Source: Candidatus Eremiobacter antarcticus (GTDB lineage: Bacteria; Vulcanimicrobiota; Vulcanimicrobiia; Eremiobacterales; Eremiobacteraceae). Taken from it: a stretch of 64,000 nt of DNA. Under the pieces are notes generated by a model that saw nothing but the letters and a program-made list of their open reading frames with translations, did no database searches and was not told where the DNA came from. The position numbers were made by a program, and so were the translations under genes. Within the stretch, counting starts at the first letter, position 1; each line of letters starts with the position of its first letter. This document shows, piece after piece, positions 1 through 64,000 of the stretch. The DNA lies in NCBI GenBank assembly GCA_003244105.1, contig QHBK01000003.1, forward strand, positions 224,396-288,395. The letters are read 5' to 3'.

Positions 1-240
1 CAGCGGTTTGGATTTCTGCTGGAGGCGTTCGCGCACGGCGCGCCGCCCCACGGCGGCATGGCGCTCGGGGTCGACCGCATCATCCTGCTGATGGCGGGCG
101 GAGATTCGATTCGGGAGGTGATCGCCTTTCCGAAGAACCAGCGCTTCGCCGACCCGATGATGGAAGCGCCGGCACAGCTGGCGCCTGAGGTCCTGCGTGA
201 ACTCCACCTCAAGACCGACATCCCCAAGCGGCGGCTGTAA
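1..240 (+). CDS. aspS: Aspartyl-tRNA synthetase, C-terminal fragment
   Basis: The reading frame is open from the first base of the window and ends at TAA 238-240, so only the last 79 residues are present. They contain class II aminoacyl-tRNA synthetase motif 3 (GMALGVDRIILLM) preceded by the HGAPPHGG segment typical of AspRS, followed by the bacterial AspRS-specific stretch REVIAFPKNQ. The enzyme charges tRNA-Asp (or Asp and Asn in the non-discriminating form) in the cytoplasm; the part that separates these two forms is outside the window. The next gene starts 3 bases after the stop. Confidence 0.95.
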   Translation, partial: QRFGFLLEAFAHGAPPHGGMALGVDRIILLMAGGDSIREVIAFPKNQRFADPMMEAPAQLAPEVLRELHLKTDIPKRRL

Positions 241-243
241 GGC

Positions 244-1122
244 ATGACCCTGCCGGCCGTCACGCTGATCCCCGAAAGCGATGTCACCGACGAACGCGTG
301 CGAGAGGCGTTTCGCGATATAAAGAACGCCTTGCGCGTGCCCATCGTGAACGCAGTCTTTCAAGCCTATGCAGCCGTTCCCAAATTCTTGGATCTGGCGT
401 GGCGGCGCTTGCGGCCCAGCATCCTCACCGCGCAATTCGGTTTGGAAGCGGCCAAGATCAACAGGCTGGCCGAATCTGGAACATCCGGCTGGTCGATCGG
501 CGATCACGCCGCGCTGCTGCGCGCGCGCAACATCGGCAATGCGGACTTGCGGATGATGCGCCAGATCGTCGAGCTCTTCGCCGTCGTGAACGCGAAGCTT
601 TTGATCTTGACCAATGCGGTGGATGCTGCCTTGTCGGGCGCCACGGTCGGAGGGGCGGGCACATCGGGTCCCGTGCACAACGACGACCGCGAACGCAACC
701 TCAAGGAGTTCCGCGGCGTGCGCCTGCATATCGTCGACGAACGCGATGCTCCGCCGCGCGTGCGGTCGATCTATGACGAAATCAAGCAAGCCTTCGCGCT
801 GCCGTTCGTGCCCAACGACTACCGCGCCATGGCCGCCTATCCGGATTGGCTCGATATCGCTTGGAAAGACTGCCGAGCGATGTTCCAAGATCTTCGGCAT
901 AAGGCGCTCGAGCGGGAGGTCGAGGGCGCAGGACACGATGCCGTGAGGACGTTGCCGCACCGGTTTTCGTTGAGCCAATATCTGCTCGAGAGCAACGGCT
1001 TGAACGATGCGGAACGCGCGCGCCTCGCGGAGATCAACCGCATGTTCGTACGCGCGCTGCCGCGTCTGGTCATCAGCGGCGAGGTCTGCCGGCGGGGGCT
1101 CGGTCAGGAAACCGTCTGGTGA
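244..1122 (+). CDS. DehI-like (group I 2-haloacid dehalogenase family) two-repeat protein
   Basis: A protein of 292 residues built from two copies of one ~130-residue module. Residues 8-60 and 157-210 align with each other (ESDVTDERVREAFRDIKNAL against DERDAPPRVRSIYDEIKQAF, then V/P-rich stretch, YPDWLDIAW against VPKFLDLAW). This internal pseudo-dimer is the signature of the DehI family, whose characterised members hydrolyse 2-haloalkanoic acids without a covalent intermediate. Many family members occur in genomes with no known dehalogenation, so the substrate here is uncertain. The Asp in PNDYRAM of repeat 2 is a plausible catalytic residue, inferred from family geometry only. It lies 3 bases after aspS and converges with the minus-strand operon ending at 1127. 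Confidence 0.7.
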   Translation: MTLPAVTLIPESDVTDERVREAFRDIKNALRVPIVNAVFQAYAAVPKFLDLAWRRLRPSILTAQFGLEAAKINRLAESGTSGWSIGDHAALLRARNIGNADLRMMRQIVELFAVVNAKLLILTNAVDAALSGATVGGAGTSGPVHNDDRERNLKEFRGVRLHIVDERDAPPRVRSIYDEIKQAFALPFVPNDYRAMAAYPDWLDIAWKDCRAMFQDLRHKALEREVEGAGHDAVRTLPHRFSLSQYLLESNGLNDAERARLAEINRMFVRALPRLVISGEVCRRGLGQETVW

Positions 1123-1126
1123 TTCC

Positions 1127-2224
1127 TTAGCGCAGTCGTTTCAAGATATCGGGAGGGCCGATCACATACACGATGCCCCCCGACCCGTGCTTCCACACGT
1201 GTTCGAACTGCCTGCGGCGATAGACGCGCCGGATGTTGCCCGGCCGGCCGGCCGGATCGTTGACGATCACGTCCCCCCCTTTGTCGAAGCCGCGCACGAC
1301 CAAGAGATGGCCGTCCGTCTTCTTATAGGGTGACCCCGCGAGTTCGCCCGGCTTCACTTTGATGCTGGCAATCACCGGCAGGCCCGCTTCTACGTACGCC
1401 TCGATGTCTCGCAATCCGCGCAGGCGCTCGACCCAGCCGGCAAGACCATGCTCCGATGCATAGGCGACGTTGAACGGCCAGTTTCCGCATCCGTCATACA
1501 CCGGGTCGAACGCGCCGTTCGCTGCCGTGGCAACATCGGTATCCCACTGGGGGTGGTGCAGGCGCTCGGACCAGTAGGCCATCACCATCGAGACGCTGGT
1601 CGGGCTGCACCAAGCTTCGCCGCCGCCGCCCAAAGCGTCCGGCGAATCATGCACGTGCTGCGTGCGCTCGGGGACAGCGATGTCGTGGCCCCAGGCGACG
1701 TGCGATGGGGCGCCGCCGCGGGCCGAGGCGTCGTTTTTCCCCGATCCGGTCGTGACCGCGAGCAGCGTGAGTTGCGGGACCTCGGCGGCCGCGCCCGCGT
1801 GGCTTTCGACGCTCACTTGAAACGCGTTCGCAGGCGCGCGTAAGAACAGCGTATCGGTGTCGACCCGGCCGTCAGCGTCCGGTGCGGCCGTCCGTGAGCG
1901 CCGGTTGTCAGAAGACAATTGCGCGCTCCAATGGCCCATGTCATACCAGGCCGTCCAGCGCTGCCCGATGCGAGCGCGCAGATGCGTCTCGATCCACGAG
2001 CCGTTCGGTGTGGTGACGTTCCATGAGACGACGGCGGACGAGAAACCGCTGGGGACTTCCACGACCCCAGACGTGTATCGCCCTTGCGGCGGATGGGTGA
2101 AGCGCTGCAGCCATAAGCGCGGATGAGAGGCGGGCGAAGGGTCGGCTGCCGCGCCTGCTCCGCTCGACACGCTCATAGCCGTGCAGGCAAGCGCGAGTCC
2201 GAGGGCACGTCCTAAATTTCCCAT
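1127..2224 (-). CDS. Secreted C39-like papain-fold cysteine peptidase
   Basis: The protein has a Sec signal peptide (GRALGLALACTAMSVSS then AGAAADP), an N-terminal beta-rich region to about residue 190 and a C-terminal Peptidase_C39_2 domain. The catalytic triad is visible: Cys in EAWCSPTSVSMVM, His in TDGHLLVVRGF and Asp in VNDPAG. Numbered from the ATG at 2239 these are about C211, H311 and D328. It is the last gene of the minus-strand operon; its start overlaps the end of the solute-binding gene. ATGs at 2239, 2230 and 2224 are all possible; 2224 gives the cleanest signal peptide. A role in cleaving extracellular or periplasmic peptides before uptake is inferred from the neighbours. Confidence 0.75.
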   Translation of the reverse strand: MGNLGRALGLALACTAMSVSSGAGAAADPSPASHPRLWLQRFTHPPQGRYTSGVVEVPSGFSSAVVSWNVTTPNGSWIETHLRARIGQRWTAWYDMGHWSAQLSSDNRRSRTAAPDADGRVDTDTLFLRAPANAFQVSVESHAGAAAEVPQLTLLAVTTGSGKNDASARGGAPSHVAWGHDIAVPERTQHVHDSPDALGGGGEAWCSPTSVSMVMAYWSERLHHPQWDTDVATAANGAFDPVYDGCGNWPFNVAYASEHGLAGWVERLRGLRDIEAYVEAGLPVIASIKVKPGELAGSPYKKTDGHLLVVRGFDKGGDVIVNDPAGRPGNIRRVYRRRQFEHVWKHGSGGIVYVIGPPDILKRLR

Positions 2225-3858
2225 TCCCATGCATTCCAATAATCGGTCACGACAGGTGACGCTTTGAAGTTCTTCAGGTCGGTGTTTCCGGCGACGACGT
2301 TCTTATCCCAATAGATCATGAGTGAGGGCACTTCGTCCAGCATGATCTTCCACGCTGCCTCGTAATCGCGCCGCCGACGTTGCGGATCGTAGTGCAGTTC
2401 TGCGTCACGCATCAGCGCATCCACTGTGCGGTTGCAGTAGAAATCCGTGTTGGCGCCGTGCGGCGGCCAATACTCGCAGCCCCACGCGCCTAGCGAGTCT
2501 GGATCCACTCCTTCGGTGTTGACGATCCACGACATGTCGTACGTGCCCCCGTACAGCGGCCCATGCTCGGCGAACAAGACGGCGCCGGCGTAGTTCTTTA
2601 TCGACACCGCGATGCCGATGGCTTTGAGGTCTTGGACGATGATGGCTTCAGCGTTGGCGTTGGGCCTGTTATCGGTCGCCGTTGAGATGGAAAGCTCCAG
2701 TTTTCGGCCGTTCTTGTAGCGGAAGCCGTCGCCGGCAATGATCCAGCCGGACGCCTGCAACAGCCGGTTGGCTGCCGCCACATCGTGGCCTACGGGCGGC
2801 AGATGGTTGGCCGCCCACGAGAATGGCGGGATGTCCGTCGCCGCGATGACGCCTTGGCCTGCGTACACCGTCTGCAAGATCTTCGGGACGTCGACGGCAC
2901 GGGCGATCGCCCGGCGTACGTTGACGTCGGCCAAGAACGGGTTCTTGAGGTTGAAGTCGAGATGCCGGTAGTTGGCCTGCAGCTGCTTCACGATCCAAAT
3001 GCCCGAGATCGTCGCCAGCTGTGAGATCTGCGGCTTCGAGACCCCGTCCAAAAGATCGATCTCATGCGCGCGCAGCTGATCCAACTGTGTGTTGGAGTTG
3101 GGCACGATCTTGATGTCGATCTCGCGCACGTGCGCCGGGCCGCGCCAGTATCTCGGATTGGCGGCGAAGATGATATCGGAGCCGTGAAGCCATTTCTTCA
3201 AGACGAAGGGGCCGTCGCCGATCGGCGCGGCGTCGTACGGGATGTTGTTGAGCGTCTTGTATTTGGAAAGCACGTGGGCGGGCAGCGGCGGGAACGAGCC
3301 TTCTGAGAACAGATAGACGAGCGGACTGTAGGGCTCTTTCAACACCATCGTGACCTTGTGCGGCGTGCGCGCGACGATCGTCTTGATCTTATCAAAGCCG
3401 GCCGTGCTGACGACGGGATTGTTGCCGTCGACGATGGCATGCCATGTGAAGATGACATCTTGGGCGGTGACGGGCACGCCGTCCGACCACACCGCGTTTG
3501 GCCGCAAGTTGAACGTGATGCTCTTGCCGTCTTTGCTGATCAGACCGTTTTTGAGCGTCGGAAACTGGGTTGCGAGCGCCGGCACGACGCGTTCGTTCTC
3601 GTCGTACCGGAACAATGGCTCGAAGAGCAGCGCCGTGACATCGTCGGCCGACGACTGATTGGAGAACATGCGCACGAGTGTGTTGGGTTCCTCTCCGACG
3701 ACCGTGCGCACGATGCCGTGAAGGGTCCACGGATTGCCGCCGGCGCCAGGCTGATTCGAGGAGCGCGTGCTGACTTTGCTGCAGGCGGCGTTGATCGCCA
3801 CGAGCATGCTTCCCACAAGCACCGCCGCCGCGACCAAAAGCGCACGGCCTGCCTTCAT
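2212..3858 (-). CDS. Peptide-type ABC transporter solute-binding lipoprotein (SBP family 5)
   Basis: A 548-residue protein of the DppA/OppA (SBP_bac_5) class. It has a signal peptide of about 25 residues ending in NAAC (an imperfect lipobox with Asn at -3), then the family landmarks: the N-terminal segment with LFEPLFRYDENERVVPALA, the WSDGVPVTAQDVIFTW motif, and a C-terminal region ending in WNAWEWEI. The start at 3858 is chosen because it begins with the signal peptide and overlaps the upstream stop as ATGA, implying translational coupling. An in-frame ATG further upstream (3942) would bury the signal. No permease or ATPase genes for this binding protein lie nearby, so it must use a distant transporter or act as a receptor. 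Confidence 0.85.
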   Translation of the reverse strand: MKAGRALLVAAAVLVGSMLVAINAACSKVSTRSSNQPGAGGNPWTLHGIVRTVVGEEPNTLVRMFSNQSSADDVTALLFEPLFRYDENERVVPALATQFPTLKNGLISKDGKSITFNLRPNAVWSDGVPVTAQDVIFTWHAIVDGNNPVVSTAGFDKIKTIVARTPHKVTMVLKEPYSPLVYLFSEGSFPPLPAHVLSKYKTLNNIPYDAAPIGDGPFVLKKWLHGSDIIFAANPRYWRGPAHVREIDIKIVPNSNTQLDQLRAHEIDLLDGVSKPQISQLATISGIWIVKQLQANYRHLDFNLKNPFLADVNVRRAIARAVDVPKILQTVYAGQGVIAATDIPPFSWAANHLPPVGHDVAAANRLLQASGWIIAGDGFRYKNGRKLELSISTATDNRPNANAEAIIVQDLKAIGIAVSIKNYAGAVLFAEHGPLYGGTYDMSWIVNTEGVDPDSLGAWGCEYWPPHGANTDFYCNRTVDALMRDAELHYDPQRRRRDYEAAWKIMLDEVPSLMIYWDKNVVAGNTDLKNFKASPVVTDYWNAWEWEI

Positions 3859-4982
3859 CGCGCTTTCGAACTTAGACCGGCTGCTTGCGTGCGCGGCGCC
3901 GACTTTGTGAGGTCCCGCCCCGCGTCGCGAATGGCCTTCCACAGACGCTCCGCCCCGAAGCGCACGACGTCATCGGCCGGTAGAGCCATCTCCGCCTTCG
4001 TCTCCGCGATGCACGCGCGCGCCTGATCGTCGCTCAGACTGTCCGTATTGAGAGCGACCGCGACGCAGGCCGCGGGCTTGATCGGCGCGAGCAATGCTTC
4101 GTACGTCTCCCTCAAGACAGACAAGCTGGGTACGCGGATATCGAAGTCCTCGACGGTGGTGCGGCCGGCTTGATGGCAGAGCACGAGCATGTCGGGAGCG
4201 CAGCCGTAGAGCAGCCCCAGCGTCACCGCCGCGTAGGCGGGGTGAACGATGCTGCCCTGGCCTTCCACGAGCGCGTACTGAGCGCCCGGCTCAACGCCCA
4301 AGACCAGCTGCTCGGCGGCGCCGGAGACGAAATCGGAGATCACCCGGTCGACGACGATTCCTTTGCCGGAGATCATGATGCCGGTCTGGCCGGTCGCGAT
4401 GAACTCCGCTCGATCGCCGGCCGCTCGGGCGGCTGCTGCCAGCTCGATCATGGTCGACTTCTTGCCGACGGCGCAGTCGCTGCCGACCGCGAGCACCACG
4501 ATCTGTGGCACGTCGTACGCGGCGCCGGAGAACAGCGGAATGGTCGCGGGTGGCCGGCGCACATCCCACAAGCTGGCACCGCTCCGCTGTGCGCGGCGCA
4601 CCAGTTCCGGATCGTCGGCTAAGAACTCGTGCAGCCCGCTGACGATCTCGAGACCCGCGTCGATTGCCTCCAGGATGTGCGCGCGGAAATGCGGCGGCAG
4701 GACGCCGCCCGCGGTCGCGACCCCGACGAGCAACGACGTCGGCGAAAATCTGAGCGCGTCCGCCACCGACGGCACGATGGTCACGTCGCGATGGCGAGCG
4801 GCGGTTTTCGACTGCTGCAGGGCAGGCAAGACGTCCAGCAGCGGGCAGCCGGCAAAACGCGCATCGACGATGGCGACGACGTCGTCCTGCGCATAGCGCA
4901 GCATGCCGTGCGCCGTCTTGGCATGCCGGTCGGCCAGATACCCATCGGTGAGAAGTGCGTAGCGCCGCTTGCGGGCTTCCAT
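3855..4982 (-). CDS. dgcN: DUF1611 P-loop protein, DgcN-type
   Basis: A 375-residue member of the DUF1611 family, with a variable N-terminal Rossmann-like part (about 1-150) and a C-terminal P-loop domain with Walker A GSDCAVGKKST at about residues 167-177. Characterised marine homologues (DgcN) take part in D-glutamate catabolism by N-acetylating D-Glu for the partner epimerase DgcA, and the adjacent upstream gene here is exactly that partner type. ATG 4982 is chosen because it follows the epimerase stop by 11 bases; a longer in-frame ORF (to 5321) only overlaps that gene. The stop overlaps the binding-protein start by four bases. Alternative: an amide or peptide ligase or hydrolase acting with a dipeptide epimerase. 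Confidence 0.75.
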   Translation of the reverse strand: MEARKRRYALLTDGYLADRHAKTAHGMLRYAQDDVVAIVDARFAGCPLLDVLPALQQSKTAARHRDVTIVPSVADALRFSPTSLLVGVATAGGVLPPHFRAHILEAIDAGLEIVSGLHEFLADDPELVRRAQRSGASLWDVRRPPATIPLFSGAAYDVPQIVVLAVGSDCAVGKKSTMIELAAAARAAGDRAEFIATGQTGIMISGKGIVVDRVISDFVSGAAEQLVLGVEPGAQYALVEGQGSIVHPAYAAVTLGLLYGCAPDMLVLCHQAGRTTVEDFDIRVPSLSVLRETYEALLAPIKPAACVAVALNTDSLSDDQARACIAETKAEMALPADDVVRFGAERLWKAIRDAGRDLTKSAPRTQAAGLSSKAR

Positions 4983-4993
4983 CGTCGAGCGGT

Positions 4994-6061
4994 TTACCGG
5001 AGGGTACGGGGCATGACCCCCAGGCCGGCCAGTGGCGGCAGGCGCAGGCGGCCGGCGTCGTAGCTGACGCCCACGAACGGGTCGTCGGTGATCAGCAGCG
5101 GGCCGTCCAAATCGGCATAATCCACCAAGGGCGTGAGCTGCGCCGCTGCGGTGCAAAGCACGGACGACTCGATCATGCACCCGATCATGACTTTCATGCC
5201 CAGCGCGCGCGCTGCGTGGATCATCCTCACCGCCTCGCGCATTCCGCCGCACTTGACGAGTTTGATGTTGATGCCGTCGACACAGCCTGCGAGCAACGCC
5301 ACGTCGTCGAGCGTGCGACAATCCTCGTCCGCCACGATCGGCACCGGTGAGCGCTCCCGCACGAAGCGCAGTTGTTCGGGGTGGCCGGCGGGGATGGGCT
5401 GCTCGCAGAACTCGATGTCAAAGCGACCCAACTCCGCAAGTATCTTGGCCGCTTGCTCAGCGTTCCAACCTTCGTTCGCGTCCAGTCGCACGGTGCCGGT
5501 GTAGATGGAGCGAATCGCCTCGAGCGTCTCAACCTCTTTGCCGCTGCCCAGCTTGACCTTCAAAACGGGCAGGTCGCGGGCTTCGCGCGTCTTTTCTATG
5601 GTCTGCGGCAGATCCGCGATGCCGATGGTGAACGACGTCAGGGCTGCGCAACCCGGATCCAGCCCGAGCAAACGATAGACGGGAACGCCGAGCCGTTTGC
5701 CTGCCAAGTCATGCAACACCAGATCGATGCCGCAACGCGCGGCGCGAGCGTCCCGGGGCAGCCGCTCGATGATCTCGTCAAAGAACCAGAAGTCGGCGTC
5801 GCCGAGATGCATGGCGTCGATCTGCCGAGCCACTTGCTCCACAGTTTCTTCGTAGCGGCCGACCGGCGACGATTCGCCGTACGCGGTGATGCCGCCAACC
5901 TCGAGGCGCAGCAGCAGGGTTTTGGCGACGTCTTCAGAGGACCGAGAGATCGTGAAGGTATGCCGCAAATGCAGCTCCAGCGTTTCGTGCGAAAGCACGG
6001 CTGCCGTCGGAACAACGGGCGCAGTGGCCATGCTGCGGCTTGCTGTGGGCGCGCGGGCCAA
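4994..6061 (-). CDS. dgcA: Enolase-superfamily epimerase (dipeptide epimerase / N-acetyl-D-Glu racemase DgcA type)
   Basis: A 355-residue enolase-superfamily protein of the muconate-lactonising subgroup. The catalytic set is complete: KVKLG acid/base lysines near 168 and 170, metal ligands D194 (LDANEGW), E220 (EQP) and D245 (ADED), the second catalytic lysine K267 (NIKLVK), and a DLDG motif at 317-320 equivalent to the DxD that fixes the substrate amino group in L-Ala-D/L-Glu epimerases. Substrate could be a murein-derived Ala-Glu dipeptide or N-acetyl-D-glutamate; the DxD favours the dipeptide, the DUF1611 neighbour favours DgcA. First gene of the minus-strand operon. ATG 6031 is an alternative start. 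Confidence 0.8.
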   Translation of the reverse strand: MARAPTASRSMATAPVVPTAAVLSHETLELHLRHTFTISRSSEDVAKTLLLRLEVGGITAYGESSPVGRYEETVEQVARQIDAMHLGDADFWFFDEIIERLPRDARAARCGIDLVLHDLAGKRLGVPVYRLLGLDPGCAALTSFTIGIADLPQTIEKTREARDLPVLKVKLGSGKEVETLEAIRSIYTGTVRLDANEGWNAEQAAKILAELGRFDIEFCEQPIPAGHPEQLRFVRERSPVPIVADEDCRTLDDVALLAGCVDGINIKLVKCGGMREAVRMIHAARALGMKVMIGCMIESSVLCTAAAQLTPLVDYADLDGPLLITDDPFVGVSYDAGRLRLPPLAGLGVMPRTLR

Positions 6062-6101
6062 TCCTCGGTTTCGCCCATAATGCCCCTATTGTTTCGCGCT
6101 C

Positions 6102-6199
6102 AGGTGCAGAATTGCAGCAAATCTTTCAGGATTACGCAGCAACCGGCTTCGGCATCGTGACGACACTGCCGGCCGGCAAGATGACAAAATTCTGCACCT
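6102..6199. promoter_or_regulatory. Perfect 12-bp inverted repeat in the divergent dgcA / TonB-receptor spacer
   Basis: The 303-base region 6062-6364 contains no gene. Within it AGGTGCAGAATT (6102-6113) is matched exactly in inverted orientation by AATTCTGCACCT (6188-6199), 74 bases apart. Short TTGCAG words recur beside both arms (6112, 6202 and 6210). Two identical sites in opposite orientation between two divergent genes suggest a regulator bridging both promoters, or a long hairpin. The controlling protein is not identified. Confidence 0.5.
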
Positions 6200-6364
6200 T
6201 TTTGCAGTATTGCAGGCGGCTCGTGCGCCTCGCGAAGGGCCAAAAGCGGCTGAGGTAAATTCATGCTGCACTAGGGCTGATACGGGACCGGGCCGCAAAC
6301 CGCGGGGCAACTTGGCCACCCATCGTTTGACGGCGCTTCGAGATCCCGGGCCAAAGGAGAGCAG

Positions 6365-9151
6365 ATGATGGGCTTTTTGCGTTTCTGGCGCTTAGCCGCC
6401 GCAGTGGTTTTGCTAGTGCCGCCATTGTTCAGCGCCCCTGCCTCGGCGGGTTCCACCGGAAATCTCACGGGCACGGTGCTCGGCACGAGTACGGGCGCCC
6501 CCATCGCCGGCGCGGCGGTCTCGGCGACATCGCCGACAGGCGACTACCGAGCGGTGACCGACAAGAGGGGCTTCTACTCGATCGTCAACATGTCGCCGGA
6601 CAGTTACACGGTGACCGTGAGTGCACCGGGCTTCAACACCGCCTCGGTCAACGGCGTTCAAGTATTCCAGGACCAGACACAACATGTGGTCTTGAGATTA
6701 CAACCGGCCGCTCCGACACTCGGAAGAGTCACGACGACGGCGGCTCGGACGAATCTGGTCCAGCCGACCGTTACCTCGAACACCTACAACGTGACGTCTG
6801 CTCAGATGTCCACGATTTTGAACGACAGCACGCACCACACGCTGTATGATGTGTTGTACCGGACGCCGGGTATCACCAGCGGTCCCACAAACAACTCGCC
6901 GATCATCCGGGGCGGCATCACCACCGAGCTCGGATGGGAGTTCGAAGAGATCCCGATCATCGATCGCACGGTGGGATTCTACGTCACCGAACTGAGCACC
7001 ACCGGAATCGGCAACGTCGAGGTCACGACCGGAGGCTTGAGCGCCAACCAAGGCGGCTCGAATGGCGGCTTGGTGAACATGGTCGTGAAACAGGGGAGCT
7101 ATCCCGGTTCTGGTCACGCCACCTTCAGCGTCGGAAACCCGACCTATCAGCATGGGGTCGACTTCGAGTACGGCAGCGCTACGGCGAATAACGCGTGGTC
7201 GTGGTTTCTCGCCGGCTCCTACGTCAACGACGATCAGGCCTACGGCGCTCCTGGAGTGTTCCAATACCAGTTGGTTGAGGGCAGCGATTTCGTCAACGCC
7301 AAAGACAACATCATCAACCTTCATCATCGCTGGGGTTCGAACAATCAGAATGATCTGCAGTACGTAGCCGACAGCGGCGTCGGCATTTTCCGCTTCGGCT
7401 ATGGCGCCGCGGAGGACCGTCAGCTTTCAGTGGAAGGCGTCACCTTCGACGCTGACGGCAACGAATTTGCGCTGCTGCTGCCAAAAGGCCACGCCGACTC
7501 GTGGTATCACTGGTACAACATCCAAAAGCTGGCGTTCAGCCACACCATCAACGACCGTTCGTTCTATCGCACCCGCATCGCCCAATCGAACAACGGCTAC
7601 TTCTTCGACGAGAAGTGGGCGCAAAACTACGGAGAGCCTTGCTTAGTGACGCCGAACTGCACCTTCGCGCCTTCGGGCGGACTCTACAATGTGAACGACA
7701 TCTGGTGCTACGGCTGTTACTATCAAGACCGTCATCAGCTCGCGACGTATTTCAATGTGGATTACGGAAACCAGCTCAGTGAGAAGCACCTGTTCAAGTT
7801 TGGCGCCGGCTATGAGTTCTCCAAGAACTTCCGAAAGGTCGCGAACTTCCTCTTCAACACGGACTTCGCGAACAATTGGCCGGACTACCGATACATCACG
7901 CAAGCGCCGACGTATCTCTACAGCGCCTACGGCAGCGATCACATCACCATGGGCAAGTGGATCGTGGAACCGGGTCTCCGCTGGGATATGCAGCACTACG
8001 CCGTGTCTCCCATCAGAGATCCCGCGACCAATCAGCCGGTCCTCGGCACGCAGCATCCTTTCACAGAGTCGTTCGTGAGCCCACGAATCGCCTTCACGTT
8101 ACAGGCCTCGTCCACTGACGTCTTTCGCGCGTCCTACGGCTATCTCGGACAGTTCATCGGCACCGCGTACGCCGAAGACTTCTCGATCGACCAGCTCAAC
8201 GATCCGAGCTGCTCGTGCTTCGGCTACTTCTTCAACGGCGCGCTCAAGCCGTCGATCGCCAAGACCTACGACGCGTCGTGGGAGCACCAGTTTCCGAAAG
8301 GCGTCTCGCTGCGCGTGACGCCGTACTGGCACAACAACGACAACTATGTTGTGGAATATCGGCCTCCCGGAACGATCAACAAGCTGAGGCCAACGCTGTT
8401 CACGAACGGCGCCGCGACGCGCACCAAGGGCGTCGAGGTGGGGGTATCTCGTGAAGTCAACGTGGGACTGTCGACGTTCTTTTCATTCACCTACAACGAT
8501 ACGAAGAGCAACGTCGTCAACCTGGCGGGGCCGTTCTTCGGCGGTCGCAACGCCAATACGCTGGCCACGATCTCCGCAAACTCGTTCGAGCCCGCGAGTT
8601 ACTCGGCGCCGTATTCCGCCAACCTGGGACTGCAATGGAAACGAGCCGGCTGGACGATCGACTCAAACACCATCTGGTCGACTGGGTTTCCCTACGGAGC
8701 CGGCCGGATGGCTTGGGGCTTCGATGACAACGGCAAGCCCGCTCTCAACGACAATGGGATCTGCGTCGACACGACCGACCGGGGGCAGCAGTGCCTGAGT
8801 CAAGCCGAGGCGCCGAACTCCGTGGCCAACAGCCTGCGCGGCCCGGCATGGTTCAACGAGAACCTGTCGATCTCGCACAAGCTGGGCACAAGCGAGATTG
8901 GCGTGACGGCCACCAATCTGTTCAACAACATCAAGAGCCCGAATCTCTCGCCGAACTTCTCATACCTGAACACGAACGACGCCGGCCAGTTCGCGCCGCA
9001 AGGTGATTGCGCTCAGCTCAAGGGCGGATCGTCTTGCTACGACGCGATCTATCCGGCGCCGAACGCGTTCAAGTACCCGGTCGCCGGCTACTACCAGCAG
9101 GAGTCTTTGACGCCGCGCGAGTTCCAGTTCTGGTGGAGGTTGAACGTCTAA
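6365..9151 (+). CDS. TonB-dependent receptor with N-terminal carboxypeptidase-regulatory-like domain
   Basis: A 928-residue outer-membrane receptor. Residues 1-28 form a signal peptide (hydrophobic AAAVVLLVPPLFS, then APASAG). Residues about 32-115 form a CarboxypepD_reg beta-sandwich (GTVLGTSTGAPIAGAAVSA ... DKRGFYSIVNMSPDSYTVTVSAPGF). Residues about 130-240 form the plug (LYDVLYRTPGI, IIRGG, GGLSANQGGSNGGLVNMVVKQG), and the rest is a 22-strand-type barrel rich in aromatic residues. The protein ends in WWRLNV rather than the usual terminal Phe. Imported ligand unknown. It stands alone, divergent from the dgcA operon, and ends in a strong terminator. An in-frame second ATG at 6368 is equally possible. 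Confidence 0.9.
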   Translation: MMGFLRFWRLAAAVVLLVPPLFSAPASAGSTGNLTGTVLGTSTGAPIAGAAVSATSPTGDYRAVTDKRGFYSIVNMSPDSYTVTVSAPGFNTASVNGVQVFQDQTQHVVLRLQPAAPTLGRVTTTAARTNLVQPTVTSNTYNVTSAQMSTILNDSTHHTLYDVLYRTPGITSGPTNNSPIIRGGITTELGWEFEEIPIIDRTVGFYVTELSTTGIGNVEVTTGGLSANQGGSNGGLVNMVVKQGSYPGSGHATFSVGNPTYQHGVDFEYGSATANNAWSWFLAGSYVNDDQAYGAPGVFQYQLVEGSDFVNAKDNIINLHHRWGSNNQNDLQYVADSGVGIFRFGYGAAEDRQLSVEGVTFDADGNEFALLLPKGHADSWYHWYNIQKLAFSHTINDRSFYRTRIAQSNNGYFFDEKWAQNYGEPCLVTPNCTFAPSGGLYNVNDIWCYGCYYQDRHQLATYFNVDYGNQLSEKHLFKFGAGYEFSKNFRKVANFLFNTDFANNWPDYRYITQAPTYLYSAYGSDHITMGKWIVEPGLRWDMQHYAVSPIRDPATNQPVLGTQHPFTESFVSPRIAFTLQASSTDVFRASYGYLGQFIGTAYAEDFSIDQLNDPSCSCFGYFFNGALKPSIAKTYDASWEHQFPKGVSLRVTPYWHNNDNYVVEYRPPGTINKLRPTLFTNGAATRTKGVEVGVSREVNVGLSTFFSFTYNDTKSNVVNLAGPFFGGRNANTLATISANSFEPASYSAPYSANLGLQWKRAGWTIDSNTIWSTGFPYGAGRMAWGFDDNGKPALNDNGICVDTTDRGQQCLSQAEAPNSVANSLRGPAWFNENLSISHKLGTSEIGVTATNLFNNIKSPNLSPNFSYLNTNDAGQFAPQGDCAQLKGGSSCYDAIYPAPNAFKYPVAGYYQQESLTPREFQFWWRLNV

Positions 9152-9170
9152 GCGCTCATCAGCGGTACAT

Positions 9171-9203
9171 AGAAAGCGGCGGCAGCAGCCGCCGCTTTCT
9201 TTT
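9171..9203 (+). terminator. Rho-independent terminator of the TonB receptor
   Basis: A perfect 13-bp stem (AGAAAGCGGCGGC at 9171-9183 with its complement at 9188-9200), loop AGCA, followed by TTT. It starts 20 bases after the receptor stop codon. The A run at the foot makes it usable in both directions. Confidence 0.9.
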
Positions 9204-9273
9204 CGCGGTCACGGCGAGCAAGAGCCAGAAGCGTCGCCGATCGTGTGGGACCGCAGACCTGCTTTGTCAAGAC

Positions 9274-9302
9274 TTGTGTTTGCGCCGCCGGCGTGCTAGG
9301 TT
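9274..9302 (+). promoter_or_regulatory. Sigma-70 type promoter of the 6S-like RNA
   Basis: A -35 like TTGTGT at 9274-9279, a 17-base spacer, and an extended -10 TGC plus TAGGTT (9294-9302). The predicted start of transcription is near 9309, which is where the structured RNA region begins. Confidence 0.55.
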
Positions 9303-9304
9303 AT

Positions 9305-9512
9305 GGGTGACGCGCGACCAGTCGCGCGACTCCCTGCGGTGTGCGACAGTCGCCTTTGGTGATTGATCCAACACAATCACAACGGGAGCCGAACTCCAGG
9401 CCGCTTTTGTGCAGGCCCTCCACGTCGAGGGAAGCCTTCCGGCGGCCGGGTCAGCACCCACCTGCGAAGAGCGGGTTCAAATCCCCGGCGAGTGACGGCA
9501 CTTTGGGGCTAA
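9305..9512 (+). ncRNA. ssrS: Probable 6S RNA
   Basis: A non-coding stretch of about 200 nt flanked by a promoter and an intrinsic terminator. The 3' half follows the order seen in E. coli 6S RNA: GAAGCC (9431-9436), a CACC then a small hairpin (CCTGC 9461-9465, loop GAAGA, GCGGG 9471-9475) followed at once by TTCAA, then GGCG and GGCA. In E. coli the equivalent hairpin is CCTTG/CAAGG followed by GTTCAAGG. The 5' half carries CTCCC (9330-9334) that can pair with GGGAG (9384-9388), and a hairpin GTGATTG/CAATCAC (9359-9380). 6S RNA binds the sigma-70 RNA polymerase holoenzyme. Ends are approximate. It could instead be an unnamed structured RNA; a covariance-model search was not possible here. 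Confidence 0.58.
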
Positions 9513-9513
9513 A

Positions 9514-9548
9514 GAACGACCCGATGAATAAGCGGGTCGTTTTCTTTT
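9514..9548 (+). terminator. Intrinsic terminator of the 6S-like RNA
   Basis: Perfect 9-bp stem AACGACCCG (9515-9523) with CGGGTCGTT (9533-9541), a 9-base loop, then a T-rich tail TTCTTTT (9542-9548). Confidence 0.88.
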
Positions 9549-9577
9549 CCGAGCGTGGGCACCAGGCAGGACGTGCG

Positions 9578-10375
9578 TCAGCTCACAGATGCCGTGGCGG
9601 CCATCTTCAACGCGTCCTTGGCAAGCATGCCACGAAGCCACAACACTGCTCGAGCGACCGCCGGCCGCTCGTCCTCGGCGCCGCTGTAGAGAACGGAAAT
9701 GAAGCCTCTGAAGCGATGCTGGCGCAATAGCCCCAAAACGGTGATATAATCGAGGTCCTCATCTGCCCCGAATGTGTCCAACCGAGACATGGGCGCGACG
9801 GCGATCGTGGTGTCTTGCAGCGCTTCGCTCCACTCATCGCGCGCTTCCGACAGTGAGAGAGCCGAAAGCCCTAAGCGCAACCATGCGGAGTCGCACTCCT
9901 TCATCACCCTCTTGGCATCCTCAGGCGTGACCACGAGCGTTCTCTGGCGCGGCTGCAATGCCAAGGTCACATTGCGCTCCTTGGCATGGACGCAAGCGCG
10001 CTTGAGCCCGCGGACCAGTTCCCTCCAGGCGACCGCTGGGGAGCCGGTCGGACCGTGTGAGACGATGCGCATGAGCGGAGCGCCTAAAGCAGAGGCCACG
10101 TCGATATGACGCTCCAGCAGATCGCCGTGCGCGTCCGGGTCCGCTGGGTCAAGTGGGACGTCGTGATCGAAAGAAGCGACCGTCAAGCAGCGATCGGCGC
10201 AGAGCTTCTTCAACTGCGCAAGGTAGTCGGGGTCGAACCGCGGGAAATGCGACGCCGCGAACTCAACGCCATGGACCATGAGCTCGTTCGCGCACAGGTC
10301 CACCCATTCCAACTGCGTCAGGCCGCCGGACTTCAGCATGCGCGCATACGAATGCGAATTGCAGCAGACTTGCAT
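9578..10375 (-). CDS. Sugar phosphate isomerase/epimerase-like TIM-barrel protein
   Basis: A 265-residue protein of the xylose-isomerase-like (AP_endonuc_2) superfamily. It begins QVCCNSHSYARML and shows the usual order of strand and metal-site segments: HGVEFAASHFPRF, TVASFDHDVPLDP, GAPLMRIVSHGPTG, and a C-terminal GFISVLYSGAEDE. Some usual metal-binding Glu and His positions are not obvious, so catalytic activity is uncertain. Family members act on ketoses, inositols and related polyols. It is transcribed away from the PfkB kinase gene, with 83 bases between the starts; both may serve one sugar pathway, which is inference. Confidence 0.7.
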   Translation of the reverse strand: MQVCCNSHSYARMLKSGGLTQLEWVDLCANELMVHGVEFAASHFPRFDPDYLAQLKKLCADRCLTVASFDHDVPLDPADPDAHGDLLERHIDVASALGAPLMRIVSHGPTGSPAVAWRELVRGLKRACVHAKERNVTLALQPRQRTLVVTPEDAKRVMKECDSAWLRLGLSALSLSEARDEWSEALQDTTIAVAPMSRLDTFGADEDLDYITVLGLLRQHRFRGFISVLYSGAEDERPAVARAVLWLRGMLAKDALKMAATASVS

Positions 10376-10458
10376 TGTCAGACGAGCGGCAGTTCTGTGA
10401 GGATGATGCTAACCCTGCCCTCCTCGCGGGCGTGCGCGCTGCGCCGCTAAGCATACCT

Positions 10459-11442
10459 ATGAACTACGTCATGTGCCTCGGCGAGGCACTCGTCGACTTC
10501 ATCGCGCAGACCAAAGTCCCTGATCTTGGGGCGAGCGAACTGTTCCGCCGCGCGCCCGGCGGCGCTGTCTCCAATGTCGCGGTCGGCGTGGCGCGCTTGG
10601 GTGATCATGCGCGCTTCGCCGGCACGCTGAGCAAAGATGCATTCGGGTCGTTCTTGCTGCGGACGCTGGCGCGGGAAAACGTGAACGTCGACAACGTGCG
10701 GCTGGTCGACGCTGCGACGACGCTTGCATTTGTCGCCCGCGGCGAGAGCGGCGCGCGGGACTTTTTCTTCGTGCGCCGGCCGGGCGCCGACAGCTTGCTG
10801 CAAGCCTCCGACCTCGTCGAAGAAGAAGTCAAAGGCGCCGCTATTTTCCATTTCGGCGGCGTACTGCTGGCAAGCGAACCAGCTCGTTCGACGTCGCTTT
10901 TGGCTGCGCGCTGGGCCCGAAACGGCGGCGCGCTCGTGAGCTTCGATCCGAACGCACGCCCCGCGTTGTTCGCCTCGGCTGAAGATATGAGGGCTGCGCT
11001 GCGCGAGGGGTGCAGCCTCGCTCACTTGATCAAGCTTTCCGATGAGGATCTGGCCGCCATCGGAGCGCCATCCGATGATCCGCGCCGGCTGTTCGAGGGC
11101 GCGACCGAGGCGATCGCGCTGACGCGCGGCGCCGCCGGTGCATCGTGGTTCACCAAAGACGGTGAAAGCGGCACCGTTCGCGCGCCCCGCGTGGAAGCAG
11201 TCGACACGACCGGCGCGGGCGACGCCACGACCGCCGGCGTGTTGCACGTGCTGGCTTCGAAGATGCGCCGCGGCGGCGCGCGCGGCGCGACCGCGGTCCG
11301 CGACGCTGTTCGAGCTGACGTTTTGGACGTGGCTGTGCGCTATGGTTGCGCAGCCGGAACCCTGGCGTGTTTGCGTGAAGGCGCCATTCCCTCGCTGCAG
11401 ACGCCCGAAGCCGTAGAAGCGATGCTGTCCAGGTCGGAGTAG
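10459..11442 (+). CDS. PfkB-family carbohydrate kinase (fructokinase-like)
   Basis: A 327-residue ribokinase-fold enzyme. The N-terminal PfkB signature is present (GGAVSNVAVGVARLGDHARFAGTL at about 34-57), as is the C-terminal one with the anion hole and catalytic Asp (DTTGAGDATTAGVLH). The start MNYVMCLGEALVDF matches fructokinases; the in-frame ATG at 10375 would only add a non-conserved leader that overlaps the divergent gene. Substrate is probably a hexose or ketohexose, not fixed by sequence. Four bases separate it from the phosphatase gene, so they are likely co-transcribed. Confidence 0.85.
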   Translation: MNYVMCLGEALVDFIAQTKVPDLGASELFRRAPGGAVSNVAVGVARLGDHARFAGTLSKDAFGSFLLRTLARENVNVDNVRLVDAATTLAFVARGESGARDFFFVRRPGADSLLQASDLVEEEVKGAAIFHFGGVLLASEPARSTSLLAARWARNGGALVSFDPNARPALFASAEDMRAALREGCSLAHLIKLSDEDLAAIGAPSDDPRRLFEGATEAIALTRGAAGASWFTKDGESGTVRAPRVEAVDTTGAGDATTAGVLHVLASKMRRGGARGATAVRDAVRADVLDVAVRYGCAAGTLACLREGAIPSLQTPEAVEAMLSRSE

Positions 11443-11446
11443 GCGA

Positions 11447-11938
11447 ATGCAGAAATCAATCGATGTGACTGATTCCGATCAACTGCTGGTGTTCATCTGC
11501 GCAGCCAACGCATGCCGGAGCGCTATCGCGGAAGTGATCGCCACCGACGAAGCGCAGCGGCGCGGACTGCCGGTGCGAGTGGCGAGCGCCGGAACGCACG
11601 CGTTGCCGGGATATCGAGCGGCCACCATCGCGCAGCTCACGATGAACGAGGTGGGCCTTTCGCTCCACGAACACCGCTCGCAGCCCGCCAGCGCCGATCT
11701 CATCGGCGAGGCGGCGCTCGTCGTGACCATGACCGAAGAGCAGCGCGACATGCTGCGCAGGGCGTTCAAAAAGGACGAAACGAAGATCGTCAGCTTCAAT
11801 GACGTGACCCAAGAGGGCGACGTGCCCGATCCCATCGGCGGCGATCCGCAGGAAGTGCGGGAAGTTCGGGAACGGCTGCAGGCGGCTATGCCGCAGATCT
11901 TCGCGCTGCTCGAACGCCGCCGCACCAGCGCGTCGTAA
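11447..11938 (+). CDS. Low-molecular-weight protein tyrosine phosphatase family protein
   Basis: A 163-residue protein with the CX5R phosphatase loop near the N terminus (C18-AANAC-R24-S25) and the general-acid DP motif (D128-P129 in DVPDPIGGD). Members dephosphorylate phosphotyrosine on proteins; close relatives are arsenate reductases or protein-arginine phosphatases (YwlE). In Gram-positive genomes ywlE commonly sits next to rpiB (ywlF) and glyA, and here the next genes are exactly rpiB, glyA and upp, so the arginine-phosphatase branch is the best guess by synteny. Confidence 0.8.
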   Translation: MQKSIDVTDSDQLLVFICAANACRSAIAEVIATDEAQRRGLPVRVASAGTHALPGYRAATIAQLTMNEVGLSLHEHRSQPASADLIGEAALVVTMTEEQRDMLRRAFKKDETKIVSFNDVTQEGDVPDPIGGDPQEVREVRERLQAAMPQIFALLERRRTSAS

Positions 11939-12000
11939 GCATCCGCCACCTGGCGAGCAAAGGCCGCTTGGTCGCCCGAGGAGAACGAACGCGCATCGCG

Positions 12001-12537
12001 ATGGAGAACAAGGTTTTTCGGATCGCAGTGGGAGCGGATCACGCAGGCTATGCCTACAAGTCGCTGATCGCGCACCACCTGCGAGAGCTGGGTCACGAAG
12101 TGATCGACTTCGGCACGTACTCAACCGAACCGGTCGACTATCCGCTGGTCGGTTTCAAGGTCGGGGAGGCGGTGGCGAACGAGGAGTGCGACCGCGGCGT
12201 GTTGGTGTGTGGGTCCAGCCTCGGCATCGCTATGGCCGCCAACAAAGTGAAAGGCGTGCGCGCGGCTCCTGTGGCGGAGCCGTACTCCGCGCGCCTCTCT
12301 CGGCAGCACAACGACTGCAACGTCATCTGCTTTGCCGAACGGTTGACCGGCTGGGAGATGGTGCAAGAGTGCTTGCGCGTCTGGCTGCAGACCGAAGCCG
12401 AGGGCGGCCGCCACGCGCGGCGAGTGAAGGAGATCGACGACTATGGCTCGGGCAAGACGCCAAGCGCGCCTGAGGTCAAGTGTTCGGCCCGTGAGATAGG
12501 GCGTGAGATAGGGCAGCCGGCGGACGTACGCTCGTGA
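12001..12537 (+). CDS. rpiB: Ribose-5-phosphate isomerase B
   Basis: A 178-residue RpiB/LacAB protein interconverting ribose 5-phosphate and ribulose 5-phosphate. It has the ADHAGY start motif, the catalytic Cys (C70 in [16 protein letters not shown]) and the NKVKGVRAA segment. It is longer than the usual ~150 residues because of a C-terminal tail after IDDYGSG, which includes a 12-bp tandem duplication (12491-12514) encoding the repeated REIG. ATG 12001 is preferred to an upstream ATG at 11968 because conservation begins there. Its stop overlaps the GTG start of glyA by four bases. Confidence 0.93.
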
Positions 12538-13787
12538 ACGCGCGCCTTTTAGAGCAGGCGACGCTCGCGCTGGCCGACCCTGAGATCTATCGATCGATCC
12601 AGGGAGAGGAGGAGCGACAACTCCGCAATCTCGAGCTCATCGCCTCGGAGAACTACGTGAGCGCCGCGGTGCGCGAAGCGGCGGGCTCCGTGATGACCAA
12701 CAAGTATGCAGAGGGCTACCCCGGGCGGCGTTATTACGGCGGCTGTGAATACGTCGATGTGGCCGAGACCTTGGCCGTGGAACGCCTCAAGACGCTCTTC
12801 GGCGCCGCTTACGCCAACGTCCAGCCTCATTCCGGCGCACAGGCGAACATGGCGGTCTATTTCACGGCGCTGCAACCCGGCGACACGATCATGGGCACGG
12901 CGCTGGATCATGGCGGCCACCTCACGCACGGAAGCAAAGTCAGCTTCAGCGGGAAGATGTACAAAGTCGTGACATACGGCGTGAGCCGGCGCAACGAGCG
13001 GTTCGACTACGACGAGATCCGAGCGATCGCGCAAACACACAAGCCCAAGATGCTCGTCACGGGCTGGAGCGCGTACGCGCGCATACCCGATTGGAAAGCG
13101 TTCGCCGACATCGCGCATGAAGTGGGCGCCTCGCTGTTCGCCGACATCGCGCACGTCGCAGGGCTCGTAGCCGCAGGCTTCCACCCGACTCCCGTCGGGC
13201 ACGCGGATTACATCACGTCCACCACGCACAAGACGCTGCGCGGTCCGCGCGGCGGCGTGATCCTGACCGATGCTGAGCGCGGCAAGGCGATAGCCAAGAC
13301 GGTGTTTCCCGGGCTGCAGGGCGGCCCGCTCATGCACGTGATCGCGGCCAAGGCCGTCTGCTTCGGAGAAGCGCTCAAGCCCGAGTTCAAGGATTACGCT
13401 CGTCAGGTCGTGGCCAACGCGAAGAGGCTCGCGCGCGGGCTGGAAAGCCAAGGTTGGCGCATCGTCACGGGCGGCACAGACAACCATCTGATGCTGGTCG
13501 ATGTGTCGGTGCGCGGCTTGACCGGCAAGGCGGTCGAGGAATATCTCGACGACATCGGCATCACCGTCAACAAGAACACCATTCCGTTCGACAAAAATCC
13601 GCCTGCTGTGGCGAGCGGCATCAGACTCGGAACGCCTGCGATCACGACGCGGGGCATGAAAGAGCCCGAGATGGATGAGATCGCCCAGATCATGGGCGCG
13701 GCCATGGAAGACATCGGCAAGGGACTGCGTAGAAGCACGCTGCGCTCGCGCGTCTACGAACTCACAAGCGCGTTCGGCGTTCCTTGA
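12534..13787 (+). CDS. glyA: Serine hydroxymethyltransferase
   Basis: A 417-residue PLP enzyme converting serine and tetrahydrofolate to glycine and 5,10-methylene-tetrahydrofolate. Landmarks: [32 protein letters not shown] in pieces near the N terminus, HSGAQAN, DIAHVAG, and the PLP-lysine motif [13 protein letters not shown] at about residue 230. The start is GTG 12534, overlapping the rpiB stop (GTGA). It links serine/glycine and one-carbon supply with the downstream pyrimidine genes upp and dCMP deaminase. Confidence 0.97.
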
Positions 13788-13806
13788 AAAGAGGGGGCGC
13801 CTGCAC

Positions 13807-14541
13807 GTGATCGTCGATACGGATAGCGGGAGAACGCTGCCCGAGTTTCCGACGCTGACGGTGCTGGACCATCCGCTGGTCGCAGACAAGCTGGGCAGGC
13901 TGCGCGACGCAGCCACCCCCAACAAAGAGTTCCGCGAGCTGTGCGCCGAGCTCGGCATGCTTGCCGCCTGGCCGGCGACCGCTGACCTGCAGACCGTGCA
14001 GACGCAGGTGGCGACGCCTTTCGGCTGGGCGCCCGCGCGCAGCATCCCGCGCGTGCCCCTGCTTGTCCCCGTCCTGCGAGCCGGCTTGGGCCTCGTACCG
14101 GGCTTTCACGCTCTGCTGCCGCAGGCGCGCGTTTCACACGTCGGCATCTGCCGCGATCCTGACACGCTCGCTGCCGTCCCCTACTACGTCAACCTGCCGG
14201 ACGATTTGGCCGGATGGCGAGCCTTCATCTTAGATCCGATGTTGGCGACGGGGTCGTCCGCTGTCGCGACGGTCGCCTTGCTGCTGGAGCGCGGCGCCCA
14301 AGTGGCCGACCTGCGCTTCATCTGCCTCATCGCAGCGCCGGAAGGGTTGCGAATGCTGTTCCGGAGTTATCCGCAACTGCAGGCCTTCACGTGCGCGATC
14401 GACCGGCATCTGAACGACCATGGCTACATCATTCCCGGCCTGGGCGATGCGGGCGACCGCCTCTTCGGCGCCGGAGCAGAACGAATGCCGCGCCTCTGGA
14501 GAGCCGCAGAAGAGGCGTTGGGCAAAGGCTCGCGCGCGTGA
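13807..14541 (+). CDS. upp: Uracil phosphoribosyltransferase
   Basis: A 244-residue type I phosphoribosyltransferase that salvages uracil to UMP with PRPP. Diagnostic segments are PTLTVLDHPLVADKLGRLRD, the flexible PVLRAGLGL region, the PRPP loop DPMLATGSSA and the uracil-binding end YIIPGLGDAGDRLFG. It is longer than the ~208-residue norm through an insertion at about residues 45-75 and a C-terminal extension. GTG 13807 is chosen because a purine-rich AGAGGGGG lies 9-16 bases upstream and the family begins here. The stop overlaps the next gene's GTG. Confidence 0.93.
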   Translation: MIVDTDSGRTLPEFPTLTVLDHPLVADKLGRLRDAATPNKEFRELCAELGMLAAWPATADLQTVQTQVATPFGWAPARSIPRVPLLVPVLRAGLGLVPGFHALLPQARVSHVGICRDPDTLAAVPYYVNLPDDLAGWRAFILDPMLATGSSAVATVALLLERGAQVADLRFICLIAAPEGLRMLFRSYPQLQAFTCAIDRHLNDHGYIIPGLGDAGDRLFGAGAERMPRLWRAAEEALGKGSRA

Positions 14542-15002
14542 CGGATTTCAAGTCGATGCAGGCGCCGCAGGGCGCAGACCGGCCTTCCTGGGACGCCTAT
14601 TTCAGCGCCATCGCTCGCACTGTGGCGACGCGCGCCACCTGTTCGCGCCTTGCGGTCGGCGCGGTGCTGGTCAAGCGCAAGATGATTCTGACCACCGGTT
14701 ACAACGGCGCGCCTGCCGGACTGCGTCACTGCGATCATTCCAACGGCGCAGACATGACCGGCGGCCATTGCGCGCGCTCGACGCACGCGGAGCAGAACGC
14801 CATCGTGCAGGCGGCGCGTCACGGGATCTCCATCGAAGGCGCCACCATGTACTGCAGCAACAACCCGTGCCTGACGTGCGCCAAGCTCTTGATCAACGCA
14901 GGTGTGAAGCGCGTCGTCTATGCGGAGCCCTATCCCGATCCGCAGGCGGTGGAGTTGCTCCAAGAAGCAGGCGTCGCGTTGGACCTCATCCCGTCACCAT
15001 GA
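14538..15002 (+). CDS. Deoxycytidylate (dCMP) deaminase, ComEB type
   Basis: A 154-residue zinc-dependent deaminase converting dCMP to dUMP for dTTP synthesis. Zinc ligands and the catalytic Glu are in STHAEQNAI and NNPCLTCAK; the CSRLAVGAVLV segment near the N terminus and the inserted Cys/His region (GLRHCDHSNGADMTGGHC) are typical of the dCMP branch. The GTG start at 14538 overlaps the upp stop as GTGA; its own stop overlaps wecA as ATGA, so the three are translationally coupled. Confidence 0.93.
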   Translation: MTDFKSMQAPQGADRPSWDAYFSAIARTVATRATCSRLAVGAVLVKRKMILTTGYNGAPAGLRHCDHSNGADMTGGHCARSTHAEQNAIVQAARHGISIEGATMYCSNNPCLTCAKLLINAGVKRVVYAEPYPDPQAVELLQEAGVALDLIPSP

Positions 15003-16027
15003 CCAGCACGCCCGCGTTCAACATCAGCATCTACTGGTTGTGCGCGCTGACCTTCGCGTTGGCCGCTGCCGCCTGCGCGATCGTGACGCCGCTGGTGCGC
15101 CGCATGGCCTTCGCGGTGGGCGTCTTCGATCAGCCGGACGAGGAACGGCGCATCCATAGCCGGCCGACGCCTCGTCTCGGCGGCGTCGCGCTGTTCATCG
15201 GGTTCATGCTAGCGCTCTTCACGATGCTCAACGTGGCGCTGACGAACAACTACGTCATCCACCACTTCCTGGGCACGCGCGACTTGGCCCACATCATCGG
15301 GTTGCTCTCGGGCGGAACGCTCATGATGGGGGTCGGTCTTTGGGATGACATCATGGGCATGGCGCCGCGCCGCAAGTTCGCCGCTCAGTTCGTGGTAGCG
15401 CTCGCAGCCATCATGCTGTATAAGTTCATCATCGAAGGCTTCACGCTGCCGCATTTCGGCTACGTGAGCTTGGGATGGCTGGCCATCCCATTCTCATTGT
15501 TCTGGTATCTGGGCATGGTGAACGCGGTGAATTTCTTGGACGGTCTCGACGGACTGCTGTCGGGCGTGACGCTCATCGCCTCGATCACGATGATCCTCGT
15601 CTCGCTGTGGCATCACCAATATCTCGTCGCCATAACGATGTGCGCGTTGGGCGGCGCGGCGGCGGGCTTTCTTCCTTTTAACTATCATCCGGCTCGCATC
15701 TTCATGGGAGACGGGGGCGCGCTGTTCATTGGCTTCGTTCTGGCAAGCGCCGCCGTGATGGGGACGGAGAAGGGAGCGGTCGCGATCTCGCTGCTCGTGC
15801 CGCTGCTGGTGTTGGCGCTGCCGATCGTCGACACGGCGAACGTCATCGTGCGCCGTTTGCAGAGGCGCGCGCCCGTGTTTGGGGCAGACCGCAGCCACAT
15901 GCACCACCAATTGCTCGAATACGGCCTTTCTCAGCGCCAAGTTGTCAATCTGATGTACGTCGTCTGCTGCATCTTGGGCGCGATAGCGCTCGCGCTCTCG
16001 CGGCCCGGTGGACCGCGCGTCTTTTGA
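14999..16027 (+). CDS. wecA: Undecaprenyl-phosphate GlcNAc-1-phosphate transferase (WecA/TagO family)
   Basis: A 342-residue polytopic membrane enzyme with about ten transmembrane helices that moves a HexNAc-1-phosphate from a UDP-sugar to undecaprenyl phosphate, the first step for O-antigen, teichoic-acid-like or other surface glycans. The MraY/WecA motifs are all visible: RPTPRLGGVALFIGF, GLWDDIMG, NAVNFLDGLDGL, FMGDGGALF and the cytoplasmic HMHHQLLE histidine loop. The last motif places it with WecA rather than MraY. It is followed by wecB, which epimerises the same donor sugar. Confidence 0.93.
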   Translation: MTSTPAFNISIYWLCALTFALAAAACAIVTPLVRRMAFAVGVFDQPDEERRIHSRPTPRLGGVALFIGFMLALFTMLNVALTNNYVIHHFLGTRDLAHIIGLLSGGTLMMGVGLWDDIMGMAPRRKFAAQFVVALAAIMLYKFIIEGFTLPHFGYVSLGWLAIPFSLFWYLGMVNAVNFLDGLDGLLSGVTLIASITMILVSLWHHQYLVAITMCALGGAAAGFLPFNYHPARIFMGDGGALFIGFVLASAAVMGTEKGAVAISLLVPLLVLALPIVDTANVIVRRLQRRAPVFGADRSHMHHQLLEYGLSQRQVVNLMYVVCCILGAIALALSRPGGPRVF

Positions 16028-16045
16028 GGCACGTGCGCGCCTGAC

Positions 16046-17215
16046 GTGATGTGCCCGCTCAGCGTGGCGGTGGTCTTCGGCACGCGCCCCGACGCCGTGA
16101 AGATGGCGCCCGTCGTCCACGCTCTTTCGGCAGACGCGCGCTTTCGCTGCCATACGATCGCCACCGCGCAGCACCGCCAGATGCTGGATGAAGTGCTGAG
16201 CTTGTTCGGCATCAACGCCGAATACGATCTGGCCGTCATGACCGAAGGGCAGACCCTGACCGACATCACGACGCGCGTCTTGGAGCGCGTCGGCACCGTG
16301 CTTGCGGACATCCGACCTGACGTCGTCCTCGTGCACGGCGACACGACCACGTCGACCGCTGCGGCGCTCGCGGCATACTATCAAAAAGTTCCGGTGGGTC
16401 ATGTGGAAGCCGGCTTGCGCACCTCCACCATCTACGAACCGTTTCCAGAAGAGATGAACCGGCGCCTCACAGGCGCGCTTGCGACCTATCATTTCGCGCC
16501 CACGCTGCTCGCGAAGCAACATCTCCTGGCCGAAGGCAAAGATCCGGCGCATGTCATCGTCACGGGCAACACAGTGATCGACGCTTTCTTGTGGGTGCAC
16601 CAGCGCGTCAGCGCCTCGGATGCAGTTGCGATCGAGACGCCGCGCATGCTGTTCGTCGAAGCCCACAGGCGGGAGAACTTAGGGGCGCCGTTCGAGGGAT
16701 TCTGCCGGGCGTTTGCAGCTGCGCTCGACGCGCACCCGGACGTTTCGCTCGTGTGGCCGGTGCATCCCAACCCGCCGATCGTGGAAGCGGTGCAGCGGAT
16801 CTTAGGGGGCCGGCCGCGCGTGCATCTCATGCCGCCGCTGAGCTACAAAAGTTTGGTCGCCACCGTCGCGCGCTGCACGCTGCTGGCCACCGACTCCGGT
16901 GGGCTGCAAGAAGAAGCCCCGTGCCTCGGCAAGCCTGTCCTCGTGTTGCGCCGCGTGACCGAGCGGCCGGAAGGCTTGAGCGCCGGCACGCTGCGTCTGA
17001 TCGGCACCGACGAAGCGGCCGTCTTAGCGAACATCAACGAGCTGCTCGACGATCGCGTCACATACGTCAAGATGGCGCAAGCGACGAATCCGTACGGCGA
17101 CGGCGAAGCTTCGCGCCGCATCACTGACGCATTATGGGCGTACCAGCGCAACGGCGGCGTGCCGGACGAATTCACGCAAAGCGTGGAACCGACGTTGCCG
17201 CAGGCGGCGCGATGA
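16046..17215 (+). CDS. wecB: UDP-N-acetylglucosamine 2-epimerase (non-hydrolysing)
   Basis: A 389-residue GT-B-fold enzyme making UDP-ManNAc from UDP-GlcNAc. Motifs: FGTRPDAVKMAPVV at the N terminus (usually GTRPEAIK), VHGDTTTS, GHVEAGLRT, EAHRRENLG (usually T-H-R-R-E-N) and TDSGGLQEEAPCLGKPVLVLR. Start GTG 16046 or ATG 16049; neither has a clear ribosome-binding site. Coupled by overlap to the atpZ-like gene, so envelope-glycan and ATP synthase genes may share a transcript. Confidence 0.93.
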   Translation: MMCPLSVAVVFGTRPDAVKMAPVVHALSADARFRCHTIATAQHRQMLDEVLSLFGINAEYDLAVMTEGQTLTDITTRVLERVGTVLADIRPDVVLVHGDTTTSTAAALAAYYQKVPVGHVEAGLRTSTIYEPFPEEMNRRLTGALATYHFAPTLLAKQHLLAEGKDPAHVIVTGNTVIDAFLWVHQRVSASDAVAIETPRMLFVEAHRRENLGAPFEGFCRAFAAALDAHPDVSLVWPVHPNPPIVEAVQRILGGRPRVHLMPPLSYKSLVATVARCTLLATDSGGLQEEAPCLGKPVLVLRRVTERPEGLSAGTLRLIGTDEAAVLANINELLDDRVTYVKMAQATNPYGDGEASRRITDALWAYQRNGGVPDEFTQSVEPTLPQAAR

Positions 17216-17412
17216 AGTCGCCTGCGCCGCTTTCCCTGAGCCGCCTTGCGGGCGCAGGGATGGGCGTGATGGCCACCATCGTCGTCGGTTTGCTCTTGGG
17301 GCTGCTCGCCGCGCGCTATCTGCACTGGCAATGGGCGGTCCCTTTTGGCATTGTCCTCGGGTTCATCGCGGGACTCCTGTCCTTGTTCCGCCAGCTCAAA
17401 GCCCAGATGTAA
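17212..17412 (+). CDS. atpZ: AtpZ/AtpI-family small membrane protein
   Basis: A 66-residue protein with two transmembrane hairpins (GVMATIVVGLLLGLLAA, then WAVPFGIVLGFIAGLLSLF), matching the ATPase_gene1 family found at the head of F-ATPase operons. Homologues assist c-ring assembly or move Mg2+/Ca2+. The ATG at 17212 overlaps the wecB stop by four bases (ATGA), which sets the start inside a longer ORF. Confidence 0.75.
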   Translation: MKSPAPLSLSRLAGAGMGVMATIVVGLLLGLLAARYLHWQWAVPFGIVLGFIAGLLSLFRQLKAQM

Positions 17413-17450
17413 AGGGCTGCCTTTCGAAGCGCTCGAAATGCGCCAGTTCT

Positions 17451-17855
17451 ATGGAAGGCTTCCGCGCGTTTATGACGGCGGTGGCGTCGCGCAGCCTTGT
17501 CGCCGTCGTCCTGGTCGCGATGTGCCTGTTCGTCTTCAGCCATCAAACCGTCGCCGCCGTCGCGCTCCTCGCGGGGTGCTCGATCGGCCTGTTGTATCTG
17601 CTCCACATCGCGCGCGGTTTTGAGCGGCTGACGCGCGGCGGCCGTAAGTACTTGCCATTCTTGACGGTCGAGTCGGTCTTGCGCGTGCTGCTCGCCGGCG
17701 CTGCGCCGTTCGTCATCGTCGGCCGTGGTCCGTGGCTTGGCTACTTCACATACCTTGCCGGATTTGTCGCACCGTTAGCAGTGGCCATCATCGTCTACAA
17801 GCAACAAATCGTTGACGGCTGCGCCGATTCGCGCGCGGCCGAACCACAAGCGTAG
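17451..17855 (+). CDS. atpI: ATP synthase subunit I-like protein
   Basis: A 134-residue membrane protein with four predicted helices (SLVAVVLVAMCLFVF; TVAAVALLAGCSIGLLYLL; VLRVLLAGAAPFVIV; YFTYLAGFVAPLAVAIIVY). The size and position between atpZ and atpB match ATP_synt_I proteins. The in-frame region before ATG 17451 has no conserved features and overlaps atpZ. Subunit I proteins are weakly conserved, so the name rests mainly on topology and context. Confidence 0.65.
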   Translation: MEGFRAFMTAVASRSLVAVVLVAMCLFVFSHQTVAAVALLAGCSIGLLYLLHIARGFERLTRGGRKYLPFLTVESVLRVLLAGAAPFVIVGRGPWLGYFTYLAGFVAPLAVAIIVYKQQIVDGCADSRAAEPQA

Positions 17856-17859
17856 AGAC

Positions 17860-18591
17860 ATGCAAGAGACCGTCGGCAGCCATCCACTATGGCACCTCTC
17901 TTTTTTGCCGCCGCCGTTTGCCACCGTGCACTCGGATACGATCGTCATCACCTGGATCGCGATGGCGCTGGCCCTGCTCATCGTCGGATTGCTGGCGGCC
18001 ACGCATCCCGTGACCGTCGTCTCCAAGCGCTACAGCGTCATGGAGCTGATCGTGAGCTACTTGGCGGAGACGACGACCGGCATCCTCGGCAAGAACGGAG
18101 CGCCGTTCGTGCCGTTCATCATCTCATTGTTCGTGTTCATCCTGTTGCTGAACGAGATCGGGCTCTTTCCATTCATCGGTAGATCGCCCACCGCTGATCT
18201 CAACACTACGGCGGCGTTGGCGATCACCACGATTCTGCTCATTCAAATCGTCGGCGTCCTTCGGCATGGCATCGGGTATTATAGACACCTCGTGATCAAG
18301 CCCATCGTGCTGGGCCTTCTGATGCTGCCGATCACGATCATCGACGAGCTCGCCAGGCCGGTGACGCTTGCCATGCGGCTGTTCGGCAACATCTTCGCCG
18401 GCGAGATATTGCTGATCGTCGTCGCCGTTATCATCAACGCTCACCTGGGGGTGATCTCTACCGCTTCGAACGTCGCGCCGCTCTTCATCTATGTTTTCAA
18501 CTTGTTGATCGGCATCATCCAGGCGGCGGTGTTCACGCTGCTGACCATCGCGTACCTGATCACGCCGACCCAAGAATCTACGGACCACTAA
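17860..18591 (+). CDS. atpB: F1Fo ATP synthase subunit a
   Basis: A 243-residue integral membrane subunit forming the proton half-channels against the c-ring. The essential Arg lies in the conserved helix LARPVTLAMRLFGNIFAGE, and the SPTADLNTTAALA segment is the other hallmark. The ATG at 17860 follows the atpI stop by four bases; an upstream in-frame ATG (17812) lies inside atpI and is not conserved. Confidence 0.95.
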   Translation: MQETVGSHPLWHLSFLPPPFATVHSDTIVITWIAMALALLIVGLLAATHPVTVVSKRYSVMELIVSYLAETTTGILGKNGAPFVPFIISLFVFILLLNEIGLFPFIGRSPTADLNTTAALAITTILLIQIVGVLRHGIGYYRHLVIKPIVLGLLMLPITIIDELARPVTLAMRLFGNIFAGEILLIVVAVIINAHLGVISTASNVAPLFIYVFNLLIGIIQAAVFTLLTIAYLITPTQESTDH

Positions 18592-18603
18592 AGGGAGTAC
18601 ATC

Positions 18604-18888
18604 GTGGAAAACGCAGTTCTCACCGCCTCAGTCATCATCGGCTTTGCGTTGATGGTCGGTTTTGCCGCCTTTGGATCGGCCATCGGCGACGGCATCATCG
18701 GCAGCAAGGCCGTGGAGTCGATCGCGCGCCAGCCGGAAGCGCGTCCTAACATCTTTTTCTTTTATTTCCTCGGCTTCGGCATCTTGGAAGCGTTCCCGAT
18801 CATCGCGATCGCGCTGGCGTTCTTTTTGCTGATCGGCGGCGGCGGTCTGGGCGTGATGACGGCGTTGAAACCGGTTTTAGGTCACTAG
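18604..18888 (+). CDS. atpE: F1Fo ATP synthase subunit c
   Basis: A 94-residue hairpin of two membrane helices, starting at GTG 18604 after AAGGGAG. Helix 1 has the glycine repeat GFAAFGSAIGDG; the polar loop is RQPEARP; the ion-binding carboxylate is E62 in GILEAFPIIA. The residues beside it (Ala-63, Phe-64) do not match the Ser/Thr of Na+-binding c subunits, so proton coupling is likely. The N-terminal segment is a little longer than in E. coli (79 residues). Confidence 0.95.
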   Translation: MENAVLTASVIIGFALMVGFAAFGSAIGDGIIGSKAVESIARQPEARPNIFFFYFLGFGILEAFPIIAIALAFFLLIGGGGLGVMTALKPVLGH

Positions 18889-18893
18889 CACGA

Positions 18894-19325
18894 ATGCTGC
18901 TCTCGATCGACGGCACGTTCCTCATCCAGATCGCGAATTTCATCCTGTTCTGGGTGCTGCTGAACTATCTGTTCGTCGCTCCGACCAGACGCGCGATCGA
19001 GGCGCGCCAACGCTATGTCAGCGGGCTGTACAGCGAGGCCGCTGATTTCGCGGCCCAAGCGGCAGCTCTAAGAGCTCAGGCGGAGGACATCTTGAACGTC
19101 GCGCGGCGCGAAACGCAGGAACGCATGCGCGCGGCGGCTGCACAGGCTTCCGAAGAGGCGCACGGCATCGAACAGCAGGCGCTCAACGAAGCGGCGGCGA
19201 CCGTCCAACTGGCACACGGGACCGTCGCAGCGGAGCGCGCGGAGGCGCTCGCCAAACAGCAGCGGTTTGTTGTCGAGCTCGCGCGCAGCATGGTCGAACG
19301 CGCGACTGCGGTGGAGCACGCCTGA
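18894..19325 (+). CDS. atpF: F1Fo ATP synthase subunit b (first of two)
   Basis: A 143-residue peripheral-stalk subunit: one N-terminal membrane helix (FLIQIANFILFWVLLNYLF) followed by a charged, Ala-rich coiled coil (FAAQAAALRAQAEDILNVARRE onward). It lacks a long C-terminal delta-binding part. It is followed directly by a second, sequence-distinct b-type gene, so the stalk is probably a b/b' heterodimer. Confidence 0.88.
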   Translation: MLLSIDGTFLIQIANFILFWVLLNYLFVAPTRRAIEARQRYVSGLYSEAADFAAQAAALRAQAEDILNVARRETQERMRAAAAQASEEAHGIEQQALNEAAATVQLAHGTVAAERAEALAKQQRFVVELARSMVERATAVEHA

Positions 19326-19829
19326 GTGATCGCGATCAACCCGGAATATACGACCCCGGTCTTCATCGCAAAGGTCGTCGACTTCGTCCTCTTCGTCGGC
19401 GGCATTTATTTCGTGTACACGAAGTACGGCAAACAGGCTTTGGTCGCGCACCAAGAGGCGCAGAACCGGGCGGTCGAAGAGGCGGTTGCAAACCGAGAGC
19501 ACTCGCAAGCGTCGCTTGCGGCCGCGGCTGCAAGCATCGAGCAGGCAAAAGCTGATGCGGTGCGCATGGTGGAAGTAGGTCGTTCTCAGGCCGCGCGTCT
19601 GATCGAAGACGAGCGCAAAGCAGCCGTCGAGCACGCGCAACGCATCGCGGCTCATGCCGCCGGCGAGCTACGGCGCGAACGCTACCGCGTGCGCCGCGAG
19701 CTGTTGGAGGAGACCGTGGAGCAAGCCCACGCGCAGGCGCAGGTCCTCGCGAAGCGGGAGCTGTCTCCGGCCAGGCAAGAAGAGCTGGTCGAAGGCGTCA
19801 TCGCCGGCTTGGAGCGCGCGCATGGCTGA
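19326..19829 (+). CDS. F1Fo ATP synthase subunit b (second of two, b' type)
   Basis: A 167-residue b-type subunit with an N-terminal membrane helix (TPVFIAKVVDFVLFVGGIYFVY) and a long coiled coil. It starts at GTG 19326, immediately after the stop of the first b gene, with no spacing. Tandem b and b' genes are standard in cyanobacteria, chloroplasts and some other phyla. It is the longer of the two and extends toward the delta subunit. Confidence 0.85.
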   Translation: MIAINPEYTTPVFIAKVVDFVLFVGGIYFVYTKYGKQALVAHQEAQNRAVEEAVANREHSQASLAAAAASIEQAKADAVRMVEVGRSQAARLIEDERKAAVEHAQRIAAHAAGELRRERYRVRRELLEETVEQAHAQAQVLAKRELSPARQEELVEGVIAGLERAHG

Positions 19830-19843
19830 GACGCACGCATCGC

Positions 19844-20426
19844 ATGCTTAAGGAAAGCATCGCTCGGCGTTACTCCGCTGCGCTCTTCAGCTTGGCGAAG
19901 GACTCGCACAGCGAGGAGGCCGTGACGAGTGAAATCGACTCGTTGAACGCTCTGCTGCAAGGCGACCCCGAACTGCGCTCTTTCTTCTTGTCGCCGGTCA
20001 TCGACCGGGTTGAGAAAGCGCGCATGCTCAAGGAAGCACTCCAGCCGCACGCGGGGGAGTTGGTGTTGAATTTCATCTTGCTGCTGGTGCGCAAGCGCCG
20101 CGAAAATCTGTTGGCGATGATCGGCCCGCAGATGCACGAGTTCTTGGACCGCCAAGCAGGCCGCGAGACGGCGGCGCTGGCTACGCCATCACCCTTGAGC
20201 GCTGAAGAACTCGCGAGCCTCACGCAGCGGCTCTCGCAACTCTACGACCGCACGATCGTGCCGGAGACGAAGGTCTCCCCGGAGCTGATCGGCGGCATGG
20301 TCATGCAGATCGGCGATCGTTACGTGGACGCCAGCGTCTCCGGGAAGCTGGAAGAGCTGCGCAGGCACCTGTTGGAAAGCGCCGATACTTGGACCGAGAC
20401 ATCGCCGAACGGCAAAGGAACGACTC

Positions 20427-20443
<17 letters not shown>
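19844..20443 (+). CDS. atpH: F1Fo ATP synthase subunit delta (OSCP)
   Basis: A 199-residue subunit joining the peripheral stalk to F1. The N-terminal helical domain begins [17 protein letters not shown] (family R-Y-A-x-A-L-F), with [16 protein letters not shown], and the C-terminal part has the conserved [19 protein letters not shown] (usually G-x-x-V-x-D-x-S-x-x-G-x-L). Its 3' end overlaps atpA by 17 bases. Confidence 0.92.
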
Positions 20444-24304
<3,861 letters not shown>

Positions 24305-24309
24305 CATCT

Positions 24310-24726
24310 GTGGCGGCTCTGACCCACCTCTCCATCATAACGCCCGGCTCCGTCAAATTCGAGGGGAGCGCTGAGATCGTGGTGGCTCCGGGCGCCGCAG
24401 GCGACCTCGGCGCTCTTGCCAACCATGCGCCGCTGTTGACGACGCTGCGAACCGGGGTGGTGCGGGCGACGGTCGCCGACGGGACGACGCGCCGCATAGA
24501 ATATGCCGTCGACGGCGGGCTGATGCAGGTCTTGCCAGACAAGGTGATCATCTTGACCGACCTGGCGCTTGCGCGCGGCGAGGTCGACGTGGAAGAAGCG
24601 CGCCGCGACCTCAAACGGTCGGAAGAGGCTCTCGCCCACAAACGGGGCGGCGACGACGACGCCGAACGCAAAGCCGTGGCTTGGGCGCAGGCCCGGCTCG
24701 ACGTTGCGCAAAGACCAGGAGTCTAG
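24310..24726 (+). CDS. atpC: F1Fo ATP synthase subunit epsilon
   Basis: A 138-residue protein with the N-terminal beta-sandwich (LTHLSIITPGSVKFEGSAEIVVAPGAAGDLGALANHAPLL in parts; the GDLGALANHAPL motif is diagnostic) and a C-terminal helical hairpin (DVEEARRDLKRSEEALAHK, then AWAQARLDVAQR). The start is GTG 24310, 5 bases after the beta stop. Last gene of the ATP synthase operon; murA follows after 32 bases. Confidence 0.95.
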   Translation: MAALTHLSIITPGSVKFEGSAEIVVAPGAAGDLGALANHAPLLTTLRTGVVRATVADGTTRRIEYAVDGGLMQVLPDKVIILTDLALARGEVDVEEARRDLKRSEEALAHKRGGDDDAERKAVAWAQARLDVAQRPGV

Positions 24727-24758
24727 AACACCTAAAGCCCGCCGGCGAGATCAGACTA

Positions 24759-26120
24759 ATGGATTCCCTTGAGGGTCTTCGGACTCGGCTCATGATCGAG
24801 GGTGGCCGGCGCCTCGAAGGCGTGGTCGCTCCGCCCGGCGCGAAAAACGCGGCCCTGCCCATCATGGCCGCCTGCCTTCTGTGCGAGAGCGAAGTCATTC
24901 TGCACCGAGTCCCCAGGATTACGGACGTCGACGTGATGGCTGCGATTCTGGAAAGCCTTGGCGCGCGCGTTCGCGAGCAGCCCGGCGGGACTCTCATCAT
25001 CGACGCCTCGTCGGTCAACTCCCACACCGCGCCGTACGCGCTCGTCAGCAAGCTGAACGCATCGTTCGACGTGACCGGCGCGCTGCTCGGTCGCTTCGGT
25101 CTCGCAGAAGTGCCACGGCCGGGCGGGTGCATCCTCGGCCCGCGCGCCGTCGACATGCACCTTCATGGATTCGAGTCGTTGGGCGCTCGAGTGGACCTCG
25201 AGCATGGGTCTGTCATCGTGTCCGCGCCGGCCTTGCGCGGAGCTCGCATCGCGCTTGCCAAGCCGAGCGTCGGTGCGACCAAAAACGTCTTGCTCGCGAG
25301 CGTGCGCGCTCGTGGCACCACGACGATCGAGAATGCGGCTCGCGAGCCGGAGGTGACCGATCTCGGAGACTTTCTCAACGCCTTGGGCGCTCGCGTTTCC
25401 GGCCATGGCGGTCCGACCATCACCGTCGAAGGCGTGGCCAAGCTGCACGCCTGCGAATACACGATCATCCCCGACCGTTTGGTAGCAGGCACGTACTTGC
25501 TTGCGGGCGCCATCACGTCGGGGGATGTCACGGTCACTGGGGTAGACCCGGTAATGGCGGCCAGCCTGTGCGAGCACCTAACAGCTACGGGCTGCGAGGT
25601 GAGCGCGCAGGGCGTGAGCATCCGGGCGCGGGGAGCACGCAAATGGAAGCCGGTCAACGTCCGAACGGCGCCCTATCCTGGATTTCCCACGGATCTCCAG
25701 CCGCCGTTCGTCGCGTATCTCGCCCTCGCCAGCGGCAGCTCGACCGTGGAAGAGACGATCTTCGACGCGCGCTTTGTGTACGTCGGCGAGCTGCTCCGCA
25801 TGGGGGCGGACATTACGGTCACAGGCCGAACGGCGCGGGTGACGGGAGTGGCGAAGCTGAAGGATGCCGTGGTCGTCGCTCCCGATATCCGTGCGGGCGG
25901 TTCCCTCGTGCTCGCCGCGCTCGCCGCTGAGGGGACAACGGAGATCGGCGGCCTTGAGTATATCGACCGCGGCTACGAATTCCTCGAGGAGCGCTTGGCC
26001 GCTTTGGGCGCGAGAGTCGTGCGAGCGAGCGGCGTGACGCCGATCATGACGCAGCCCGATATCGGCAGCACGATGAAGCTGCCGAGAGTTGTCGCCCCCT
26101 TTCGTTCGCAGTCGCCGTAG
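24759..26120 (+). CDS. murA: UDP-N-acetylglucosamine 1-carboxyvinyltransferase
   Basis: A 453-residue EPSP-synthase-fold enzyme catalysing the first committed step of peptidoglycan synthesis (enolpyruvyl transfer from PEP to UDP-GlcNAc). Active-site residues present: K29-N30 (PGAKNAALP), catalytic Cys C124 in PGGCILGPR, R129, Asp in FPTDLQPPF, Arg in FDARFVYV, and Arg in DIRAGGSLV. One usually invariant position differs: the Arg of the M-R-A-S motif (E. coli R91) is Asn (SKLNASFDV, N100). ATG 24759 is used; ATG 24792 is a possible shorter start. Confidence 0.9.
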   Translation: MDSLEGLRTRLMIEGGRRLEGVVAPPGAKNAALPIMAACLLCESEVILHRVPRITDVDVMAAILESLGARVREQPGGTLIIDASSVNSHTAPYALVSKLNASFDVTGALLGRFGLAEVPRPGGCILGPRAVDMHLHGFESLGARVDLEHGSVIVSAPALRGARIALAKPSVGATKNVLLASVRARGTTTIENAAREPEVTDLGDFLNALGARVSGHGGPTITVEGVAKLHACEYTIIPDRLVAGTYLLAGAITSGDVTVTGVDPVMAASLCEHLTATGCEVSAQGVSIRARGARKWKPVNVRTAPYPGFPTDLQPPFVAYLALASGSSTVEETIFDARFVYVGELLRMGADITVTGRTARVTGVAKLKDAVVVAPDIRAGGSLVLAALAAEGTTEIGGLEYIDRGYEFLEERLAALGARVVRASGVTPIMTQPDIGSTMKLPRVVAPFRSQSP

Positions 26121-27107
<987 letters not shown>

Positions 27108-27179
27108 CCGTCGCTTCCACTCGTTTCTCGCTGCCTGCGCATGCGCGCATGTTCATCGCCTGCGCTAGCTTGAGCCGAC

Positions 27180-29477
27180 GTGCCCGCATTCGCATATAAG
27201 TACCCCGTCGACAAGCTTCTGACCGGCGCTGCACTGGGCAATCTGGCGACGTTCTTGAAGCTGACGCCGCAAAGCGACCTGGGCAGCCTGTGGAGCGCCG
27301 TCGACAACCAGTTCTACTGCGGCCGCTGGGTCACGCATATGTACGTGGACGGCCAGCGCGCCTCGCCGCAAGACACGACCCACGCAGACGCCTACCAAGA
27401 GACCTCGTACGCCTGCGGAAGCTTGCGTGGCCGCAAGCGCATCTTCTTGCCGATGCGTGGTTCGCATCTGCAGATGGTCTACGTCATCGTTGAGGTCGAC
27501 AACCCGACGAATGAGCCGCACACCGTGGCCGTCATGTGCGATCTCCACTACCCGGCCTTCGTCTGGCCGGGCACCTATAAGGTCCCCGATCACGCTCAGC
27601 GCGACAAACGCGTCTCGCACTCCGAAATGGACGGCCTCATCGTGTCAACAACGGTGGGCAGGCCCGATGAAGTCCGCGTCTTCGGCGGCGACGCCGAGCC
27701 CATATCGACATACGCGTCCGATCGCGGATTCTCGCGCACGTACTCGCTCGTGGCTGAACCGCACGGAACGTCCACTGTGGCGTTCGCGCTGGGGATCGGA
27801 AACCGCGGCGAAGCGGATGCCATCATGGCCTACCGAAGCGCCCCAAAAGCTGCGCAAGCGCTTGCGGAGAGCCAGGAGTACTACGAAGCGCTGCGCCGCA
27901 CGGGCTACATCCGCACGCCGGATGCCCTGATCAACCGCGCCATCGACTGGTCCAAAATCAACACCGTTCGCGTGCAGCACCGCTTTCCGGCAGGCTTCGG
28001 GTTCACGAACGACCCCTCGCAGGACATCGTCGTCATCCGCGACGCCGCCTGGTTCGCGCTCGGCTCCGATTATCTGACGCCGGAGTTCTCGCAGCGGCTG
28101 TTCGATTTGATCGCCGAACACGGCATCGAGCCGGGCGGCAAGGTCACCGAGTACATCATGGCGTGCACCGACCCGCCCTTCAAGAGCGATTACGATCTCA
28201 ACATCAACGACGACACGCCGCTCATCGTCTGCGCCGCCTTTCATCACTACGCCGTCACGCACGATCGTGCGGTGCTGGACCGGTTGTGGCCGATGGTCAA
28301 AGGCGCGTGCGACTGGATCATCTCGCAGATGCGGGGTGGTCTCATCATCGCGCACTCCCAAGAAGCAAACGTCTGGGGGATCTCGGGCTGGCGCAATATC
28401 ATCCCGCAAAGCCAGATCAGCGGCGCGGTCACCGAGATCAACGTCGAGTGCGCGCGGGCCCTCATCCTGGCCTCCCAGCTGGCGCGCACCTTGGGCTTGC
28501 GCGAGACGCAAGAGCGCTACCGGACGTCTGCCGACGACCTCACGCTTGCGATCAACCAGCGCCTCATCAGCGAGAAGACGGGCTTCTACGTGCTCAATGT
28601 GGATCCCGAGGGAGAGCCCCACCACGATCTCACCGGCGATCAGATCTTCCCTGTGATCTTCGGCGTCGCCGACGAAGAACGCAAGCGCAAGATCCTGGAG
28701 CTTTTGTATTCGCCCGAGTTTTGGACGCCGTTCGGCGTTCGGACCGTCGGAAAGCATCAGCAAGAGTACGATCCCGACCATGGACTGCAATTGCTCGGCG
28801 GCATTTGGCCGAACCTGACAGCGTGGGTGGCCTACGCCAGCAAGAGCTATTCGCCGCGGCGTCTCGTCTCAGGCATGCGCAACATCTGGAAGATCAGCGA
28901 AGTGGATAATCCCAAGGCCTATCAAAACGTCATGCCCGGATTGTTCCCTGAGCGCTTATCTGGGGAGACGTTCAAGAGCCGCGGCATGGCGATGAGCCCA
29001 TGGGTGCCGCCGACGTATCTGTGGTTGGCCTACGAGGGCCTCTTGGGCTTTGAGCCTTCGCCGGACGGCCTGCGCGTCAACCCGCATATCCCGCACGACT
29101 GGCGCTGGGTCGGCGTCCGCAACGTGCCGATCATGGGGACGTCGATGTCGTGCTTCTATTACCGCCGCACTCTGTACTCATCCATACCGGTCGCGTCGCG
29201 CGGCGACGTCGTGGTGTTGGACGAGGATGTGAGCCGTCACATCGTCTCCAACGCGCCGTTTTCGGTCGCCCTCTCAGACCACGAGCACACGCTCGTGTTC
29301 GTCGGCACCGACGAGGCGGGGACGTATGAGTTGCGGATCGAGCCGCCGCTCGTGGAGCTTGCGCAGACGCACGCCCTCACGCTGAATGCGGGCGACGCTC
29401 GACTGATCCGCTTGCGAAAGGGCGGCAGAAACAAGCCGCGTGCAGGTGCGCTGCACCGTCAGACGGCCGCACCCTAA
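27180..29477 (+). CDS. Six-hairpin (alpha/alpha)6 glycosidase, glycogen-debranching/GH-type
   Basis: A 765-residue cytoplasmic-looking protein (no signal peptide) with an N-terminal beta-sandwich domain (residues about 1-240) and a central (alpha/alpha)6-barrel (about 250-640) typical of amylo-alpha-1,6-glucosidase-like and GH63/GH116-type enzymes, ending in a small beta domain. Segments such as FGFTNDPSQDIVVIRDAAWFALGSDYLTPEFSQRL, GLIIAHSQEANVWGISGW and YDPDHGLQLLGGIWPNLTAWVAYA (each split here from longer runs) line the expected catalytic cleft. The substrate is not identifiable from sequence; an alpha-glucan or host/plant oligosaccharide is likely. The start is GTG 27180. Confidence 0.65.
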   Translation: MPAFAYKYPVDKLLTGAALGNLATFLKLTPQSDLGSLWSAVDNQFYCGRWVTHMYVDGQRASPQDTTHADAYQETSYACGSLRGRKRIFLPMRGSHLQMVYVIVEVDNPTNEPHTVAVMCDLHYPAFVWPGTYKVPDHAQRDKRVSHSEMDGLIVSTTVGRPDEVRVFGGDAEPISTYASDRGFSRTYSLVAEPHGTSTVAFALGIGNRGEADAIMAYRSAPKAAQALAESQEYYEALRRTGYIRTPDALINRAIDWSKINTVRVQHRFPAGFGFTNDPSQDIVVIRDAAWFALGSDYLTPEFSQRLFDLIAEHGIEPGGKVTEYIMACTDPPFKSDYDLNINDDTPLIVCAAFHHYAVTHDRAVLDRLWPMVKGACDWIISQMRGGLIIAHSQEANVWGISGWRNIIPQSQISGAVTEINVECARALILASQLARTLGLRETQERYRTSADDLTLAINQRLISEKTGFYVLNVDPEGEPHHDLTGDQIFPVIFGVADEERKRKILELLYSPEFWTPFGVRTVGKHQQEYDPDHGLQLLGGIWPNLTAWVAYASKSYSPRRLVSGMRNIWKISEVDNPKAYQNVMPGLFPERLSGETFKSRGMAMSPWVPPTYLWLAYEGLLGFEPSPDGLRVNPHIPHDWRWVGVRNVPIMGTSMSCFYYRRTLYSSIPVASRGDVVVLDEDVSRHIVSNAPFSVALSDHEHTLVFVGTDEAGTYELRIEPPLVELAQTHALTLNAGDARLIRLRKGGRNKPRAGALHRQTAAP

Positions 29478-29496
29478 AACCGTGGAGGGCTGCGAT

Positions 29497-29739
29497 TTAG
29501 AGCGGGGGCTTCGAGTTCGACGCGACGAGCGCCATCGTGCGACCGGCCCGCAGTCGCCGGGCCACGAGCGCGCGTGCTCTCACCAAACGCCGGCGCGTGC
29601 GCCGCAACATGCGGCGACGGCCCTGATCGGCGCGACGGCGTAATTGCTTGCCGAACGAGAGCGGCGCGAGGGCCGAGTACGCCGCCGTAAAGGCGACCAT
29701 GAGACCGACAAGAAAAATCTGCTGACGGAGACGCGACAC
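29497..29739 (-). CDS. Hypothetical small membrane protein with arginine-rich tail
   Basis: A possible 80-residue protein on the minus strand in an otherwise empty 345-base gap. Residues about 6-27 form one hydrophobic helix (RQQIFLVGLMVAFTAAYSAL), followed by a strongly basic tail with repeated Arg (QLRRRADQGRRRMLRRTRRR). A GTG at 29739 is the suggested start, without a convincing ribosome-binding site; internal ATG 29703 is an alternative. GC-rich DNA gives Arg-rich shadow frames, so this may be spurious, but no better frame exists in this gap. Confidence 0.3.
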   Translation of the reverse strand: MSRLRQQIFLVGLMVAFTAAYSALAPLSFGKQLRRRADQGRRRMLRRTRRRLVRARALVARRLRAGRTMALVASNSKPPL

Positions 29740-29836
29740 GCTCACGCAGTTTCCGGGGCGTCGTGGGCGCACCTTCTCGGCGTGGACCGGCCCGTCCGTG
29801 TGAAAGCCATTGACCCTGCGCAATGAATCGACAGCG

Positions 29837-30484
29837 ATGATGCTCGTGCGGACGGCCGTCACAGGGACGGACGTCGCGCTTGAGCGCGCAGCCGCGTGCA
29901 TCGCTGCGGGCGGCACGCTCATCTTCCCCACTGAGACCGTCTACGGCATCGGCGCCGCTCCCGAGGACGAGGCTGCCATCGCGCGCATCTACGGAGCCAA
30001 AGGCCGGGTGGCGGACAAGCCGCTGGCACTGCACGTCGCGGACATCGACCAGGCACTGCCTTTCGTCGCGGAATGGACGGTCTGCGCGCAAGCTGCGGCG
30101 GACCTTTTCTGGCCGGGGCCGCTCGCGATCATCGTCAGCCGGCGGCCGGGACGTTTCGAATGCGCAGCCGCCGGATTCGCCACCATTTCAATCCGCCGCC
30201 CGTCGCACACGCTTTGCCGCGCGATGCTGCAAGAGTCCGGCCCAATCGCAGCCACGTCGGCCAACCGCTCAGGGCGTGATGCGTTTGTGGGTGATGAACC
30301 AGGCGTCTCCCTCTTGCCGCAAGCGACGCTTGCCATTTTGGATGGGCCGACCGAGTTCCGCGCGGAAAGCACCATCGTGGACTGCACGGGTTCCGCGCCG
30401 AAAATCGTGCGCAGCGGAGCGATCGCCGCCAGCGTCGTGGCGGAGAAGCTGGGAGCGCTAGCGTCAGCGTCCCCAAGCCTGTGA
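29837..30484 (+). CDS. tsaC: Threonylcarbamoyl-AMP synthase (Sua5/YrdC/TsaC)
   Basis: A 215-residue YrdC-fold enzyme making threonylcarbamoyl-AMP for the t6A modification of ANN-decoding tRNAs. Motifs: GGTLIFPTETVYGIGAA, the KxR/KPL segment (KGRVADKPLALHV), ATISIRRPSH and PIAATSANRSGRDA. It is the short form without the C-terminal Sua5 domain. Tandem ATGs at 29837 and 29840 are the likely start; an upstream ATG (29810) would add nine unconserved residues. Confidence 0.93.
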   Translation: MMLVRTAVTGTDVALERAAACIAAGGTLIFPTETVYGIGAAPEDEAAIARIYGAKGRVADKPLALHVADIDQALPFVAEWTVCAQAAADLFWPGPLAIIVSRRPGRFECAAAGFATISIRRPSHTLCRAMLQESGPIAATSANRSGRDAFVGDEPGVSLLPQATLAILDGPTEFRAESTIVDCTGSAPKIVRSGAIAASVVAEKLGALASASPSL

Positions 30485-31482
30485 CTATGACGCTGACAAA
30501 ACTTGTTGCCCGGTGCGCTCTGGTCACGGCGTCCGTAGCAGCGCTGTGCTTGAGCAGCCGCAGCCCTGCGCTGGCATCGGCGCAGATCGGAAGATTCACG
30601 ATCAATTTCAACGAGGGCGTCTTCCATCGCAACGGCGATTTCGTGATTCCCGGCCGCGTCACGGGCAATTCCCCCGACGGCGATTTCGTGTCCGACCGCG
30701 CGGTCGGCAACTACCAGCGTCAGGACGTCACGCTCATCGGCCACGTCGTGCTGCACCAGCACTTGGCCGCGCAACGAGGGCCCGCCCCGGACGCGATGAC
30801 GCTCACAAGCGACCAGCTTCGCATAAACGGCCAGACGAGGACGTACGCGGCGACGGGAGCGGTGACTGCGGTGCAAGGCAGCCGGACGTTGCAGGCCGGC
30901 TCGATGCAGCTCGACGACCGCACGCACGAGGCGGTGCTGCAGAAGAACGTTCACGTGCGCGAGAACGATCGCCAGATCGACAGCGAAGAGATTCACTACA
31001 ACACGGTGAGCGGAGCGTTGATCATGCCGGTCCCTGTGAGCGGGCGCGGATCCGACGGCGACTTCCGAGCCGACCGCGCAGAAGGGAATCAGCTGGGCGG
31101 CAGGTTCACCTTGATCGGCAACGTCGTGCTGCACCGGGCGTCCGGCGTCGGCCGGGGTACGCTTAAAAATGATCCGCTCACCCTTTGGTGCGACCGACTG
31201 GATGTCGACAACCGCACGAGGATCTCCACGGCGACCGGCCACGTGAGAATCGCGCAAGCCAATCGCACCTTGAGCGGCCCGTACCTGCGGCTGGACGACA
31301 ACACGCACATCGGCACGATGACGGGCGGAGTCCACGGGGAGCAGATCCCTGACCGAACGTTCGACGCCGCGGAGCTCATCTACAACACCGAGACCGAGGA
31401 TTTCAAAGCGCTCGGAGGCGTGCAGGCGACGTTTCCGTATCGCAGGCCTTCGCCGTCCCCGAGCGCGACGCCGCGCAAGTAG
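30481..31482 (+). CDS. LptA/OstA-like periplasmic beta-jellyroll protein
   Basis: A 333-residue exported protein: signal peptide of about 33 residues (hydrophobic CALVTASVAALCL, ending ALASA), then repeated beta-strand units of the OstA_N kind, where motifs such as LTSDQLRINGQTRTYAATGAVTAVQG and LWCDRLDVDNRTRISTATGHVRIAQ (given in two halves of one repeat type) recur, each followed by a second strand set ending in LDDRTHEA or LDDNTHIG. The fold suits LptA-type lipopolysaccharide bridges or LptC. It is roughly twice LptA length, apparently two tandem units. Starts at GTG 30481 overlapping the tsaC stop, or ATG 30487. Confidence 0.65.
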   Translation: MTMTLTKLVARCALVTASVAALCLSSRSPALASAQIGRFTINFNEGVFHRNGDFVIPGRVTGNSPDGDFVSDRAVGNYQRQDVTLIGHVVLHQHLAAQRGPAPDAMTLTSDQLRINGQTRTYAATGAVTAVQGSRTLQAGSMQLDDRTHEAVLQKNVHVRENDRQIDSEEIHYNTVSGALIMPVPVSGRGSDGDFRADRAEGNQLGGRFTLIGNVVLHRASGVGRGTLKNDPLTLWCDRLDVDNRTRISTATGHVRIAQANRTLSGPYLRLDDNTHIGTMTGGVHGEQIPDRTFDAAELIYNTETEDFKALGGVQATFPYRRPSPSPSATPRK

Positions 31483-31498
31483 TGTGACGCGGGTCACG
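31483..31498. promoter_or_regulatory. CRP/FNR-like palindrome upstream of pilB
   Basis: TGTGA, six bases, then TCACG at 31483-31498. This differs from the E. coli CRP consensus (TGTGA-N6-TCACA) only in the last base. It directly follows the LptA-like stop and lies 105 bases before the PilB start. No promoter is clear beside it and the match could be by chance. Confidence 0.3.
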
Positions 31499-31602
31499 CG
31501 GTCCGACAGCGTCCGTGCATCCCGTGAGTTCCTTCTCCGATGAACATAACAGCGCCGCACGCTTTTTAGCCCTGACGGCTTGCGCCGTATGAAGGAAACC
31601 TG

Positions 31603-33288
31603 TTGCTCGATTTCATCTCCAAGAAGTTCACCGACGTGCTGGTCGAACGAGGGCTGCTGAACCAAAACCAGCTCGCCACGGCCATAAAGACAGCGGACTC
31701 CCGCAAAGAACCCCTGGAAAAGGTCCTGGTCGACCAGCGCCTCGCGCCCAAAGACGACATCATGTGGGCCCGCGCTGAAGAGCTCGGGAAGATCTACGTC
31801 GACCTTTCAAACCGCAAGATCGATCCCGAGATGGCGAAGCTCATCCCGGAGAACGCTGCACGACGCTATCATCTCATCTGCCTCGGGAAAGTCGAGAACA
31901 AGATCACCCTGGCGATGGCCGATCCCACTGACATCCTGGCGCTCGACGAGGTGCGGGTGCGCACGGGCCTGATCCCTGAAGCGGTCCTCTCCTTCATCGA
32001 CGACATCGACCGGGCGCTGGAGAATTGTTACTCCGAGGGCGACAGCAAATGGCAATCGATCGTCGGCGAGACCGGCGAGTCCATGGACCTGGTCAAGCAG
32101 GAAGAGCTGCCGGATGAAGTCATGGTCGATGCGCCCATCGTCCGGCTGGCAGACCTGATCGTCACACAGGCCATCAGCCAAAAGGCCTCCGACATCCACA
32201 TCGAACCATTCGAGAAACAGCTGATCGTCCGCTATCGCACCGACGGCCTGCTGCGCGAAGTGATGAGCCCGCCCAAAGCGCTGCAAAGCGCTCTCATCTC
32301 GCGCTTCAAGATCATGGCGAATCTGAACATCGCGGAGAAACGCATACCCCAGGATGGGCGCATACAGGTCAACGTCAAAAACGACCGCTACGACCTGCGC
32401 GTGTCGGCGCTTCCCTGCTTGTGGGGCGAGTCCATCGTCATGCGCATCTTGGACCGCAAGAGCGTCATGGTCGATCTCGATGCGCTGGGATTCCATGCCG
32501 AGCTGCTCGAGAAATGGAAACAGCTCATCACGTTGCCCAACGGCGTCATCTTGGTCACCGGACCGACGGGCTCGGGCAAGTCAACAACGCTCTATGCGAC
32601 GCTGAACACCATCAACCGGCCGGATACCAAGATCGTGACCATCGAAGACCCGGTCGAGTACAACATCCAAGGCATCAATCAGGTGCAAGTGCATCCCAAG
32701 GTCGGCCTGACGTTTGCCGCCGGCTTGCGCTCGTTCTTGCGCCAGGACCCCGATGTCATGATGGTCGGAGAGATCCGCGACCATGAGACGGCGCTGATCG
32801 CCGTGCAGTCCGCACTGACAGGCCATCTCGTGCTGTCAACATTGCACACGAACGACTCGGTGTCGGCTGTCACCCGTCTGATCGACATGGGAGTAGAGCC
32901 CTTCTTGCTCGCGTCGTCAGTGCAAGGGGTGATGGCGCAACGCTTGGTGCGCAAGGTGTGTTCCGTGTGCAAACGCTCGGTGAAAGCCGTGCGCGCGGTC
33001 GCTGCGAAGTTCGAAGAGCACGGCATCGCCGCTTCATCATTGCGGCTCGTGCGCGGTGAGGGCTGTGACGTCTGCGCAGGAAGCGGCTACAAAGGCCGGG
33101 CTGGCATCCATGAGCTGATGGTCATTTCGGACGACATCCGGCGCATGGTTTTGGAACGGGTGTCCACTGCGGACCTGAAGCAACTAGCACTGAAAGAGGG
33201 GCTGAGAACGCTGTATTATGACGGGCTGGTGAAGGTTGCCGCCGGTGTCACGACGCTCGAAGAGGTGCTGCGCGTCGCGGCCGAATAG
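31603..33288 (+). CDS. pilB: Type IV pilus/type II secretion assembly ATPase (PilB/GspE)
   Basis: A 561-residue hexameric secretion ATPase. An N-terminal GSPII_E_N domain (about 1-150) precedes the RecA-like ATPase: Walker A GPTGSGKSTT near residue 320, the Asp box IEDPVEYNIQGINQVQV, Walker B DPDVMMVGEIRD, the His box TGHLVLSTLHTND, and the tetracysteine zinc motif CSVC near 452 plus CDVC near 488. The TTG start at 31603 is supported by AAGGAAA six to twelve bases upstream. No pilin or other pilus genes are within the window, so PilB and GspE cannot be separated by context. Confidence 0.9.
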   Translation: MLDFISKKFTDVLVERGLLNQNQLATAIKTADSRKEPLEKVLVDQRLAPKDDIMWARAEELGKIYVDLSNRKIDPEMAKLIPENAARRYHLICLGKVENKITLAMADPTDILALDEVRVRTGLIPEAVLSFIDDIDRALENCYSEGDSKWQSIVGETGESMDLVKQEELPDEVMVDAPIVRLADLIVTQAISQKASDIHIEPFEKQLIVRYRTDGLLREVMSPPKALQSALISRFKIMANLNIAEKRIPQDGRIQVNVKNDRYDLRVSALPCLWGESIVMRILDRKSVMVDLDALGFHAELLEKWKQLITLPNGVILVTGPTGSGKSTTLYATLNTINRPDTKIVTIEDPVEYNIQGINQVQVHPKVGLTFAAGLRSFLRQDPDVMMVGEIRDHETALIAVQSALTGHLVLSTLHTNDSVSAVTRLIDMGVEPFLLASSVQGVMAQRLVRKVCSVCKRSVKAVRAVAAKFEEHGIAASSLRLVRGEGCDVCAGSGYKGRAGIHELMVISDDIRRMVLERVSTADLKQLALKEGLRTLYYDGLVKVAAGVTTLEEVLRVAAE

Positions 33289-33330
33289 CGCCGCGAACCG
33301 CCCGCGCGCGGAGCCGCCAGCCGCGCCCCC

Positions 33331-34668
33331 TCATTTGCCACGCTCCCATCCCCGCTCGCCAGCTTCATAGAACTTCCGGCCGTCAAGCTCGTCCGGGAGA
33401 TGCGCTTGCTTCACCTTGGCATCCGCGAAATCGTGGGCGTACTGATACCCCTTGCCGTAGCCGAGTTTGCGCATCAGAGCGGTCGGAGCGTTGCGCAAGT
33501 GCAGGGGAACCGGCAGCGCCCCCGTCTCCTCAACGGCTTGACTCGCAGCCATGTAGGCTCGCAGTCCTGAATTGCTCTTCGGCGCGAGCGCCAGGTACAG
33601 CGTCGCCTCCGTGAGCGGGTAGAGCGCTTCCGGCATGCCTATGAGGTGCGTCGCCTGTTGCGCGGCGACGGCGACGCTGAGCGCTTGTGGGTCGGCCAAG
33701 CCCACGTCCTCGGATGCGAGAATCACCAGTCGCCGGGCCACGAACATGGGATCTTCGCCCGCTTCCAGCATCCGCGCAAGCCAGTACACGCCCGCGTCTG
33801 GGTCGCTATCGCGCAGCGACTTGATGAAGGCGGAAATGACGTCGTAGTGCTCGTCACCTGCGCGATCGTAACGAAGCGCTCGCCGCTGCAGCGCCTCTTC
33901 GACGTCCTCGCTCGATATAGCGGCAGCTCCGGCGCGCCCGGACGCGATCTCCGCGGCGAGCTCCAACGCGTTGAGGGCCACGCGCGCGTCGCCGCCTGCG
34001 AGCGCGATCAGCTTGGCGCGCGCGCTCTGCCCTAACACGGCCGCGTTTCCCAGTCCGGACGTGCTATCGACAAGCGCGCGGTCGAGGATGGTCCCAATCT
34101 CCTCATCGCCCAAAGGCGACAACACGAAAACGCGCGTCCGCGAGAGCAACGCCTTGTTCACCTCAAACGACGGATTTTCAGTGGTGGCGCCGATCAGCGT
34201 CACGTCCCCGCGTTCCACATGCGGCAAGACCGCATCTTGCTGCGCTTTGTTGAAGCGGTGGATCTCGTCGACGAGGACGATGGTGGAGCGGCCGTGGCGC
34301 GCTCGCGCCTGTTTGGCTTCGGCGATCGCCTTCCGGAGATCGGCTACACCTGCCGAAACGGCCGAGAGTGTGATAAACCGCGCATCCGTGGACTTTGCGA
34401 TCAGTCGTGCAAGCGTGGTCTTGCCGCTGCCCGGCGGGCCCCACAGGATCATCGACGGGCAGGCTCGGCGTTCAATCGATGTGCGCAGCACGCTGCCGGG
34501 TCCTACGAGGTGCGGCTGCCCGACGAAGTCATCCAACGTCTGCGGACGCATGCGCGCCGCCAGCGGGGCACCCTGCGGCAGCGGTTCGTCAGCGCTGCCA
34601 TGCGAAGCGCTGCGGACATCGCGCGCAGATCCGCGTGCGGTACCGAACAGGGAAGGGTCTGAGTCCAC
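33331..34668 (-). CDS. rarA: Replication-associated recombination protein RarA (MgsA)
   Basis: A 445-residue AAA+ clamp-loader-like ATPase acting at stalled replication forks. Features: ARMRPQTLDDFVGQPHLVG, Walker A GPPGSGKTTLA, Walker B VLVDEIHRFNKAQQDA, sensor 1 LIGATTENPSFEVN, arginine finger LLSRTRVF, and the C-terminal tetramerisation part with LASEDVGLADP and YKKYGYQYAHD-like LGYGKGYQYAHDF. It has a non-conserved N-terminal leader of about 30 residues. It diverges from the cysteine desulfurase with 53 bases between starts. Confidence 0.95.
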   Translation of the reverse strand: MDSDPSLFGTARGSARDVRSASHGSADEPLPQGAPLAARMRPQTLDDFVGQPHLVGPGSVLRTSIERRACPSMILWGPPGSGKTTLARLIAKSTDARFITLSAVSAGVADLRKAIAEAKQARARHGRSTIVLVDEIHRFNKAQQDAVLPHVERGDVTLIGATTENPSFEVNKALLSRTRVFVLSPLGDEEIGTILDRALVDSTSGLGNAAVLGQSARAKLIALAGGDARVALNALELAAEIASGRAGAAAISSEDVEEALQRRALRYDRAGDEHYDVISAFIKSLRDSDPDAGVYWLARMLEAGEDPMFVARRLVILASEDVGLADPQALSVAVAAQQATHLIGMPEALYPLTEATLYLALAPKSNSGLRAYMAASQAVEETGALPVPLHLRNAPTALMRKLGYGKGYQYAHDFADAKVKQAHLPDELDGRKFYEAGERGWERGK

Positions 34669-34721
34669 GCACGCAGTTTCGGCGAGCAGGCTGGGCTGAC
34701 CCCGCGACGAAGCGCGCCCGA

Positions 34722-35912
34722 ATGGAACGCATCTACTTCGATAACGCTGCGACCACGGCCGTGCGCCCAGAAGTCATCGAGGCCATGCTGCCCTTTTACG
34801 ATCGCCTCTACGCGAATCCGTCCAGCCTCCATTCCGGCGGCCAGCGCGTGCAACGGGCGCTGCATGAGGCACGAGCGCGCACGGCCGCGGCGTTGGGCGC
34901 AATGCCCGAAGAAATCGTGTTCACCGGCGGCGGTTCGGAGGCGGACAACCTGGCGATCTTCGGCACCATGGCGCGCGCGCGGCAACGAAATGAGTTCCTG
35001 ACGAGCGCCATCGAACACCACGCCGTGCTGCACGCCGCCGAACGTTTGAGGCGCGGCGGCTTTGTCGTGAAGATGTTGCCGGTGGATCGCGAAGGGCTCG
35101 TCGATCCGGACGCGCTGCGCCAGGCGCTATCCTCACGGACAGCGCTCGTCAGCATCATGCATGGGAATAACGAGATTGGGACATTGCAGTCGATCAGCGA
35201 GCTTGCGGCCATCGTCCACGAGCACGGCGCGCTGTTGCACACGGATGCCGTACAGACGGTCGGCCACCTCGACGTCGACGTACGCCGATTGGACGTCGAC
35301 ATGTTGTCGCTGTCGGCTCACAAATTCGAAGGACCCAAGGGCGTCGGCGCGCTGTTCATGCGCAGCGGCGTGAAGCTCGAACCGCTGCTCGTCGGCGGCG
35401 GCCAGGAAGACGGGCGGCGAGCGGGTACGGAAAACGTGCCCGGCATTATCGGGCTTGCGCGAGCGCTGGAGCTCGCGATCGCCGAGCTTGACGCCACGAG
35501 GCCGCGGCTGCAGGCGCTGCGGGATGAGATCATCGAGCGCATGACAGCTGTGATTCCCCGCACGCACGTGAACGGATCGCGCAGCTCGCGACTGCCGCAC
35601 AACATCAACGTGCGTTTCGATGGCATCGAAGGAGACACGGTCGTGATCGGGCTCGACGTCGCGGGCATAGAGATTTCGACGGGCAGCGCCTGCACGTCCG
35701 GCTCGCTCGATCCGTCGCACGTCATGACCGCACTTGGTCTGACAGCGGCGCAAGCGCGCGGGGCGGTTCGCATCTCTCTTGGACGCAATAGCACGCGCGA
35801 GCATGCGCGCCGGCTCATCGCAGTGCTCGAGCCGCTCATCGCCCGCTTGAGAGACCTGTCGGCGTCGCTCGTCGCGCAGCCAAACGGACGCGGCTCCGCG
35901 GCGTCGGCGTAG
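34722..35912 (+). CDS. Cysteine desulfurase (NifS/IscS family)
   Basis: A 396-residue class V PLP enzyme releasing sulfur from cysteine for Fe-S clusters or thiolated tRNA. It begins RIYFDNAATTAVRPEV; the PLP lysine is in SAHKFEGPKGVG and the persulfide Cys in STGSACTSGSLDPSHV. The motif with the extended SACTSGS loop fits the group II/IscS type. ATG 34722 is used although the frame is open upstream, because the family begins at this residue. No IscU or MnmA neighbour is present. Confidence 0.92.
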   Translation: MERIYFDNAATTAVRPEVIEAMLPFYDRLYANPSSLHSGGQRVQRALHEARARTAAALGAMPEEIVFTGGGSEADNLAIFGTMARARQRNEFLTSAIEHHAVLHAAERLRRGGFVVKMLPVDREGLVDPDALRQALSSRTALVSIMHGNNEIGTLQSISELAAIVHEHGALLHTDAVQTVGHLDVDVRRLDVDMLSLSAHKFEGPKGVGALFMRSGVKLEPLLVGGGQEDGRRAGTENVPGIIGLARALELAIAELDATRPRLQALRDEIIERMTAVIPRTHVNGSRSSRLPHNINVRFDGIEGDTVVIGLDVAGIEISTGSACTSGSLDPSHVMTALGLTAAQARGAVRISLGRNSTREHARRLIAVLEPLIARLRDLSASLVAQPNGRGSAASA

Positions 35913-36017
35913 GCCGGAAAGGCAGGCGATTGAGCCTGACGGAAGAAGCCTTGGCCTCGCCCGTTCGCAAAGCGCGAGGATCCACTCGGCAGCAACCAAA
36001 GGACGAATGCACCCATC

Positions 36018-36431
36018 ATGACCGCGCAAGACTTCATGTGGCTGAGCCTCGGGCTTGCCGCCCTGATCATCGCGATCGCACTCGCCTTCCTGTGCGCCAG
36101 GATGGGCAAGGTGCTCGACCGGACCCAGGAGACCATGGGCCGAGTCGAACGCATGTTGGATTCCATCGCGCAACCGGTGACGGCGACGCTGGACCATGTG
36201 GGCGGCGTGGCCGGCAATGTCGATACTATGGTGAGCCGGGTCAATCGCGTCACCGAAACGATTGAGAAGGCGACCACCGGTGTCGCGCGGGCAGCAGATG
36301 CGGCGCAAGCAGCCGTCTCTCCGGCGGTGGCGAACGTGGTCGGCGTCGTCGCCGGCGTTTCCAAAGGCGCTCAGGCGTTTTTCCGGTCTCGGCAGAACAA
36401 CGGCTATTCCCGTGACAGGGATGAAAGTTGA
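36018..36431 (+). CDS. DUF948 (YtxG-like) membrane protein
   Basis: A 137-residue protein with one N-terminal membrane helix (FMWLSLGLAALIIAIALAFLCA) and a long amphipathic helical part with heptads (DRTQETMGRVERMLDSIAQPV) and Val/Ala-rich helices, as in DUF948 proteins. In Bacillus, ytxG-ytxH is a general-stress operon. Here it heads the ytxH, rsbV, rsbW, sigB series. Function in homologues is unknown; a membrane-bound coiled coil. Confidence 0.75.
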   Translation: MTAQDFMWLSLGLAALIIAIALAFLCARMGKVLDRTQETMGRVERMLDSIAQPVTATLDHVGGVAGNVDTMVSRVNRVTETIEKATTGVARAADAAQAAVSPAVANVVGVVAGVSKGAQAFFRSRQNNGYSRDRDES

Positions 36432-36467
36432 TCTCGACTTCTTCGTCGACGCTAAAGGAGCAAGCAG

Positions 36468-36815
36468 ATGGACCAGGACGGCCGTAACGGCTCAGGGTTA
36501 GGTTTTTTCTCGGGGTTTGTCATCGGCGGCCTCGTGGGCGCGATCGTGGCGGTCGTGTTGGCGCCGCAAAGCGGTGAAGAGACGCGCGATCTCATCCGGG
36601 GCAAAGCGAACGAGATGAAGGGCAAGGCCATGGACCTCGCCTCCGATCTCAAGGACCGCGCATCGACGGTCGCGGACGATCTGCGTTCGCAGGCCGATCA
36701 GTTGGGCAAGCGCGGCCGCGACACGTTCGACACCTTGCGCAACCGGGCCGAGGACGCCGTCGACACCGGTCGCGAAGCCCGTCAGTCCAAAATGCAAGAA
36801 TACGAGAACGAGTAG
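36468..36815 (+). CDS. ytxH: YtxH-family stress protein
   Basis: A 115-residue protein with a Gly-rich N-terminal membrane helix (GFFSGFVIGGLVGAIVAVVLAPQSGEETRDL), the exact YtxH hallmark of GxxxG helix followed by LAPQSGxETR, then a charged helical tail of LEA-like repeats (DLASDLKDRASTVADDLRSQ). AAGGAG lies 10-15 bases before the ATG. Sits three bases from the next gene, rsbV. Role unknown; homologues are sigma-B controlled. Confidence 0.85.
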   Translation: MDQDGRNGSGLGFFSGFVIGGLVGAIVAVVLAPQSGEETRDLIRGKANEMKGKAMDLASDLKDRASTVADDLRSQADQLGKRGRDTFDTLRNRAEDAVDTGREARQSKMQEYENE

Positions 36816-36818
36816 CGG

Positions 36819-37166
36819 GTGGATATAAAGGTCGGAGTCCGCGAGCTCAACGGCGAGCGCAACATCAGCATCGTCGATCTCAATGGAGAGATCGACGTCT
36901 ACACATCGCCCAAGGTCAAAGAGACGATCATGGAGCTCATCGACGCGGGCCACTACGCCCTCGTGATCAACTTGGAGAAGGTCCGTTATATCGACTCGAC
37001 CGGTCTGGGCGTCCTGATCGGTGGGCTCAAGCGCGTGCGCGAGCACAGCGGCGCGGTCAACCTCGTGTGCACGAACCCGCAGATCAAGAAGATATTCGAC
37101 ATCACAGGCTTGGTCAAGATCTTCGGCATCTACGAAACCGAAGAGGCGGCGTGCGGGAACCTGTAG
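36819..37166 (+). CDS. rsbV: Anti-sigma factor antagonist (STAS domain, RsbV/SpoIIAA)
   Basis: A 115-residue single STAS domain. The phosphorylatable serine is S60 in RYIDSTGLGVLIGGLKR. Unphosphorylated, such proteins bind the kinase RsbW and release the sigma factor. The start is GTG 36819. Its 3' end overlaps the rsbW start by 16 bases. Confidence 0.93.
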   Translation: MDIKVGVRELNGERNISIVDLNGEIDVYTSPKVKETIMELIDAGHYALVINLEKVRYIDSTGLGVLIGGLKRVREHSGAVNLVCTNPQIKKIFDITGLVKIFGIYETEEAACGNL

Positions 37167-37591
37167 CCCCACAATCGGAAACATCCGAACGGGGCAACAT
37201 CGTCGAGCTGCGCATCCCCAGTCGTGCGGAATGGGTCGGCGTGGCACGTTTGGCGGTCGCGGCCATCGCCAGCCGTTTGCAGTTCCCGATCGAGGACATC
37301 GAGGACCTCAAGCTTGCGGTGGCTGAGGCGTGCACGAACTGCATTCAGCACGCCTCCCAAAGCGAGGCCGTGCGCATCCGCTTCCAGATCGACAGCGATA
37401 AGGTCGTCGTAACCGTCCAAGACACGGGTCTGGGATTTTCGGGCGCCGAGGTCGCGCCCAAGCAGCTCGGGGAAGCCAAAGAGAGCGGCCTCGGCGTCTT
37501 TCTCATCCGTTCTCTGATGGACAACGTGGAGTATGAGCTGAACCCGGAATCCGGCACAAAGCTCACGATGACGAAACACCTCCCGACCTAG
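37151..37591 (+). CDS. rsbW: Anti-sigma factor serine kinase (RsbW/SpoIIAB type)
   Basis: A 146-residue GHKL-ATPase. N box: AEACTNCIQHAS; G1: VQDTGLGFSG; G2: ESGLGVFLIRSLMDNVEY. It would bind the downstream sigma factor and phosphorylate RsbV at Ser. The start is placed at GTG 37151, inside rsbV; the conserved domain begins at about residue 18 (IVELRIPSRAEW), so a somewhat later start is possible. Four bases before sigB. Confidence 0.92.
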   Translation: MREPVAPQSETSERGNIVELRIPSRAEWVGVARLAVAAIASRLQFPIEDIEDLKLAVAEACTNCIQHASQSEAVRIRFQIDSDKVVVTVQDTGLGFSGAEVAPKQLGEAKESGLGVFLIRSLMDNVEYELNPESGTKLTMTKHLPT

Positions 37592-37594
37592 CTC

Positions 37595-38383
37595 ATGAGT
37601 TCGCATCAAGCCGCCTCTCCCGAGGGGCTCGAGGAGCGGTTCGACCGTGAGCGTACGCGTGGACTGTTCGCAGCGTTTGGCCATGAGAAGGATCCGCGCG
37701 TGCGCGACGAGCTTGTGGTGGCGCACCTCAATCTGGTGCGCTATCTGGCCGTGCGCTTCGCCAACCGCGGGGAGGCGCTGGACGATCTCATCCAAGTCGG
37801 CACGGTCGGACTCATAAAAGCGATCGACCGCTTCGACACCGGTCGGGGTGTGGAGTTCACGACGTACGCGACCCCGACGATCATCGGCGAAATCAAACGC
37901 TACTTCAGGGATAAGGGATGGGCGGTGCGCGTGCCGCGCCGGCTGCAGGAGCTCAACTTGGCCGTGAACCGAGCCGTCGAGAACGTCTCGGTGGAACTGG
38001 GTCGCGCGGCCACCGTGTCGGATCTGGCGGAGCGCCTCAACGCCACCGACGAAGAGATCATCGAAGCCCAGGAGCTCGGTCAGGCCTATAACCTGCTGTC
38101 GCTCGACTCAGAGCTCTCCGTCGACGGCGACGCCAAGTCGACGACCCTGCTGGACTACCTCGGCCGCGAAGATTCCGAGCTCAACTTGCTCGAAGACAAG
38201 GCGAATCTGGCGCGCGGTTTCGAGCTCTTGGACCGGCGCGAACGGATCATCCTGTATCTGCGCTTTTACGAGAACATGTCGCAGACCGAAGTCGCGCGCA
38301 GGCTGAATGTTTCGCAAATGCACGTGTCGCGTCTGCAGCAGCGAGCGCTGGAAAAGCTCAAGAAGTTCCTCAAAGAAGAATAG
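37595..38383 (+). CDS. sigB: Alternative sigma factor of the SigB/SigF/SigG group
   Basis: A 262-residue sigma-70 family protein without region 1.1. Region 2: VAHLNLVRYLAVRFANRGEALDDLIQVGTVGLIKAIDRFD (seen in the usual order), with the SigB-group FTTYATPTIIGEIKRYFRDKGWAVRVPRRLQEL block; region 3 from LNLAVNRAVE; region 4 with ERIILYLRFYENMSQTEVARRLNVSQMHVSRLQQRALEKL. Controlled by RsbW and RsbV encoded just upstream. No RsbU/RsbP phosphatase that would start the switch is present in the window. Confidence 0.94.
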   Translation: MSSHQAASPEGLEERFDRERTRGLFAAFGHEKDPRVRDELVVAHLNLVRYLAVRFANRGEALDDLIQVGTVGLIKAIDRFDTGRGVEFTTYATPTIIGEIKRYFRDKGWAVRVPRRLQELNLAVNRAVENVSVELGRAATVSDLAERLNATDEEIIEAQELGQAYNLLSLDSELSVDGDAKSTTLLDYLGREDSELNLLEDKANLARGFELLDRRERIILYLRFYENMSQTEVARRLNVSQMHVSRLQQRALEKLKKFLKEE

Positions 38384-38443
38384 CCATGCGCTCAGGCCAA
38401 CTCCCCTGATGGGGGCGGCTCGAGCAAACCCCCGCCACACGCT

Positions 38444-41080
38444 ATGAACTCTCAAGAAATCCGGCGGTCCTTTGTCGACTTTTTCGTCGGCAAGCAGCAC
38501 CGTCACATGCCTGCCGCGAGGCTCGTGCCGGATGCGATGTCGACGACTTTGTTCACCATCGCCGGCATGGAGCAATTCGTGCCAGTGTTCTTAGGCCGCG
38601 AGCCTGCGCCGGCGCCGCGCGTCGTCACCGTGCAGCCGTGTCTGCGGGTGGCCGGCGGAAAGAACGACTTGGAGAACGTCGGCCGCAGCGGCCGTCACGG
38701 CACATTTTTGGAGATGCTCGGCAACTTCTCGTTTGGCGAGTACTATAAGCGCGAGGCCATCCTGTGGGCATGGGAGTTCTTGACGGCCATCCTGCGGCTG
38801 CCGGCTCAGCGGCTGTTCGCCACCGTCTACGTCGACGACGATGAGGCGGCGGCCATCTGGCAAACCGACGTCGGACTCGATGCCGCCAAAGTGACGCGCT
38901 TTCGGGAGGACAACTTTTGGGATATGGGCCCGACCGGGCCGTGCGGCCCATGCTCCGAGATCTTCTATGATTTGGGGCCGACGGTCGGCTGCGGACGGCC
39001 GGACTGCGGCGTAGGATGCGCCCATTGCGACCGCTACATCGAGGTCTGGAACCTCGTGTTTCAGCAGTACGACCGCGACGCGACCGGCACGCTGCATCCG
39101 CTGCCGCGCACCGGCATCGACACCGGCATGGGATTCGAGCGGCTGTGCATGGTGCTCGCGGGAAAGACGTCGATATTCGACACGGACCTTTACCAGGACA
39201 TCATCGCGTCACTGCCCGAGCCCGTGGAAGACTGCGAGCTTGAGCAGGCCGACCAAGCGGTGCATCGGCGCATCATCGCGGATCATGCGCGCGCCGCGGT
39301 GTTTCTCGCCGCTGACGGCGTTTCGCCGAGCAATACCGACCGCGGCTACGTCATGCGATTTCTCATGCGCCGGGCGCTGCGCAGCGGCCGGCGGCTGCGA
39401 TTGCCCGATGGTTTCTTCAGCGAACTGACGCGCGCCGTGACAGCGACGCTCGCCGACGGCTACCCGCGCTTGCGCGAAGCACAGGAGTGGACGCGCCGCT
39501 TGTTCACTGAAGAGGAGCGGCTGTTCGACCGCACGCTGGCGCGCGGCGAGGCCAGGCTTTCCACCCTGCTGTCGGAGCACGCCGGCCGCGCTCTCGCGGG
39601 TCGCGACATCTTCGAACTGCACGACACCTTCGGATTTCCGCCGGAGCTGACCGCGGAGATCGCGCGCGAACGCGGCGTTGAGCCTGATATGGCGGGCTAC
39701 CGTGTCTGCATGGACGAGCAACGGGAGCGCGCGCGTCGCGACGCAGCATCCAAACGTGCTGCGGTACGAGTTGAATCGGCCGAGCGTGTCGATCTCCCCG
39801 ATTCCGAATTCATCGGGTACGAGCAGCTTGAGGCGCGCGCTCGGGTGTTGGCGGTCTATGACGAAAGCGGTCGGAGCATCAGCGGGCTTTTTGCAGGTCA
39901 GCAAGGCGCCATCGTTTTGGATCAGACGCCCTTTTACGCCGAACGCGGCGGCCAAGCCGGAGACAGGGGTGTTATCGCTCGCGATGGAGCGGCGTTCGAT
40001 GTTTCCGACACTCAGTACCAGGACAAGAGCCACCGGCGCGTCTTGCACGCCGGCAGACTGAGTTCGGGCGCCCTGAGCGCCGGTGATTCCGTTGAAGCGA
40101 TCGTCGATCCCCACTGGAGGCGCGAGATCCGCAGGCATCATACGGTGACGCATCTGCTGCAGCGCGCTCTGAAAGACGTCCTCGGCGAGGGCGTGGCGCA
40201 GCGCGGGAGCGCCGTCTCTCCCGATCGCACTCGCTTTGATTTCGATGCGCCGGGCGGCGCGTTGAGAAAGGCTCATGCAGCGGCGGTGGAGACGCGCGTC
40301 AACGAACTGATCCGGTCGGATTTTCACCGCGACGTCCGCATCCAGCCGTTTGAGGCAGCCGTCGCGCAGGGCGCGATCTTCATGAAGGGCGAGCAGTACG
40401 GGCAAGAGGTCCGCGTGGTCACATTCGGTCCCAGCGTCGAGCTGTGCGGCGGCACGCACGTGCGATCAACGGGAGAGATCGGTCACTTCGTGCTCGCCTC
40501 CGAATCAGCCATCGCAGCAGGGATCAGGCGGGTGGAAGGCCTCGTTTCTGAGGCTGCGGATCGCTACGTGGCTCGCATCCGGCACGCCGCCGAGGAAGCC
40601 GGGTCGGTCCTGACCGCGACGGTCGACGGACTCCCGGAATCCGTCGCTCGCCTCGTGCACGAGCGACGGGAGTTGGAAAAACGGCTCAAGACCTCACAAG
40701 AGCAACTGGCGAGCGCTCAGGCCGAGGCCTACCTGCAGGCGGCACAGCAGGTCGGAGACGTGCCTTACTTGGCCGTGAACTCGCCGTCGCTCGAAAGCGT
40801 GAAGCCGTTGAGCGACGCTGTACGCTCGCGCTTTGCGCGAGGCGTCTTGGCGGTCGTGGGCGCCGACGGCGACAAAGTCTCGGTGTTCGTCACGGTGAGC
40901 GATGATCTCGTGCGCCGCGGGCTGTCCGCGAACAAGATCTTGCAGGCCATGATGTCGCACGTCAACGGGCGCGGGGGTGGAAATGCCGCGTCCGCCTCGG
41001 GCGGCGGCAAGCTGCCGAGCGGCGCGCCGGCGGCCCTGGCATCGGTTCCTCAGACGATCGCAAGCCTCTTGGCCGCCTGA
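38444..41080 (+). CDS. alaS: Alanyl-tRNA synthetase
   Basis: An 878-residue class II synthetase. The catalytic core has FFVGKQHRHMPAARLVP (family F-F-x-x-x-x-H) and a metal-binding insertion VGCGRPDCGVGCAHCDRYIEVWNLVF; the editing domain has HTVTH near 566-570 and ELCGGTHV near 666-673; the C-Ala domain ends in GGKLPSGAPAALASV (DHHA1 type GGG variant). The opening motif usually read as R-x-x-F-x-x-F-F is intact (RRSFVDFFVGKQH). Stop overlaps the next ATG by one base. Confidence 0.96.
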   Translation: MNSQEIRRSFVDFFVGKQHRHMPAARLVPDAMSTTLFTIAGMEQFVPVFLGREPAPAPRVVTVQPCLRVAGGKNDLENVGRSGRHGTFLEMLGNFSFGEYYKREAILWAWEFLTAILRLPAQRLFATVYVDDDEAAAIWQTDVGLDAAKVTRFREDNFWDMGPTGPCGPCSEIFYDLGPTVGCGRPDCGVGCAHCDRYIEVWNLVFQQYDRDATGTLHPLPRTGIDTGMGFERLCMVLAGKTSIFDTDLYQDIIASLPEPVEDCELEQADQAVHRRIIADHARAAVFLAADGVSPSNTDRGYVMRFLMRRALRSGRRLRLPDGFFSELTRAVTATLADGYPRLREAQEWTRRLFTEEERLFDRTLARGEARLSTLLSEHAGRALAGRDIFELHDTFGFPPELTAEIARERGVEPDMAGYRVCMDEQRERARRDAASKRAAVRVESAERVDLPDSEFIGYEQLEARARVLAVYDESGRSISGLFAGQQGAIVLDQTPFYAERGGQAGDRGVIARDGAAFDVSDTQYQDKSHRRVLHAGRLSSGALSAGDSVEAIVDPHWRREIRRHHTVTHLLQRALKDVLGEGVAQRGSAVSPDRTRFDFDAPGGALRKAHAAAVETRVNELIRSDFHRDVRIQPFEAAVAQGAIFMKGEQYGQEVRVVTFGPSVELCGGTHVRSTGEIGHFVLASESAIAAGIRRVEGLVSEAADRYVARIRHAAEEAGSVLTATVDGLPESVARLVHERRELEKRLKTSQEQLASAQAEAYLQAAQQVGDVPYLAVNSPSLESVKPLSDAVRSRFARGVLAVVGADGDKVSVFVTVSDDLVRRGLSANKILQAMMSHVNGRGGGNAASASGGGKLPSGAPAALASVPQTIASLLAA

Positions 41081-41817
41081 TGCTCAGGCCGAGCCTGGCG
41101 CTGATGGCGGCCTTGATGATCGTTGGCTCGCCGTTGCGCGCACTAGCGGCGGAGGCACCGTCGGCGGGCTTGGCCTTCGATCTCTATCACGCGGCGCTTT
41201 TGAGCGTCAGGCGGCCTTCATATGTGCAATTCGAGTACATGCAGACTCGCAGCAGCAGCAGCGGTCGCGTCAGGGTCGAGCAGCACCGCGTCTTTCGCGC
41301 AAGCGACGGCCGGGAGCGCAACGATACGATCATGGTGAACGGAACTCGGGTGGTTCCTCCGCTCTCCCGCATCATGCGGCGGCTCGTTTGGCCCTACGAC
41401 GCGGACCAATTCACCGTTTCAAACGACGACTACGGCGTTGCGCCGGCCGGCATGGCGGTGGTGGCCGGCCGCAAGACATACGGCTACACGCTCGCTCGCA
41501 AGACGCCGGCTAATTTCGCGCTCAAAGGGCTTTACGTCGATGTGAGGCGCTTTCTGCCTGTGCGCGAAGCGTTCTCCGTCACGGGCGGCGGCTGCTCGGG
41601 CGCCGGTGCGATCGACTTCGGTCCTCTCGCCGCCTATTGGCTGCCGATCTCCGTCCAAGTGAGCTGCGCCATCGCGAGCGGCCCTGGGAGCGCCGTCGCG
41701 CCCCGGGTGTTCAAAGAGTCTATCCGATTCTCGAACTACCACTTCCCGGCGTCGATACCGGCCGATGTCTTGATGGCGAAAAGCTCGACTGGCGCGACCG
41801 GCGCAGCGCAACCTTGA
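41080..41817 (+). CDS. Secreted protein of unknown function
   Basis: A 245-residue protein with a clear Sec signal (PSLALMAALMIVGSPLRALAAE). The mature part is beta-rich (VQFEYMQTRSSSSGRVRVEQH, RKTYGYTLARKTPANFALKGLYVD). The shape, a lipid- or ligand-type shell with strands of alternating hydrophobics, resembles LolA/LppX-like proteins, but no family motif is certain. The start overlaps alaS by one base and the stop overlaps the next gene (TGATG), so it is probably in one transcript with the membrane protein that follows. Confidence 0.6.
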   Translation: MLRPSLALMAALMIVGSPLRALAAEAPSAGLAFDLYHAALLSVRRPSYVQFEYMQTRSSSSGRVRVEQHRVFRASDGRERNDTIMVNGTRVVPPLSRIMRRLVWPYDADQFTVSNDDYGVAPAGMAVVAGRKTYGYTLARKTPANFALKGLYVDVRRFLPVREAFSVTGGGCSGAGAIDFGPLAAYWLPISVQVSCAIASGPGSAVAPRVFKESIRFSNYHFPASIPADVLMAKSSTGATGAAQP

Positions 41818-43004
41818 TGGAACGGCCAGACCCGGCACCGGCGGGGGAGGTTCCGGCCCGGCGGTTGCTGCTGTTCGCCGGCATGTTCTCCGCCTATCTG
41901 CTTTCTTCCGGATTCAAGAACACAGAGTACAACAATTACGTGCTGCTTGCAGACGCGTGGCTGCACGGTCATATCTGGCTTGCGTCTCAGATACCGGGTA
42001 TCGACACGCTCTTCTATCATGGTCATTGGTACGTCATCGAAGCGCCGTTGCCGGCCGTTTTGGTGCTACCCCTGGTCGTCGTCTTCGGCCTGCAAGCGAA
42101 TCAGGTGCTCGTGGGAGCCGTCTGCGCGGCGGTCGCCGTATGCGCCGCGGACGCGCTGTTCGAGCGCATGGGCCTCGACTCGCGCACACAGCGGTGGATG
42201 CTCGCTTTCTTCGCGTTCGGCACGGTGCTCTGGTGGTGCACCGCATTTGGGGCGGTGTGGATGTTCGCCCACGTCGCAGGCGCGATGTTCGCACTGCTGA
42301 TGCTCGCGGAGTGTTACGGCCGAGGGCGCCCCTGGCTGATCGGCCTGCTGCTCGCGTGCGCTGCGCTGTGCCGTTTCCCGATCGGCTTCGCGTTGTTCCC
42401 GGTTCTGTATTGGTTCTACACAAGCCGGCGGCTGACGTGGAGGGCGCTTTGGTCTTTCTGTGTAGCGGCGTTGCCCCTGTTAGTAGCGTACGCGGCGTAC
42501 AACTACGCACGCTGGCACACATTCGCCGACATCGGCTACACCCTGTGGTACCACCAAGACGAAGTGGGGATGCCCACAGGCAGCCCCTTCCGGTTGCAGT
42601 ACCTGCCCTTTGATCTCTACAGCATGTTCATGCTTCCGCCGCAATACGTGAACCATTTCCCCTGGCTGCACCCCACGTCGTTTGGCGTGGCGCTGACGTT
42701 CACGAGCCCCGCTTTGGCCTTGGCGTTGGCGACGCCCCTGCGCGAGCGCGAGGGGTTCACGTGGTGGACTGCCGCAGCGTTGACTGCGTTGCCCTCCCTG
42801 TTCTATTACGTCAATGGCTTCGAGCAGTTCGGCATGCGTCACAGCTTGGACTTCACCCCCTTTTTGCTGCCGTTGGTCGCGCGCGGCTTCGCGCGCTTCC
42901 CGGGCGGCGTCGCCCGCTGCTTGATCGTCCTATCGGTGTGCGCCAATGCATATGGCCTGTGGTACTCATGGCAGTATCACGCTTTCACGGTCGTGCCGCG
43001 CTGA
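41817..43004 (+). CDS. Polytopic membrane protein, possible GT-C glycosyltransferase
   Basis: A 395-residue protein with about nine or ten transmembrane helices. An early loop between helices 1 and 2 contains NTEYNNYVLLADAWLHGHIWL, where GT-C (PMT/ArnT-like) enzymes carry acidic catalytic residues, and the later loop LYSMFMLPPQYVNHFPW is aromatic-rich. This layout suggests transfer of a sugar from a polyprenyl carrier in the periplasm, but no diagnostic motif is certain. ATG 41817 is chosen because of the one-base overlap with the upstream stop. Confidence 0.55.
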   Translation: MERPDPAPAGEVPARRLLLFAGMFSAYLLSSGFKNTEYNNYVLLADAWLHGHIWLASQIPGIDTLFYHGHWYVIEAPLPAVLVLPLVVVFGLQANQVLVGAVCAAVAVCAADALFERMGLDSRTQRWMLAFFAFGTVLWWCTAFGAVWMFAHVAGAMFALLMLAECYGRGRPWLIGLLLACAALCRFPIGFALFPVLYWFYTSRRLTWRALWSFCVAALPLLVAYAAYNYARWHTFADIGYTLWYHQDEVGMPTGSPFRLQYLPFDLYSMFMLPPQYVNHFPWLHPTSFGVALTFTSPALALALATPLREREGFTWWTAAALTALPSLFYYVNGFEQFGMRHSLDFTPFLLPLVARGFARFPGGVARCLIVLSVCANAYGLWYSWQYHAFTVVPR

Positions 43005-43094
43005 GGCGCCGCACGCAACCGGGCGGTCCTCATGCGCCAGCAGTGGCCGTGCGCACAGGGGGAAGCCGGAAGCCGCGCCAAAGACGGACATCCG

Positions 43095-43805
43095 ATGTCA
43101 GACACGCTCCTCAAGCGCGCGCGCGGCCCAAAGATCCTCGTCGTGGACGATGAAGCCGCCATTCTCCAAACGCTTCGCTATAATCTCGAGCGCAACGGCT
43201 ACGACGTCTGCACGGCGGGCGACGGGCGTCAAGCGTTGAGCGTGGCGGAAAGCGAGAAGCCGGATCTTATCGTCTTGGACGTCATGCTTCCGCAGCTCGA
43301 CGGCATCGCCGTCTGCCGCGAGATACGTCGCAGCTCCAGCGTGCCGATCCTCATGTTGACGGCCAAGGACCAGGAGATCGACAAAGTTCTAGGCCTGGAG
43401 ATCGGCGCGGATGATTACATCACCAAACCGTTTTCTATCTACGAACTGCTTGCCCGCGTCAAAGCTCATCTGCGCCGCTTGACACCGCAGGCTCACCCGG
43501 CCAACAAGATCTTGCAAGCGGGCGCCATCGAGCTGGATTTAGACCGCCAGCGGGTCACCAAAGCAGGCGCTGTCGTCGAGCTTGCGCCCAAGGAGTTCGG
43601 TGTGCTGCAGACGCTCTTGGAGAACAAGGGCCGCGTGGTCAGCCGGCAGACGTTGCTCGACAAGGTGTGGGGGTTCGACTTCTACGGCGATCAGCAAACG
43701 GTCAACGTCCATGTCCGCTGGCTGCGCGAAAAAATCGAGGACAGGCCGAACGAACCGGAGCACATCATCACGGTCCGCAGCCGCGGATACTTGTTCCGCG
43801 AGTAA
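43095..43805 (+). CDS. phoB: Response regulator of the OmpR/PhoB family
   Basis: A 236-residue two-domain regulator. Receiver: acidic pair DDE at 18-20, phosphoacceptor D62 (IVLDVMLPQLDG), K111 (YITKPF). The winged-helix domain (about 140-236) has LAPKEFGVLQTLLENKGRVVSRQTLLDKVWG and the TVNVHVRWLREKIE recognition helix. The position before phoR, phoU and pst identifies it as PhoB/PhoP; it is the expected binder of the three Pho boxes downstream. ATG 43095 is preferred to 43032, since the receiver starts at residue 12 and upstream residues are not conserved. Confidence 0.9.
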   Translation: MSDTLLKRARGPKILVVDDEAAILQTLRYNLERNGYDVCTAGDGRQALSVAESEKPDLIVLDVMLPQLDGIAVCREIRRSSSVPILMLTAKDQEIDKVLGLEIGADDYITKPFSIYELLARVKAHLRRLTPQAHPANKILQAGAIELDLDRQRVTKAGAVVELAPKEFGVLQTLLENKGRVVSRQTLLDKVWGFDFYGDQQTVNVHVRWLREKIEDRPNEPEHIITVRSRGYLFRE

Positions 43806-43822
43806 CTCGACCGCCTCGTTCC

Positions 43823-45082
43823 ATGCGTAGTCTTCTCCTGACCGGTGCGATGGTGGGCATCGCGGCGTGCGCATATAGTCTCGCCCGCTTCGGCCAACCT
43901 TGGGAAGTGCTGGTGCTCGCCGCGGCGGTTGGCCTGGCCGTGGCAACCGCGTTTGCTTTGGCGCGCCAGCGACCGGGCCCATCCGACGCGCCGGATTCCC
44001 CCCGACCTTATCGTGAAACGCGCGACGGTACACTCGAGCAGGTGTTGACGGCGCTGCCCGTCGGCATTGTGATCGTCGGCCACGATGGGCGGATCACGTC
44101 CTTCAATGATGCTGCCGGTCAAATCTTCGGCGTCTCCCCGCAGCGCGCCAAGGGCCGTACGCTCATCGAGAGCGTGCGGAGCATGGAGATGGACCGCCGA
44201 TTGAGCGCGACGCTGCGCAGCGCAGTGGGGGAGACGATCGAGTTCTCGTACGCCGGCGCGGCGCGGCGACGGTTGCGCCTCACGACCCAGGCGCTAGCTG
44301 ACGATGGCGGCGGGCGTCAGGCGCTGGCGATCATCGCCGATCTCACATCGATTCGCGAGCTCGAATCGCTGCGACGGGACTTCGTGTCCAACGTCTCGCA
44401 CGAGCTGCGCACGCCGCTGACGTCCATCAAGCTCATGGTGGAGACGCTGGCCGCAGGAGTCGAGCCGCCGGCGCGAGACGAGTTTTTGCAGAGCATAGGA
44501 CGCGAGACGGATCGCATGATCGCGCTCGTGCGGGATCTCTTGGATCTGGCGCGCCTCGAAAGCGGGAAGGCGGTCTTGCAGAAGAGCGCGGTCGATATCG
44601 GGGAGCTGTGCCGCGAAGCCGCGGCGACGTCGCGGAATCGCGCGCAAGCCATGTCGATCGACCTCGAATGCTCGACGCCCGAAACGCGGCTTGTGATCCC
44701 AGCTGACCAAGAAAAGCTGCGCCAAGTCATCGTCAATCTTTTGGACAACGCGTTGCGTCACACGCCTGCTGGTGGTCGCGTGCGGCTAGACGCGCACGCG
44801 ACCAGTGCCGTTGTTGAGATCAGCGTGCAAGACACCGGTACAGGAATTCCATCGACGGCGTTGCCCCATATCTTCGAGCGCTTTTACGTGGTGGATCCGG
44901 CTCGTGCCCGAAGCGGCTCGGGGACGGGCCTGGGGCTCGCCATCGTGAAACACATCGTTGAAGCCCACGGCGGAAGCATTCGAGTGCACAGCGAGCTGGG
45001 AGCGGGCACGACGTTCGTCTGCACGCTCCCGCGTGAAGGCGGCGGTGACATCGCAAGCGACGCGACCGCGCACGCACGTTAA
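43823..45082 (+). CDS. phoR: Phosphate-regulon sensor histidine kinase
   Basis: A 419-residue membrane kinase: two N-terminal helices with almost no periplasmic loop (RSLLLTGAMVGIAACAYSL; VLVLAAAVGLAVATAFALA), a PAS domain (about 68-175), DHp with H193 (NVSHELRTPLT), and the HATPase with N box IVNLLDNALRHTP, G1 VQDTGTGIP and G2 SGTGLGLAIVKH. The minimal periplasmic part matches PhoR, which senses phosphate through the Pst-PhoU complex and not by direct binding. It begins 17 bases after phoB. Confidence 0.9.
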   Translation: MRSLLLTGAMVGIAACAYSLARFGQPWEVLVLAAAVGLAVATAFALARQRPGPSDAPDSPRPYRETRDGTLEQVLTALPVGIVIVGHDGRITSFNDAAGQIFGVSPQRAKGRTLIESVRSMEMDRRLSATLRSAVGETIEFSYAGAARRRLRLTTQALADDGGGRQALAIIADLTSIRELESLRRDFVSNVSHELRTPLTSIKLMVETLAAGVEPPARDEFLQSIGRETDRMIALVRDLLDLARLESGKAVLQKSAVDIGELCREAAATSRNRAQAMSIDLECSTPETRLVIPADQEKLRQVIVNLLDNALRHTPAGGRVRLDAHATSAVVEISVQDTGTGIPSTALPHIFERFYVVDPARARSGSGTGLGLAIVKHIVEAHGGSIRVHSELGAGTTFVCTLPREGGGDIASDATAHAR

Positions 45083-45113
45083 GGATTTGCGCGATCCCTT
45101 AATGGGCGTACGG

Positions 45114-45142
45114 TTTACAAAAGAGCCGCTGCGGCCTATAAT
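45114..45142 (+). promoter_or_regulatory. Consensus-like sigma-70 promoter of phoU
   Basis: TTTACA (45114-45119), a 17-base spacer, and a perfect TATAAT (45137-45142). The predicted start is near 45149, leaving an approximately 27-base leader before the TTG start. It would give phoU expression independent of the Pho boxes. Confidence 0.75.
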
Positions 45143-45175
45143 AATGCAACAACGTCAGTTCGGAGGTTGGGCCTT

Positions 45176-45922
45176 TTGGGTCGTGAGAATTTTCACCGCA
45201 TATTAGACGACACGCAGCAGAACGTTTTGAGGATGGGCAGCCTGGTGGAAGAGGCGATCACGCGCGCCGTGGATGCGCTCTCCCAGTCGGACGTCGCCGC
45301 CGCCGATGATATTTTGCGCGGTGACGATTATATCGACGACCTCAACGTCCTGATCGAGACCAATTGCCTGAACTTGCTGGCGCTCCAGCAGCCCATGGCT
45401 TCAGACCTGCGGACCATCGCCGCCATGCTCGATATCATCATCGATCTCGAGCGCATCGGCGATCACGCCTGCGACATCGCACAGATCACGAAGAATTTGG
45501 CGAACGAGCCGCCGCTCAAGCCGCTCATCGACATCCCGCTGATGGCCAAAAAAGCGCGGGAGATGCTGCGCGAATCGCTGGACGCGTTTTCGCATCACGA
45601 CGCCAGCATCGCGCATCTGGTGCCGCAAAAAGACGACGAAGTCGATAACCTGTACCGGTCGGTCTTCGCCGAACTGATCCAATTCATGGCCCACGACGCC
45701 AAAGCCATCGGTCGCGCCAGCAATCTCATCTTGGTCGCTTTGTATCTGGAGCGGATCGCCGATCACGCCACGAATATCTGCGAGCGGGTCGTCTACATGG
45801 TCGAAGGCGTTCCCAGGAAGCTGAAACGCTCAGTCATCGAATTCAACGAAGTGCTCGCCCGCAGCGATCAAATACTCCAATCCTCCGCGGGACTGCCCGA
45901 TCCGGCCACGTCCGGCCACTAA
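45176..45922 (+). CDS. phoU: Phosphate signalling protein PhoU
   Basis: A 248-residue all-helical protein made of two similar three-helix bundles. Each has the metal-binding E/DxxxD pattern: IIDLERIGDHACDIAQITKN and LYLERIADHATNICERVVYM. PhoU transmits phosphate status from the Pst transporter to PhoR, silencing it under plenty. TTG 45176 is chosen because CGGAGG (45161-45166) sits nine bases upstream; another in-frame TTG (45167) would touch that site with no spacing. No ATG exists near the start of conservation. Confidence 0.94.
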   Translation: MGRENFHRILDDTQQNVLRMGSLVEEAITRAVDALSQSDVAAADDILRGDDYIDDLNVLIETNCLNLLALQQPMASDLRTIAAMLDIIIDLERIGDHACDIAQITKNLANEPPLKPLIDIPLMAKKAREMLRESLDAFSHHDASIAHLVPQKDDEVDNLYRSVFAELIQFMAHDAKAIGRASNLILVALYLERIADHATNICERVVYMVEGVPRKLKRSVIEFNEVLARSDQILQSSAGLPDPATSGH

Positions 45923-45928
45923 AGCTGC

Positions 45929-45954
45929 TGCGCCGGAGGCCGGTGCGTCTTTTT
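45929..45954 (+). terminator. Intrinsic terminator after phoU
   Basis: Stem TGCGCCGG (45929-45936) with CCGGTGCG (45940-45947) including two G-T pairs, a 3-base loop, then TCTTTTT. It separates phoU from the Pho-controlled pstS1 unit. Confidence 0.75.
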
Positions 45955-45973
45955 CAGCCGGCCGGCCCGATTC

Positions 45974-46027
45974 GTTAACCTTCCTTAATAGGACGTTAAT
46001 GGCCGCTTGAAGCCCGGGCGCTATGTT
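45974..46027 (+). promoter_or_regulatory. Pho box and promoter of pstS1
   Basis: Four direct repeats with 10-11 bp period: GTTAAC (45974), CTTAAT (45984), GTTAAT (45995) and a weaker CTTGAA (46006-46011). Exactly 10 bases follow before the -10 hexamer TATGTT (46022-46027). There is no -35 hexamer at the normal distance; the repeats occupy its place, as in PhoB-activated promoters. The predicted start of transcription is near 46034. Confidence 0.75.
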
Positions 46028-46093
46028 GGTCGTGGGGCAGCACAGACTTCGCAGCGTTCATGCTGCAGTCATCCGTCAAGGCAGGAGCAAGCA

Positions 46094-47134
46094 GTGCACC
46101 GTTCTCGCATGCTACTCATCTCGGCCGCTTTCGTAGCGTTGGCGTTCGCGCAACCGCAGGCGTCGCGGGCCGATACCCAGATCACGGGCGCGGGATCGTC
46201 CTTCGACTTCCCATTTTTCTCCCGAGCCTTTTACGAGTATCGCCGCAATCACGGCGGCATCCAGATCAACTATCAGAGCATCGGTTCGGGCGGCGGCATA
46301 CAGCAGTTCACCGCAAAAACGGTCGACTTCGGCGCGTCGGATGTGCCCTTGAACGCTGCAGAGACCAAAGCCGCCCAAGCAGCCAACGGTCCCGTCCTGC
46401 AAGTCCCCGTAGCGCTCGGCGCCGAGGTGATCGCCTATAACCTTCCGGACGTCAGCGGCCACGTGCGCCTGAGCGCAGGCGTGCTCGCTGACATCTTCTT
46501 AGGCAAGCTGACCACCTGGGATGACGCCCGGATCGCCGGGCTGAATCAGGGCGTCCATCTGCCGCACCTACCCATCCTCGTCGTGCACCGGGCGGACTCC
46601 AGCGGCACCACCTACATATTCACGGATTACCTGAGCAAAGTGAGCAGCGAATGGAAACAAAAGGTCGGCACCGCGAAGAGCGTCAGCTGGCCCGCAGCTT
46701 CTTCGATCGGCGCCAAGGGCAATGAGGGCGTCGCCGGCCAGGTGCGAAACATGCCGGGCGCCATCGGATATGTCGAGCTTGCGTACGCGTTGGAGAACAA
46801 TATCTCGTACGCGGCCCTCCAGAACCGCAACGGCGACTTCGTCTTGGCATCCGTCGACACTGTGCGCAGAGCCGCAGCGCAAAGACCTGACGTGAGTCCC
46901 TCGAACTTCTCCATCGTCGACATGGCCGGTCGCGACAGCTATCCGATCTGCGGTTACTCGTGGGCGATGCTGTGGCAGAACCAAGCCGATAAGTCGAAGA
47001 GCAAACAACTCATGGACCTGTTCCGCTGGCTTGTGACGGCTGGTCAGTCCTACGCCGACCAAGTGCACTATGTCGCGTTGCCTGCAAACGTGCAGGCGGT
47101 AGCGGAAAAGGCGCTGGCGGGCATCCGATCTTAG
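46094..47134 (+). CDS. pstS: Phosphate ABC transporter substrate-binding protein PstS (first copy)
   Basis: A 346-residue periplasmic phosphate receptor with a cleavable signal peptide (LLISAAFVALAFA, cleavage near ASRA-DT) and no lipobox. Phosphate-loop motifs: GAGSSFDFPFFSRAF, IGSGGGIQQF, VDFGASDVPL, VVHRADSSGTTYIF and GAKGNEGVAGQVR. GTG 46094 is chosen because AGGAG lies six bases upstream and it falls after the predicted transcription start, which rules out the longer ORF from 46007. A hairpin follows the gene. Confidence 0.93.
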   Translation: MHRSRMLLISAAFVALAFAQPQASRADTQITGAGSSFDFPFFSRAFYEYRRNHGGIQINYQSIGSGGGIQQFTAKTVDFGASDVPLNAAETKAAQAANGPVLQVPVALGAEVIAYNLPDVSGHVRLSAGVLADIFLGKLTTWDDARIAGLNQGVHLPHLPILVVHRADSSGTTYIFTDYLSKVSSEWKQKVGTAKSVSWPAASSIGAKGNEGVAGQVRNMPGAIGYVELAYALENNISYAALQNRNGDFVLASVDTVRRAAAQRPDVSPSNFSIVDMAGRDSYPICGYSWAMLWQNQADKSKSKQLMDLFRWLVTAGQSYADQVHYVALPANVQAVAEKALAGIRS

Positions 47135-47169
47135 ACGCCTGACCGGCTCCATCTCGTCTCGTCTCGGGA

Positions 47170-47212
47170 GGCGGTGCGCCCACAGGTAACAAACCTGCGC
47201 ATCGCCTTCTTT
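47170..47212 (+). terminator. Hairpin terminator/attenuator between pstS1 and pstC1
   Basis: Outer stem GGCGGTGCG (47170-47178) pairs with CGCATCGCC (47198-47206) with one G-T pair; inner stem CAGGT (47183-47187) pairs with ACCTG (47193-47197); then TTCTTT. It lies within the pst operon, so partial read-through would give more PstS than membrane components. Confidence 0.7.
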
Positions 47213-47241
47213 GTAAAAGAAGAAAGCAGCCAAGCAATTCG

Positions 47242-48228
47242 GTGGCAACGGAAAGCATCGAAATAGCCTCGCTTCCTCGCACCACGACGACAGCCGTTCG
47301 ACTAAGGGGCGCCCAGCTTGCGGACCGCTTGGTCGTTGGGTTTTTTGGTCTGGCGGCGTGGCTCGTGTTGCTGGTCGTGGCCGCCTTGTTCGTCACCCTT
47401 GCGATCGCTGCATGGCCGGCGATCAAAACCGTTGGGTGGCCAGCGCTACACAGCGCGTTGTGGGATCCGAACAACGGCAAGTTCGGCGTATTGTCGTTTG
47501 TCTTCGGCACGCTTGTGACATCGGGCATCGCCCTGCTCTTGGCCGGACCCGTCGGCATCGGCGCTGCCTTAGTCCTCGCCGAAGTCGCGCCGAAGCGACT
47601 GGCCGGTCCGGTCGCGATGTTGATAGAGTTGCTGGCAGCGGTGCCGAGCGTGGTGTTCGGCATCTGGGGCCTCTTCGTGCTGGCGCCGGTCATGCGCGGC
47701 GCGATCGAACCGGCGCTCGCGCGCACACTCGGATTTTTGCCGCTCTTCCAGGGATATTTCTTCGGCGTCGGCATTCTCACGGCGGGCGTGCTCCTCGCGA
47801 TCATGATTCTGCCGACCATCGCTGCCATCACGCGCGACATCTTCGAGGCGGTGCCGGCGCACCAGCGCGAAGGGATGTTGGCACTCGGAGCGACCAAGTG
47901 GGAGGTCTTGGCCCGCGCCGTCATACCGTACGCGCGTTCTGGGATCATCGGTGCGCTGGTGCTGGCACTCGGACGCGCCTTGGGGGAAGCGATAGCGGTC
48001 GCCATGGTGATCGGCAACAAACCGGCCATTTCCGCCTCGTTGTTTTCCCCGGGTTACAGCCTCGCGTCAGTGGTCGCGAACGAGTTCACGGAGGCGACCG
48101 GGCAACAGTATCTTGCGGTGCTGGTGGGCATCGGCTCGCTGCTCTTCGTTCTCAGCATGCTCGTGAACGTCGCAGCGCGACTGCTCGTCTGGAGCGTGGG
48201 ACGTTCTCAGAGCGCTGCCCGTGCGTGA
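47242..48228 (+). CDS. pstC: Phosphate ABC transporter permease PstC (first copy)
   Basis: A 328-residue inner-membrane permease with six core helices of the MetI fold. The coupling-loop (EAA) motif is QREGMLALGATKWEVLARAVIPYARSGI in the usual place (seen between helices 4 and 5), followed by LGRALGEAIAVAMVIGN. It starts at GTG 47242. pstA1 overlaps by 8 bases. Confidence 0.95.
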   Translation: MATESIEIASLPRTTTTAVRLRGAQLADRLVVGFFGLAAWLVLLVVAALFVTLAIAAWPAIKTVGWPALHSALWDPNNGKFGVLSFVFGTLVTSGIALLLAGPVGIGAALVLAEVAPKRLAGPVAMLIELLAAVPSVVFGIWGLFVLAPVMRGAIEPALARTLGFLPLFQGYFFGVGILTAGVLLAIMILPTIAAITRDIFEAVPAHQREGMLALGATKWEVLARAVIPYARSGIIGALVLALGRALGEAIAVAMVIGNKPAISASLFSPGYSLASVVANEFTEATGQQYLAVLVGIGSLLFVLSMLVNVAARLLVWSVGRSQSAARA

Positions 48229-49108
48229 GGCCGCGGTGCTCGCGCGCATGAAGCGCCCGCTCTCAGGCGTGAGGACGCTGCGATCCCGGCAGTCGTGGAG
48301 CACCTTTATGATCGCGGTGGCCTGGCTGTGTGCCGGCCTTGCGGCTGCGCTGCTCGCGCTGATCGTGCTCTATGCCATCCGCAGAGGCGCCGCGGCGTTG
48401 AACCTGCAGTTCTTCACCCATCTCCCCTTGCCGGTGGGCATAGCGGGAGGCGGCGTAGCCAACGCCCTGATCGGATCGGTCGAGATCGTGCTCATGGCCT
48501 CGCTGTTCGCAATGCCGGTCGGCATATTCGCGGGCATTTATTTGGGGCTGTTAGGTCGCGGAAAGCTTGCCTATTCGGTGAGGTTCCTGAGCGACGTCCT
48601 CACAGGCGTGCCTTCCATCGCGATCGGTGTCTTCGCATACACGATCATCGTGGTGCCGACGCGGCATTTCTCGGCGATTTCCGCTGCAGTGGCGCTAGCG
48701 ATCATCATGTTGCCCATCGTCGTTCGCACCACCGAAGAGGCCGTGCGGCTGGTGCCCGCTGCGATTCCCGAGGGTGCTTTGGCCTTGGGCATCCCGACAT
48801 ACAAGGCGATCCTGTTGGTGACCGTTCCGGTTGCCAGGGCCGGGATCGTGACCGGCGCGCTCTTATCGGTCGCGCGAGTCGCCGGCGAGTCGGCGCCATT
48901 GCTGTTCACGGCGTTCGGCAGCTCTTTTTGGAGTCCGAACCCGAACACCCCGACGTCCGCCCTACCGCTTTTGATCTTCCAGTATGCGAATTCACCCTAT
49001 CGCGATTGGCAGCAGCTCGCCTGGGGCGGTGCCCTGTCGCTGATCGTCCTGATCTTCGCGATCAACATCACGGCGCGCTTGATGTTCCGGCGGATGGCCG
49101 TCCGGTGA
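48221..49108 (+). CDS. pstA: Phosphate ABC transporter permease PstA (first copy)
   Basis: A 295-residue partner permease. Landmarks: [32 protein letters not shown] region, [58 protein letters not shown] (EAA loop, read in segments), and [15 protein letters not shown]. It overlaps pstC1 at its start and pstB1 at its end, so C1, A1 and B1 are translationally coupled. Confidence 0.95.
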
Positions 49109-49905
49109 TAGCCGGGCGGACGCTTTCCGCCGAAAAGACGTTGCAGACGGAGCATCTCACCGCGTACTACGGCTCGGTCTGCGCGCTCAAGGACGTCTCG
49201 ATGCGATTCGAAGCAGGCGCAATCACCGCGCTGATCGGGCCTTCAGGCTGCGGGAAGTCCACGCTGCTGCGATGCCTCAATCGCATGCACGAGATCATCC
49301 CCGGAACGCGCGTCGAAGGCGAAGTGCGGCTCGACGGCAAGAACCTGTACGATCCAGCCATCAACGCGACCGAGATGCGTCAGCGGATCGGCATGGTCTT
49401 CCAACGACCCAATCCGTTCCCCACGATGTCCATCGTGGATAACGTGCTAGCCGGCGTTCGGCTAACCAACAAACTGCGGGATCGGACGCAACTCCAAGAG
49501 CTGGCCGAACAGAGCCTGCGCAAGGCAGCCCTGTGGGACGAGGTGAAAGACCAACTGCACCGCTCGGGCACATCGCTCTCCGGAGGCCAACAGCAACGCT
49601 TGTGCATCGCGCGGGCGCTCGCGGTCGAGCCGGAGGTTCTTCTGATGGACGAGCCAGCGTCGTCCCTGGATCCCATATCGACCACCAAGATCGAAGACCT
49701 GATGCGGGAGCTGAAGGGAGACTACACGTTCGTCATCGTCACGCACAATATGCAGCAGGCGGCGCGAGTTTCTGATTACACCGGCTTTCTACTCGCCGAG
49801 GAGTCAACGCCCGGCCATCTCATCGAGTTCGGCACATCATCCAAGATCTTCACCACACCCAAGGACAAGCGGACAGAAGACTATATCACCGGCCGATTTG
49901 GCTAA
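49105..49905 (+). CDS. pstB: Phosphate ABC transporter ATP-binding protein PstB (first, intact copy)
   Basis: A 266-residue ATPase with all catalytic motifs intact: Walker A G45-PSGCGK-S52, Q-loop Q100 ([11 protein letters not shown]), signature LSGGQQQRL at 148-156, Walker B with catalytic D182-E183 ([13 protein letters not shown]), and H-loop H214 ([11 protein letters not shown]). The start is GTG 49105, overlapping the pstA1 stop. It serves as the internal reference for the degenerate second copy at 54466-55284. Confidence 0.96.
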
Positions 49906-49949
49906 GCACCGCGCTTCGAGCGCACTCTCCGGAAAGGCGACCCTGCCCC

Positions 49950-51050
49950 ATGCGTCCTCTGAGATTTCCAGCGGCCATTCTGATCGTGTGTGCGCTGCTG
50001 ACGGCATGCTCGAATCAGGCTCGAGAGGAACGATCCGGGCCCGCTGGCGCCCAGAGGGGCTTGAACGGGCCGAACGCATCGTCGGCAAACCTGATGCTGG
50101 TGGGCGCCGGATCTACGTTCGATTATCCTTTCTTCTCGCGAGCATTTTTTGAGTACAACAAACTCCATCCGAACGTCGCCGTGAATTATCAATCCATCGG
50201 TTCAGGCGGCGGCATACGGCAGTTCTCTTCGCGCACCGTCGATTTCGGGGCGACCGACGTACCAATGTCCGCCAAAGAGCTGGCGGCGATCCCGAAGGAC
50301 CGGCCGGTTATTCAGATCCCCATCGCCCTTGGTGGCGTCGTCATCGCGTTCAACATCCCGGATGGGCCGACGCATCTAAATCTCACCCCGTCGCTCGTCG
50401 CTGACATCTTCTTGGGTAAGATCACGGACTGGAGCGACCCGAAAATCGCCCGCGTCAATGGCGGAGCAGCGCAGAAACCGCTGCGGATCACCGTCGTGCA
50501 CCGCGCCGACGGGAGCGGCACGACCTACGTGTGCACCGACTACTTGAGCGCAGTAAGCCCTGAGTGGAAGAATTCCGTCGGTAAAGGAAAGAGCGTGAAC
50601 TGGTCCGCGCCGTCATCCGTCGGAGCCAAGGGCAATGAAGGCGTTGCCGGACAGATCCGCAACACTCCCGGCGCGATCGGCTATATCGAGCTTGCGTACG
50701 CGCTCCAGAACGACATCCAATACGCCGCCGTCGGCAACGCTGCAGGGAAGTTCGTGCTGCCAAGTTTCGGCTCCATCGCCGCAGCGGCGGCGGCGAAGAA
50801 AAATGTGTCGCCGAGCGATTTTTCCATCGTCAACGCGCCTGGAGATCAGGCATACCCGATCGCGGGGTTCTCATGGGTTCTGCTGTATCAGCGATATCCT
50901 GACGCGCAGAAGGCGAGCGCCCTTCGCGATCTCTTCCACTGGCTGCTCAGCGACGGCCAGCAGCTGGCCAAGAGCGTCAACTACGTACCGCTTCCACCGG
51001 CCGTCACGGCGCCGGCTCTCTCTACCGTCGCCAAGCTGGGGAAGACATAG
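49950..51050 (+). CDS. Phosphate-binding lipoprotein PstS (second copy)
   Basis: A 366-residue PstS with a perfect lipobox (LTAC, Cys20), so it is membrane-anchored, unlike the first copy. The body is clearly paralogous to PstS1: GAGSTFDYPFFSRAFFEY, IGSGGGIRQF, VDFGATDVPM, HRADGSGTTYVCTDYLS and VGAKGNEGVAGQIR. It sits 44 bases after pstB1 without its own Pho box or terminator before it, so it is probably the last gene of the first pst transcript. It could also serve the second permease set. Confidence 0.92.
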   Translation: MRPLRFPAAILIVCALLTACSNQAREERSGPAGAQRGLNGPNASSANLMLVGAGSTFDYPFFSRAFFEYNKLHPNVAVNYQSIGSGGGIRQFSSRTVDFGATDVPMSAKELAAIPKDRPVIQIPIALGGVVIAFNIPDGPTHLNLTPSLVADIFLGKITDWSDPKIARVNGGAAQKPLRITVVHRADGSGTTYVCTDYLSAVSPEWKNSVGKGKSVNWSAPSSVGAKGNEGVAGQIRNTPGAIGYIELAYALQNDIQYAAVGNAAGKFVLPSFGSIAAAAAAKKNVSPSDFSIVNAPGDQAYPIAGFSWVLLYQRYPDAQKASALRDLFHWLLSDGQQLAKSVNYVPLPPAVTAPALSTVAKLGKT

Positions 51051-51091
51051 AGCCTGGGTGGCCGCGACCCTGGCGTGTAAAACGAAGGCGT

Positions 51092-51135
51092 CTTAACGTG
51101 TGCTTTATCGCGTCTTAAGCGAACGCTGGTATGCT
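51092..51135 (+). promoter_or_regulatory. Pho box and promoter of the double-CxxC microprotein
   Basis: Three direct repeats at an exact 11-bp period: CTTAAC (51092), CTTTAT (51103) and CTTAAG (51114-51119). Ten bases later is a -10 hexamer TATGCT (51130-51135). The spacing to the -10 is identical to that before pstS1 and the porin. The predicted transcript start near 51142 leaves a 27-base leader. Confidence 0.7.
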
Positions 51136-51168
51136 GAAGGCACCGGTAACCCGGTGAGGGGACAAAGC

Positions 51169-51342
51169 ATGCTAGAGCCGGAGACGTCTTGTCAGTGGTG
51201 CGCCAGCAGAGCGCCCGAGTACGAAATGCTGGAATGGCCTCTACGGCCGCAGCCGGCGCAGGCAAGATACTGGATATGTCAGACTTGCGCGGACGCCGTC
51301 TTGATGAGCCATATGGACTTGGTGGCGGTGTGCGCGCTTTAA
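51169..51342 (+). CDS. 57-residue double-CxxC (zinc-ribbon-like) microprotein
   Basis: A small protein with two Cys pairs, CQWC at 8-11 and CQTC near 40-43, separated by an aromatic and Glu/Pro-rich stretch (APEYEMLEWPLRPQPAQARYW). The layout is that of a zinc knuckle or treble-clef finger. GAGGGG lies seven bases before ATG 51169, and a Pho-type promoter is just upstream, so phosphate starvation should induce it. A longer in-frame ORF from 51100 would start inside the promoter and is rejected. Function unknown; a protein- or nucleic-acid-binding regulator of the starvation response is a guess. Confidence 0.65.
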   Translation: MLEPETSCQWCASRAPEYEMLEWPLRPQPAQARYWICQTCADAVLMSHMDLVAVCAL

Positions 51343-51404
51343 AAGGGGGCACTGTCACGGTCGTTTGCGCGCGATCCGCCTTCGCAATCGCTGAAGTTTC
51401 ACGC

Positions 51405-51458
51405 CTTAATTAAAGTTAATGCGGACTTAACCGCCGGTTGAACTCGCGCGGCGATACT
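51405..51458 (+). promoter_or_regulatory. Pho box and promoter of the porin / pst2 unit
   Basis: Four direct repeats: CTTAAT (51405), GTTAAT (51415), CTTAAC (51426) and GTTGAA (51437-51442), spaced 10, 11 and 11 bp. Ten bases later is a -10-like GATACT (51453-51458). The series of spacings and the weak fourth repeat copy the pstS1 box exactly. The predicted transcript starts near 51465. Confidence 0.75.
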
Positions 51459-51525
51459 TAGGGCTAGGGTGCACACGACACCAGATCGCCTGGCGTCGAA
51501 ATGCTGCATCGACCATGAGGTGCCC

Positions 51526-52758
51526 TTGAAGTTCTTATGCCTTTTCATCACGGTGTTCGCTGCCATGGGCGCCGTTCGCGGTGACGCCGCGCCCGCTACC
51601 AAAGCGAAGCACGCGTCCAAAATCATCTACTATGGCAATATCCGTTCGTTCTATCACACGCGAAGCTTTCAAAAGGGAACGAATCAGTACGCCTTCTCAC
51701 TCGGCGGCAATTTCCACGTCGAAGGGGACCTCTTCCAAAATTTCGGCGCCGGACTGACCTATGGATCTGCGAATCCGCTCGGTTCCCAGGATCCTAATCC
51801 GAAAAAACGAGACACCTCGCTGTCGCAGTTCGCCGGCCCGGTGAGCGTGCTGGAAGAAGCATATGGCCAGTACCACACGCCGTTCGTTTCGCTGCGGGTG
51901 GGGCGCCAAATCATCAAAACTCCGTGGGCGCACGCATCAGATTCCCGCATCATACCCAACGCATTCCAGGGTGTGAGCGCCAGCGCGAAGGCGTCAAGCA
52001 GCCTTACGTTCTTCGTCGACCGCATGGTGAGATTCAAAAGCAGGCCGAGCGCGACGTTCGATGCCAACGACCTGCTTTCCAATAAGTTCACACGCGGCGT
52101 GTTAGCAGCCGGCGCCGTGTACAGCCAGCCTCGGTTCGCTGCGCAAGCGTGGTATTATGATTTTTATGACACCGCCCGCATGGGGTATGTGGACGCTATC
52201 GAGAGATTTCAACTGAAGAGCAAATACCATCCCTTTGTGGCGGCGCAGTACGTCGCTGAAGCGGGCGACACGCATCGTCTTTCGGCAAACGTGAACGCGC
52301 ACGGATATGGCGTGAACGTCGGAGTCGCAAACGACCGCGGCGATCTGTCGCTTTCTTACAATAACGTTCCGTTCAGGAACAAAGCGTTCAACAGCGGCGG
52401 CATCGCCTCGCCCTACACCTTTTCGGACACCGATCCGCTTTATACGACCTCCACCGGCACCGGCCTTATCGACAAGGGAGCGGGCCACGCGTACCGGGGG
52501 GCCGTCACGGTTTGGTCGTATCACAACAAATTTCGCGCTATCGCCAGTCGCGCCGAGTACTACTTGTACAGCCCCGCCACCGCGCCCAACAATCACGTGC
52601 TGGCGACCAACCTGGATGTCACCTACTTCTTAGGCAACGGCAAGAAGGGCGATGCATTCCACGGGTTTTCACTGCGGGATCGATGGATCGACATCGATAC
52701 TCCGGGCTCGCCGCTCACGTTCATCAACAATCGGGCGCAGCTCGAATACGACTTTTGA
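51526..52758 (+). CDS. Outer-membrane porin induced with the Pho regulon
   Basis: A 410-residue protein with a signal peptide (LKFLCLFITVFAAMGAVRGDAA) and a mature part of alternating amphipathic strands with many aromatic residues, ending in the outer-membrane C-terminal Phe (LEYDF). General shape and segments such as NFGAGLTYGSANPLG, PFVSLRVGRQIIKTPWA and WYYDFYDTARMGYV resemble OprD-like porins. By promoter and context it likely admits phosphate or phosphate esters. TTG 51526 (GAGG at 51517-51520) is preferred because it places the signal peptide at the N terminus; GTG 51520 is nearly equivalent. Confidence 0.75.
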   Translation: MKFLCLFITVFAAMGAVRGDAAPATKAKHASKIIYYGNIRSFYHTRSFQKGTNQYAFSLGGNFHVEGDLFQNFGAGLTYGSANPLGSQDPNPKKRDTSLSQFAGPVSVLEEAYGQYHTPFVSLRVGRQIIKTPWAHASDSRIIPNAFQGVSASAKASSSLTFFVDRMVRFKSRPSATFDANDLLSNKFTRGVLAAGAVYSQPRFAAQAWYYDFYDTARMGYVDAIERFQLKSKYHPFVAAQYVAEAGDTHRLSANVNAHGYGVNVGVANDRGDLSLSYNNVPFRNKAFNSGGIASPYTFSDTDPLYTTSTGTGLIDKGAGHAYRGAVTVWSYHNKFRAIASRAEYYLYSPATAPNNHVLATNLDVTYFLGNGKKGDAFHGFSLRDRWIDIDTPGSPLTFINNRAQLEYDF

Positions 52759-52805
52759 GAGTGTGATCGTCTAAGCAAGGGGTCGCCGCCCGCCGGCCGC
52801 AAAAG

Positions 52806-53621
52806 ATGGACGGCATGCGCCCCTTCGTCGAAGGGCTTTTCATCGCGGCAGCGAGGGTATGCGGTTTCGTCGCCTGCTTCTTGCCGCTGGCCCTTTTGGC
52901 CGCCATCGTTGCGGCGCTGCTGTCGGCGGGTTGGAGCGTCGCACCGGGCGCTTCCGTCGCGGGATTGCTTGCCCCGCTTGTGGTGACGCTGGGCCTGGCA
53001 GTTGTGGGCGGCCTGGTGGGAGCGACAGCCGGCGCGGGAACCGCCCTGTTCGCGCACGAGCTCGTAACCGGCGTACCTGCCAAAGCAGCACGAATCGCGC
53101 CCCGCTTCGCGGCCGCTGTTCCCGCCGTGGTCGTAGGCTGGCTTGCGGCAGCCATCGTGCTGCCGGTTGTCGCGGCGCGCAGCTTTGTGGCGGTGATGGT
53201 GGTGGCGGGAACCGTCGTGGCGCTTTGCGTGGCGGCACGGTCATACTCGCTCACAGTGCGGGCCTTAAAAGCGTTGCCGGCCTCCCTGCGCGAGGCCGCG
53301 CTCGCGCTGGGCGCAGACGCTACGCGTCTCACGTCACAGGTGATTGTGCCGGCCACGCGACGGCGCCTCTTCGGCATCTACATCGACGCGGTGTCGCGCG
53401 GCCTGGGAGAAGCGACGGCGCTGAGCATCGTCTTCGCGAGCGCCGTGCGCATGGGTTACGACTTGAAGGCGTTTTCTATTCCCGCGCAGATGCTGACGCA
53501 CGCCCGCATCGGCCAGACCTTTGACTCGGGGCTCGCGCTGTCCGCGTTGTTCGTCTTCGCGCTGTGCGCATGCACCCGGGTTTGGGCCGGGCGCCTTATC
53601 GGACGATTCGAATGGGCGTAG
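52806..53621 (+). CDS. PstC-like permease (second, divergent copy)
   Basis: A 271-residue permease of the MetI fold, shorter than PstC1 (328). The EAA coupling loop is recognisable (LREAALALGADATRLTSQVIVPATRR), as is RGLGEATALSIVFASA in place of RALGEAIAVAMVIGN. The membrane helices are unusually Ala/Val-rich and the substrate-facing residues have drifted. It is in line with the porin gene (47 bases apart), so it probably shares the Pho promoter. Likely assembles with the next two gene products. Confidence 0.75.
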   Translation: MDGMRPFVEGLFIAAARVCGFVACFLPLALLAAIVAALLSAGWSVAPGASVAGLLAPLVVTLGLAVVGGLVGATAGAGTALFAHELVTGVPAKAARIAPRFAAAVPAVVVGWLAAAIVLPVVAARSFVAVMVVAGTVVALCVAARSYSLTVRALKALPASLREAALALGADATRLTSQVIVPATRRRLFGIYIDAVSRGLGEATALSIVFASAVRMGYDLKAFSIPAQMLTHARIGQTFDSGLALSALFVFALCACTRVWAGRLIGRFEWA

Positions 53622-54469
53622 CTTTGCTGCCGGCGAACGGCGGCAAGGCGCAAGAGGCCGCTGGTTTCTTCGGCCGGCTTCCGATACTCGGAGCTTGCTT
53701 CGCCTCTGTGCTAGCCGCGCTCATCGCCTTGGGATTTGCGGCGGCTCTCATCGCGGTGGGCTGGAAATACGTGCCCGCGGCGTTGACTGCGTCGGTGCCG
53801 CAAGGGGCCGCTGCCGCGATCTGGATAAGCCTTGTTCTCGTGGTGTTGACCATGCCCGCCACGCTTGCGATCGCGGTGCTCGCCGCAGCCTGCGCTTGGG
53901 ACATCAACATCGGCGGCACCGTCGGGAGGACGTTGCGAGGCTGGTTGGTCTTCTCGACGTCCGTGCCGGCCGTCGTCGTGGGCGCCACAGTGTTTCTTCT
54001 CTGCGCAATGCTCGGTTTGCGCGTTGGTATTTGGACGGCGCTGGCGGCCGTGGTAGCGCTCAACGTCCCGCGGACAACCGCTCGAATAGTGCGCATGTTG
54101 GGGTACATTCCGGCCCAGACGATAGACGCGACCGCTGCGGCCGGCGCCGCGCCGGCCTTCGCGTTTTTCGCGGTCGCACTGCGCACGATACGCCGTCCGC
54201 TGGCAGCTTTGGCGCTCGCCCTCTGTGCGCAATTGCTCGGACAAGCCGCGGTTATCGTGTTGGCAGGAGGCCTTACGGGCGACCAGCCGTTGGCCGTCCA
54301 GATATGGAAGTTCGCCCCCGACGTGCGACTTGCGGGGTTTCAAGGCGCCCAATCGCTCTTGCTGGTCGCTGCTTGCGGCTTCTTCGTCGCCGCCTCCGGT
54401 GCCGTGAGCAGCTACAGGCCGCGTCGCCGCATCTCCGCGGCTCGGGCATCGCTCGGGGTGGGCACGTGA
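53612..54469 (+). CDS. PstA-like permease (second, highly divergent copy)
   Basis: A 285-residue protein with about six membrane helices. Remnants of PstA include FSTSVPAVVVGATVF (for the [14 protein letters not shown] region) and LGQAAVIVLAGGL (for the [10 protein letters not shown] region). The EAA loop is almost erased (IDATAAAGAAPAFAFFAVALRT, no conserved E-A-A-x-A-L-G). ATG 53612 overlaps the preceding gene by 10 bases; an upstream in-frame start at 53564 is possible. The stop overlaps the ATPase GTG. Confidence 0.65.
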   Translation: MGVALLPANGGKAQEAAGFFGRLPILGACFASVLAALIALGFAAALIAVGWKYVPAALTASVPQGAAAAIWISLVLVVLTMPATLAIAVLAAACAWDINIGGTVGRTLRGWLVFSTSVPAVVVGATVFLLCAMLGLRVGIWTALAAVVALNVPRTTARIVRMLGYIPAQTIDATAAAGAAPAFAFFAVALRTIRRPLAALALALCAQLLGQAAVIVLAGGLTGDQPLAVQIWKFAPDVRLAGFQGAQSLLLVAACGFFVAASGAVSSYRPRRRISAARASLGVGT

Positions 54470-55284
54470 GAGAGTCTATCCGGTCTCCCGGGATGCCCCA
54501 GAGCCGAAACCCGCTGGTCGAAACCAAGCTCGAGACGGACCGGCTTCACGTCCGGTACGGGCAGACGCACGCCCTCAAGGGAGTCAACCTCTCGGTCGTG
54601 GCGGGGACGACATTGGCCATCATTGGCGCCGGTGCCAGCGGCAAAACAACGCTGCTGCGATGCTTCAATAGACTCCACGATCTGGATCCATCCGTGCGGG
54701 TGGAGGGCAGCGTCAAGCTGGACGGCGCGGAGGTTCTGGGCCCGCGAGTGGATGTGCGGTCCCTGCGCCGGCGAGTGGGGATGATCTTCACCCAACCCAC
54801 GGTGCTGCCCGGCTCGGTCTTCGACAACGTGGCCTTCGGGCTGCGCGCCAAAGGCGTCCGTTCCCAAGCGGAACTCGAAGAGAGATGCCGGGCCGCCCTG
54901 CAGCGGGCGATGCTATGGGACCGTGTTTCTTCCATGCTGCGAAACCCGGCCCCTGAACTTCCGCGCGAGCTCCTACAGCATCTCTGCGTCGCGCGCGTGC
55001 TGGCGCTCGACCCGGAGGTGCTGCTGCTGGACGACCCGACGGCGTCGCTCGATCCCGTGTCCGGACTGGCGCTCGAAGAGACCATTCTCGCGCTGCGCCG
55101 AGACCACACCGTCGTCTTGGCGACCAATAATCTGGAGCAAGCCGCACGCTTGTCGGACGCTACGTGTTATGTCGCGAACGGTGAAGTCGTCGAGACCGGT
55201 GAAACTCCGCACGTGTTCAACAGGCCGACGGACACCCGCACCGAGGATTTTCTTGCCGGCCGCTCTTCAAACTTGCCCACGTGA
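54466..55284 (+). CDS. PstB-like ATPase with degenerate catalytic motifs (second copy)
   Basis: A 272-residue protein aligning along its length with PstB1. Walker A is kept (G54-AGASGK-T61). The Q-loop Gln is Thr109 (GMIFTQPTVLP), the LSGGQ signature is LPREL (165-169), the Walker B catalytic Glu is Asp190 (VLLLDDPTASLDP) and the H-loop His is Asn221 (LATNNLEQAAR). The D-loop SLDP is intact. Such a set of losses predicts ATP binding with little or no hydrolysis. The frame is uninterrupted and codon use is like its neighbours, so it is maintained and is not a pseudogene. Starts at GTG 54466 or ATG 54493. Confidence 0.85.
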   Translation: MRESIRSPGMPQSRNPLVETKLETDRLHVRYGQTHALKGVNLSVVAGTTLAIIGAGASGKTTLLRCFNRLHDLDPSVRVEGSVKLDGAEVLGPRVDVRSLRRRVGMIFTQPTVLPGSVFDNVAFGLRAKGVRSQAELEERCRAALQRAMLWDRVSSMLRNPAPELPRELLQHLCVARVLALDPEVLLLDDPTASLDPVSGLALEETILALRRDHTVVLATNNLEQAARLSDATCYVANGEVVETGETPHVFNRPTDTRTEDFLAGRSSNLPT

Positions 55285-55294
55285 GGACGGCGTC

Positions 55295-56695
55295 ATGAGG
55301 CTGCAGACGGGGCCGGCATCCGCTCATAGCGCGGCACCCAAAGACATGACCTACAGCGCGAGCGCGCTCGACGTCATCGGTTGGACTCCGCTCGTGCGTT
55401 TGAACCGCGTCATGGACGGGGCACGCTGCACGGTGCTCGCGAAACTGGAATTCCTCAACCCGGGAGGCTCCGTCAAGGACCGGCCTGCGCTCGCCATGAT
55501 CCGCGATGCGGAGGCGCGCGGACTGTTGAGGCCCGGCGGCACCATCGTGGAGGCGACCTCCGGTAATACGGGCACCGGCTTGGCGATGGTCGCCGCCATC
55601 AAGCGCTACCGCTGCATCCTTGTGATGCCCGATAAAGTGAGCGAAGAGAAGGTTCGTCTGCTGCGCGCGTACGGCGCCGAGGTGGTGATCACCCCGACCA
55701 AAGCGCCGGCGAGCAGCGCCGAGTCCTACTACGGCGTGGCCGCCAGACTTGCAAGCGAGATTCCCGGGGCTTTCCAGCCCAATCAGTTCGCGAATCTGCT
55801 CAACCCCAAAGCGCATGAGGAATCGACCGGACCGGAGATCTGGGAGCAGACGGCGGGCAAGATCACGCACTTCGTCAGTGGCATCGGCACCGGCGGCACG
55901 ATTTCCGGAGTCTCCCATTTTCTGAAGAGACAGAACGCCGCCGTCACCGTGATCGGCGCCGACCCGGAGGGATCGATTTACTCGGGCGACACGGCCAAAT
56001 CGTACAAGGTGGAGGGGATCGGTGAGGATTTTCTGCCCGCGACGGTCGACCTGAAAGCGATCGATCAGATCGAACGAGTCTCGGACAAAGAATCCTTTCT
56101 CATGACCCGCCGCATCTGCCGGGAGGAAGGTCTGCTGGCGGGAGGATCATCAGGCACCGCTGTGGTCGCGGCGAACCGCGCCGCGCGGACGCTCCCCGCT
56201 GAGGCGATCATGGTGGTGCTCCTGCCGGACAACGGGCGCGGCTATCTGACGAAGATCTTCAACGACGAATGGATGCGCACGAATGGTTTTCTGGGCGAGG
56301 TGGGCCTGGCGGCCACGGTCGGAGACGTCGTGCGCGCCAAAGGAGAGCTGCCCAAACTCATCACCCTCACGGCCGCCGACACCGTACGGCGCGCCGTCGA
56401 GCTCATGCGCGAGTTTCAGATCTCGCAAATACCGGTGATGCAGGACGGCGAGATGGTGGGCAGCGTCAATGAGGTGGCGGTGATGCAGCTCATCTACGAC
56501 CGCGCGGACATCGTCCACGCTGAGGTCAAGGACGTCATGGGCCGGCCGTTCCCGCTGCTCGACGAACGAGAAGAAGTAGACAGAGCCTACAAGCAATTAT
56601 CGTTGGGCCACGCGGCGGTGGTCGTCGGCCACGAGGGCAAGCCGATCGGGCTGCTCACCAAGATGGATATCATCAACTACCTATCTGCCACCTAG
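55295..56695 (+). CDS. Cystathionine beta-synthase with C-terminal CBS pair
   Basis: A 466-residue protein: a PLP fold-type II catalytic domain (about 20-335) with PLP lysine K61 (GGSVKDRPAL), phosphate-binding loop GIGTGGTISG, and ATSGNTGTGLA; then two CBS modules (about 345-466) with the repeated patterns ISQIPVMQDGEMVGSVNE and GHAAVVVGHEGKPIGLLTKMDI. It condenses serine (or O-acetylserine) with homocysteine to cystathionine. The CBS pair may bind an adenosyl ligand. Start ATG 55295; ATG 55346 is a possible shorter start. Followed by the gamma-lyase gene after nine bases. Confidence 0.92.
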   Translation: MRLQTGPASAHSAAPKDMTYSASALDVIGWTPLVRLNRVMDGARCTVLAKLEFLNPGGSVKDRPALAMIRDAEARGLLRPGGTIVEATSGNTGTGLAMVAAIKRYRCILVMPDKVSEEKVRLLRAYGAEVVITPTKAPASSAESYYGVAARLASEIPGAFQPNQFANLLNPKAHEESTGPEIWEQTAGKITHFVSGIGTGGTISGVSHFLKRQNAAVTVIGADPEGSIYSGDTAKSYKVEGIGEDFLPATVDLKAIDQIERVSDKESFLMTRRICREEGLLAGGSSGTAVVAANRAARTLPAEAIMVVLLPDNGRGYLTKIFNDEWMRTNGFLGEVGLAATVGDVVRAKGELPKLITLTAADTVRRAVELMREFQISQIPVMQDGEMVGSVNEVAVMQLIYDRADIVHAEVKDVMGRPFPLLDEREEVDRAYKQLSLGHAAVVVGHEGKPIGLLTKMDIINYLSAT

Positions 56696-56704
56696 ACGAG
56701 CGCG

Positions 56705-57850
56705 ATGGAATTTTCGACAAAAGCGATTCATGTCGGTCAAGAAGCCGATCCGAGCACCGGTGCGACCATCGTTCCCATTTTTGCGACCTCCACGTACACA
56801 CAGACTTCCCCGGGCGTGCATGTGGGCTTCGATTACTCCCGCACGGCGAACCCCACCCGATTGGCGCTGGAACGCTGCCTTGCTTCCCTGGAGAACGCCA
56901 AATATGGGCTGTGCTTCGCGAGCGGCATGGCGGCGACTTCAGCCGTGCTCAATCTCTGCTCGGCGGGCGATCACGTCGTCGTCTCGGACGATCTCTACGG
57001 CGGCACGTTCCGGTTGTTCGACAAAGTGCTCGCACGATACGGCCTGACGTTCTCGTATGTCGACCAGAGCGACGTCCCAACCGTGGAGCGGGCACTGCAC
57101 GCTTCGACCCGCATGGTGTGGCTCGAATCGCCCACGAATCCGCTGCTGAAACTGGCGGACATCGAAGGCATCGCGAAGATGTGCCGCCGCCACGGCACGC
57201 TGCTGGCCGTGGACAACACCTTCGCCACTCCCTTTCTGCAAAACCCGCTCGATCTCGGCGCTGACCTGAGCGTGCACTCGACCACCAAATACATCAGCGG
57301 CCATTCTGACGTCGTCGGCGGTTTCGTGGCCACGAACAAAGACGCGCTGTACGAGATCGTCAAGTTCCACCAGAACGCGGTCGGTGCGATTCCCGGCCCG
57401 TTCGACTGCTTTCTCACGCTGCGAGGCGCGAAGACGCTTGCGCTGCGCATGCGCGAGCACGAACGCAACGCGCGCGCAGTGGCGGCATACCTGGACGGAC
57501 GGCCGGACATCGAGCGCGTGTACTACCCTGGGCTTGTGGGTCACCCGCAACACGATTTAGCTAAACGGCAAATGCGCGGTTTCGGCGGAATGGTCTCGTT
57601 CACGCCAACGGGCGGCGCACCTCGAGCGCGGGCCATCGCGCAGTCCACGACGGTCTTCTCGCTGGCGGAAAGCTTGGGCGGCGTTGAATCGCTTATCTGC
57701 CACCCGGTCTCGATGACGCACGGCTCGATCCCCAAGGAAATGCGCGAGTCGCGGGGTTTCAGCGACGCGCTGCTGCGGCTGTCTGTCGGGATCGAGGCGC
57801 AGGCGGACATCATCGCCGACCTGGAACAGGCGTTGGCCGCCACCAACTGA
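56705..57850 (+). CDS. Cystathionine gamma-lyase / gamma-synthase (Cys/Met metabolism PLP enzyme)
   Basis: A 381-residue fold-type I PLP enzyme of the trans-sulfuration family. It begins TKAIHVGQEADPSTGATIVPIF; YSRTANPTR and SGMAATSAVLNL bind PLP phosphate; the Schiff-base lysine is in HSTTKYISGHSDVVGG; the C terminus has RLSVGIE. Next to cystathionine beta-synthase the lyase direction (cystathionine to cysteine) is most likely, completing reverse transsulfuration. Sequence alone cannot exclude gamma-synthase. Confidence 0.9.
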   Translation: MEFSTKAIHVGQEADPSTGATIVPIFATSTYTQTSPGVHVGFDYSRTANPTRLALERCLASLENAKYGLCFASGMAATSAVLNLCSAGDHVVVSDDLYGGTFRLFDKVLARYGLTFSYVDQSDVPTVERALHASTRMVWLESPTNPLLKLADIEGIAKMCRRHGTLLAVDNTFATPFLQNPLDLGADLSVHSTTKYISGHSDVVGGFVATNKDALYEIVKFHQNAVGAIPGPFDCFLTLRGAKTLALRMREHERNARAVAAYLDGRPDIERVYYPGLVGHPQHDLAKRQMRGFGGMVSFTPTGGAPRARAIAQSTTVFSLAESLGGVESLICHPVSMTHGSIPKEMRESRGFSDALLRLSVGIEAQADIIADLEQALAATN

Positions 57851-57872
57851 CGTCCGCCGCGGGCCGGATAGC

Positions 57873-57903
57873 ACAGTGCCGCGGTCGTTCACCGCGGCAC
57901 TGT
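57873..57903. terminator. Bidirectional hairpin between convergent genes
   Basis: A perfect 13-bp stem (ACAGTGCCGCGGT at 57873-57885 with its complement 57891-57903) and 5-base loop CGTTC, between the ends of the gamma-lyase gene and the SLH porin gene. It lacks a T tract on either side, so it may block transcripts only partly. Confidence 0.65.
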
Positions 57904-57926
57904 CGTACCGGTTGTTGGAGTGTGCG

Positions 57927-59606
57927 CTAGAAATTAAACCCGGTCTGGATCACGAAGAGGTCGCGATCGTCCTTTGTCAAGATATTGCCGTCGATGCCAC
58001 GCTCGGACTGCCCCAGGGCCGAATGGCCGTATTGAAGATCCAAGTGTCCGTTCTTGTCGAACTGATACGTGTAGCCAAGCTCGAACAGCCTCACGTTGGT
58101 CGCATAGGGAAGCTGACCGTTCCAGATGCTGTCGACGCTGTTGATGATGGAATAGCCGCTGATCACCGAGTTCTTGCCGGTGGTCACGAAGCGCGCGGAG
58201 CCGGTTGACTTGTAGACTCCGCCTGCGCCGAGGTTCACGTCGAGCAAGAACGCGCCGTTGTCTTTCCACGATGTTCTGGTCGTCGGGTCGTTGCCAAGGC
58301 GCACCAGGCCTTCAGCTTGAGCGTACAACATGGGCGTGAAGTGGTGCCCCAAGAACAGCGAGTTGACCGTCACCGCACCCAGCGCGCTGACCGGAGCGCC
58401 GTTGATGAAGTTAGTGGCGGGTTGAGAGTTCAGCCCCAGATATTGGTAGCTCGCGTAGGTGGTGGGGCCGAGGTTCGCTCCGACCTGAAAGGCTGCGACG
58501 TTCTGCGTGAGGCCGGTGCCGTTGCCGGTGCCGAAGATCGTGGGGCTCGTCTGCGCGTTTTTCACCGAACCGACCGAACCCCAGGCCGACCAGTGAGTGT
58601 CGTTGGACGTCCACTTGGCTGCCATGCCGATGGGGACCGCGTCAGCCACAAGCCCGCTGCCGTTGGGGAGCCAGGGAGTATTGCAGCAATACAGCAGCTT
58701 GCCGCCGTAGAACGTCCATTTGGTCTTGGGCACCGTGTATTCGAAGAAGTCGAAGTCGTTGTGGACGAATGAACCGAGGCCGTTGTTCGCGCCGCCTTGC
58801 TCCTCGGTGGAGAGACGGATGATGTATTTGGCCGTGTCGCCGATGTTACCGGTGCCGATCAGACGCAAGCGCGCCTGCTGTTGCCCGAAGCCGTTGCTGC
58901 CGATCGGAACCGCGGCGCTGTCACCCACCACGCCGGTGCGCGTCACCGTCGCGCCGGGGGGCAGCGGTGTGCCGATATCGTTGGTGCCGGACGCTTGCTG
59001 GCGCAGCGCATTGACCGGACGTACCCGGAACTCACCGTGCAGCTCGAAGCCGGGCTTGGCGTTCGACGCGGTGACGCCGGCGATGGATTGATCGAGCTTC
59101 ACCATCTCGTTGTGCATCGAGGTCTGCGATTGCTCCACCGCCGTGACGCGCGTGTCGAGCGTATCGACCCGCCCTTTCAGCGTCGTGAGATCGTTCTTGA
59201 ACGTCTCAAACGTCTGCTGCAGATCTCGCAAATCCTTCGGGTTGATGTCGGCCACCATTTTCCCATCGTGGATCATCGCCTCGGCGTTGCTGATAGCCTC
59301 GGCGGCTATCACGGTCGCTTGATACCGGGTGATGGACCGGCCGCCCGCCAGCGCCCCTAGATGATCTTTGATAAAGCCATCTTTCGCCAACCGGTTGAGC
59401 GCTTGAAGCTCGGCACTATCCGGGCTGAGCATCTCAAAAGGATTCTTGCTTGACGCCAAACTCGTGCGCGTCACCGCTGGAGCGTTCGACTGCGCCGCCG
59501 CAACTGTGCTCGGCGGCTGGTCTGTCCCAGCAGACCAAGCCTGCCCTGCGGTCACGAGCATGAGCGCACCCGTGAAAACTCCGGCGATGGATAGCAATCG
59601 CTTCAT
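57927..59606 (-). CDS. SLH-domain porin (OmpM/SomA/SlpA type)
   Basis: A 559-residue outer-membrane protein. Order: signal peptide (LLSIAGVFTGALMLVTAGQAWSA cleaved near residue 26), an S-layer-homology-like domain at about 55-110 (SPDSAELQALNRLAKDGFI and SITRYQATVIAAEAI), a coiled coil at about 120-185 (LQQTFETFKNDLTTLKGRVD), then a barrel ending in VIQTGFNF with terminal Phe. SLH porins tether the outer membrane to peptidoglycan in Cyanobacteria, Deinococcus-Thermus, Negativicutes and relatives. Transcribed alone; upstream 59607-59799 holds no gene. Confidence 0.85.
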   Translation of the reverse strand: MKRLLSIAGVFTGALMLVTAGQAWSAGTDQPPSTVAAAQSNAPAVTRTSLASSKNPFEMLSPDSAELQALNRLAKDGFIKDHLGALAGGRSITRYQATVIAAEAISNAEAMIHDGKMVADINPKDLRDLQQTFETFKNDLTTLKGRVDTLDTRVTAVEQSQTSMHNEMVKLDQSIAGVTASNAKPGFELHGEFRVRPVNALRQQASGTNDIGTPLPPGATVTRTGVVGDSAAVPIGSNGFGQQQARLRLIGTGNIGDTAKYIIRLSTEEQGGANNGLGSFVHNDFDFFEYTVPKTKWTFYGGKLLYCCNTPWLPNGSGLVADAVPIGMAAKWTSNDTHWSAWGSVGSVKNAQTSPTIFGTGNGTGLTQNVAAFQVGANLGPTTYASYQYLGLNSQPATNFINGAPVSALGAVTVNSLFLGHHFTPMLYAQAEGLVRLGNDPTTRTSWKDNGAFLLDVNLGAGGVYKSTGSARFVTTGKNSVISGYSIINSVDSIWNGQLPYATNVRLFELGYTYQFDKNGHLDLQYGHSALGQSERGIDGNILTKDDRDLFVIQTGFNF

Positions 59607-59799
59607 CCCGTGCTCCTCTCACATAACTCTTGTCCGGTGATTGAACGCGCAGCCAGCCGCGCCTGCACGCGCTCGTTGCAATCCGACGTTGCGCAACCAG
59701 CACGGCAATGTACGCGCGGCTTGCACAACGGCAAGCCACCACGATCTGGATAGCACCGGTGTTGGTGCTTCACGCGCCAGAATTAGGCGAGCCCCGTTG

Positions 59800-60744
59800 T
59801 CAGGTCCTGGGAATTCCGTCTGACGGGTGAAAAGTTTCGGGGTCCACCGACACTCCCAGCCGCTTGCTTATTTCCGCCGCTTGCGTCATGACTGCGGTCG
59901 CGATGCGCTCGAGATTCGCAGTGTCGATATGTCGTGAGAAACCGGCAACCCACACGATGGCAGCGAGCTGGCGCTTGGCGCCGAAGACCGGTGATGCGGC
60001 TGCGCGAACGCCGTCGATGTATTCGTCCTCATCGATGGCGACGCCGCGTTCGACGCTGCGCATCACAGCATCTTCATAGCGCTCCGGATCGACGATGCTG
60101 CTTGCGGTGAAGGCCGGCAGCGCCCGCTCTTGCAGAAAGGTGCGCCGCCGCTGCGGCTCCCAGGCGCCAAGCAGCACCTTACCGACGGCGCCTGCGACGA
60201 GCGGAATGGAAGATCCGACCGGAGCGGAGATGGAGAGCGCCGGGCGTCCATGCACGATGTCCAAGATCGTGACCTGACCGTCTGCGGGAACGCCCAAAAA
60301 GCTCGTCTGTTCCGTTCTCGACGCAAGCCGCTCTAGTGCCGAACGCGCGATGCGACGAAGATCCGCGTGGTTGCCGGCGCGCGCAGACAGCGCGTGAAGA
60401 CGCGGTCCGAGCGCGTAACGCTTGGAACCGTTCACCGCTTCGAGAGCGCCCAAGCTCTCGAGCGTCGTGACGAGTCCGTGGATCGTGCTCTTGCCCATCT
60501 GCAAGCGGCGGGAGAGCTCCGACACGCCTAAAGGCTTTTCGGAAAGGCTGACGGTCTCGAGCAGTTTGAACGCCTTGAAGACGGCCGGCACGCGAGCGCC
60601 GTTCCGCAGCGGGAACATCCCGAGCGCATTTGCGCTCAGCGCAGCGCTAGCCTTTTTGGCGGCCCCCCGATAGTCGTGCAAGGCGCCGCAGGAACCGTCC
60701 GCAAGGTCGCCGTTTAGGCCGCGCATAAAGAGAACGGACGACAT
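59800..60744 (-). CDS. IclR-family transcriptional regulator
   Basis: A 314-residue regulator. The winged HTH at about 50-110 reads PAVFKAFKLLETVSLSEKPLGVSELSRRL then GKSTIHGLVTTLESLGALE; the C-terminal effector domain has LGVPADGQVTILDIV, GAVGKVLLGAW, VERGVAIDEDEYIDGVRA and PVFGAKRQLAAIVWVAGFS. The effector is unknown. The N-terminal ~45 residues before the HTH are not conserved; ATGs at 60744, 60726 and 60618 are all possible. It diverges from tldD with 27 bases between starts, so their control regions overlap. Confidence 0.88.
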   Translation of the reverse strand: MSSVLFMRGLNGDLADGSCGALHDYRGAAKKASAALSANALGMFPLRNGARVPAVFKAFKLLETVSLSEKPLGVSELSRRLQMGKSTIHGLVTTLESLGALEAVNGSKRYALGPRLHALSARAGNHADLRRIARSALERLASRTEQTSFLGVPADGQVTILDIVHGRPALSISAPVGSSIPLVAGAVGKVLLGAWEPQRRRTFLQERALPAFTASSIVDPERYEDAVMRSVERGVAIDEDEYIDGVRAAASPVFGAKRQLAAIVWVAGFSRHIDTANLERIATAVMTQAAEISKRLGVSVDPETFHPSDGIPRT

Positions 60745-60771
60745 CGGTAGTGATGCGCGGGAGGTTTCGTT

Positions 60772-62223
60772 TTGCATTTGGAGGCGCAGGCGCAACGCGC
60801 GCTTGATACGGCCGCATCTTTGGGTGCGGATTATGCAGACGTGCGCCTCGGCGAGTCGCGCGACGAAAATCTCGAGGTTCGCAACGGCGTTGTCGCAAGC
60901 TTCAGCGACTCGGAGAGCGCAGGGTTTTCCGTGCGAGTGCTGGTGGGGGGTGCTTGGGGCTTTGCGGCAAGCGCCGACATCAATGACGGCGAGCTCGATC
61001 GCGTCGCCGCGCTGGCCGTCGCCATCGCGCGAGCGAGCGGCAAAACCAGAGGACAAGGCATCACGTTGTTGCCGGCCGGTTCGTTTCAGGACAGCTTCCA
61101 AACCCCGCGCGAGATCGATCCTGGCGCCGTATCGCTCAACGATCGCTTGAGTCTTCTTTTGGCGGCCGAGGCGGAGGTACGCGCCGCAAAGGGCGTCACC
61201 GTCGCGCGCGCGTGGATGGATGTATGGCGCACCAAGAAGTTCTTCGCAAGCTCGGAGGGCAGCCGCATCGATCAAGATTTGCTGCAGTGCGGCAGCGGCG
61301 TGCACGCCCTGGCGGTGGGCGAGAACGACGTGCAGGACCGCGTCTTTCCCGGAACGGGCGGCCTGTATCAGTCAGGTGGTTACGAGATCATCAAAAAAGC
61401 GGATCTGATCTCCAACGCGCGCCGCATCGGAGAAGAATCTGTGGCCCTGCTCAGCGCGCCGCGCTGCCCCACCGGAACGATGGATGTCGTGCTCTCAGGC
61501 GACCAAGTGTCGCTGCAGATCCACGAATCCATCGGCCATGCGTTGGAGCTGGATCGCGTCATGGGTTGGGAGGCAAATTTTTCTGGAACGTCGTTTGCGA
61601 CGCTTGACAAACTTGGCAGCTTTCGCTACGGCAGCGAGCACGTCAACGTCGTTTGCGATATGACATGTCCCCTTGCGCTGGCCACGCATGGATACGATGA
61701 TGAAGGGACGCCCGCGAAGTCGGTTTACCTTATACGCGACGGCGTGCTCGTCGGTTACATGGCAGGCCGCGACACCGCGCATGTGGCCAACGTGGAACCG
61801 GGCGGTTGCGTGCGGGCTGAGTACTGGGGCCGGCTGCCGATGATCCGGATCGGCAACGTCAACCTGGAAGCTGGTTCTGTCCCGGCCGAAAACCTATTCG
61901 ACGACGTCAAAAACGGAGTCTATATGGAGAGCAACCGCTCGTGGTCGATCGACGACAAGCGGTTGAACTTCCAATTCGGCTGTCAGATCGGCTATGAGAT
62001 CAAGAACGGCAAAAAAGGGCGCATGCTCAAAAACCCGACGTACGCCGGAATGACGCCGACCTTTTGGCGCTCGTGCGATGCCATCGGGAACGCGGCCTCT
62101 TGGGTGGCTTGGGGCACTCCCAATTGCGGCAAGGGGGAGCCGCTGCAAACCGCGCGGTCCTGCCAGGGAGCTGCCCCCACCCGTTTCCGCAATGTCGAGG
62201 TCGGTGTCGGCTATGATGGTTGA
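60772..62223 (+). CDS. tldD: TldD-family metalloprotease subunit
   Basis: A 483-residue protein with the N-terminal TldD/PmbA domain (GADYADVRLGESRDENLEVRNG in parts) and the active-site HExxxH motif (IHESIGHALELDR), whose third metal ligand is usually the Cys in the later region around VCDMTCPLA. With TldE it forms a heterodimeric Zn peptidase that degrades unfolded peptides, for example in microcin or CcdA processing. The TTG start at 60772 is supported by GGGAGG (60759-60764), seven bases upstream. Confidence 0.93.
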   Translation: MHLEAQAQRALDTAASLGADYADVRLGESRDENLEVRNGVVASFSDSESAGFSVRVLVGGAWGFAASADINDGELDRVAALAVAIARASGKTRGQGITLLPAGSFQDSFQTPREIDPGAVSLNDRLSLLLAAEAEVRAAKGVTVARAWMDVWRTKKFFASSEGSRIDQDLLQCGSGVHALAVGENDVQDRVFPGTGGLYQSGGYEIIKKADLISNARRIGEESVALLSAPRCPTGTMDVVLSGDQVSLQIHESIGHALELDRVMGWEANFSGTSFATLDKLGSFRYGSEHVNVVCDMTCPLALATHGYDDEGTPAKSVYLIRDGVLVGYMAGRDTAHVANVEPGGCVRAEYWGRLPMIRIGNVNLEAGSVPAENLFDDVKNGVYMESNRSWSIDDKRLNFQFGCQIGYEIKNGKKGRMLKNPTYAGMTPTFWRSCDAIGNAASWVAWGTPNCGKGEPLQTARSCQGAAPTRFRNVEVGVGYDG

Positions 62224-63556
62224 AGGCCTCGATACCCGCTCCGAACTCGAGTCCGTGCTTTCGAAAGCGCTGGAGGCGTCAAAGGCGGACGAGACGGAAG
62301 CGCTCGTCGCCGCAAGCGACCATTCCCTGACGCGGTTCACGCACAACGCGATCCACGAAAGCGTCAATGAGAGGAATTGTCAGCTCAGCGTGCGGGCGGT
62401 GGTCGGCAAGCGGACAGGCGTCGCCGCCACCAACAAGCTCGATGCGGAAAACGTCGCGGCCGTGGTGCGCCGGGCCCACGACATCGCGCTCCTCTCCACG
62501 GACGACGAGCAGTTTCCCGGCCTGCCGTACGGATCCACACAAGCCGCCGACTTGCCGGACGCGTTTGATCCTGCAACCGCATCGGCGAGCGCCGACATGC
62601 GAGCCGCAGCGGTCGCTCAAATCGCCGCCGTCATGCGCGTTCACAACCTTTATGCCGCGGGCTACGTCTCCACCCAAAGCGATGCTATCGCCATCGCCAA
62701 CAGTAAAGGTACACGACGCTATTATCAGGGCAGCGACTCCGCCATAAACATCAAGGCGATCGGCCCAGACTCCAGCGGCTTTGCGGAAGGCTTCTCGCGG
62801 AAGTTCAGCAGCTTGAATCCGTCAGCACTGGCCGAAGGCGCCGCCAAAAAAGCCCGCGACAGTGCGAATCCACGCGCGCTGGAACCCGGGGCCTACACGG
62901 TGGTCTTCGAGCCGCCGGCTTTCCGTGAGTTCATCGGCTACCTGTCGTGGATCGGCTTCGGGGCGCAGCCGTTCGACGAAGGCTCCTCGTTCATGGCGGG
63001 CAACATCGGTTCCAAGATCGTCGGCGACGAGGTCACCATCCGCGATGATTTCTCCCATCCCTTGGGAGACGGGATGCCGTTCGACTTCGAGGGCGTTCCT
63101 CGTCAGCAGGTCACGCTCGTCGACAAAGGCGTCGCCCGCAATGTCGTGTACGATTCCTACTACGCCGCAAAACTCGGTCATGTCAACACCGGTCACGCGC
63201 TGCCTGCGCCCAATTCGGAGGGCCCGCTGCCGCTCAACATCGTCGTCGAGCCGGGCACAACAAGCGAAGAGGATCTCATCAAGGACGTCAAGCACGGCGT
63301 GCTCGTTTCGAGATCATGGTACATCCGCTTGGTCGATCAGAAGCAGACGATCATCACCGGGATGACCCGTGACGGTCTCTTCCTCATCGAGCGAGGCCGA
63401 GTGACGCGCGGCCTGAAGAACATGCGTTTCAACGAGTCGATCATCGGCGCGTTGGGACGGTGCCGGCTCGCCAACAAGTTGGTGCGCTCCGAAAACCACG
63501 TCGTGCCGACCGTCAGAATTGATGATTTCCACTTCAGCAGCGGCACGGAGTTTTAG
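62213..63556 (+). CDS. pmbA: TldE/PmbA-family protease subunit
   Basis: A 447-residue partner of TldD, homologous but without the HExxxH motif, as is normal for TldE. Landmarks: VGKRTGVAATNKLDAENV, the C-terminal GALGRCRLANKLVRSEN and VRIDDFHFSSGT. It overlaps the tldD stop by 11 bases (tandem ATGs at 62213 and 62216). The two products should be made in equal amounts. Its last 35 bases overlap a lipoprotein reading frame in another phase. Confidence 0.92.
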   Translation: MMVEGLDTRSELESVLSKALEASKADETEALVAASDHSLTRFTHNAIHESVNERNCQLSVRAVVGKRTGVAATNKLDAENVAAVVRRAHDIALLSTDDEQFPGLPYGSTQAADLPDAFDPATASASADMRAAAVAQIAAVMRVHNLYAAGYVSTQSDAIAIANSKGTRRYYQGSDSAINIKAIGPDSSGFAEGFSRKFSSLNPSALAEGAAKKARDSANPRALEPGAYTVVFEPPAFREFIGYLSWIGFGAQPFDEGSSFMAGNIGSKIVGDEVTIRDDFSHPLGDGMPFDFEGVPRQQVTLVDKGVARNVVYDSYYAAKLGHVNTGHALPAPNSEGPLPLNIVVEPGTTSEEDLIKDVKHGVLVSRSWYIRLVDQKQTIITGMTRDGLFLIERGRVTRGLKNMRFNESIIGALGRCRLANKLVRSENHVVPTVRIDDFHFSSGTEF

Positions 63557-64000
63557 TGGGGCGGCGCTGCTCGCGATCGCCGCAAGCGTTTTCGCCTGCG
63601 GCGGAGGCGGCGGCACGGGCGCAGGCGGGACTCCCATCGTGCGGCCCGCCGGCACATCCTCGCGGCCCTGCAACGCCGGAGCCTCCTTCGCATTCGCGGG
63701 TACCGCGCTGCAGACGATCCAGCGGCCCCTGCCGCCGCCGTCGCCTGCACCGCCTTCTCCGCAGCCGACGGCGACCTCTGTGGTGACCGTTCAACAGGCC
63801 GTCAACGTCGTCTCCAATAGCGCCGCGTTCGGCGGACGCACCAACCTCGCGGATTTCCGCATCGTCGAGACCGACGCGCAACCGCTGCAGACCATCACGT
63901 CGTTGACGGACGAATTTTTCGCCTGCCCGCCCGGTGGCGCCGGAAACGACATCGAGGCGGGGTGGACCTCGAACGACAGCAACGGTGTAGCGCTCACGGT
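63522..64000 (+). CDS. Putative lipoprotein, 5' part only
   Basis: An open frame of at least 159 residues that runs off the window. It begins with a signal peptide and lipobox-like site (residues 1-25 end in LAIAASVFAC), followed by Gly-rich and Pro-rich linkers (GGGGGTGAGG; RPLPPPSPAPPSPQP) and then a more folded part (AFGGRTNLADFRIV). ATG 63522 is inside the end of pmbA, 35 bases of overlap. The family is not recognised. Codon positions look coding (G/C at third positions throughout). Confidence 0.6.
   Translation, partial: MISTSAAARSFSGAALLAIAASVFACGGGGGTGAGGTPIVRPAGTSSRPCNAGASFAFAGTALQTIQRPLPPPSPAPPSPQPTATSVVTVQQAVNVVSNSAAFGGRTNLADFRIVETDAQPLQTITSLTDEFFACPPGGAGNDIEAGWTSNDSNGVALT

Follow-up and report, generated by a model that had tools for sequence, protein, structure and literature searches.

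The question raised by this locus is whether a frame of 57 codons, lying by itself between a phosphate-binding protein gene and a porin gene, belongs to the phosphate-starvation response and, if so, what its product might do. A sequence-only reading of the region, which is part of a 64,000-nt stretch of the genome of Candidatus Eremiobacter antarcticus (the window, meaning the whole of the DNA analysed), had described it as a Pho-controlled microprotein with two cysteine pairs. The features referred to below, all on the plus strand, are these:

49950-51050, plus strand: pstS2, phosphate-binding protein (profile and sequence comparison)
51092-51118, plus strand: Pho box CTTAA-N6-CTTTA-N6-CTTAA, three repeats with an 11-bp period (pattern search and class comparison)
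51130-51135, plus strand: -10-like hexamer TATGCT, separated from the last repeat by 11 nt
51141-51156, plus strand: small, unremarkable hairpin CACCGG-TAAC-CCGGTG where the 5' end of the transcript is expected (z-score 0.36 for 51138-51200)
51156-51161, plus strand: ribosome-binding site GAGGGG, ending 7 nt before the ATG at 51169
51169-51342, plus strand: 57-aa double-CxxC frame, stop codon included, a candidate zinc-finger microprotein (ORF, shuffles, AlphaFold2, Pfam)
51404-51441, plus strand: separate Pho box of the downstream porin (pattern search)
51469-52758, plus strand: OprD-like porin frame, whose true start is probably GTG 51520 or TTG 51526

The frame sits where that reading had placed it. 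The 418 bases between pstS2 and the porin frame hold the box, the -10, the ribosome-binding site and the 57-codon frame in that order, and genes for a phoB-like regulator (Response_reg plus Trans_reg_C, 43095-43805) and for phoU lie upstream in the window. A search of the 2.6-Mb genome for CTTWA-N6-CTTWA-N6-CTTWA with at most one mismatch returned a single match, which is 51092-51118, and the reversed pattern, used as a control at the same threshold across the whole genome, returned none. When up to two mismatches were allowed, the window had four matches, which fall at three sites (upstream of pstS1, of the microgene and of the porin), with 0 expected from shuffles of the window. With S as the first base and at most one mismatch, there were eight matches in five places of the genome compared with two control matches, and the microgene box was the only one of these S-form matches with no mismatch. 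Two weaker Pho-like triples were also seen in this genome. One (G000 C8:116367-116404; L185, L186) is in reverse orientation before a 464-aa carboxypeptidase-regulatory-like/TonB-like frame and the other is at G000 C16:36118-36144 (L187).

Across the class, the perfect S-form triple was found in 36 of 117 genomes, with 44 matches compared with eight for the reversed control. At 29 loci fetched besides our own, the boxes lie mostly before pstS, pstB, porin-like and other exported-protein genes, as judged from N-terminal sequence, with the pstS or porin identity checked separately for several. Among pstS loci from other genomes, 17 of 29 have a triple scoring at least 13/15 within 400 nt upstream (the upstream side being assigned by sorting on match strand), compared with 27 of 3000 random window stretches. 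A TANN[CA]T hexamer occurs at an offset of 8-12 in 21 of 35 boxes, and in 18 of them, the microgene box included, the offset is exactly 11; over 2000 rounds, a shuffled control averaged 0.69 and never exceeded 6. The pattern and the offset were picked after inspecting the sequences, and some of the 35 boxes come from genomes related to each other or are the two strands of a palindromic box. The class-wide pattern (L092-L121) can be written as STTWA three times with an 11-bp period, followed after 11 nt by TANNCT, and in this form it is directly usable to predict Pho regulons and starvation genes.

Cyanobacterial SphR Pho boxes have at least three tandem CTTAACCT repeats with 3-bp linkers and precede pst genes (PMC1906773). 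The boxes here share with them at least three tandem repeats, the CTTAA core, an 11-bp period (8-bp box plus 3-bp linker) and the association with pst genes, and their placement relative to the -10 resembles that of E. coli PhoB (PMC1906773). Unlike the cyanobacterial case, the lineage is a different one and the best box of the genome appears to drive an orphan microgene. At 51092, a tandem Pho box stands at the proper distance from a -10, which is the arrangement that marks members of a Pho regulon. These data strongly support the idea that 51092-51118 is a real Pho box of the SphR (CTTAACCT) type. Because this box is unique in the genome, and because the same box with the same spacing to the -10 precedes pstS and porin genes of relatives, Pho control of the 57-codon frame is also strongly supported, the induction itself being predicted. 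The claim of a separate Pho-type promoter thus held up.

Translation of the 57-codon frame is supported but not proven. Its ATG lies 50 nt after the Pho box and is preceded by a Shine-Dalgarno sequence, and the start codon of a recognisable gene usually lies within about 20-130 nt of the Pho boxes of this class. The GAGGGG had been correctly noted as 7 bases from the ATG, as had the two cysteine pairs, CQWC and CQTC, which are C8-Q-W-C11 and C37-Q-T-C40; a fifth cysteine is C55. In 4000 dinucleotide shuffles of 51119-51468, plus-strand ORFs of at least 57 aa with any start were present in 1188, those with an ATG and a Shine-Dalgarno sequence in 38 (about 1%), and ORFs of at least 40 aa with two CxxC motifs in five (about 0.1%), the last two features having been chosen after the fact. 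From these frequencies, a bare ORF is unremarkable, whereas an ORF with a ribosome-binding site and ATG and one with a double CxxC are each unusual. In the window, the microgene frame is the only one of 387 ORFs of 40-130 aa that has a double CxxC.

The main rival reading is that the Pho promoter is real and the 57-codon frame is a chance ORF, in which case the box would be a distal tandem promoter of the porin or would serve an untranslated leader or small RNA. We give this appreciable weight, short of an even chance. The frequency of any-start ORFs of such length in the shuffles is in its favour, and so is codon usage. The codon log-odds of the frame (-0.109) is lower than that of any of the 84 fragments taken from 15 local genes, and 121 of 420 out-of-frame fragments score at least as high, while the synonymous-only score (-0.029) exceeds that of just 5 of the 84 real gene fragments and is reached by 118 of the 420 out-of-frame ones. 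Among the three plus-strand frames, the 57-codon frame has the best codon score. A search for an intrinsic terminator downstream of the frame and ahead of the porin detected none, as a distal porin promoter would have it; against such a promoter, a separate Pho box stands before the porin at 51404. In favour of a gene, the 57-codon frame occupies the space up to that box. A riboswitch-like leader before the ATG was suspected and rejected, with no Rfam match and ordinary folding, and the absence of excess RNA structure (z 0.32) also argues against a leader or small RNA. The joint occurrence of ribosome-binding site, ATG and double CxxC is unlikely by chance.

The lack of a homologue also favours a chance ORF. 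The sequence-only reading had proposed to look in relatives for conservation of both CxxC pairs, and had named an absence of homologues, together with a lack of excess synonymous change in near relatives, as counting against the gene; the first of these two was observed. No homologue of the 57 residues was found in overlapping sets of 101, 117 and 149 genomes of the phylum, which include 13 other genomes of the family. In the 101-genome search at E<=1, 75 of the 101 genomes had a match, which is noise. The best match other than to itself (G011, E 0.001) keeps neither CxxC pair and was rejected. Searches of GTDB contigs, plasmids (best E 5) and phages (best E 0.9) also found no homologue, nor did a search of viral contigs, where the single match covers 26 residues and has no cysteines, and NCBIfam gave no match. 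A survey of double-CxxC ORFs at 90 loci and 28 more (20 wider regions and 8 pstS relatives) showed nothing similar at the syntenic position, and relatives that carry the same pst cluster are without the microgene.

In relatives, the region that separates the first pst cluster from a second set (two permease-like genes plus one for a PstB-like protein) varies in content. It holds a second pstS in G010, an 803-aa protein in G012 and, here, pstS2, the microgene and the porin. A place in this variable slot would suit a young or transferred gene, and as the best explanation of the locus we infer that the microgene is young or fast-evolving. Taken together, a real Pho promoter probably drives a zinc-finger-like microprotein that is young, lineage-specific and encoded at a variable site within the pst cluster.

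AlphaFold2 run on the lone sequence gave a best model with a pLDDT of 77.5 and a pTM of 0.59, in which the order of elements is strand, knuckle helix, hairpin and CxxC-helix; the remaining four models had values of 63.2, 61.9, 49.7 and 45.6, one of the five being confident. As a single control, one spurious 57-aa ORF of the window gave a pLDDT of 50.6 and a pTM of 0.24. The order that defines a treble clef (knuckle, beta hairpin and a helix that begins with the second CxxC) fits in one single-sequence AlphaFold2 model. Foldseek against the PDB returned nothing at E<=1. Of 54 chains re-aligned with VIA, two reached Z 2.2-2.3, a PHD-like domain among them, and we count neither as a fold match. 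The Pfam family PF23145 (Zf_2nd_IFT121) scores 21.6 bits for the 57 residues and 22.9 for the 80-aa frame described below, under the 25-bit gathering cut-off, and nine shuffles with Cys and Trp fixed score at most 16.0 bits. The zinc domains of McsA and ClpX may be look-alikes of the microprotein.

The proposal of a small zinc protein is thus plausible and in our judgement mildly favoured. The double CxxC, the treble-clef-like order and the sub-threshold zinc finger of Pfam stand on its side, and the search for a homologue, the codon signal and the search for a fold match do not. A second alternative, in which the gene is real and Pho-controlled but its cysteine pairs take part in thiol redox chemistry or hold a metal such as iron or copper in place of structural zinc, seems very improbable. 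The fifth cysteine, C55, would suit this, and zinc binding itself is only predicted; the predicted order of elements, however, is that of a zinc finger and not of a thioredoxin-like fold, and the sole Pfam hint is a zinc finger. We also hold it to be very doubtful that a different frame is the gene, either the 80-aa frame that, as had been pointed out, starts within the promoter (GTG 51100, inside the repeat block) or one on the opposite strand. Such frames are open, and one minus-strand frame scores higher on codons (0.107/0.143), but that frame is interrupted by stops, the GTG lies within the Pho box upstream of the expected transcription start, and the extra 23 N-terminal codons do not improve the synonymous score (-0.042).

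One recognisable family was met in the double-CxxC scan. This is a 78-aa membrane-anchored zinc-ribbon protein (CxxCGRRGxREHM...SWxCxxCA; G034 C107:7737-7970, L151) with matches at E<=0.01 in 65 of the 117 class genomes; its match in G001 is doubtful and it was not found in the genome of the window. In G034, its gene is a few kb upstream of a phoB-phoR-pstB-Pho box-porin arrangement, and several other genomes have similar Pho-box spacing. Against an HMM of 10 sequences of this family the microprotein scored 3.5 bits, and 43 of 1000 Cys-fixed shuffles score as high; a kinship beyond the cysteine positions is at most tentative. A Clp-type ATPase-like protein on G034 C107 (L141:1-1817, minus strand) has an N-terminal double-CxxC segment (CEAC...CASC) that recalls the layout of the microprotein, as identified by eye.

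Our preferred reading, of a translated zinc-finger-like microprotein, leads to the following proposal. In phosphate starvation, a PhoB/SphR-type regulator, the product of the phoB-like gene, would bind the three CTTAA repeats and activate the promoter with its -10 at 51130. A short transcript with a predicted start at about 51142 would be translated from ATG 51169 to give a 57-residue cytosolic protein, in which C8, C11, C37 and C40 would hold one zinc ion in a treble-clef-like arrangement of knuckle, beta hairpin and helix. Because 57 residues leave no room for an active site, the protein would most likely be an adaptor that binds and adjusts one partner in starvation, like other small Pho-linked proteins. 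We accept the proposal as a whole, a Pho-induced, single-zinc, treble-clef-like adaptor microprotein, with moderate confidence. The promoter is supported by the sequence comparisons; the zinc, the fold, the adaptor role and the partner are deduced, with strength decreasing from translation to zinc, fold and partner.

There are precedents for such a role. YtfK of E. coli is a small (8 kDa) Pho-regulon protein that acts via its partner SpoT (PMC6917717), and very small DUF1127 proteins bind the sensor kinase PhoR and in this way alter phosphate uptake (PMC12501420); in both cases small proteins tune phosphate or starvation signalling. The microprotein is like YtfK in being small and Pho-linked, YtfK working through a protein partner (PMC6917717), and like the DUF1127 proteins in being very small. 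It has no Pfam match to DUF1127, a scan at E<=10 giving PF23145 only, where HMMER filters may drop weak matches. To our knowledge, neither YtfK nor the DUF1127 proteins have a double CxxC. In Haloferax volcanii, the C(P)XCG zinc-finger micro-proteins are smaller than 70 aa and carry two CxxC pairs; HVO_0758 binds zinc and depends on all four cysteines for its folding, and most deletion mutants of these proteins have phenotypes (PMC10716476). This precedent indicates that a lone double-CxxC protein can fold as a zinc protein with fewer than 70 aa (PMC10716476). The microprotein has the size (57 aa) and the two pairs (C8/C11 and C37/C40) in common with them. By contrast, its pairs are CQWCA and CQTCA, with no G after the second Cys and no P, and it is bacterial and Pho-box controlled, with zinc predicted. 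Because the C(P)XCG form is absent, we do not file it with that family.

If the proposal is true, the best Pho box of the genome would control a microprotein with a single zinc, a metal-dependent version of such tuning in a lineage that has received little study. The case would also illustrate how an ancient regulon can take in a young gene. The value of the finding, a well-supported Pho promoter ahead of an orphan frame, is modest. Polymerase, the ribosome or Pst/PhoR as the target is speculation from position and precedent. A newborn, lineage-specific zinc-finger microprotein that was captured by the strongest Pho promoter of the genome and acts on the neighbouring Pst/PhoR machinery seems unlikely to us. 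On that reading, the microprotein could be the partner of the conserved, catalytically degenerate second Pst transporter beside it, linking phosphate starvation to zinc or signalling.

The PstB of that second set (54490-55284, plus strand) is 41% identical to the canonical PstB. Here, the ABC signature is lost, the Walker-B Glu is Asp and the H-loop His is Asn. A counterpart is present in 14 of 14 family genomes, where LSGGQ is kept in none, Walker-B DE in 3 and the H-loop His in 1, whereas all three motifs are kept in 12 of the 12 canonical PstB copies examined. It is thus a conserved Pst paralogue, probably ATPase-poor and perhaps a sensor. The permease-like genes beside it (52806-53621 and 53564-54469) score just under the Pfam cut-off for BPD_transp_1.

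Follow-up and report, generated by a model that had tools for sequence, protein, structure and literature searches.

The window, a 64,000-nucleotide stretch of the Candidatus Eremiobacter antarcticus genome, carries beside a canonical Pst transporter a second Pst-like set whose ATPase subunit, PstB2, is very probably catalytically dead and functionally retained across its family. Taken as a whole, our observations are best explained by a transport-dead Pst complex that would be locked open and act as a Pho-signalling scaffold, a reading to which we give a probability of about 0.45. The locus runs from a phoB-type regulator through phoR, phoU, pstS1, pstC1, pstA1, pstB1 and pstS2 into the second unit, which consists of an OprD-type porin gene, pstC2, pstA2, pstB2 and the genes for cystathionine beta-synthase (with CBS domains) and cystathionine gamma-lyase, as follows.

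47242 to 49905, forward strand: pstC1-pstA1-pstB1, the first Pst set of this locus, intact and canonical (NCBIfam scores above cut-off)
49950 to 51050, forward strand: pstS2, a second PstS of the PstS1 type (TIGR00975, 347 bits)
51469 to 52758, forward strand: OprD-type porin, the gene that opens the second unit; its start codon is uncertain (Pfam PF03573, 35.7 bits)
52806 to 53621, forward strand: pstC2, a diverged PstC-like permease (TIGR02138, 53.5 bits; cut-off 196)
53612 to 54469, forward strand: pstA2, a strongly diverged PstA-like permease (no NCBIfam match; AlphaFold model)
54466 to 55284, forward strand: pstB2, a predicted PstB-fold pseudo-ATPase (TIGR00972, 260 bits; cut-off 343)
55295 to 57850, forward strand: cystathionine beta-synthase (CBS) and cystathionine gamma-lyase (CGL) (PALP and CBS domains; synteny)

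The translational coupling of pstC2, pstA2 and pstB2 that the sequence-only reading had proposed is borne out by start/stop overlaps, with the PstA2 ATG (53612) overlapping the PstC2 stop and the PstB2 start, in a GTGA at 54466, overlapping the PstA2 stop; 10 bases separate PstB2 from the start of the CBS gene. By family synteny, a pstS2 in this position is limited to the window genome and one other genus. PstB1 of the same window has canonical motifs, including THN, and scores 377 bits against TIGR00972, above the curated equivalog cut-off of 343 bits under which PstB2 falls. PstC2 is likewise below its family cut-off, and PstA2 does not reach that of TIGR00974. A Pho-type promoter had also been placed upstream of the second unit, and it is supported by a triple repeat shared with the region upstream of pstS1, both sites coming from a pattern search of the window.

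51415 to 51442, forward strand: Pho-box-like element, GTTAA/CTTAA/GTTGAA with 11-bp spacing, upstream of porin-pstC2-pstA2-pstB2
45984 to 46011, forward strand: Pho-box-like reference site of the same layout, upstream of pstS1

The triple repeat (TTAA/TTAA/TTGAA), a pattern composed after both sites had been viewed, occurs in the window only at these two places, with 0 expected in shuffles. [CG]TTAA repeats are also present upstream of pstS1 in several relatives, and such repeats at 11-bp spacing with TTGAA as the third unit are a candidate for the Pho box of the group.

None of LSGGQ, the Q-loop Gln, the catalytic Glu and the H-loop His is present in the window PstB2, which retains Walker A, the D-loop and the Walker B Asp. 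Numbered from the GTG start at 54466, all four losses stand at the positions and residue numbers first given for them.

54625 to 54648, forward strand: Walker A motif GAGASGKT, retained (alignment of PstB2 orthologues)
54790 to 54792, forward strand: Q-loop Gln replaced by Thr109 (Gln in 0/14 orthologues)
54958 to 54972, forward strand: signature LSGGQ replaced by Leu-Pro-Arg-Glu-Leu (LPREL, residues 165 to 169), second Gly position acidic (GG in 0/14)
55033 to 55035, forward strand: Walker B catalytic Glu replaced by Asp190 (Asp in 11/14)
55126 to 55128, forward strand: H-loop His replaced by Asn221 (Asn in 12/14)

These losses recur across the family of the window (relatives are titled Ca. 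Eremiobacterota), which was sampled with 14 genomes from nine genera. Whole-genome searches revealed a PstB2 orthologue in every one of them, the other 13 being 50-68% identical to that of the window. The Q-loop Gln and the GG of LSGGQ are gone from all 14 copies, the second Gly position being Asp or Glu in 13, and the H-loop His is gone from 13 (Asn in 12, Gly in one) and kept in one, with the catalytic Glu kept only in 3 genomes of a single genus. The Walker B Asp is present in 14/14, as is an Ala preceding Thr-Asn, and the Walker A Lys is present in 12/14, with Arg in two relatives of one genus. Because three relatives have the Walker B Glu and one the His, slow hydrolysis is conceivable in some, and because of the Lys-to-Arg change in two others ATP binding may not be universal. 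The C-terminal RTE-[D/A]-F-L-A-G-R stretch is retained, with Tyr-Ile changed to Phe-Leu in all 14. The substituted residues are conserved in their own right, as the H-loop Asn and the acidic second Gly position show. A strain-specific oddity or an assembly error is ruled out by the recurrence in 14/14 genomes, and no relative within the family has a full canonical motif set or a frameshift.

A set of 52 canonical PstBs, pre-filtered for an intact signature and H-loop, served as an alignment reference only. Of its 70 invariant columns, PstB2 keeps 42 (in at least 12/14 copies) and loses 13 (kept in at most 2), including Q98, P102, F103, G158, G159, V210 and H212 in the numbering of the aligned PstB1 segment. 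The named motifs are not significantly enriched among the lost invariant columns (7/13 lost vs 17/57 kept, Fisher p 0.12), since PstB2 still has its Walker A, its D-loop and the Walker B Asp. In an unfiltered census every PstB read from sister families has all motifs; the reading covered the best loci, and none of the sister-family PstBs fetched there shows degeneration extending more widely in the phylum. Canonical counterparts of PstB2 are confined to the sister family, where they are read as the ancestral state. The contig scan for degenerate PstBs relied on two PstB2-derived peptide patterns, which distant ones could escape.

In its AlphaFold model (pLDDT 94) the PstB fold of PstB2 is intact, the best PDB matches being E. 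coli PstB (9k3s_C and 9k3x_C), with an rmsd of 1.4 A to 9k3x_C; aligned by fold, PstB2 and E. coli PstB are 42% identical. The PstA2 model (pLDDT 80) has the BPD permease fold and finds its best matches among PstSCAB permease chains, more loosely (9k3x_A, rmsd 5.5 A). ABC motors without the Q-loop Gln, signature and His do not productively sandwich or hydrolyse ATP. The losses therefore strongly imply, from motifs, that the second Pst complex does not cycle, and the retained Walker A and Walker B Asp as strongly imply that PstB2 is still able to bind nucleotide.

Many ABC motors are heterodimers in which one site is degenerate, and the known cases keep one composite site intact. PstB2 might likewise be the degenerate half of a pair with PstB1, tuning the rate of the motor on the permeases of Pst1 or Pst2, an arrangement favored by the presence of both pstB genes in one locus and by the tandem PstB1 and PstB2 of E. 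faecalis, two paralogues of one pst locus with non-overlapping roles, though both of these are canonical and belong to one pst operon and one transporter (PMC12096839). However, with the signature missing from PstB2 together with the Walker B Glu and the H-loop His, both PstB1-PstB2 composite sites would be defective, and in 14/14 genomes PstB2 comes with a PstC2 and a PstA2 of its own, such that we consider a mixed dimer unlikely. Since no intact composite site would form with PstB1, the proposal that the second set works with another ATPase is also weakened. CFTR and heterodimeric exporters have in common with PstB2 the loss of the catalytic Glu and His and an acidic signature, as in G551D, but their partner half keeps an intact site, whereas none appears possible for PstB2 with either PstB1 or itself.

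Loss of the catalytic residues has not been followed by loss of the genes. The order pstC2-pstA2-pstB2-CBS is identical in 14/14 genomes, with the gamma-lyase gene next after CBS wherever the contig continues (past the contig end in one genome), and the block lies downstream of Pst1 wherever the contig shows Pst1. All three reading frames are open in every genome read. Among unsaturated pairs, dN/dS was 0.03-0.07 for pstB2, 0.08-0.11 for pstC2 and 0.06-0.18 for pstA2, compared to 0.02-0.08 for pstB1. The second Pst set evolves faster than the first, its permeases most of all (family mean identities of 0.34 for PstC2, 0.30 for PstA2 and 0.58 for PstB2, against 0.68 for PstC1, 0.70 for PstA1 and 0.77 for PstB1), and all three of its genes are under purifying selection. 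Synteny and low dN/dS thus confirm that the block is kept as a unit, and a pstB2 dN/dS as low as that of the catalytic PstB1 indicates that PstB2 is not decaying. A decaying remnant kept by chance or hitch-hiking would account for permeases that diverge quickly and for PstC2 and PstA2 scores below family cut-offs, but it is at odds with the open frames and constant gene order of all 14 genomes (nine genera) and with dN/dS of 0.03-0.18 in close pairs. Simple decay is rejected by these values and by the 14/14 retention; we hold a remnant to be extremely improbable, and among the four alternatives weighed here it is the only one that is firmly excluded.

Between Pst1 and pstC2, most genomes have zero to two variable genes for outer-membrane or secreted proteins (porin, TonB receptor, phosphoesterase, PstS2). 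In some relatives (L040 5288-10794, L042 and L048) the genes between the two Pst sets encode a phosphoesterase of 800 residues, part of which resembles a beta-propeller, a TonB receptor carrying a carboxypeptidase-like domain, or both. In two relatives pstC2 starts ~100 bases after pstB1, and there it may sit in the Pst1 operon. No PstS' was seen next to pstC2A2B2 in the family, and a PstS1-like PstS2 adjoins it in only two genera. On the other side of the block, the CBS-domain cystathionine beta-synthase and the cystathionine gamma-lyase that follow pstB2 in the family bring to mind a transporter with a changed substrate, perhaps linked to transsulfuration, that would run on slow hydrolysis with Asp as the base or on another ATPase; the sister-family CBS orthologues, by comparison, are on other contigs or far from pst. 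We find this improbable because most genomes have no binding protein of its own for the set, because the Q-loop Gln, signature and His are all lost together, and because the Pho-box-like element and the upstream pho and pst genes indicate phosphate.

The permeases show where the second set is most constrained. PstA2 had been described as having lost its EAA loop consensus, which holds for the Glu, absent from the loop of the window copy (IDATAAAGAAPAF), and not for the rest of the loop: one Ala and the Gly never vary among 14 relatives, and six relatives keep the Glu. The EAA Ala and Gly are invariant in both permeases and the Glu is variable, and the EAA-loop window ranks 9 of 249 for conservation in PstC2 and 3 of 262 in PstA2. 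Since these loops are among the best-conserved windows, docking of PstB2 onto its own permeases would seem to be retained, and the combination of fast-diverging permeases with better-kept PstB2 and EAA loops is what one would expect of a complex whose useful surface faces the cytosol, and speaks for a cytosolic role of the second set. The set might instead let phosphate or another anion through passively, by a gated or slow path that nucleotide binding would open without hydrolysis in a CFTR-like manner. This reading could draw on the porin, phosphoesterase, TonB receptor or second PstS often encoded just upstream, and on the Glu of the PstC2 GEA motif, present in 14/14. Yet the signature changes should prevent dimer closure, the Arg of ARxxGE is lost in most PstA2 copies and in 4/14 PstC2 copies, the permeases are the least conserved part, and a passive path would be of little use for uptake when cells are phosphate-starved, so that this reading, too, is unlikely.

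Phylogenetic placement indicates where such a set may have come from, with long branches leaving the tree positions less than certain. PstB2 forms one clade (support 100/100) on a long stem, and the PstC2 clade is confined to the family (226-307 bits vs <=117 elsewhere). PstC2 groups with the PstC' of the sister family (97/90) and PstA2 with its PstA' (100/96). A recent duplication of PstB1 as the source of PstB2 was rejected (p-AU 0.0013), as was a grouping of PstA2 with PstA1 (p-AU 0.005); groupings of PstC2 with PstC1 (p 0.135) and of PstB2 with the sister-family PstB, Ba (p 0.195), were not. That sister-family second set, PhoB-PhoR-PstS'-C'-A'-Ba (for example L057, L152-L161 and L166), shares the order C-A-B with the pseudo-Pst set and includes the nearest kin of its PstC and PstA, but it has all motifs canonical and PstS' present, and in many genomes Ba is the only PstB found. 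The simplest history is that a working Pst2 lost PstS' and the hydrolysis motifs once, in the family ancestor; the motifs were gone before the family radiated, and the closest relative of the set is a canonical second Pst transporter. Pst2, which includes an unusual PstS' (~41-55 bits against the PstS1 model), is the sole Pst set in many sister-family genomes, the records just named among them; it usually adjoins PhoB-PhoR, with PhoU elsewhere. Five other sister-family records (L051, L053, L054, L055 and L056) have two canonical PstB lineages per pst operon, one of the two directly after phoR or in tandem.

How Pst signals phosphate to PhoR has been an open question for decades; according to the leading idea, PhoR is informed by the conformation of the transporter and not by transport as such. 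A family in which a transport-dead Pst has been kept alongside a functional one would amount to a natural experiment by which this idea could be tested. The family also provides a clear instance of an importer retained as a whole complex, and not as half of one, although its motor has lost the motifs for hydrolysis. In a limited literature search (PstSCAB cryo-EM, ABC pseudo-ATPases, Eremiobacterota pstB) we found no such report, and prior publication is possible. Relative to PstSCAB (E. coli 9k3x, 9k3y and 9k3s), the second set has in common the PstB fold, the C-terminal RTED..GR motif, two BPD permeases and a Pho-linked locus, and it differs in its missing hydrolysis motifs, diverged permeases, sub-cut-off scores and, in most genomes, the lack of its own PstS.

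For the scaffold reading, we propose that PstC2A2B2 would be made under phosphate shortage, induced with the regulon. The acidic residue at the second signature Gly, in a protein without the Q-loop Gln and H-loop His, would block closure of the ATP-sandwich dimer, and the position corresponds to that of CFTR G551, the second Gly of LSGGQ. In CFTR the G551D change, signature Gly to Asp, severely impairs gating (PMC11920571). Unable to close, the complex would remain open and inward-facing, a non-cycling docking platform for PhoU-PhoR; PstB binds PhoU, and PhoU binds PhoR (PMC4423584). The platform would supply a constant "phosphate-replete" or damping input, as with E. coli PstB Q160K in the LSGGQ motif, which is without transport yet holds the Pho regulon low, a Pi-replete signal, where E179Q holds it high (PMC5775613). 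Signature damage is common to Q160K and PstB2, and no transport is expected from either, but Q160K is an artificial single change in the main transporter, whereas PstB2 belongs to a second set, and its several changes arose in nature and are conserved.

Granting catalytic loss with retention, a Pho-signalling scaffold comes close to even odds; a signalling role of the second complex taken by itself falls somewhat short of them. The phosphate/ATP sensor for PhoU-PhoR offered by the sequence-only reading is our best inference by analogy, helped by Q160K and by the fast-evolving permeases. Where found in family members, PhoU has a single locus per genome, so it would serve both Pst sets. The presence of PhoU is not linked to the pseudo-Pst set, being found in 110 of 117 genomes of the class, including those without it. 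More broadly, and only tentatively, the block may be a clade-wide natural phosphate receptor made from a whole ABC importer, its motor disarmed in the common ancestor and held open by the acidic signature change, so as to act as a Pho-induced signalling scaffold with sensing split from uptake.

Variant PstBs and the block itself also turned up in other records. Centralia_MAG_155 (L059), deposited as a Proteobacteria MAG, carries the block and is probably mislabelled. Records from other phyla (L079, L080 and L090) have PstB variants with LSEGQ in place of LSGGQ. An Oscillospiraceae MAG (L084, 3163-3924) encodes a PstB-like protein degenerate in the opposite way, with Walker A Lys changed to Thr, a Q-loop Glu, Walker B DRS and an intact LSGGQQQR, downstream of a second pstB fragment, pstS, pstC and pstA; this protein has the look of a degenerate partner in a heterodimer of PstBs.
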